Virus record (IMG/VR): IMGVR_UViG_3300040801_000780
Span: 1 to 23,075 of that record
DNA from: a virus
DNA: 23,075 bases
Reading direction: 5' to 3' (one strand)
This document shows positions 1-23,075 of the stretch, in pieces. The notes beneath the pieces were generated by a model that saw only the letters and a list, made by a program, of their open reading frames with translations, was not told the origin of the DNA and did not search any database. The position numbers and the translations under genes are program-made. Position 1 is the first letter of the stretch, and every line of letters starts with the position of its first letter.

Positions 1-642
1 ATTTATAAATTTATTTTTATAGCCGAGTACACCAGATCCATCCGTACCAACCAATGACTCAGCATATGTAACAACTGCCTTTTCCGTTGGAACTGCTGTA
101 TCGCTATTACCAGCCATCGTACCATCAGTACTAAACTCTGTTATTGTTCCACCAGTACCAGTTGTAATAGAGGGAGCACTTAATGTAGTACCAGCAGCAA
201 GAGTTAATCCAGTGGCACTCCATGTTCCAATGGTAGTACCATTAATTGTAAGCAATACACTCTTGCCTGTTTTAGCATTTAAGTTTGTATGCCCACTGCC
301 GTCTATCTTTAATGTTCCAACCACAACAGGTGGAGTAGCCTCGTCATATATATTTAGATATGTATTATTCTTAGCTAATGTTATACCCTGTGCTACAGAT
401 CCAACAAGTATCCATCGCTTCGTGCCAGCATTGGAAACTGGTTCAATAATAGTAGGGTATGGTTCACCAGCAATTTCAGCAGCTCCCGAACCAGCAACCA
501 GACGATACACTTCAACTACACTCGCGGAATAATCACATACGATGCCCACATCTCCATCAACTAGAAGTGAACCATCAATCGCGTCAAGTGCTCCAGTACC
601 GCCTCCATCGTCTGCGATAGCGCCATAAATTTTATTTGCCAT
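1..642 (-). CDS. Tail fibre / receptor-binding-like protein, N-terminal 214 residues (runs off the left edge)
   Basis: The frame opens at an ATG (642) and has no stop before base 1, so the C-terminus lies outside the window. The start follows GGAGG closely, within the last codons of the upstream 69-aa gene. The protein is rich in Gly, Thr, Ser and Ala with short beta-type segments and low complexity. Near residues 175-194 it carries a TDGT...NSDTAVPTEKAV motif. Modules ending in AVPT-K-AV are common in tail fibres and tailspikes of many phages, often just before the receptor-binding or chaperone part. Position at the end of the head-tail operon, after the nozzle protein, fits a fibre. The receptor-binding end is missing from the window, so specificity cannot be read. 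It could also be another virion appendage protein. Confidence 0.75.
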   Translation of the reverse strand, partial: MANKIYGAIADDGGGTGALDAIDGSLLVDGDVGIVCDYSASVVEVYRLVAGSGAAEIAGEPYPTIIEPVSNAGTKRWILVGSVAQGITLAKNNTYLNIYDEATPPVVVGTLKIDGSGHTNLNAKTGKSVLLTINGTTIGTWSATGLTLAAGTTLSAPSITTGTGGTITEFSTDGTMAGNSDTAVPTEKAVVTYAESLVGTDGSGVLGYKNKFIN

Positions 643-852
643 TTAGTTCCTCCACAAAATTGCGCGTCTCTGCTTAGAAGACGTCAATACTTTTTTTGGT
701 TTCATCATAATAGGAAGAGACCGTGATGGCCTCTTCCCAGTATTTAAAAATTCTAACCAAGCATTATCTTGATTAAGTTGCTGTGTCGTCTTTTCTTTCG
801 ATTCGGTATCTAAGTCCCCAAATAATGGGCTGTAGTCCTTTGGTAATGTCAT
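643..852 (-). CDS. Small basic hypothetical protein (69 aa)
   Basis: This gene starts at an ATG (852) inside the 3' end of the nozzle gene, overlapping it by 80 bases in another frame. A GAGGTGA element lies about 6 bases before the start. It ends where the tail fibre gene begins (stop and next ATG abut), which suggests translational coupling across nozzle, this gene and fibre. The N-terminal half is acidic and polar, the C-terminal half basic (KPKK, SSKQRR). No Cys pairs, signal peptide or membrane segment are seen. The family is not recognised. Small proteins at this position in podovirus-like operons are sometimes virion or assembly factors, but nothing in the sequence shows that. The long overlap is the main doubt. 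Confidence 0.55.
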   Translation of the reverse strand: MTLPKDYSPLFGDLDTESKEKTTQQLNQDNAWLEFLNTGKRPSRSLPIMMKPKKVLTSSKQRRAILWRN

Positions 853-3460
853 CAGTTGTCACCTCAAATTGAAAGGCATGCGCCCATCCTCTATAGTTAA
901 AATCTTGTACAAGTCTGATTGTTCGTTGTAAACCAACATCAACATTTAAAGCCAGACTTGTAGTCGCAGGATCTACCCACTCAACATCGTCCGTGTCTTC
1001 AAAATCTACCGCTATGCCAGCCGCTACACTAGATTCTGCCCATGAGGTGCCAATACCTGAAATAGTATCAGTATTATTAAAATAGAATATTTCCAGATTA
1101 TGCTCATTAGCTGTATCTGGAAACTTTCGACATATAAGACGAAACTTTCTTAGTAAGGTTTCATCCCAAATATTTTTACTGGGCCAAAAGTCACCAGTCT
1201 TTATGACTTGTCGAATACCAACACCACTCCAACTCTGACCAACCTCTAGCTTCATGACATATCCATCATCAGTGCCAGCGAATACAAAGTTCTCACCAGT
1301 GTCAGCAACGCAAGGCCATGCGGCTTGTGGCGTAGCAGCAATGCCTGTACTCTTTGAATACCATTTTTTTCGTTCAAGGTCATACACTAACCACACATTG
1401 TTTTCCGAAACACCTGAGGTAGATGGAATGAGTAAGTTATATTCTTTATAAACTGTGTCAAACCAACCTCGTGCTCGACTCATGGTTTCCCATTCAATGT
1501 ATGCTGAATCATTAGGATCAAAGTAGTTTCGAATCCCGGGAATCTTATATAGAGTCGCACCATCAAACATCATAACACCAGAATGTGATAACCATAACGC
1601 GATGTTTCGTGATACGTTCTCACCAATATCCATACCAAGTTCTGCTGTAGCTATCGTATATGGAGCAGGACATCCGACTGTTCTGGATACTGGATAAACA
1701 ATAAAATCTTCTGGACTATCTCCAGCTAATAGATATAATTCAGTCGCTTTGAATATAAGGAACATCGAATAAACAGAAGCTCCGAATCGGTTATAGATTT
1801 GAACACCACCAACAGTCGGCTCATCTCCACCAATAAATAAAGATTGCAAACCATTCATGGAACTCTCAAATCCATTCCACACATCCGGTGCATTGGCGAC
1901 GGAGAAGTCAACTCTATTGGCTTCACGACCTATATTATAATTGCCCATAAACAATCTGTTATTAAACTCCGCAGACCATTTGAATGGTGGAACTTCTGTT
2001 TGTGCAGGAATTCCAGTGATAATGTCAACAATCACATCTTCTGGATCAGTTCCGGCTGACGCACCTTCCAGTTGATCATCCCATTCTAAGGCGTACAAAT
2101 AACCAGTAACCCCAAATTTTGTGACTTTCTCAATAGCCGAGGTATCTGGTACCCACCAAATAAATCCAGTCTTATCAAGTGCAACTCCACTGGTAGCAGT
2201 ATCATCTTGTAGTGGAGTACCTACTGAAACAAATCCAGTACCTTCCCAACGGAATAGGGATAACTCCGCGGCATTGGTATTAGTAAAACCAGCTACCATT
2301 TGTACACGTATTGCTGATTGTGGTTCGTCGAACATGATTTCAATTCTAGATCCACTTGCATCTCCAGCACCTGCGGCAAGTCCTCCAATCTCTGCACCAA
2401 TTGGCGAAGATAAGTCTGTTGAAGGTTCATTGACATACAGTGTATAGTCAGCCCAAGAAGTACCATCCCATTTTTGGAATGTGATAGGCTGTCTATAAAC
2501 ACCATCCCAAACATCTACGATTTGGTTAAAACCAAGATCGCATGTGATATGGTAAATGGTCGAAGTTGGATTACCAGTAGCACCATCTGTCAATAGAACT
2601 TGATATGCGTACAAATATAATTCTTCAAAGTGATGTGGTGCTGCATCTGTTGGCATATCAAATCGATATGTACCTGTAGTTGTTAACTGTGCGGTATCAT
2701 CATCCACGTTTGTAACTGCCGCGAAACTATCACCATCCCAGTATTTAACTGTAATAGTATGATTAGCCCCAGTGTAACTCGATACATAAAATTTGAACCC
2801 CTGTGCGGGTCGTGTAGTAAATATTAAAAAACTATCTGTTTCTTCAATAGTCACTGTGTCAGTTGTAGTAGCTTTAGATAAAGCATCAGTTCTATCTCTC
2901 ACTAGTGTTGTACTAGGATAAACATCGTCAACCAAAAATACTGCAGAAATTCTCTGCTCTTGCCCGGAAAATAAATAGTTTACGGAGCCATCATGATACG
3001 CAATCGAACCTTGCGGAGCGTTTGCAAATCTTCCATCAGCAAACGTACCTGTGTCACTAACATAATTATTGTCAGTTCCAGCAACTCGTTGTAATGGATA
3101 GGTTGTGCTGATCGTCCCATTTCCATCAATATCTGATGTACTAACAAATACTTTTCCATTGCCTGAGGGGTCTTCTGCACGAAATAAGGTATAGCTTGGA
3201 ATATCTAATTCTTGATTTAACCGCAATTGAATGCCAGATCTAATCTTAACATAATCACCCAATGCGACTATCGAGGAATTCCATTTAGTATATCCTGAAA
3301 TACCTTCTAATGCTGAATCATTATAACGAAGGTTCTGCAAGATCGCAAAATTATCTGGACCAATCAAGGCTGGATCAACATCAGGAATCCATTTACCGTT
3401 AAAGCCATACTGGACATCTTGCCACTCATTATTGGGAGCACCGCTATCTCCCATCTGCAT
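773..3460 (-). CDS. Tail nozzle / tail tubular protein B-like protein (895 aa)
   Basis: This is a large, beta-rich protein with many Trp, Tyr and Gly residues, consistent with a structural protein of the tail tip. A stretch near residues 490-530 reads NNRLFMGNY...ANRVDFSVANAPDVWNG. This NRLF-(G)...-FS-AN-P--W pattern is typical of T7 gp12-type and P22 gp10-type nozzle or stabilisation proteins, which cap the portal-adaptor channel and hold fibres. It directly follows the two adaptor genes and precedes the fibre gene, the expected order. The start was set at the MQMGDSG ATG (3460; a second ATG lies two codons on), preceded by AAGAAGG. The open frame extends to 3562, but that part lies inside the upstream adaptor gene and has no better ribosome binding site. 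Length is in the family range. The assignment rests on motif and context. Confidence 0.75.
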   Translation of the reverse strand: MQMGDSGAPNNEWQDVQYGFNGKWIPDVDPALIGPDNFAILQNLRYNDSALEGISGYTKWNSSIVALGDYVKIRSGIQLRLNQELDIPSYTLFRAEDPSGNGKVFVSTSDIDGNGTISTTYPLQRVAGTDNNYVSDTGTFADGRFANAPQGSIAYHDGSVNYLFSGQEQRISAVFLVDDVYPSTTLVRDRTDALSKATTTDTVTIEETDSFLIFTTRPAQGFKFYVSSYTGANHTITVKYWDGDSFAAVTNVDDDTAQLTTTGTYRFDMPTDAAPHHFEELYLYAYQVLLTDGATGNPTSTIYHITCDLGFNQIVDVWDGVYRQPITFQKWDGTSWADYTLYVNEPSTDLSSPIGAEIGGLAAGAGDASGSRIEIMFDEPQSAIRVQMVAGFTNTNAAELSLFRWEGTGFVSVGTPLQDDTATSGVALDKTGFIWWVPDTSAIEKVTKFGVTGYLYALEWDDQLEGASAGTDPEDVIVDIITGIPAQTEVPPFKWSAEFNNRLFMGNYNIGREANRVDFSVANAPDVWNGFESSMNGLQSLFIGGDEPTVGGVQIYNRFGASVYSMFLIFKATELYLLAGDSPEDFIVYPVSRTVGCPAPYTIATAELGMDIGENVSRNIALWLSHSGVMMFDGATLYKIPGIRNYFDPNDSAYIEWETMSRARGWFDTVYKEYNLLIPSTSGVSENNVWLVYDLERKKWYSKSTGIAATPQAAWPCVADTGENFVFAGTDDGYVMKLEVGQSWSGVGIRQVIKTGDFWPSKNIWDETLLRKFRLICRKFPDTANEHNLEIFYFNNTDTISGIGTSWAESSVAAGIAVDFEDTDDVEWVDPATTSLALNVDVGLQRTIRLVQDFNYRGWAHAFQFEVTTDDITKGLQPIIWGLRYRIERKDDTAT

Positions 3461-3479
3461 CTGAATGCCGCCTTCTTGT

Positions 3480-4139
3480 TTATTTGGCACCAGCCTCACC
3501 CCCTCCGCTTTTGAGCTTAAACATGTCGTAAGTATCTTCTTCTCGACCATGTTTATCAGCACGTTCGAAGTTCGCCATCATGACATACTGACTCATGAGT
3601 GATTGCGCTTCTTGAAACTTTTGGTCTTTCATTTTAGCCATCGCCTTCGCATACAGCAAAGGAATATGTTGATATTCATCTTCAATTTCAGTAATATCAT
3701 TAGTCACTTTTGAATACAATACGGTTACGGTAGCGCCAGCTACTACTTCTGCGGCACTTGCCAAGGGCCAGATGTACAGCTTTCTATTATGTAGAGCGTA
3801 GTACGCTGGTTTACCCGGTGTAGCCTTGAGAAGATTTCCTAGTTTTCGAGGATGAACCTTCATCAATCCAGTAAAGGTAGCACCAGCCGTATTGTTGTAT
3901 ATCACAGCATATGGTTCGATAATGGTTGCGAGAAAGGCAGCATCTGCCGAACTATACGATAACTGCGAAGCACTCAATGTTATATCATCGTCAGCTTCGA
4001 TCATGAGTGTTTTGGAACTGAAGTCACTAACGCCTTCCTGAATCCAATACGTGATCTCAGCATCAGTCCAGAAGGCAGCAGTAGCTTCATTTAAAAATCC
4101 TCTTACTTGTGTAATTCCATCAGCCAAAGATAAAGACAT
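3480..4139 (-). CDS. Head-tail adaptor-like protein, second copy (219 aa)
   Basis: The start was chosen at MSLSLADG, 4 bases after a perfect AGGAGG; the in-frame ATG five codons upstream would bury that site. The N-terminus (FLNEATAAFWTDAEITYWIQEGVSDF) resembles the helical bundle of phage adaptor proteins, where a short coding pattern W-(T/S)D-E-L/I--W/Y marks helix 2. A central strand segment YYALHNRKLYIWPLAS matches WIWALHNRKIIFPAGA of the neighbouring gene, so the two are probably related. Adaptors form a ring below the portal and connect it with the nozzle. The order adaptor, adaptor, nozzle supports this role. The C-terminus is charged, with a GGGEAGAK tail. Exact family membership (P22 gp4-like, T7 gp11-like or other) is not settled. 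Confidence 0.65.
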   Translation of the reverse strand: MSLSLADGITQVRGFLNEATAAFWTDAEITYWIQEGVSDFSSKTLMIEADDDITLSASQLSYSSADAAFLATIIEPYAVIYNNTAGATFTGLMKVHPRKLGNLLKATPGKPAYYALHNRKLYIWPLASAAEVVAGATVTVLYSKVTNDITEIEDEYQHIPLLYAKAMAKMKDQKFQEAQSLMSQYVMMANFERADKHGREEDTYDMFKLKSGGGEAGAK

Positions 4140-4147
4140 GTTGCCTC

Positions 4148-4789
4148 CTACCAATCCATATTATAAGGTTTTTTGCACCAACCACGCCGAATAACTTCTG
4201 CCATGGCTACGCGTTTGAACGCTGAGTTCCAAGCCTGATCTCCTTGAATAGCTTGTGGCCCAAGACGTTTCATCTTACTGTGTAAAACTAATTGTTCTCT
4301 AAAGAACTCATTAAATATATCATTGTAGGGCATACTGGCAGAAGATGCCAGATCACCCGTCTTCTTATGATACTGTATAATAAGGTCTGTGTGTATCTGA
4401 TCAGCGCCGGCAGGGAATATAATCTTACGATTGTGCAGCGCCCATATCCAAGGACGCTCGGACGTACTCCGAAACTTTGCGTAATACCAGACCACATCGA
4501 CCGATCTTTTCACAAGTTGGTCCTGTCCCAACCACACTTCTGTGACACTCTGCCACAGCCCTGAGTTAAGGGCTGCGGAGAGGTCAACGTAAGCTTGGTC
4601 GGCAACAGTGTCGATTCCTGTCTCGATCTCTTTAGTGAGATCAGAGTTCATAGCAGAAAGAGTCGCATCCATGATCTCGAACATACGGTTCAAATAGACC
4701 AACAACTCTTCATCGGAGAATACAATACCAGTGTCATAATCGGTTAAATCATATCTCGCCGCCGTTATCAGACTCGCTAGTGTCGCCAT
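4148..4789 (-). CDS. Head-tail adaptor-like protein, first copy (213 aa)
   Basis: The start was set at MATLASLITAARYDLTD (4789), with GGAG 9 bases upstream. The longer frame to 4813 adds eight residues without a better site. The N-terminus has the adaptor pattern: two short helices, then FSDEELLVYLNRMFEIMD, comparable with FWTDAEITYWIQEG in the next gene. A WIWALHNRKIIFPAGAD segment follows in the middle. The start overlaps the end of the YkgJ-like gene by 41 bases, so expression is probably coupled. The predicted role is a ring protein between portal and nozzle. Two similar adaptors in tandem suggest either two stacked rings or divergence after duplication. The basic C-terminus (RRGWCKKPYNMDW) could contact DNA or portal; that is inference. 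Confidence 0.62.
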   Translation of the reverse strand: MATLASLITAARYDLTDYDTGIVFSDEELLVYLNRMFEIMDATLSAMNSDLTKEIETGIDTVADQAYVDLSAALNSGLWQSVTEVWLGQDQLVKRSVDVVWYYAKFRSTSERPWIWALHNRKIIFPAGADQIHTDLIIQYHKKTGDLASSASMPYNDIFNEFFREQLVLHSKMKRLGPQAIQGDQAWNSAFKRVAMAEVIRRGWCKKPYNMDW

Positions 4790-5138
4790 TATTTTTGTCT
4801 CCAAACATTTCATTTAGTAGAATCTTTGATTCTTCCACCTGTCGTAAAATATCTTTCTGATTCTGATCACACTTCTGAACACACAAGTATCGTTCGCAAA
4901 CTGCTGCTTTCTTTTCAGGTTGATCATACACGAGACAACCCTTTTCCCAGTCAGCATACCGGCATGGAGTTTCCAAATAAATGCTCCAATACCGGCTCTC
5001 ACCACTGTACATCAGCGGTACATTCTTGAGCCACAATAGTTTCAAATGATCGTGATCAGGATTAATTGGTACACAAGAGTAGCGACAGCACTGCTGGCAC
5101 TTCATACAAATCTCTTGCTGTTTAGTTAGTTCAGTCAT
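4749..5138 (-). CDS. YkgJ-like Cys-rich metal-binding protein (129 aa)
   Basis: Ten cysteines occur in the first 90 residues: C11, C14, C17, C18, C22, C59, C68, C81, C86 and C90. The CxxCxxCC signature near residues 11-18, the later TPC...GCLVYDQ and the final VCERYLC all match the YkgJ family, annotated as zinc- or iron-chelating proteins of unknown reaction. The C-terminal 40 residues are acidic and look disordered (DTSESDNGG). An AAGGGGG ribosome binding site lies 5 bases before the ATG. The gene sits inside the structural operon between the 330-aa protein and the adaptor pair and overlaps the adaptor start. Whether it is a virion part or an intracellular metal-binding factor cannot be told. 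The family call is fairly firm; the function is unknown. Confidence 0.72.
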   Translation of the reverse strand: MTELTKQQEICMKCQQCCRYSCVPINPDHDHLKLLWLKNVPLMYSGESRYWSIYLETPCRYADWEKGCLVYDQPEKKAAVCERYLCVQKCDQNQKDILRQVEESKILLNEMFGDKNNGDTSESDNGGEI

Positions 5139-5147
5139 AATTCCCCC

Positions 5148-6140
5148 TTAGAATGGATACGTTGAATGTTCATAAATTGTAAACGGGTCAATCTCATGAA
5201 AGCCCATCAGTGCTCCCATACCTCTGCGATTAATGCCAGCATTGTCCATAAGTCCTCCCATCTGCCACAGCAAATGCCGTGTAACAGGTTTTGGAACTTG
5301 GGCTATCTGCTGCGCTCGTCTCTCGCAAAGTTCTACCTTAGTTTCATTTATATCCTTGTCATGATATGTATGATAGGTCGGATATAAAGTCTTACCATCG
5401 GTGTACTCAAGATAGGTTTTGTCACCCAATTTATAAGCGTATTCAATCCATCGTTTATGTACATGGCGAGTTACCATATCAGCCTGACGTAGGTCACTCT
5501 TCGCGTCATCTTCAACGAACGTCTCAATGACACGATCAAGGTCTGCAGCGTAATCATTCATAAACCAGTTTCGTGAATCACCAACAATGAATTCATACTC
5601 AGTGCAACCTCTTTTAAGAAGGACAGGTACATCAGGGCTAATAGCCTCGTCTACCGCTTCTCGAACAGTCTTGTAACAATCAAGCCCATCATCCAGTGAG
5701 TTATTATAAAAGTACCCACCATAAGGACGACCCGTATAGGCGCGCATCTCAATGCCAGCCTTAGCCGGTAGGTCCAGTTTCTTTTCAACATCCACCAACG
5801 TGAAGAGTTCTTTCAGAGTGCGAGGCCCAACAACAACCTTCCAGCATTCAAGACATCTCGGAGGTATATATCCGAAATGATTAAACTTAATTTGGTGATC
5901 TATATTACATTGTTTAAATGGGCAAGGTTTCACGTGATGCCATGGAGTCTCGTACACCTGAGCATCAGCGGCCTTACTGCGTCGTATAGTCCCATGTGGG
6001 GACATGTGATATGCTCCGCTATCGAGTAACGGTTTAAAGGATTCAATCAAATCAAACTTATCAATATCGTGGTATAATCCCCCAGCTTGGCGCTGGGCGT
6101 AAATGTTAGGCTGTATTGATCCTTGGTAATCTGGATTCAT
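5148..6140 (-). CDS. Zinc-ribbon-containing phage protein of unknown function (330 aa)
   Basis: Residues 73-99 contain CPFKQC and CLEC (C73, C78, C96, C99), a Cx4C-x17-Cx2C arrangement able to bind one metal. The protein is otherwise soluble, rich in His, Tyr and Asp, with no signal or membrane segment. N-terminal IDKFDLIESFKPLLDSG and the C-terminal HEIDPFTIYEHSTYPF have no match I can name. The start has AGGGGGA 5 bases upstream, almost the same site as that of the YkgJ-like gene that follows after 9 bases, so both are probably translated at similar rates. Its place between the decoration-like gene and the adaptors suggests a late or assembly function. A role in head completion or nucleic acid binding is possible but not shown. 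Confidence 0.7.
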   Translation of the reverse strand: MNPDYQGSIQPNIYAQRQAGGLYHDIDKFDLIESFKPLLDSGAYHMSPHGTIRRSKAADAQVYETPWHHVKPCPFKQCNIDHQIKFNHFGYIPPRCLECWKVVVGPRTLKELFTLVDVEKKLDLPAKAGIEMRAYTGRPYGGYFYNNSLDDGLDCYKTVREAVDEAISPDVPVLLKRGCTEYEFIVGDSRNWFMNDYAADLDRVIETFVEDDAKSDLRQADMVTRHVHKRWIEYAYKLGDKTYLEYTDGKTLYPTYHTYHDKDINETKVELCERRAQQIAQVPKPVTRHLLWQMGGLMDNAGINRRGMGALMGFHEIDPFTIYEHSTYPF

Positions 6141-6159
6141 AATTTCCCCCTATTAGATT

Positions 6160-6179
6160 GGGGAGGTTTCCACCTCCCC
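6160..6179 (-). terminator. GC-rich hairpin after the second decoration-like gene (no U-tract)
   Basis: Arms GGGGAGGT and ACCTCCCC pair perfectly over 8 bp. The loop reads GGAA (a GNRA tetraloop) in the minus-strand RNA. It begins 9 bases after the stop of the 139-aa gene and lies just before the ribosome binding site of the 330-aa gene. No run of U follows, so full intrinsic termination is unlikely. An mRNA 3'-end stabiliser, processing site or partial attenuator is more likely. Confidence 0.6.
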
Positions 6180-6188
6180 TTCGTTTAA

Positions 6189-6608
6189 TTAAAGTTTGTC
6201 GAGTTCGACAGTAATAACTTCGAGCGTAGCTTTACCAGCAACGATAGCAGCGGCACTAGCATTCGTAGCCGTGATCGCAGCAGCCGAAGCGGTATACGGA
6301 GCCATATCAGCAGTTGCAGCCACACCGAGAACCGTAGTCGCGGCGGACTTAGCAACAGCGCCAGTGATGGCAACCGAGCCGAGTTTAATCGTCAAAGTCG
6401 TAGAGGCCGTCAAAGCAGAGGTAATCGTCAGTTTACCACCAAGGACATACGTATTCCCCGGAATGGTTAGAAAATTAGCAACGCCTGACTTGGCAACGTT
6501 CTGTGAAGCGAAATCCCAAGTTGCCCGTCGAATAGCAATGGGACCTTTCCCATGCCTCGCGCGCCTACGTGCAAAGGCGACGGTAGCATTAGCATTATCT
6601 GTAGCCAT
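6189..6608 (-). CDS. Capsid decoration-like protein B (139 aa)
   Basis: This is a small Ala/Thr/Val-rich, beta-strand-rich protein with a basic N-terminal arm (residues 12-28, FARRRARHGKGPIAIRR). The following strand series DFASQNVAKSGVANFLTIP-N-Y-LGGKLTIT aligns with the same part of the 157-aa gene just upstream. Small, strand-rich proteins encoded directly after the major capsid gene are usually head decoration or cement proteins on the capsid surface. AGGAG lies about 9 bases before the ATG. The composition, Ala-heavy with few charges after residue 30, fits high expression. No enzyme motif is present. It could instead be a head fibre or a tail-associated protein; the structural assignment is from context. 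Confidence 0.6.
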   Translation of the reverse strand: MATDNANATVAFARRRARHGKGPIAIRRATWDFASQNVAKSGVANFLTIPGNTYVLGGKLTITSALTASTTLTIKLGSVAITGAVAKSAATTVLGVAATADMAPYTASAAAITATNASAAAIVAGKATLEVITVELDKL

Positions 6609-6628
6609 TTAAAAATCTCCTTTATAGT

Positions 6629-6649
6629 AGGGAGGGACAAGCCCTCCCT
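6629..6649 (-). terminator. GC-rich hairpin between the two decoration-like genes
   Basis: Arms AGGGAGGG and CCCTCCCT form 8 perfect base pairs around a 5-base loop. In the operon direction it starts 8 bases after the stop of the 157-aa gene and is followed by ACTATAAAGGAG, so there is no U-tract. Read on the plus strand it is followed by TTTTG and would look like an intrinsic terminator, which could block antisense transcription entering this region. Confidence 0.6.
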
Positions 6650-6657
6650 TTTGTTAA

Positions 6658-7131
6658 TTACGCAGCGTTTTTCTCGGTATAACCAAACACCGTCAGAACG
6701 CCCTTGAACGTATCGGCAGCCGCACCCGGGTTCAGCTTCAACTTCGCGCCGGGAGTGGTGGTATTGCTAGCAGCCAGAATCGCAGTGGTGGCAGCAGAAC
6801 TACCAACACCAGCGACCTTTCCGATAATCGTAGCGACAGACGCGCAAGCAGCAGACTTGACAACCGCGACGGCACTCGAAGGAGCCACATTACGGGTCAA
6901 GAAAACAGCCGTTTTAAAAGAAGCGTCCTTGGTAAGGCAACGCAGGGTACAACCCGTCAACATGAAGTTGTTCGGGAGGTTCATAACAGTAGCGGTATCG
7001 GAAGCGGTAATCGTCCGCTTCGAGAAGTCCAGCACCACTTTATTAGCGGTAATCCGGTTATCTTCCTCGGCAACACCGTCACGACCCACAAAGTAAGTCT
7101 GTGCAGGATCAGTAAAATCGTAAACAGCCAT
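6658..7131 (-). CDS. Capsid decoration-like protein A (157 aa)
   Basis: This is the first gene after the major capsid gene, flanked by GC-rich hairpins on both sides. It begins MAVYDFTDPAQTYF, then a strand-rich core LDFSKRTITASDTATVMNLPNNFML-TGCTLR that resembles the 139-aa neighbour. The second half is strongly Ala/Val/Thr/Ser-rich (AATTAILAASNTTTPGAKLKL). The ribosome binding site is AAGGAGA, 7 bases from the ATG. Decoration or cement proteins of this size commonly follow the major capsid gene and bind capsomers from outside. Three cysteines are present but not in a metal-binding pattern. The structural role is inferred from position, composition and the flanking hairpins; no named family was recognised. 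Confidence 0.6.
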   Translation of the reverse strand: MAVYDFTDPAQTYFVGRDGVAEEDNRITANKVVLDFSKRTITASDTATVMNLPNNFMLTGCTLRCLTKDASFKTAVFLTRNVAPSSAVAVVKSAACASVATIIGKVAGVGSSAATTAILAASNTTTPGAKLKLNPGAAADTFKGVLTVFGYTEKNAA

Positions 7132-7160
7132 GGTAAATCTCCTTGTTTATTTTAGATGTA

Positions 7161-7182
7161 GACCCCATTAAGGGATGGGGTC
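7161..7182 (-). terminator. GC-rich hairpin after the major capsid gene
   Basis: Arms GACCCCAT and ATGGGGTC pair over 8 bp around a 6-base loop, 23 bases after the capsid stop codon in the operon direction. The downstream RNA is A-rich (TACATCTAAAATAAAC) with no U-run. It may protect the 3' end of capsid mRNA or cause partial read-through so that capsid transcripts exceed those of the genes that follow. Confidence 0.6.
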
Positions 7183-7205
7183 AATCCCGTTAATTACTAG
7201 TTCGA

Positions 7206-8258
7206 TTAGCTATGGGCAACAGCGTACGAATCAATAGAAATGACCGCGAAGTCTTTGCTATTGAACACGGACTTGTTGATACCGAAGATAGCACCACAAG
7301 AGATGCCCTTCTCATTACCATAGTCATCGATTTCCTCGTACCAAGACATCAGATTGTCTTTACCAACACGGCTCTGCTCCATAGAATCATAAGCATTACC
7401 CATGGCAAACACACCAGCCTGAGCACCAAGGAACAGGTTCCGTTTGACGTTCGCATACGGAGCGGTCAAACGAGTTGAATCGTACAGGATGCAACCATTG
7501 TACACACCCATAGCGCCCGTGAAGATCGGGTTTTTCAGGCCGCGGTTGTTGGCCCACATCTGGATGTCGCCCCACGTGGTGTAAGCAGAACCAGCCACGT
7601 CGAGTCGAAGGTCGGTCACACTATAAGGATGCAGCACGACGACATAATACTCGCCACCGTCGATCATAACCGGACGGATGGGCGGGGTCAGCGTACGAGC
7701 TTTTTCCTTAGCGTAGTCAATGTCAGCCAGAGAGAACTGATCATTGGTACCCAGCGTCGCGTCAGAAGTAGCGTCGCCAGAGTAGATGATATGATCGGAA
7801 TCAGGAGCGGTCGCGGTCTGACCATGGGTCAGGGTCGTGTCGCCACAGAGACACCGGAACATATAAGAGTCCATCTTGCCAGCAAACCAATCAGCAAGCT
7901 GAGTCTTCGCATCCGAACGCATGTCGTGCAGAGTTCTCTGCTGAGACATCCGACGGAACTTGTGAGCATTACGAAGCTGGTCGATGTTAACAGTATCCTG
8001 ATAGTAGACCATCGCCTCTTCGTTGTCTTTCATGCGGTTGTCGCCGGTAACACCGTCGTTAACCATTTGCATCAAGAGGTCATACTTAATCTGGTCGCCA
8101 GCACCCTTCTCCAGTTCGGTCATTCTCTGGAGGATAGCGCCTTTACCAGTACCAAGAAATTTGCTGAACAGGGTAGCTTTAAGAGCTTCCCGCATCGTCA
8201 GCGAACTCCAAATTTTAACAGTTTGGGCATCATTAGTCCCAAATGCAGTGATAGCCAT
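7206..8258 (-). CDS. Major capsid protein, N4-gp56 family (350 aa)
   Basis: The protein begins MAITAFGTNDAQTVKIWSS, followed by TMREALKATLFSKFLGTG near residue 21. This start is characteristic of N4-gp56-family major capsid proteins, which build the icosahedral shell with the HK97 fold. Further family features are the DQIKYDLLMQM strand, the LRNAHKFRRMSQQRTLHDMR segment, and the C-terminal YVVVLHPYSVTDLRLD region followed by NPIFTGAMGVYNGCILYDS. Length fits the family. It lies directly after the scaffold gene. No separate prohead protease is seen here. The start ATG has a GAGGAGAAA site. Antisense open frames across it are coding shadows. This is one of the firmest calls in the window. Confidence 0.92.
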   Translation of the reverse strand: MAITAFGTNDAQTVKIWSSLTMREALKATLFSKFLGTGKGAILQRMTELEKGAGDQIKYDLLMQMVNDGVTGDNRMKDNEEAMVYYQDTVNIDQLRNAHKFRRMSQQRTLHDMRSDAKTQLADWFAGKMDSYMFRCLCGDTTLTHGQTATAPDSDHIIYSGDATSDATLGTNDQFSLADIDYAKEKARTLTPPIRPVMIDGGEYYVVVLHPYSVTDLRLDVAGSAYTTWGDIQMWANNRGLKNPIFTGAMGVYNGCILYDSTRLTAPYANVKRNLFLGAQAGVFAMGNAYDSMEQSRVGKDNLMSWYEEIDDYGNEKGISCGAIFGINKSVFNSKDFAVISIDSYAVAHS

Positions 8259-8279
8259 TAGTCTTTCTCCTCATTAGAT

Positions 8280-9293
8280 TTAGAATTTAATACCGCTGGT
8301 TCTTTCCTCAGAGGACATAGCTTCAAGAATAGCAGCCGCTTCTGCATCAGACATGTCAAGCAAGTCCGTAGCAGAGAGTGCTCCTACTTTATCAACCACA
8401 TCAAGCTGAGCCGCTTTTGCATTCCTCGCGCCAGAAAGACCAGACGGTTTATTCAATACTTTCTGGAAACGCGAAGCGGATTCCTTTCCCTTTGCAGGGA
8501 TGGCACTGGCAACCGTCGTCGCTGCCTCTTCGTCCTTGGGAATGAAACTCCGCAAGGCTCTTCGTAACGACCTATTTGATTGTCCAACCACTGCTTCAAG
8601 ATCAGCACCCGGAAAAGCTTTTTGGAACTCTTTTTCGAGTTCCCCATCAAACACATACTCCATCGCCAACTCACCGTTCAACTGGCCCTGATAGTTATTA
8701 TCTTTCTGCCATTCGATAACGCGTTCGTTAGCCCACGTACGAGCTTTCGTGTACTCATTGTTGTAGATCTTTGAGAACCGCTCGTCTTCGCTGAGAGTTT
8801 TCTGCAACACTGCATTGCCAGCGGCCTGCTTTTGTGTTTGCTGATACCCAGCGGCAATCATACCCTTTAAATTCTCGATCTCCTCTCTATAAGGAGCAAG
8901 CACCGCATCTAGTTTATCGACCGGAAGGACAGTCTCGCCATCGTCATCTATGTCTAGAATGATGGCAGGTTTCTTTACAGCGCCCGTAGAGTCGGCGTCA
9001 CTTTTAGTATTACCCGCAGCTCTTTTTTCTAAGATAGCATTAACGGTACCTGTGAGGACGTCAAGACGACTCTGAAATTCCTGTCGTTTCTTGCGTTCCT
9101 CTTTGATGCCTTTCAGTAGACCAGCATTTTCACGCTGGAGAGCTTCGAGCTGTTCAAGAGACATCTTCGGAGCTTCGGCGGCGGGGTCGCCCACATCGTC
9201 ACCCGCTTCTCCTTGAGTGTCGTTATCAGTATCATTGGTCATTGCATTAGCTTCATCATCAGTCATGCCTAAAAGTTCATCTAGCTTACTCAT
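8280..9293 (-). CDS. Capsid scaffolding protein (337 aa)
   Basis: The N-terminus is very acidic and disordered (residues 10-40, many D, E, N, T and G). A predicted coiled coil follows around residues 45-85 (LEQLEALQREN, KEERKKRQEFQSRLDVL), then a mixed-charge helical region, and finally the helical tail SATDLLDMSDAEAAAILEAM near residues 308-327. Acidic, helical, low-Cys proteins encoded immediately before the major capsid gene are the usual internal scaffolds that nucleate procapsids and leave during packaging. The gene starts 21 codons' distance or less from no other gene; the region upstream holds a stable hairpin at 9347-9371. No protease motif is visible, so cleavage by itself is not suggested. 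Confidence 0.8.
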   Translation of the reverse strand: MSKLDELLGMTDDEANAMTNDTDNDTQGEAGDDVGDPAAEAPKMSLEQLEALQRENAGLLKGIKEERKKRQEFQSRLDVLTGTVNAILEKRAAGNTKSDADSTGAVKKPAIILDIDDDGETVLPVDKLDAVLAPYREEIENLKGMIAAGYQQTQKQAAGNAVLQKTLSEDERFSKIYNNEYTKARTWANERVIEWQKDNNYQGQLNGELAMEYVFDGELEKEFQKAFPGADLEAVVGQSNRSLRRALRSFIPKDEEAATTVASAIPAKGKESASRFQKVLNKPSGLSGARNAKAAQLDVVDKVGALSATDLLDMSDAEAAAILEAMSSEERTSGIKF

Positions 9294-9346
9294 TGTAGTT
9301 TCCTTTCAACCTTTTCGTAGTTGTCACGTAACTCCCTCAGTAAAAT

Positions 9347-9371
9347 GGGGACGGTGGCCTAGGCCGTCCCC
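9347..9371 (-). terminator. Hairpin between the portal block and the scaffold gene
   Basis: Arms GGGGACGG and CCGTCCCC make 8 perfect base pairs around a 9-base loop that contains a small CCTAGG palindrome. In the operon direction it follows the 45-aa gene and is trailed by ATTTTA, a very weak U-tract. It may attenuate transcription or separate the portal message from the scaffold-capsid message. Confidence 0.6.
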
Positions 9372-9392
9372 TCGACCAGAGTAGGGGGGAGT

Positions 9393-9530
9393 CTACTCTT
9401 TGTCTTTCTTCTCATCCTTACCGAAGATGCGTTCCCATCCTCGTTTATAGTTTTCACACATCTCTTTGTCAGCAAGTTGTTTCCCCCAAACCTTGCTCCA
9501 ATTACTCTTGAGTCCGTTGTCTTTGCTCAT
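9393..9530 (-). CDS. Small charged protein between portal and scaffold (45 aa)
   Basis: An ATG at 9530 opens MSKDNGLKSNWSKVWG and the frame ends in KDEKKDKE before a TAG. It overlaps the last 29 bases of the portal gene in another frame. AGGGGAG lies about 10 bases upstream. Without it, about 200 bases between portal and scaffold would be non-coding in a genome that is otherwise tightly packed. The protein is very hydrophilic with three Trp residues (residues 11, 15 and 32). The family is not recognised. It may be a minor assembly factor, or the frame may be fortuitous. Confidence 0.5.
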   Translation of the reverse strand: MSKDNGLKSNWSKVWGKQLADKEMCENYKRGWERIFGKDEKKDKE

Positions 9531-11667
9531 TTGCCATTCTCTCCCCTTCATCTTCTTTCATCGCAGCATTCATCATATGCCCGAATACATCCACACCTGA
9601 TTTCATCTGCGATTGTTTAGCCGATTGTGCTACATTTGCCAAGCCGTTAATATAGTTTAGCAAGTCCCGCTGTTCCGCAACCGACATACTCATTGCATGC
9701 TGTTGCATTTTCATAGCGTCTTTCGAACTCGCCGCATTTAGTTTAGCCATGGCGATAATGAAGTCGTTCATAATTTTCTGTTCATCCAGACTCAACTCTT
9801 TCTGTTTCATCTGGATCTCTGTCTGCATCATTTCTTCCTGCTGTTTCGAAGATTGTTCATTCTGGCTATTAATATACTCCAGCCATTTCGCCTTGTCACC
9901 AGCCGAGATGTCCATCTTTTCAATGATCAACTCAGGAGGAACTGGCAGACCACCCTGCTGCATTTCCATAAACGCAGAGAGTTCCATCATTCGTTTCGAC
10001 ATATTCCCCGGGGCTTCCTCGCCACCTATATTATATTCAAGGCTGCGCACATCACGAAGGTCCGCGGTAAGACCAGTCTGTTGATCGGTAATCAACCCAG
10101 TCTGAGGATCTACTGCGTATCTGTCGCTCTGTCCAAGAATCCGAAGTACCTGCTCGTCAGGCATATATGCCATAACAATTGCAAGCTGTCGTTTGAATAA
10201 TTGTTTCTTCATGTTATTAAAGGATTTGAAGAGGGGCTTCAACAGGGTTATCCCTTGCTGTTGACGCAAGCGAACCACAACGCCGGGTTCTTGACGACCC
10301 CTATCCTGACCCAGTAAGTCAGGGTTGATGCCCGTGATCTTCTTCATTATATCTTGTGAGAACTGTTCCATCTGCATAGGAGCATTAGGAAAGTTAGGTA
10401 CGGTGCGTTCTTTAATCCGTCCACCTTGTAGGGCACCACTGTTAACCCATGTGATACTGCCGGCTTCTTTCAGAGATTGTTCCGCTTGACGGTCGTCCAC
10501 GAACGAATCCGTTTCTGCATACACTCCGGGCTGTACCTGCTGATTTAACAAGTTCAGTGCCTGTGACCACCGCTTATTGATTTCTTTCTGCGGATCACGC
10601 ATCAGGCGAACCAAACCAAAATGATTCATCGTACGTTGACTGACATCTCTAAAGGCAAACATCGGAACGACTGAGAATCCCGGGTACGGTAATGGGCTGA
10701 TGTCATCATATAGAATCTCATCGCCAGTGAACTGTAACCATTTAACTCTCTTGTCCCTAAGTACCTCAATCGTAGCCTCTTCTCCGAATTCCTCAAAGAA
10801 ACTAGATTTGATGTCTTTTAAGTTCGCGCCTTCCGGGATTTCCTCAAACTTGCCGGATTCAGGATTAAACATGAATCGGCGTTCAAACATCTCCCAGTAT
10901 TCCATGTGGATAACACGAACCATATTCTTTTGTTTATCATAGAACTGAAAATCAAGTGGGGTATCGTAATCGCTCTCTTCGTCATTCGCCACTTCATCAC
11001 TGAAATAAGACGGGCTACTGGCAGCATCGGCAATAGAAATATCTAAGTTGCCCTGCCCACCTTCGATCAGATCATCTACCTTACTTCGTGATACTTTTGG
11101 AAAACGCATCAAGAAATCTTCACGAGTCAACCACCGATCCCAACAGAAGTAACTAGCGTCATCCCATCCGGGACGCCGTGAGGCTGGATCATAGTGAATC
11201 TCTGATACAGGAATAGTAACTTCCTGCATGATGATCTCGCCGAATCTTTTAGGATCTGGTACGAAGTCGATACCAACATATCCACGACCACAGATAGACG
11301 CTGACTCAAGAGCCGAGGTCTCTTCGTCGTCGAAGTCATTGGTATCACGCAACCAATCCGCCACATCGTTCAGAACCTCAGCCAAGAAACCATCTGTCGG
11401 GTCCACCGGCACGGCTCTGAATATTACCTTGTTATCCTCACTCATACCCATGATCAAGTCGATGCTTGATTTGGTAAGGTTGAAGGTCAAGATAGGTCGG
11501 AGTTCCTCCTCTAGAATTGCTCGTTCCTCAGACGACCACTGGTCGCCATCTCGGAAATTGAAATCCTGTCGGGCTTCCCCCTGCCACTCACGATCTCGGT
11601 TCACAGCATCAATGAAGAGTACCTTGCCGCGTTCCAACTTCTTTTTCTTGTTGAGTTTCTCAAACAT
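9502..11667 (-). CDS. Portal protein, P22-like (721 aa)
   Basis: This protein forms the dodecameric ring at one capsid vertex through which DNA enters and leaves. Family features in order: an N-terminal helix with DREWQGEARQDFNFRDGDQWSSEE; the PILTFNLTKSSIDLIMGM segment; the clip region with MEYWEMFERRF; then GLVRLMRDPQKEINKRWSQALNLL, the P22-portal signature helix; and TGINPDLLG. The last 150 residues are Met/Gln/Lys-rich helices (EMMQTEIQMKQKELSLDEQK), matching the barrel extension of large P22-type portals. Length is close to P22 portal. The ATG follows AAGGA and lies 4 bases after the stop of the 152-aa gene. The gene order terminase, portal, scaffold, capsid is standard. Confidence 0.9.
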   Translation of the reverse strand: MFEKLNKKKKLERGKVLFIDAVNRDREWQGEARQDFNFRDGDQWSSEERAILEEELRPILTFNLTKSSIDLIMGMSEDNKVIFRAVPVDPTDGFLAEVLNDVADWLRDTNDFDDEETSALESASICGRGYVGIDFVPDPKRFGEIIMQEVTIPVSEIHYDPASRRPGWDDASYFCWDRWLTREDFLMRFPKVSRSKVDDLIEGGQGNLDISIADAASSPSYFSDEVANDEESDYDTPLDFQFYDKQKNMVRVIHMEYWEMFERRFMFNPESGKFEEIPEGANLKDIKSSFFEEFGEEATIEVLRDKRVKWLQFTGDEILYDDISPLPYPGFSVVPMFAFRDVSQRTMNHFGLVRLMRDPQKEINKRWSQALNLLNQQVQPGVYAETDSFVDDRQAEQSLKEAGSITWVNSGALQGGRIKERTVPNFPNAPMQMEQFSQDIMKKITGINPDLLGQDRGRQEPGVVVRLRQQQGITLLKPLFKSFNNMKKQLFKRQLAIVMAYMPDEQVLRILGQSDRYAVDPQTGLITDQQTGLTADLRDVRSLEYNIGGEEAPGNMSKRMMELSAFMEMQQGGLPVPPELIIEKMDISAGDKAKWLEYINSQNEQSSKQQEEMMQTEIQMKQKELSLDEQKIMNDFIIAMAKLNAASSKDAMKMQQHAMSMSVAEQRDLLNYINGLANVAQSAKQSQMKSGVDVFGHMMNAAMKEDEGERMANEQRQRTQE

Positions 11668-11671
11668 TTAG

Positions 11672-12130
11672 TTAGTCCTTTTCCACCCACTCCTTCACGT
11701 TCTCAAGCTGTTCGTCGGTAAGATCTTTCAGCGAGATGAACCTACTGCGGTTTCCACCACAGAATGCACACGAGGTAAAGAAGCGCGGTCCTGATTTAGT
11801 TTCAGTTTTATAGAGCACCTGCAGATCTTTAGGATGCGTACAACTGGATTTCTCAATGAGTTCCCTCTTGAGTTCTTCCACTGCAGCTTCCACGACCTTA
11901 TCTTTGATACCAGCTTCGGTATCAGACTTTTCGTTAATTTCTTCGGGTTCATCCTCACCTTGAGGAATAATCCGTTCGATGTTCTCAAGGAAAAACATCT
12001 CGCCATTCAGCCGCTCAAAGCGGGCAAAATTGCGGCCAGAGTTCGTAAAGCGAGTCATTAGACGCTTGTGCTCTGCATTATCAAGTTCAACCACATCACC
12101 ACTACGAAATTTAACTAAATACGTTTTCAT
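11672..12130 (-). CDS. Zinc-ribbon-like protein between terminase and portal (152 aa)
   Basis: The start was set at MKTYLVKFRSGDVVELDNAE, 8 bases after GGAGG; the frame opens five codons earlier but that ATG overlaps the binding site. Residues 1-60 form a small strand-rich unit ending FARFERLNGEMFFLENIERIIP. An acidic linker and a helix (VVEAAVEELKRELIEK) follow. The C-terminal part carries SCTHPKDLQ...TSCAFCGGNRSRF, a Cys/His set (C-x-H ... C-x2-C) that could bind one zinc ion. The gene is tightly placed, 16 bases after the terminase stop and 4 bases before the portal start. It could help dock terminase to portal, but that is inference from position only. Confidence 0.65.
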   Translation of the reverse strand: MKTYLVKFRSGDVVELDNAEHKRLMTRFTNSGRNFARFERLNGEMFFLENIERIIPQGEDEPEEINEKSDTEAGIKDKVVEAAVEELKRELIEKSSCTHPKDLQVLYKTETKSGPRFFTSCAFCGGNRSRFISLKDLTDEQLENVKEWVEKD

Positions 12131-12146
12131 TCTTACTCCCTCCATA

Positions 12147-13763
12147 TCAGCTCGTCATCCACGTTCGGCGGCGGCGGCTGCCAAAGAATCTTGAGATTAT
12201 GTTTCTGTCAGAGATTATACCCACTCGTTCCGAAGCTAACAGACAATAGTTGAGGGCATGCCGATAATCATCCGGTCCACCGACTTTACCTTTATATCGG
12301 TATATTCGTGAACCACTAGCATCGTCCTCTTCCAGTACCTTAGCCATGTGCGTGAGCTGAGTTGCAAACGTGTTGAGTTCTGTGTTCCGTCTTGGTAACA
12401 CCAATCGTCCACGTTCTGTTACAAGCTCGTGCGTAGCATCGCATATCTCAGTCCTGTTGCACTTGATCACGAGATCTTTCTCGTCCCAGTGTGTCATACT
12501 CGTTCTTGTTTCAACGTAGTCACAGGCAAATACTGAGAATGTTTCCTCTTTCTGAAATTCTCGCACCTTCCGGATTTCTGGTTTTAAATCTATAACAGCC
12601 GACCTCACATTGAAGTCTCGGGCTAAATCGTGCAAGTCGTTAAAGGTACTAACCCGGCATACCTTCACAACTCTCAATGTATTTCGCGTAGGCCGTTCCG
12701 CGATCACGACATTGAGCATCGCGCCGACGTCAACTCCCATTGCGCATGGGCCGTCGGACTTTGTTAACATAGGGTCGTTACTGCAACAATTGTAAACGTC
12801 CGACTCACTGAGCCGGTTTTCGGCTGGGATATATGCTCGACCCAGCTTCGAGTTCATTACCTCACTCATGTCACCATAAGGAGGATCTTCATATAGATTC
12901 AAGATAGTGGTAGGGTCTATGTATGTTGAGTTTAGCTGAGAAATCCACCACCCTACTAGGTCTTTCCCGGGAGATTGAGCTATCCATTCTCCAACTCTTG
13001 GGTTCACATCTTTCTGACAGTGAACACATATTCGCTTGACTGTTCCGTTATCCTGTCTTTGCAGACAATTGGGGAATTCAAGGTCAAGGCTAGCTAGTTT
13101 GTTGCATGCTGGACATCGTACCATCCACACACGCATATCTGATTGTTGGTACATTTTATCGACGCCGTAATCTGGAATCGTAGGCGTACCTAGAAACATC
13201 TGTTCCTTTACCTGCGAGTGAGAGATTCGCTCACGCGCCAAGTCGATCATGGCAGGTTCAATTTCATCCATCTCGTCAAAGACAATTCGATCAACTGGAA
13301 TAGACTTCAACTGTGAACTAGATTTCTTACCGCCAATGGATTTCGTAGACCGAGCACCACGTAAATAGAGGTAGCCTCGTCCAATCTTCTTAATATTCTG
13401 TGCATCAGTACTGGTTACGTGTTGTCCAATGAATGCGTTCTGTGCAATCAGTGGATCAAAGCGCGCCTTAGAAAAGTCTCGTACGTCATCTCGCGTCGGA
13501 AACAAGTATAAAGCCCCTTGCGGGTACTTCTGATGTATCATTCCGTGCAGTGTCTTTAACACGAGCACCTCTGTTGCTCCAATCTGTGCGCCTTTAATAA
13601 AAACTTGCTCTCTCGCTTGCTCCTGTAACCAAGCTGCCTGATATTCGTGTCCAGCTAAAGCCCATTTACCGTGAGAGAGTTCCAATCCATTCTCAACTAT
13701 CCACGTAAAAGGGTCTAACTGCATCATGAGTGCCATCATTTCTGCGTTAGGTTTATCCCCCAT
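12147..13763 (-). CDS. Terminase large subunit, GpA-like ATPase-nuclease (538 aa)
   Basis: This is the DNA-packaging motor. Near residue 57 is KGAQIGATE, a variant Walker A like the K-x-AQ-G-TE motif of GpA-type terminases. RIVFDEMDE near residues 159-167 is Walker B with the catalytic Glu. Two Cys pairs (CPAC near 217 and CVHC near 246) form a zinc finger inserted as in lambda gpA relatives. The RuvC-like nuclease has GVDVG near 343-347, VIDLKPE near 391, and GGPDDYRHALNY near 495-506. The start at MGDKPN was preferred because AAGGAG lies 6 bases upstream; an ATG six codons earlier overlaps that site. It begins 10 bases after the 63-aa gene. The C-terminal SRRRRTW tail is basic. Confidence 0.9.
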   Translation of the reverse strand: MGDKPNAEMMALMMQLDPFTWIVENGLELSHGKWALAGHEYQAAWLQEQAREQVFIKGAQIGATEVLVLKTLHGMIHQKYPQGALYLFPTRDDVRDFSKARFDPLIAQNAFIGQHVTSTDAQNIKKIGRGYLYLRGARSTKSIGGKKSSSQLKSIPVDRIVFDEMDEIEPAMIDLARERISHSQVKEQMFLGTPTIPDYGVDKMYQQSDMRVWMVRCPACNKLASLDLEFPNCLQRQDNGTVKRICVHCQKDVNPRVGEWIAQSPGKDLVGWWISQLNSTYIDPTTILNLYEDPPYGDMSEVMNSKLGRAYIPAENRLSESDVYNCCSNDPMLTKSDGPCAMGVDVGAMLNVVIAERPTRNTLRVVKVCRVSTFNDLHDLARDFNVRSAVIDLKPEIRKVREFQKEETFSVFACDYVETRTSMTHWDEKDLVIKCNRTEICDATHELVTERGRLVLPRRNTELNTFATQLTHMAKVLEEDDASGSRIYRYKGKVGGPDDYRHALNYCLLASERVGIISDRNIISRFFGSRRRRTWMTS

Positions 13764-13773
13764 TGTGTTCTCC

Positions 13774-13965
13774 TTACTCAAATATTCTACGAACAGCCTT
13801 AGGTATATTGATGTTCGCTATTTCTTCGCTCAACCGATCCAGATACTTTTGACTCCCCCGAGTTTCAGGCTCAGGCAAGGGTTTCTTAGCATTCTGGTCA
13901 GCTTCATCGAGCTGTTTCTGATACTGTTTGCGTCCTGCATATCCCCCGTGAATTCTTTTAGGCAT
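13774..13965 (-). CDS. Small basic protein upstream of the large terminase (63 aa)
   Basis: The start is MPKRIHGGYAGRKQYQK, with AGGAGA 6 bases upstream. A longer frame to 14118 exists but runs through the 61-aa gene and has no better site. The N-terminal 30 residues are basic and Gln-rich, the C-terminal part is a charged helix (YLDRLSEEIANI) ending PKAVRRIFE. Its stop lies within the ribosome binding region of the terminase gene, so the two are probably coupled. No family is recognised. A terminase accessory or DNA-binding role fits place and charge but is inference. Confidence 0.62.
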   Translation of the reverse strand: MPKRIHGGYAGRKQYQKQLDEADQNAKKPLPEPETRGSQKYLDRLSEEIANINIPKAVRRIFE

Positions 13966-13975
13966 ATTAAATCTC

Positions 13976-14161
13976 CTATATAATTTTTGTATAGTGCAGA
14001 TATTCTCCGCACCAATCGCCGTAGCGTACCGGATGTTTACGAGGATACCGCCGACACCATAGAAGTTTACATTCTTTTGGCGTTGGTGTGATCTGATCCA
14101 TCTTTCTATTGTACGCACAGTTCCAGCACCCAGCTTTGGGTGGTATTTTAGGGACAGGCAT
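13976..14161 (-). CDS. Cys-rich mini-protein with DWCGEY motif (61 aa)
   Basis: Five cysteines are present: C12, C15, C31, C36 and C51. The pattern CxxC-x15-C...C...GDWCGEY resembles small phage and bacterial proteins that end in a WCGEF/Y motif and are thought to bind a metal. The protein is basic (pairs of K and R around residues 19-20 and 37-42) and fully hydrophilic. AAGGAGA lies 5 bases before the ATG, inside the loop of a possible 6-bp hairpin whose arm reaches the start codon. The next gene starts 10 bases on. Function is not known. Confidence 0.68.
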   Translation of the reverse strand: MPVPKIPPKAGCWNCAYNRKMDQITPTPKECKLLWCRRYPRKHPVRYGDWCGEYLHYTKII

Positions 14162-14188
14162 AGCGGTCTCCTTTCCGGGTATCCGCTA
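14161..14188 (-). promoter_or_regulatory. Hairpin holding the ribosome binding site of the 61-aa gene in its loop
   Basis: In the minus-strand RNA, arms TAGCGG and CCGCTA flank a 16-base loop with AAGGAGA; the last base of the second arm region is the A of the ATG. The pairing would display the binding site in the loop while covering the approach to the start codon. Six base pairs with a 16-base loop is only moderately stable. Confidence 0.3.
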
Positions 14189-14228
14189 CAGACATCCTGT
14201 TTCCTACTGTACCCTTTAGTTACTGTAT

Positions 14229-14277
14229 TCGGCGAAGCCCGCCGAGGTATTCTATGAAATTGCGGTGGTAATCACCG
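14229..14277 (-). terminator. Tandem short hairpins in the 119-bp gap after the 84-aa gene
   Basis: In the operon direction the first hairpin has 5-bp arms CGGTG/CACCG starting 3 bases after the stop codon. The second has 6-bp arms TCGGCG/CGCCGA. Neither is followed by a clear U-tract. This is one of the largest gaps in the late operon, so it may mark an mRNA end or processing site between the upstream virion-like genes and the terminase block. Confidence 0.4.
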
Positions 14278-14280
14278 TTT

Positions 14281-14535
14281 CTAGTTCCACTCTACCATGG
14301 CTACGCCATTGGCAAGAACAATGTAGTCAGCCTGAGTTCCAGCCAGATCAACCATAACGGAACGACCAGAGGTCTCCATTCTAATGTCTGCGACAGTAGT
14401 TCCGGCAGCTCCCCCTGTTTTGAAAGTAGCAACTGCGTTAGCAGCCGTAGCGGTTAAAATAACCTTCTTTACTGATACCAACGTAGACGCGGCCTTAAGT
14501 ACCGCACTTGCTGCAATATATTCCATACCTTTCAT
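14281..14535 (-). CDS. Small Ala-rich virion-like protein (84 aa)
   Basis: The ATG (14535) has AGAGGA about 8 bases upstream. The protein alternates small-residue helices and strands: IAASAVLKAASTLVSVKKVILTA, then FKTGGAAGTTVADIRMETSG and VDLAGTQADYIVLANGVAMVEW. This composition, one basic pair and no Cys, is usual for small structural proteins of phage heads or tails. It follows the 324-aa virion-like gene by 14 bases. It begins MKGMEY; the second Met is an alternative start. A defined family was not recognised. Confidence 0.58.
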   Translation of the reverse strand: MKGMEYIAASAVLKAASTLVSVKKVILTATAANAVATFKTGGAAGTTVADIRMETSGRSVMVDLAGTQADYIVLANGVAMVEWN

Positions 14536-14549
14536 ATCTTTATCCTCTC

Positions 14550-15524
14550 TTATCGTCCTAGTGGTCTAACCACAATAGGTGTATTTTTGTATCCACGCTG
14601 TCTATTATATGCTCGATCCACAGGTAAATAAATATTGGATCTGTGTGATTTACTGTACTCTATATATCTAGAACGATTCGCCATCTGTTCTAGTTTTTGT
14701 TCCTCGGTTAAAATAGGTTTACGCCTCGATGATGCAACTGGAGGCGGCGGATCTAGTATAAGTGCGTTCTCTGTAGTTACCAATTCCAACAATAATGTCT
14801 CGTATTCTGTGGTATACAAACCACTAGTATATGGAGTTTGTGTTGGTATTGTTGGCATTTGCAGCAAACCCGTAGTCGGACTACCTGTTGTTGTTGCTAC
14901 AGAAACAGCATGAGATGAACTTAAGGTTCCTTCTCTGACAAAACAAGTTCGAAACCACTCATTGCCACTAGCCGCTATAGTTGGCACCTTACCTTCTAAA
15001 CCATATCTATTAACTATAGTTATTATTAATAATCTGTTGTCTGCTTGTCTAGGTGCTAAGAGACCATTCGTACTACTAAAGGATTTAGTTCGTGTATTAG
15101 ACCATATTCTTGACCAATTAGTCATATTATGATTCGTTGATCCACCATATGCCGCAATACCTCGAAACGTCATATTCATTATCCATATCTTACCAACTAA
15201 ATATCCGTCATCTCTAGTCCATGTATATGATTCTTCGTTTTCATCATCATCAGTGGCGACTTTAAAAAATACTGACCATCGTCGTCCACCATTTACATAC
15301 GGCGGGTCAACTCGGTATCTGTACCAAAATGCCTGTATCCATCCAGTTGGAAATGGTTCTACGAAGCCATCTAGATTCTGTTCAGTATTCATAGATGTGG
15401 TATCATGTAAAATAACACAAACCATTAAATCCCCACTGTATGTATTAACTGGAGCTGTTATTGTTGCGTATTTAGATGATGCAATATACGCTGATTTCAT
15501 TCCAATATACGTTCCGCCACCCAT
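14550..15524 (-). CDS. Virion- or tail-fibre-like protein (324 aa)
   Basis: It begins MGGGTYIGMKSAYIASSKYATI, followed by VNTYSGDLMVCVILHDTTS. This start is typical of beta-sandwich modules in phage fibre, whisker and head-fibre proteins, where a strand ending GDL(M/L)V-----D replaces the usual IDGS turn. The middle is rich in Trp, Tyr, Asn, Arg and Thr (TNHNMTNWSRIWSNTRTKSF). The last 60 residues are Pro- and Arg-rich and charged (PPPPVASSRRKPILTEEQKLEQM). The start has only a weak GGTG site, 7 to 8 bases upstream, so moderate translation is expected. Position, far upstream of the other tail genes, is unusual for a fibre. A carbohydrate-binding or capsid-fibre role is possible. Confidence 0.55.
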   Translation of the reverse strand: MGGGTYIGMKSAYIASSKYATITAPVNTYSGDLMVCVILHDTTSMNTEQNLDGFVEPFPTGWIQAFWYRYRVDPPYVNGGRRWSVFFKVATDDDENEESYTWTRDDGYLVGKIWIMNMTFRGIAAYGGSTNHNMTNWSRIWSNTRTKSFSSTNGLLAPRQADNRLLIITIVNRYGLEGKVPTIAASGNEWFRTCFVREGTLSSSHAVSVATTTGSPTTGLLQMPTIPTQTPYTSGLYTTEYETLLLELVTTENALILDPPPPVASSRRKPILTEEQKLEQMANRSRYIEYSKSHRSNIYLPVDRAYNRQRGYKNTPIVVRPLGR

Positions 15525-15525
15525 A

Positions 15526-15915
15526 TTATTTCACCGTATCCGTATAGTCACTAAGTTCGTACCAAATTTGATTCTCCATAACACGTACTATCTGGTGCTC
15601 TGGCCCCATATTACTGTTATCTGTAGGACTTATTGGAGCTAAAAATAGGTGAACACTCTCATGGAATGCCACCTTATCCATTTGTCTCTTTGTGACTGGC
15701 ACATCCCACGTTGTACACAGCTTAACCACAGCCATCCCATCCGCGTATCCCGCTGCAATGGAGGCATAACAATTGTCCTCTGGTACCTCTTGGGTGTGTA
15801 TCTCCCACAGCTTGTCACATCCCCAAAACTCGCACCATATTGCAAACTGTCTCCAAAAGAATTTGGCTTGCGCCTTCGTAACCTTATAGGTCTTCTCTTT
15901 CTTTGCACTTTCCAA
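15526..15915 (-). CDS. Zincin-like putative metallopeptidase (129 aa)
   Basis: Residues 81-92 read KVAFHESVHLFL and contain the HExxH zinc-peptidase motif (H85, E86, H89). A conserved-looking EHQIVRVMEN follows, where E106, H107 or E114 could be the third metal ligand. This is the layout of short gluzincin-like or SprT-like domains. The start is TTG (15915) with GAAGGG 10 bases upstream; no ATG is available near the N-terminus. It overlaps the 69-aa Cys-rich gene by 32 bases. No signal peptide is seen, so it acts in the host cytoplasm or in the virion. Possible roles are processing of phage or host proteins. The motif is clear; activity is not proven. Confidence 0.65.
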   Translation of the reverse strand: MESAKKEKTYKVTKAQAKFFWRQFAIWCEFWGCDKLWEIHTQEVPEDNCYASIAAGYADGMAVVKLCTTWDVPVTKRQMDKVAFHESVHLFLAPISPTDNSNMGPEHQIVRVMENQIWYELSDYTDTVK

Positions 15916-16093
15916 GGTGATTTTTCCCTTCTGGAGTTTGATAAAACATACGACCTAACCTGCCCATATGGGAATTACCCGGGGCAAGACATCGCATCCG
16001 TCCCTCGATCTTAGCACTAAGCTGCAGGTATTTACATCCCTGACACTTGGTTTCTCCGTACAAATGTGTGTAGTCGTTCTTAGGACCATTCAT
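15884..16093 (-). CDS. Cys-rich mini-protein (69 aa)
   Basis: The ATG has AAGGA 8 bases upstream. Cysteines C17 and C20 (TKCQGCKYL), C35 (MRCLAP) and C63 (GKCKERE) could bind one metal ion. The rest is hydrophilic and basic, with a GNSHMGRLGRMFYQ stretch in the middle. The 3' end overlaps the zincin gene by 32 bases, so both are likely made from one coupled unit. The layout, Cx2C near the start and two lone Cys later, resembles the 61-aa gene further along the operon, but the sequences do not align well. No function is assigned. Confidence 0.62.
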   Translation of the reverse strand: MNGPKNDYTHLYGETKCQGCKYLQLSAKIEGRMRCLAPGNSHMGRLGRMFYQTPEGKNHLGKCKEREDL

Positions 16094-16103
16094 AATAAAA
16101 TCC

Positions 16104-16736
16104 TTATGGTAAGTTTGTATGTTCGTACCACTCTAACAAAATCGATACTGCATTTCCATTTGCTGCACTTAGAATCTGGAATAGATAACTCGTTACTGGT
16201 TTTAAGATAAACTCAGAACCACGAGTCAGAATACCACCCTGCTGGTTTCCAGTTGTGAGAACCTGTTGGAAGATTATATCACCACCAGCCATGGTGATCG
16301 GGGTTGCGCCGGTATTCCCAGTTGCGACTGTTGCACCACTGATATATCCGGCAACTCCTTGTCTATTACGCCGGCTATTCAATGGAGTGAACGCTGTTCC
16401 TCCAGCCAAGACACCGCCCTCAGTAACTGTAAATGTTGCCTGATTGCTGGTATTGGCAGAGAATATAATGTGAATTCGTTCGCCTTCATTATTCGGCCCG
16501 GGCACAGTACCAGCCGGAGCTACCACACTAATCGAAGCTGTCTGTGCTGCTTGCAGTGTTGCCGACTTGTACGCTGTATAATGGACACCATCATGTGCCT
16601 CGTGGTGTTCATAGGTTATCCCAACTAGAGCATGAGTCGAACGATCCACTCTTAGTGTTCTGTATCTATCATCATTGCGGGCTAGTCTTGAGGTATCATC
16701 CTCGCTTATTCTGCCCCCTATAATCATTTCTGTCAT
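16104..16736 (-). CDS. Virion-like beta-rich protein (210 aa)
   Basis: The first 70 residues are charged and His-rich (TSRLARNDDRYRTLRVDRS, YEHHEAHDG, HYTAYKS). The rest is strand-rich with many Gly, Thr, Ala and Asn: SISVVAPAGTVPGPNNEG, then FSANTSNQATFTVTEGG, and a C-terminal SFILKPVTSYLFQILSA-like stretch ending LLEWYEH. This last pattern (tS-YLF-i-S-ANGN-vsi-leWYEH) is common in small head or tail structural proteins that end with Y-W or WYEH. Its ATG overlaps the stop of the preceding gene as ATGA. AAGGA lies 5 to 6 bases upstream. A capsid decoration or head-fibre role is possible. No enzymatic motif is present. Confidence 0.6.
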   Translation of the reverse strand: MTEMIIGGRISEDDTSRLARNDDRYRTLRVDRSTHALVGITYEHHEAHDGVHYTAYKSATLQAAQTASISVVAPAGTVPGPNNEGERIHIIFSANTSNQATFTVTEGGVLAGGTAFTPLNSRRNRQGVAGYISGATVATGNTGATPITMAGGDIIFQQVLTTGNQQGGILTRGSEFILKPVTSYLFQILSAANGNAVSILLEWYEHTNLP

Positions 16737-17167
16737 ATCTTATCCTTTGTTCTGATTGAGATCGAGCACGTGAAGTTTCTCTTCGGCATAACACGCAGGG
16801 AAGTGGTACCCGGTGTCCCCGGAAAATATGAAGTATACCCCCACCGGCATTTCAAATACCGTGTCGTAAAGGGGATTCGGATATTCATCCGCCATGTGTC
16901 CTCCGGTTTTGGGTCAGCTTTGCCAAGTAGCTGACTAAGATTTGCGGCTCGATTCCGTACCGCCAACCATAAAAATCTAGGCCAGAACTTTCTAGCCCCA
17001 TCTGTTCCCCATCGTCGTTCCCAATGATAGGTGTTGCTGTACCCGTTAATGGAGTCCCATTCGTTATCCCACAACCATGCCCACTTGGGCAGATGTTCGT
17101 CGAATATATCTCTCCCAATCAGGGCGATAGGCACAACGATGAATCCTAAAGTCTCTCCAGCAAACAT
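16733..17167 (-). CDS. Membrane-anchored phage protein with WLWDNE motif, DUF7338-like (144 aa, start uncertain)
   Basis: A hydrophobic segment ETLGFIVVPIALIGRD near the N-terminus is followed by LPKWAWLWDNEWDSINGY, then YHWERRWG, WPRFLWLAVRNRAANLSQLLG and a charged C-terminus. The order hydrophobic helix, WLW(D/G)N(D/E)-D---G, then W-(R)FLW-A-RN-A-N--- is that of a widespread phage protein of unknown function (I believe DUF7338). The listed start is an ATG with only a weak site. The frame stays open to 17245 with further hydrophobic residues (LVLLSILDKLW), and a GTG or TTG start overlapping the upstream gene is possible; family members usually have this longer hydrophobic N-terminus. A role in lysis or at the membrane is unproven. 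Confidence 0.68.
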   Translation of the reverse strand: MFAGETLGFIVVPIALIGRDIFDEHLPKWAWLWDNEWDSINGYSNTYHWERRWGTDGARKFWPRFLWLAVRNRAANLSQLLGKADPKPEDTWRMNIRIPFTTRYLKCRWGYTSYFPGTPGTTSLRVMPKRNFTCSISIRTKDKI

Positions 17168-17186
17168 TATTGGTGTTTTCCATAAT

Positions 17187-17441
17187 TTATCTAAGATAGA
17201 AAGTAGCACAAGCAACCGCCAATCCAATCGCCAGCCCCGCGGCAAAGCTTGCTGTTAGGTGGGCGACATAGCGATCTAGTTTAGTGTTGAGCGCATCGGC
17301 ATTAGCCACGGCCTCATCTCTTGATTTTTCTAGTATATCAACTCGTATATCCATATTATCCTCCTTACGGGCGTAATCCGAAATCACATCTTCCAAATCA
17401 GAAATCTTAGCTTTCAATATGTCAATTCGAATGTCCTCCAT
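17187..17441 (-). CDS. Dual-start coiled-coil protein with C-terminal membrane helix; holin or spanin candidate (84 or 55 aa)
   Basis: The full frame begins MEDIRIDILKAKISDLEDVI with AGGAGG 8 bases upstream. Residues 1-55 are charged heptad-like helices. Residues 57-80 form one hydrophobic helix (HLTASFAAGLAIGLAVACAT), ending FYLR. Met30 is an internal in-frame ATG (17354) with its own AAGGAGG 5 bases upstream, giving a 55-aa form starting MDIRVDILEKS. The two N-termini resemble each other, (E)DIR(I/V)DIL--K, as do the DNA stretches from ribosome binding site to codon 8. This suggests a small internal duplication. Dual-start, single-helix membrane proteins are known among holin/antiholin pairs; this match is by architecture only. 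No endolysin gene is recognisable in the window. Confidence 0.68.
   Translation of the reverse strand: MEDIRIDILKAKISDLEDVISDYARKEDNMDIRVDILEKSRDEAVANADALNTKLDRYVAHLTASFAAGLAIGLAVACATFYLR
17352..17366 (-). promoter_or_regulatory. Internal ribosome binding site and start codon (codon 30 of the 84-aa gene)
   Basis: AAGGAGG, 5 bases, then ATG lie inside the coding frame; the site encodes RKEDN of the long form. It is at least as strong as the site of the long form (AGGAGG with 8-base spacing), so both products, 84 and 55 aa, are expected. Confidence 0.65.
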
Positions 17442-17453
17442 TAGTGTGTCCTC

Positions 17454-17924
17454 CTAATAGTTGTTTAAATCTTTCTTAACTGATTCTTGAATCATGGCGT
17501 CAGCATAAGCTTTCTGCGCCTCTTCGAGTTGTTTTCGTACATCGGGGGGTATCATCTTGACGTCGTGTAAGACCGCCACATTCTCGGTACTCTGCCCCCG
17601 CTCCATACGTTCTTTGTCGTACATGATTCCGATAGCCATGATGATCTGACTTAGGCTCGCCTTCTTCAGTTTGTCGGGCGTTATGTATTCCATCAGCATC
17701 ATCTGAAGCTCTGCCAGTATGTCGGCTTTCTCGGCCTTGAACTTTGCCACGTCCCGTACCTTGGTGAGGGATGGGTCTAGTTTAGAGATCGCTCGGTTCA
17801 CCGCTACCCGGGTCACTCCGAGCCGATCAGCTATCTGAGTCTGTGTCAGGTTCTTGCCATCTGGTCCCTTCTCGCCCATCAGAGTCAGCAACTCTGTCTG
17901 GTCTATCTTGCTCTTCCGTGCCAT
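17454..17924 (-). CDS. Small terminase-like HTH protein (156 aa)
   Basis: This is the first gene of the late operon. Residues 25-45 (LTQTQIADRLGVTRVAVNRAI) are a clear helix-turn-helix. Residues 60-120 are helical (AEKADILAELQMMLMEYI, SLSQIIMAIGIMYDKERM) and include a segment ending DKERMERGQSTEN. HTH plus a helix with a-gI-yDKeRL-(e)G-ST is typical of phage small-terminase-type proteins, which bind the packaging site and load the large subunit. The C-terminus (residues 125-156) is a charged helix. GGGAGG lies 4 bases before the ATG. It is separated from the large subunit by nine genes. It could instead be a regulator of the divergent control region next to it. Confidence 0.7.
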   Translation of the reverse strand: MARKSKIDQTELLTLMGEKGPDGKNLTQTQIADRLGVTRVAVNRAISKLDPSLTKVRDVAKFKAEKADILAELQMMLMEYITPDKLKKASLSQIIMAIGIMYDKERMERGQSTENVAVLHDVKMIPPDVRKQLEEAQKAYADAMIQESVKKDLNNY

Positions 17925-18074
17925 CGTTCCTCCCTCTGAACTTTGTTAACTTAAACAGGCCATATTAATAATATATAATATACATATTTATTCCTCTTGG
18001 TGTATCTATATATACAGACCTACCCCCCCTTGTAACATTTTAGGCACTATTATGAATAATATCAGGTAAATAAC

Positions 18075-18080
18075 ATTATA
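18075..18080 (-). promoter_or_regulatory. Possible -10 element of the late (leftward) promoter
   Basis: The minus strand has a perfect TATAAT here, about 150 bases before the first late gene. No good -35 hexamer lies 16-18 bases upstream and there is no extended -10, so activity would need an activator or a modified polymerase. In such AT-rich DNA a chance match is likely. Confidence 0.3.
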
Positions 18081-18184
18081 TACTTTTGCACCAAAAACCT
18101 TTAGGGCCAGTCCAAAAATAATTGGAAACGCCGGGTCACATTATTCTATGCAGACGGGCAAGGCCGGTCTCCAGAGAAACAGGC

Positions 18185-18222
18185 AGGGGCCCCCTTTCGG
18201 GTCCCTCGACCTCCGGAAGAGG
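18185..18222. other. GC-rich tandem hairpins in the control region
   Basis: Arms AGGGGCCC (18185-18192) and GGGTCCCT (18199-18206) make 8 pairs with one G-U. Directly after, CCTC and GAGG (18210-18222) make a short 4-bp hairpin. The block is sharply GC-rich between two AT-rich stretches and is not followed by a U-run on either strand. It could be a small RNA structure, a leader element or a protein-binding site. Confidence 0.4.
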
Positions 18223-18224
18223 GG

Positions 18225-18341
18225 ATAATATATTTAATATTAATATATTAATACTATTAGGGGTGATGGTTTATTATTAGTATATTATATTATTATTAGT
18301 ATTATATTATATAATATATATTAATATATTTAATAGGGGTG
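18225..18341. repeat. AT-rich block with tandem 13-mers and flanking direct repeats
   Basis: Apart from a short GGGGTGATGG island this block is almost pure A and T. The 13-mer TTATTATTAGTAT occurs at 18271-18283 and again, identical, at 18290-18302, a 19-base period. Around them, TTAATATATT...AGGGGTG occurs at 18240-18265 and 18321-18341. Easily melted AT-rich 13-mers beside repeated boxes are the layout of many bacterial and phage origins, so this is a candidate origin or a regulatory array. Confidence 0.5.
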
Positions 18342-18363
18342 TCTTAAATACCCGAATTCAAAA

Positions 18364-18436
18364 ATCAAGACACTATCGTGGGACGGTATGTATGACCATG
18401 AAGGGGGGGTGCTGTCCGATGGCATGGGGTCTTGAT
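18364..18436. repeat. 8-bp inverted repeat spaced by 57 bases
   Basis: ATCAAGAC (18364-18371) and GTCTTGAT (18429-18436) are perfect reverse complements. The spacer contains a G-run and a further short match (GGAC/GTCC). The repeat may close a structured RNA or form two operator half-sites upstream of the rightward promoter-like motif. Confidence 0.4.
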
Positions 18437-18452
18437 AGTCCTGCCCCGAAAG

Positions 18453-18478
18453 AATTCTTTTTGCGTGTTATTATATAG
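18453..18478 (+). promoter_or_regulatory. Rightward early promoter-like motif, copy 1
   Basis: AATTCT, 5 bases, CGTGTTATTA, 2 bases, TAG. The same arrangement with identical spacing recurs at 19133-19158 ahead of the second early transcription unit; 21 of 26 positions agree by eye. TATATAG around 18473-18479 may serve as a -10. It lies about 55 bases before the first early gene. Confidence 0.5.
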
Positions 18479-18482
18479 TGAA

Positions 18483-18505
18483 GGGAATACAAATTGAGTA
18501 TTCCC
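18483..18505 (+). promoter_or_regulatory. Leader hairpin / palindrome before the first early gene
   Basis: GGGAATAC and GTATTCCC pair perfectly over 8 bp around a 7-base loop. It sits between the promoter-like motif and the AGGAG site of the 182-aa gene. It is either an operator palindrome or a 5' stabilising hairpin of the mRNA. No U-run follows. Confidence 0.5.
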
Positions 18506-18533
18506 AAAACCCAATACATTAGGAGTGTGAATC

Positions 18534-19082
18534 ATGGCTATTCAAAAAGTGTATCGTAAATCAGTTGACAGAATTGATGCCGATGGTAAGAAAGTCCTTA
18601 ACAATGCTGGCAAGTGCAAACAAGATGTAACCTATCACGCCACTTTCGAGACGGTGACAAAAACCGTTCGTGGTGCCGAGCGTGAATACAACGTCGGAAC
18701 TGGACCTGCCATCATGTCAAAGGAAGATCCGAGCAAAAACTGCCCCGTCGTGGTTCTCGAACGCGGTGTCTATGCTAACGTTGACAGTATGAGTGACCTT
18801 GAACTGTTTAACCATAAATCAGTCACTAATGTTCGCCGACTCATTCAACCTGAATTCGAGAAGGTTTTGACCGCCATCGACGTCATGGTGAAGCGGCTTG
18901 AAGGAAATGGTATCCTTGTCAATAATGCAGTGCGCGATGCAATCGTCACTCACTGCGCCGCGCGGTTCGACCGTCTTGACACCGCTCTAATCAATAGTGT
19001 TACGAAATACGAAAATCCTACCGCAAGAATTCGCAAGGCCAAAGTGGAAATGCCGGCTCTGCCAGTATCCGCGAAGTCCTAA
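18534..19082 (+). CDS. First early protein, unknown function (182 aa)
   Basis: The start ATG has AGGAG 9 bases upstream. The protein begins MAIQKVYRKSVDRIDADGKK. Residues 30-75 are strand-rich (DVTYHATFETVTKTVRGAERE, CPVVVLERGVYANV) and residues 80-160 are helical (NVRRLIQPEFEKVLTAIDVMVKRLEG). It ends in a basic, Ala/Pro-rich tail (ARIRKAKVEMPALPVSAKS). It is the only gene between the control region and a strong intrinsic terminator, so it is a separate transcription unit, probably produced in large amounts soon after infection. The strand-then-helix layout with a basic tail would suit a nucleic-acid-binding or host-takeover protein, but no family was recognised. Codon use is richer in GC than the small genes that follow. 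Confidence 0.75.
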   Translation: MAIQKVYRKSVDRIDADGKKVLNNAGKCKQDVTYHATFETVTKTVRGAEREYNVGTGPAIMSKEDPSKNCPVVVLERGVYANVDSMSDLELFNHKSVTNVRRLIQPEFEKVLTAIDVMVKRLEGNGILVNNAVRDAIVTHCAARFDRLDTALINSVTKYENPTARIRKAKVEMPALPVSAKS

Positions 19083-19099
19083 CATATCCTCATATAAAG

Positions 19100-19132
19100 C
19101 CGAGCGCCCGAAAGGGCGTTCGGTTCTTTTTT
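19100..19132 (+). terminator. Strong intrinsic terminator after the first early gene
   Basis: Arms CCGAGCGCCC and GGGCGTTCGG form 10 pairs (one G-U) around a GAAA tetraloop, followed by TTCTTTTTT. It starts 17 bases after the stop of the 182-aa gene. This is a textbook Rho-independent terminator and separates the first early unit from the second. Confidence 0.9.
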
Positions 19133-19179
19133 AATTCTGTTATCGTGTTATTAGGTAGCAGGATTAAATGAGAACCGAA
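19119..19179. repeat. 8-bp inverted repeat linking terminator and next leader
   Basis: TTCGGTTC (19119-19126), part of the terminator 3' arm, is the exact reverse complement of GAACCGAA (19172-19179) in the leader of the next unit. In read-through RNA the two could pair and open the lower part of the terminator stem. Confidence 0.35.
19133..19158 (+). promoter_or_regulatory. Rightward early promoter-like motif, copy 2
   Basis: AATTCT, 5 bases, CGTGTTATTA, 2 bases, TAG, in the same spacing as at 18453. It lies directly after the intrinsic terminator and about 45 bases before the next gene, the expected place for re-initiation of transcription. No good sigma-70 hexamers are seen in this copy, so it may be read by a modified or phage RNA polymerase. 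Confidence 0.5.
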
Positions 19180-19203
19180 CCATAAGGGAAAGGAGAATAC
19201 GCC

Positions 19204-19431
19204 ATGCAATCAGGACTGGACATTATCGTGGTCAATGACTGTTATCCTCAATTTGAACACTTGCAAGAATCGTCATTATTTTGTGAGGAGCCGGATGGCG
19301 ATACCATCTCTGAAATTATCGCTGATGAAATGTCGCTTGAAATTCAGATCATCAACTATTTTGGCCCTGAGTATGTACCTGATTTAAACATCTTTCTGGA
19401 AGGGGTGCGCGATGGCATTTCAAGATTCTGA
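19204..19431 (+). CDS. Very acidic small early protein (75 aa)
   Basis: By count it has 16 Asp/Glu and 2 Arg, with no Lys. It begins MQSGLDIIVVNDCYPQFEH and contains CEEPDGDTISEIIADEMSLE. A single His, two Cys, and no membrane segment. AAAGGAGAA lies 7 to 8 bases before the ATG. The end overlaps the next gene by 20 bases. Strongly acidic small proteins made early in infection are often inhibitors of host nucleases or polymerases, including DNA mimics; here this is inference from charge and position only. Confidence 0.68.
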   Translation: MQSGLDIIVVNDCYPQFEHLQESSLFCEEPDGDTISEIIADEMSLEIQIINYFGPEYVPDLNIFLEGVRDGISRF

Positions 19432-19621
19432 TATTCGACAATTATGGCGTGAATCAGTCAAGCGGATTGACCGCGTGTCGTCTAAAGACTTTGCCGAGTC
19501 AAGCCATGCCAATGAGCGCAAGGGAAACGGCTTGACATACGAGCAAGCGGAAATCAAATACGGATTGCGTGTTTCACAAGCTGGATACAGCATAATTAGG
19601 AGACGCCCAAATGGAAAGTAG
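19412..19621 (+). CDS. Small basic early protein (69 aa)
   Basis: It begins MAFQDSDIRQLWRESVKRID and ends RVSQAGYSIIRRRPNGK. It is basic, with a helical first half and a middle LTYEQAEIKYGLRVSQAGYS segment that has the look of a short DNA-binding helix pair, though no HTH family can be named. The segment LWRESVKRID resembles VYRKSVDRID near the start of the 182-aa protein. It overlaps both neighbours (20 bases upstream, 11 bases downstream), so translation is coupled. GGAAGGGG precedes the ATG by about 6 bases. Confidence 0.65.
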   Translation: MAFQDSDIRQLWRESVKRIDRVSSKDFAESSHANERKGNGLTYEQAEIKYGLRVSQAGYSIIRRRPNGK

Positions 19622-19943
19622 CAAGCAAGTATTCGACGGATATTGCTGTCCTCATTGTGGTGAGCGGCAAACTAATATGATTAAAAAAGCGTTCAAACCA
19701 GTGTATCACTGTATGAGGTGCGGCCATGAAACGCCGAACCATTTGCTGAGAATGACCACGGTTCAAGTCAACCCGTCTCATTGGAGCAATAAACAGTGCG
19801 GTGTTATCGTGAATCCCGACAAAATGTCCTATGACGAAATACCGGGTGAGTGCGTGTTCGATCATATCCGGCAGATGCGTGTCAAAATAGATACCGAACG
19901 TTCGACTGGTCATCAACCTTTAAAAGCGTACAAGCGCGGATAA
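19611..19943 (+). CDS. Zinc-ribbon early protein (110 aa)
   Basis: The N-terminus has YCCPHCGERQ and YHCMRCGHE (C13, C16, C34, C37; C12 is extra), a Cx2C-x17-Cx2C zinc ribbon. Such ribbons bind nucleic acid or mediate protein contacts. The second half (residues 48-110) has LRMTTVQVNPSHWSNKQCG and a basic end (LKAYKRG) and no recognised domain. AGGAGA lies 7 bases before the ATG, which sits inside the upstream gene's last codons. Two hairpins follow the stop. A role as transcription factor or adaptor is possible. Confidence 0.7.
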   Translation: MESSKQVFDGYCCPHCGERQTNMIKKAFKPVYHCMRCGHETPNHLLRMTTVQVNPSHWSNKQCGVIVNPDKMSYDEIPGECVFDHIRQMRVKIDTERSTGHQPLKAYKRG

Positions 19944-19995
19944 ATCCCGCTTACCGATATAGATAGCCCTACGGAGTTTTCTCCGTGGGGTTATC
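19932..19995 (+). terminator. Tandem hairpins after the zinc-ribbon gene
   Basis: The first hairpin spans the stop codon: AAGCG-(C)-GGAT against ATCCCGCTT with one bulge. The second is long: arms of 15 bases at 19962-19976 and 19981-19995 around TTTT, with two G-U pairs. Only TGTATTTG follows, so termination may be partial. The pair probably marks an mRNA end or processing point between two groups of small genes. Confidence 0.6.
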
Positions 19996-20038
19996 TGTAT
20001 TTGTAAGATGGCGTAACTCTAACATCGGAGGTGCTAAT

Positions 20039-20197
20039 ATGAAAGATTTTGATTGGTTTAATACAGGAGTTATAGGCATCATTCTATATGCTACGGGTGG
20101 TATTGGAACAGTGGTTATTTTCGCACTCTATGTGCTGCTTATTTATGATGATATGTTGAAACTATACACCAAACTCACAGCAAAGGAGGATTTATGA
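20039..20197 (+). CDS. Small single-helix membrane protein (52 aa)
   Basis: The start was set at MKDFDWFNTG because CGGAGGTGC lies 6 bases upstream; a longer frame would begin inside the preceding hairpin. Residues 9-36 are one long hydrophobic helix (GVIGIILYATGG then VIFALYVLLIY). The C-terminus is charged (LTAKEDL). The stop overlaps the next ATG as ATGA. Small early membrane proteins of phages often act on host membranes or exclusion; no specific role is visible. Confidence 0.65.
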   Translation: MKDFDWFNTGVIGIILYATGGIGTVVIFALYVLLIYDDMLKLYTKLTAKEDL

Positions 20198-20346
20198 AAA
20201 TTAAACTCGTTATTGGTAAGAAAGCGAATGAGAAGCTAGTAGCTATGTTTAACATGGCGTGGAGCAGGAGTGTTGAGCCGAAAGTTACCGAACAGTACAA
20301 TGAAAAACTGGCTGTGACTTACGGTAAAAAATACGGTTGGAAATAG
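20194..20346 (+). CDS. Small basic protein (50 aa)
   Basis: The frame is MKIKLVIGKKANEKLVAMFN and onward to YGKKYGWK before TAG. It has AGGAGG 4 to 5 bases upstream and starts inside the stop of the membrane-protein gene. It is Lys-rich with short strand then helices, without Cys or membrane parts. The family is not recognised. The excellent ribosome binding site and tight fit support that it is real. Confidence 0.6.
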   Translation: MKIKLVIGKKANEKLVAMFNMAWSRSVEPKVTEQYNEKLAVTYGKKYGWK

Positions 20347-20353
20347 CCGAATT

Positions 20354-20387
20354 TATCCGTCTGATAGAGTCACTTATCGGGCGGATA
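20354..20387 (+). other. 13-bp hairpin between small genes
   Basis: TATCCGTCTGATA (20354-20366) pairs with TATCGGGCGGATA (20375-20387) over 13 positions including two G-U pairs, with an 8-base loop. No U-run follows. It starts 8 bases after the stop of the 50-aa gene. It resembles in place and size the hairpin at 19962-19995, so these may be shared processing or stability elements. Confidence 0.55.
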
Positions 20388-20419
20388 GGTGCGTCTAACT
20401 TCAACCTATAGGAGGTATT

Positions 20420-20659
20420 ATGGCGACTATTAAGAAAGCTGTGTGCAAACCTGTGATTGTGTATGATGCGGTGGAAGAGTCATTTTGGCCTGAGATTTAC
20501 GAAAACATGGACGCAGCTATGAAAGTTATTCAGCAGGAAACTGATGAATATGACGAACAAGATTTAATCGAGCTGGACTTGGCTATCTATGAGGTTAAAC
20601 TGGTTCGATCTGTGTCTGCAAGTTGCACATGGAAATTAGAGATTAATGAGGAAGATTAA
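20420..20659 (+). CDS. Acidic small early protein (79 aa)
   Basis: ATAGGAGGTATT precedes the ATG, a very strong site. By count it has 19 Asp/Glu against 7 Lys/Arg. The start MATIKKAVCKPVIVYDAVEES is followed by helices (NMDAAMKVIQQETDEYDEQDL) and strands (IELDLAIYEVKLVRSVSASC). The strand-helix-strand order suggests a compact alpha-beta fold. No family is recognised. It is another candidate host-takeover protein by charge and location. Confidence 0.65.
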   Translation: MATIKKAVCKPVIVYDAVEESFWPEIYENMDAAMKVIQQETDEYDEQDLIELDLAIYEVKLVRSVSASCTWKLEINEED

Positions 20660-20674
20660 TACTCGATTTACGGG

Positions 20675-20688
20675 ACAGTGGTTATTTT
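20675..20688 (+). repeat. 14-base repeat of the membrane-protein gene (second copy in a gap)
   Basis: ACAGTGGTTATTTT at 20675-20688 is identical to 20108-20121 in the 52-aa membrane gene. In the same frame the gap would read GTVVILAIHANL, against GTVVIFALYVLL of the gene. The 68-base gap between the 79-aa and 76-aa genes may therefore carry the remnant of a duplicated membrane gene. Alternatively it is a shared regulatory word. Confidence 0.4.
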
Positions 20689-20727
20689 GGCTATCCATGC
20701 TAATCTGTTTAATGGAGGTATTAAGCC

Positions 20728-20958
20728 ATGCAGCATAACACATTTACAACGCACACATTCACATTTACCGAACGTGAAGCACAAAGCATTTGGGCATTGA
20801 TTAATGGACTGACTGTCAACAATATGCAAGAGGCTATCATTGGTTCGGCTTCAAGCATTGAGGATGAAACATTCAGTGATAAGTGTGCAATGGATACGCT
20901 GATTGACATTCAGAATTTCCTTGGTAACTACTTTGACATAGAGGAAAATAATAGATGA
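20728..20958 (+). CDS. Acidic small protein coupled to the radical SAM gene (76 aa)
   Basis: The ATG (20728) has GGAGGT about 12 bases upstream. It begins MQHNTFTTHTFTFTEREAQS, then helices (QSIWALINGLTVNNMQEAII, KCAMDTLIDIQNFLGNYF) and ends DIEENNR. It is acidic (about 12 D/E, 3 K/R). Its stop overlaps the radical SAM start as ATGA, so the two are made in step. That coupling makes it a possible partner or substrate of the enzyme, but it lacks the typical leader-and-core look of a modified peptide precursor. Confidence 0.65.
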   Translation: MQHNTFTTHTFTFTEREAQSIWALINGLTVNNMQEAIIGSASSIEDETFSDKCAMDTLIDIQNFLGNYFDIEENNR

Positions 20959-21908
20959 GACACTCACTGTATTGGGACGATTTCAGCCGTCGTGTCAATG
21001 AGACAGTGGAGACACTCAACGCAGGTTATCGTCCGCCTATTCGTCGTGTTGCGGTGTTCATTACCGAAAGGTGCAACTTTCGTTGTGCCTATTGCAATGC
21101 TGGTATCACTGGCAAGGTATTGAGCGAGGATAATTTTAACCGTATTGTCGATCATTATGGCAAGGATGCAATTATCCATGTAACAGGTGGTGAGCCGAGT
21201 GTGGTGCCATGGTTTTATGAGTGGCTGCGTGGTTATGGTAAAAACTACCAAATCCATTTGAACACTAATGCGTATATCACGCCACCGGCTGAACATTTGA
21301 AGCGCATCAAGATCTCATTGGACTCTTACAAACCTGAGTATTGGAATGCATTGGTTAACCGATCGGGTGCATTTGAGCGGGTGGTTGATAATATCAAGTA
21401 TGCATCTAAACGCTCAGTGACGACAATTACCTGTACGCTGAATCATGAAAACTTTCGGGATGTAATACCATTTATCCAATTCTGTCAATGTGCATTCCCG
21501 GATTTGTACGCGACGTTCTTTTCGATTTACAAAGGGACAAATCCTCGGTTCATGATTACCGATGCAGATGCTCAGGAAATATTCAATGAATATATTCCAA
21601 TGATGCTCCGTATCCTTGATCCTGAATCGGCAGCCTTGCTGTCTGAGACAGTCGATGAAAAACGGCGACTGACCCAAGGAGTGCGTTTTGAGCAGAATGC
21701 TGTAAATGGTCCTTGCTATCTGTCCATGAGTGAGCGAGTGATTAATCCTGATGGACAGGAATTTACCTGTTCGCATCTCTATCGTGATGGTATCAACATG
21801 GTCGCTCCGTATAAACATACGAAATGTCAGTACGGATGCAATCGTCGGTTATGTGCTTTTAACGAGGAAGTGGAGAAACGACTCAATGACAAAATACACG
21901 TTTCTTGA
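20955..21908 (+). CDS. Radical SAM protein with C-terminal cysteines (317 aa)
   Basis: C40, C44 and C47 in ERCNFRCAYC are the CxxxCxxC motif that binds the catalytic [4Fe-4S] cluster. VTGGEPS (76-82) is the GGE motif for S-adenosylmethionine. HLNTNAYI (101-108) and IKISLDSYKPEYW (118-130) are later strands of the partial TIM barrel. The C-terminus holds C254, C272, C291, C295 and C300, spaced like a short SPASM or twitch domain that may bind an extra cluster. Enzymes of this layout cut S-adenosylmethionine to a 5'-deoxyadenosyl radical; many modify peptides or proteins. It is about 100 residues longer than QueE and lacks viperin motifs. It is coupled to genes on both sides. The substrate cannot be told. 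Confidence 0.85.
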   Translation: MRHSLYWDDFSRRVNETVETLNAGYRPPIRRVAVFITERCNFRCAYCNAGITGKVLSEDNFNRIVDHYGKDAIIHVTGGEPSVVPWFYEWLRGYGKNYQIHLNTNAYITPPAEHLKRIKISLDSYKPEYWNALVNRSGAFERVVDNIKYASKRSVTTITCTLNHENFRDVIPFIQFCQCAFPDLYATFFSIYKGTNPRFMITDADAQEIFNEYIPMMLRILDPESAALLSETVDEKRRLTQGVRFEQNAVNGPCYLSMSERVINPDGQEFTCSHLYRDGINMVAPYKHTKCQYGCNRRLCAFNEEVEKRLNDKIHVS

Positions 21909-22053
21909 CGATGAGAATAAACTGATTCGTAAATTGGTTGTGCGTAAAAACAACTGGATGCACAAGCTATGGCTTCAACAATCTATGGAGATGCATTTCA
22001 AACGGCATCCAAATGGAACGATTATCAGCGAAGTCGTAAATGGAGATGATTAG
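21886..22053 (+). CDS. Small basic protein overlapping the radical SAM gene (55 aa)
   Basis: The ATG lies 23 bases inside the radical SAM gene, with a GTGGAGAAA site about 10 bases upstream. The protein reads MTKYTFLDDENKLIRKLVVR and continues KNNWMHKLWLQQSMEMHFKRHPNG, ending SEVVNGDD. It is basic with Trp and Met residues. No domain is recognised. Its coupling to the enzyme gene makes it the second candidate partner. A longer frame upstream exists but lies wholly in the enzyme gene. Confidence 0.6.
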   Translation: MTKYTFLDDENKLIRKLVVRKNNWMHKLWLQQSMEMHFKRHPNGTIISEVVNGDD

Positions 22054-22054
22054 T

Positions 22055-22204
22055 ATGGACAACTCCGAATTGAAAAAGCTATTGAAAGACCATCTTCAAA
22101 TCGTAGTAACTGAGCAATATATTCAGTGGGATACTGAGATTACTATTCGTTTATTATATGACGATGAGGTAATTTCGTATGATACTTTTGTTATCGAAAG
22201 CTAA
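22055..22204 (+). CDS. Small acidic protein (49 aa)
   Basis: The start MDNSELKKLLKDHLQIVVTE is followed by strands (YIQWDTEITIRLLY, VISYDTFVIES). The ATG comes one base after the previous stop, with GGAGATGAT upstream as a ribosome binding site. A helix plus a beta-hairpin is suggested. No family is recognised. Confidence 0.6.
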   Translation: MDNSELKKLLKDHLQIVVTEQYIQWDTEITIRLLYDDEVISYDTFVIES

Positions 22205-22215
22205 AGGGTGATTAA

Positions 22216-22320
22216 ATGATGTTATTTATGGGAGTTTGGGGAATAGGGTTGTTATTTTTCCTATTCATCGCAATCTGTGAACTGTGGAAATTACACAAAT
22301 ATGGCCCGGATCATGGGTAA
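22216..22320 (+). CDS. Tiny membrane protein (34 aa)
   Basis: The reading frame MMLFMGVWGIGLLFFLFIAI has one hydrophobic helix (residues 2-20), then CELWKLHKYGPDHG. AGGGTG lies about 6 bases before the double ATG. Its size, the helix and the basic C-terminus fit small phage membrane proteins. The next gene begins after 11 bases. With 34 residues the call rests on the site, the helix and the tight packing. Confidence 0.5.
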   Translation: MMLFMGVWGIGLLFFLFIAICELWKLHKYGPDHG

Positions 22321-22331
22321 AGGATGGTGGT

Positions 22332-22520
22332 ATGCTGCAATTCAATGGTGATTGGCGAGAGCTGGCAGACGCGAAACGGGTAAGCCTATTTAAATTCATC
22401 AACAATGAATGGCGTCTGTTCGATTTTGGAGTTGAACCCCTTACCGACAAATATATCGAGAAAGGACATATGGTTCGGAAATTTGAGAAAGGAGACAAAC
22501 TCGGTGACATCGCAATATAA
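22332..22520 (+). CDS. Small protein of unknown function (62 aa)
   Basis: The start was set at MLQFNGDWRELADAKRVSLF, with AAAGGA 7 bases upstream. The frame stays open upstream to 22284, but that part overlaps the tiny membrane gene. The protein looks like a small all-beta unit: WRELADAKRVSLFKFINNEWRLFDFG, then EKGHMVRKFEKGDKLGDIAI. The 3' end overlaps the next gene by 17 bases. No family is recognised. Confidence 0.6.
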   Translation: MLQFNGDWRELADAKRVSLFKFINNEWRLFDFGVEPLTDKYIEKGHMVRKFEKGDKLGDIAI

Positions 22521-22779
22521 ACACATTCGTCAACAAATCGCGCAAGCATTGTTTGAGGCATCCTTGGCAGTTCGTAATATTAACAATCCTTGTGATTTGG
22601 ATGCTGCCTTGGTAATTGTCAAAAATGCGTTGACCTCTGCTCGTGAGGAATTGTTCCCCAAAGAAGCGGAGATTATCGAAGCTGAAATCATCATTGAGCC
22701 AAAGGAGATTGATTATGAGTGTTCTAACTCGTGCGGAAAAACGTGTCCTTCGGCTATTGAACGAGAACGTACCTCTTAA
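22504..22779 (+). CDS. Small helical protein with a GTG start (91 aa)
   Basis: The start was set at GTG (22504), 9 bases after GGAG and inside the previous gene; an ATG at 22405 would overlap that gene by over 100 bases. The protein, (M)TSQYKHIRQQIAQALFEA onward, is helical (LDAALVIVKNALTSAREEL) then acidic (PKEAEIIEAEIIIEPKEID). The C-terminus has CSNSCGKTC, a possible metal-binding cluster. It overlaps the following gene by 65 bases. Confidence 0.55.
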   Translation: MTSQYKHIRQQIAQALFEASLAVRNINNPCDLDAALVIVKNALTSAREELFPKEAEIIEAEIIIEPKEIDYECSNSCGKTCPSAIERERTS

Positions 22780-22960
22780 ACAAATCGAGGAGGATATTTA
22801 CAAACAGTTCGAAGGCCAGCGGGTACCAAACGAATATCTGCAAGCCATCAAACGCGGTGTCTATCTTGAACAGGAATTGCAACGCAACGTGAAACAAGAG
22901 AGCTACGAATCTCGCAACTGGCGTGAGCAATATAACGCTGGAAAGGCCAAAAGACACTAA
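22715..22960 (+). CDS. Small basic helical protein (81 aa)
   Basis: The ATG has AAAGGAGA 7 bases upstream and lies inside the previous gene. The sequence MSVLTRAEKRVLRLLNENVP continues LKQIEEDIYKQF, a helix-turn-helix-like start, and ends in a charged helix (YLEQELQRNVKQESYESRNW) with a KAKRH tail. The first 45 residues could form a small DNA-binding unit of the LxxxEKRVL--L-(N)-P---IA/E type seen in LuxR-like HTHs. That match is weak. Confidence 0.62.
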   Translation: MSVLTRAEKRVLRLLNENVPLKQIEEDIYKQFEGQRVPNEYLQAIKRGVYLEQELQRNVKQESYESRNWREQYNAGKAKRH

Positions 22961-22962
22961 AA

Positions 22963-23075
22963 ATGATTAAACATTGTAATAACTGCGAACTCGGTGAAGC
23001 CGGCATGCCGTGTAATTTTAGTACGCCGTGCAATTCATTCTTGCCGTTCGGTTGGGAAAAGATGATTTATCTGCA
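22963..23075 (+). CDS. Cys-rich protein, 5' part only (at least 37 aa; runs off the right edge)
   Basis: The frame starts MIKHCNNCELGEAGMPCNFS, two bases after the previous stop, and stays open to the edge of the window. Cysteines C5, C8, C17 and C23 suggest a metal-binding knuckle. No strong ribosome binding site is present (GGAAAGGCC lies about 18 bases upstream), so translation is probably coupled. The rest of the gene is outside the window. Confidence 0.5.
   Translation, partial: MIKHCNNCELGEAGMPCNFSTPCNSFLPFGWEKMIYL

Follow-up and report, generated by a model that had tools for sequence, protein, structure and literature searches.

Radical SAM genes have been reported in phages for years without an assigned function (PMC2853527, PMC5332604). 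In Campylobacter phages, radical SAM genes of unknown role have been proposed to form a non-essential, exchangeable module (PMC2853527), and the role of those carried by marine T4-like phages is not known either (PMC5332604). Some radical SAM enzymes have, next to their catalytic barrel, a twitch domain that holds one auxiliary cluster (PMC9012708). The cluster of BtrN is ligated by four cysteines and has been proposed to take up an electron during a two-electron oxidation, whereas that of MoaA is ligated by three cysteines, has an open site and binds GTP (PMC9012708). In the literature searched, nothing was found on radical SAM enzymes in phage DNA hypermodification, nor on BlsE clusters.

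The window described here, i.e., the whole stretch of DNA that was analysed, is an entire IMG/VR virus record of 23,075 bases, in which ORF calling identified a radical SAM ORF of 317 aa. With a little less than even confidence, we read its product as a phage-restricted, stand-alone twitch radical SAM enzyme, a portable cargo that may oxidize a substrate from the host by two electrons, in the manner of BtrN. The gene has the following features:

20955-21908 (+): radical SAM enzyme, 317 aa, putatively of a phage-restricted twitch subfamily (Pfam, 21-sequence alignment, AF2 model)
20964-21005 (+): family-specific N-terminal motif S-L-Y-W-D-D-F-x-x-R-x-x-E-T, residues 4-17, with W7, D8, R13 and T17 invariant (alignment)
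21072-21095 (+): CxxxCxxC, radical SAM cluster ligands C40, C44 and C47 (invariant, 21/21)
21183-21197 (+): TGGEP, SAM-binding motif, residues 77-81 (invariant, 21/21)
21714-21770 (+): C254-x12-G267-x4-C272, first half of a putative twitch-like auxiliary cluster site (invariant, 21/21)
21771-21788 (+): S-H-L-x-R-D, family signature directly after C272, with S273, H274, L275, R277 and D278 invariant (alignment)
21825-21839 (+): C291-x3-C295, second half of the putative auxiliary cluster site (invariant, 21/21)

Membership of the superfamily follows from the match to Pfam Radical_SAM PF04055 (1.4e-16; 61.5 bits, with a cut-off of 29.5). The CxxxCxxC and GGE motifs reported in an earlier note on this DNA are present as C40-C44-C47 and inside T77-G-G-E-P81. 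Relatives were gathered by successive searches of viral contigs, resulting in an alignment of 21 non-identical sequences, in which the relatives are 33-58% identical to the window protein. Across these sequences 42 residues are invariant, including the four N-terminal positions listed above, H75, E260, G267, N296 and N303, as well as CxxxCxxC, TGGEP, SHLxRD and the four late cysteines. The tree of family members contains three groups. The linker between the cysteine pairs is longer in one of them (L006, L057, L081, L083 and L084) and short in the group of the window. Between close relatives, dN/dS is 0.03-0.12, which indicates that the enzyme is kept under purifying selection. Judged from its invariant residues and low dN/dS, the ORF is far beyond chance. 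One family member (L056:7995-8935) is split by a frameshift into parts of 214 and 103 aa, by decay or assembly error, and was excluded from the alignment. Two other carriers, L002 and L003, come from different metagenomes and are identical in DNA over the compared 2.9 kb; they represent one phage seen twice.

A twitch domain has a single auxiliary cluster site, recognizable by C-x(9-15)-G-x4-C and a second cysteine pair. Both C254-x12-G-x4-C272 and C291-x3-C295 are invariant in the family. The earlier note had pointed to five late cysteines (254, 272, 291, 295 and 301), of which the first four are invariant in all 21 sequences and C301 is variable. The spacing of these four residues suggests a single auxiliary cluster and supports its assignment of the enzyme to the radical SAM proteins that have a short cluster domain of the twitch type. 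A SPASM domain with two auxiliary clusters was rejected, as there are only four conserved C-terminal cysteines and Pfam SPASM PF13186 has no match in the window protein; a weak match occurs in 2 of 12 members, at best 3e-4. The AlphaFold (AF2) model of the enzyme has a pLDDT of 84 and a pTM of 0.84, with a confident barrel. Confidence is low at residues 246-250 and 289-292, so that the model does not show how the second cluster site is built. Among the solved structures listed, Foldseek gave the best E-value to the peptide-binding enzyme SuiB and the highest TM-scores (0.63/0.61) to BlsE.

The family is, as far as the sequence searches reached, found in viruses alone. Its model scores 254-549 bits in the 18 phage records, apart from the split copy, whose two parts give 312 and 151 bits. 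Cellular radical SAM proteins from six bacterial genomes, picked for remote similarity, reach at most 58 bits and match over the core only. Short patterns taken from three sequences, when scanned against 84,980 species genomes, yielded just those remote relatives. In 395 genomes of one phylum, there was no family match at 1e-20, and the same model recovers all 18 phage records. These cellular searches have a limited reach, with one phylum sampled by the model, and rare prophage copies could escape them. In the annotated phage collection, the matches were remote only, with at most 31% identity. The carriers themselves differ widely. The GC content of 17 enzyme-carrying phage records ranges from 0.31 to 0.56. 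The capsid protein of the window resembles those of Burkholderia phages such as BcepIL02, that of L001 is T4-like, the polymerase of L002 resembles that of Myxococcus phage Mx1, and the terminase of L005 is of a different type. Terminase relatives of the window (L021 and L022) are short fragments that were judged, without alignment, to end before the enzyme locus.

No companion gene follows the enzyme across these phages. Among the predicted proteins of at least 60 aa in 17 phage records, it is the only family common to more than four records; the next families occur in four. As the records were chosen for carrying the enzyme, its count of 17 is by design, and the informative part is that no companion appears. 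Several records are fragments, which makes a missing partner in any one of them weak, and the argument rests on the whole set. The window has nothing in common with the other records besides the enzyme in this comparison. A protein relative is shared within 5 kb in 13 of 231 pairs of enzyme-bearing contigs; three of these 13 pairs join near-identical contigs, and the window belongs to none of the 13. The immediate neighbours differ in every lineage outside three near-identical contigs, and those in other lineages include a KTSC domain protein, a Dam methylase, an exonuclease, an RlaP-like nucleotidyltransferase and a DUF4326 protein. The RlaP-like gene adjoins the enzyme in L088 (L088:6958-7725). 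A nucleotidyltransferase-like family, present in 4 of the 17 records (G005, G008, G012 and G015), is, together with one other family, the most widely shared after the enzyme. In L083, a QueE-like radical SAM gene lies two genes upstream of the family member (L083:4304-5017), giving this contig two different radical SAM genes.

In the window, the enzyme gene lies between two small genes:

20728-20958 (+): 76-aa acidic protein, pI 4.2, upstream of the enzyme; not a conserved partner (ORF calling, comparisons)
21886-22053 (+): 55-aa basic protein, pI 9.2, downstream of the enzyme; not a conserved partner (ORF calling, comparisons)

The arrangement was described correctly in the earlier note. The upstream protein is acidic and the downstream one basic, the TGA stop of the 76-aa gene overlaps the ATG start of the enzyme (ATGA), and the 55-aa gene shares 23 nt with the 3′ end of the enzyme gene. 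Shine-Dalgarno-like sequences precede all three genes alike. About 13-14 small rightward ORFs occupy positions 18534-22960, and the enzyme has the sole Pfam match above family cut-off among the ORFs scanned there. Of the small genes scanned in this region, just the one for a 49-aa protein (22055-22204, +) matches a sequence family below 0.001; the match is to PHROG 6906, a family of unknown function, at 9.6e-5, and a further one is to PHROG 9568. Promoter matches in the region are at chance level only. A strong terminator-like hairpin with a T run (19098-19125, +) lies directly 3′ of a 182-aa gene, which may thus be a transcription unit separate from the small-gene operon. Elsewhere in the window, the late genes include small cysteine-rich proteins (4749-5138, 13976-14161 and 15884-16093, all -), one with CxxCxxCC, and a 129-aa protein (15526-15915, -) has an HESVH motif, like the HExxH of metallopeptidases; none of these has a Pfam match.

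From these elements, a mechanism can be proposed. C40, C44 and C47 would hold a [4Fe-4S] cluster at which SAM is cleaved to the 5′-deoxyadenosyl radical, and this radical would take a hydrogen atom from the substrate. A second [4Fe-4S] cluster, with C254, C272, C291 and C295 as its full set of ligands, would sit in a twitch domain of reduced length. This cluster may position the substrate, accept the second electron, or both, resulting in a two-electron oxidation as in BtrN. Since none of the other phage genes accompanies the enzyme, both substrate and electron donor are proposed to come from the host. The enzyme is the sole gene common to 17 otherwise unrelated phage genomes; for this reason, it probably acts on something that every host supplies and not on the adjoining small phage proteins. 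Between a small host metabolite of the sugar or nucleotide type and a conserved host protein, our analysis slightly favours the small molecule, because of the fold, which resembles BlsE, and the putative single twitch cluster with its four cysteines. A more speculative extension is that the gene could be a single-gene, phage-specific tool, acquired independently by many unrelated phages, with which they change, in the course of infection and without a phage partner, a single metabolite or protein that is conserved in all hosts.

The main rival, that the same stand-alone enzyme modifies a conserved host protein or peptide and serves host takeover or counter-defence by post-translational modification, is rather unlikely in our estimate. 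SPASM-type enzymes act mostly on peptides or proteins, the best structural matches include SkfB and SuiB, and a conserved host protein would equally explain a spread without a phage partner. However, the four conserved late cysteines leave no second auxiliary cluster, and neither the enzyme nor the scanned neighbours have a Pfam match to a RiPP recognition element, although divergent elements can escape Pfam. A RiPP maturase system was rejected, as no precursor-type ORF (at least 12 aa, within 1.2 kb) is conserved across lineages; the only exception among such short ORFs is one pair unrelated in position and size. The earlier note had proposed modification of a small phage or host protein, with the 76-aa and 55-aa proteins of the same operon as candidates. 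The translational overlaps on both sides would fit such a neighbour as target, but small genes commonly overlap in the operons of phages, and once relatives are compared the overlaps look normal for an early region and count for little. Neither protein occurs in the five other records searched, no relative of the 76-aa protein turned up in the viral collection, and other lineages have unrelated neighbours. The neighbours thus vary freely while the enzyme stays, an outcome set beforehand as counting against the coupling, and modification of either protein has become very improbable.

Comparably improbable is a viperin-like enzyme making modified nucleotides. Viperins are among the fold matches, and the PADLOC pVip model matches at 3.9e-12, but only over residues 32-168, the core common to the superfamily. 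The viperin model NF038283 reaches 30.8 bits against a cut-off of 180, and the four extra invariant cysteines have twitch spacing. A role in nucleic-acid or queuosine-type modification, to which the QueE-like gene of L083 and the Dam methylase adjoining the enzyme in L002 would point, is hardly more credible, as neither context is recurrent; a link to 7-deazaguanine was rejected, with QueC in only 2 of 18 records. QueE itself was rejected as an identity of the enzyme (phrog_2076, E 0.023; TIGR03963, 20 bits versus 260), as was NF033640 N_Twi_rSAM (38.4 bits versus a curated cut-off of 170). Among the NCBIfam models listed, none scores above its cut-off for the window protein, and what the earlier note had named as its other counter-evidence, a firm grouping of the enzyme with one from a known nucleotide or cofactor pathway, was not seen with these models.

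With its defined signature and strong purifying selection, the family offers a clean test case for phage radical SAM genes, and the evidence points to a search for the target in the host, not among the adjoining phage genes. Among known systems, Campylobacter phages CP220/CPt10 and other phages likewise carry radical SAM proteins (PHROG 1802); these give a distant profile match of 57 bits, but they are about 22% identical to the window enzyme over part of the core only. MoaA (GTP 3′,8-cyclase; PDB 2fb2) is the best sequence match of the core with 61 bits. It is nevertheless a poor model, because its GTP-binding cluster is ligated by three cysteines and keeps one site open, versus four invariant cysteines here, and NCBIfam TIGR02666 gives 61.1 bits against a cut-off of 284. 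The SPASM peptide maturases SkfB, SuiB and CteB have a similar fold and a partial twitch/SPASM layout, whereas the phage family comes without a found precursor peptide, RiPP recognition element or second cluster site. BlsE (PDB 7vob) leads the listed solved structures in TM-score, with a match along almost the entire length, but it is 16% identical and is a biosynthetic enzyme of a bacterial antibiotic pathway. The BtrN-type twitch oxidases are alike in pattern, with a radical SAM barrel and four cysteines near the C-terminus that could provide every ligand of one auxiliary cluster (PMC9012708 for BtrN); the phage family differs from them in its shortened linker between the cysteine pairs, its own N-terminal and CSHLxRD motifs, and its occurrence in phages only.
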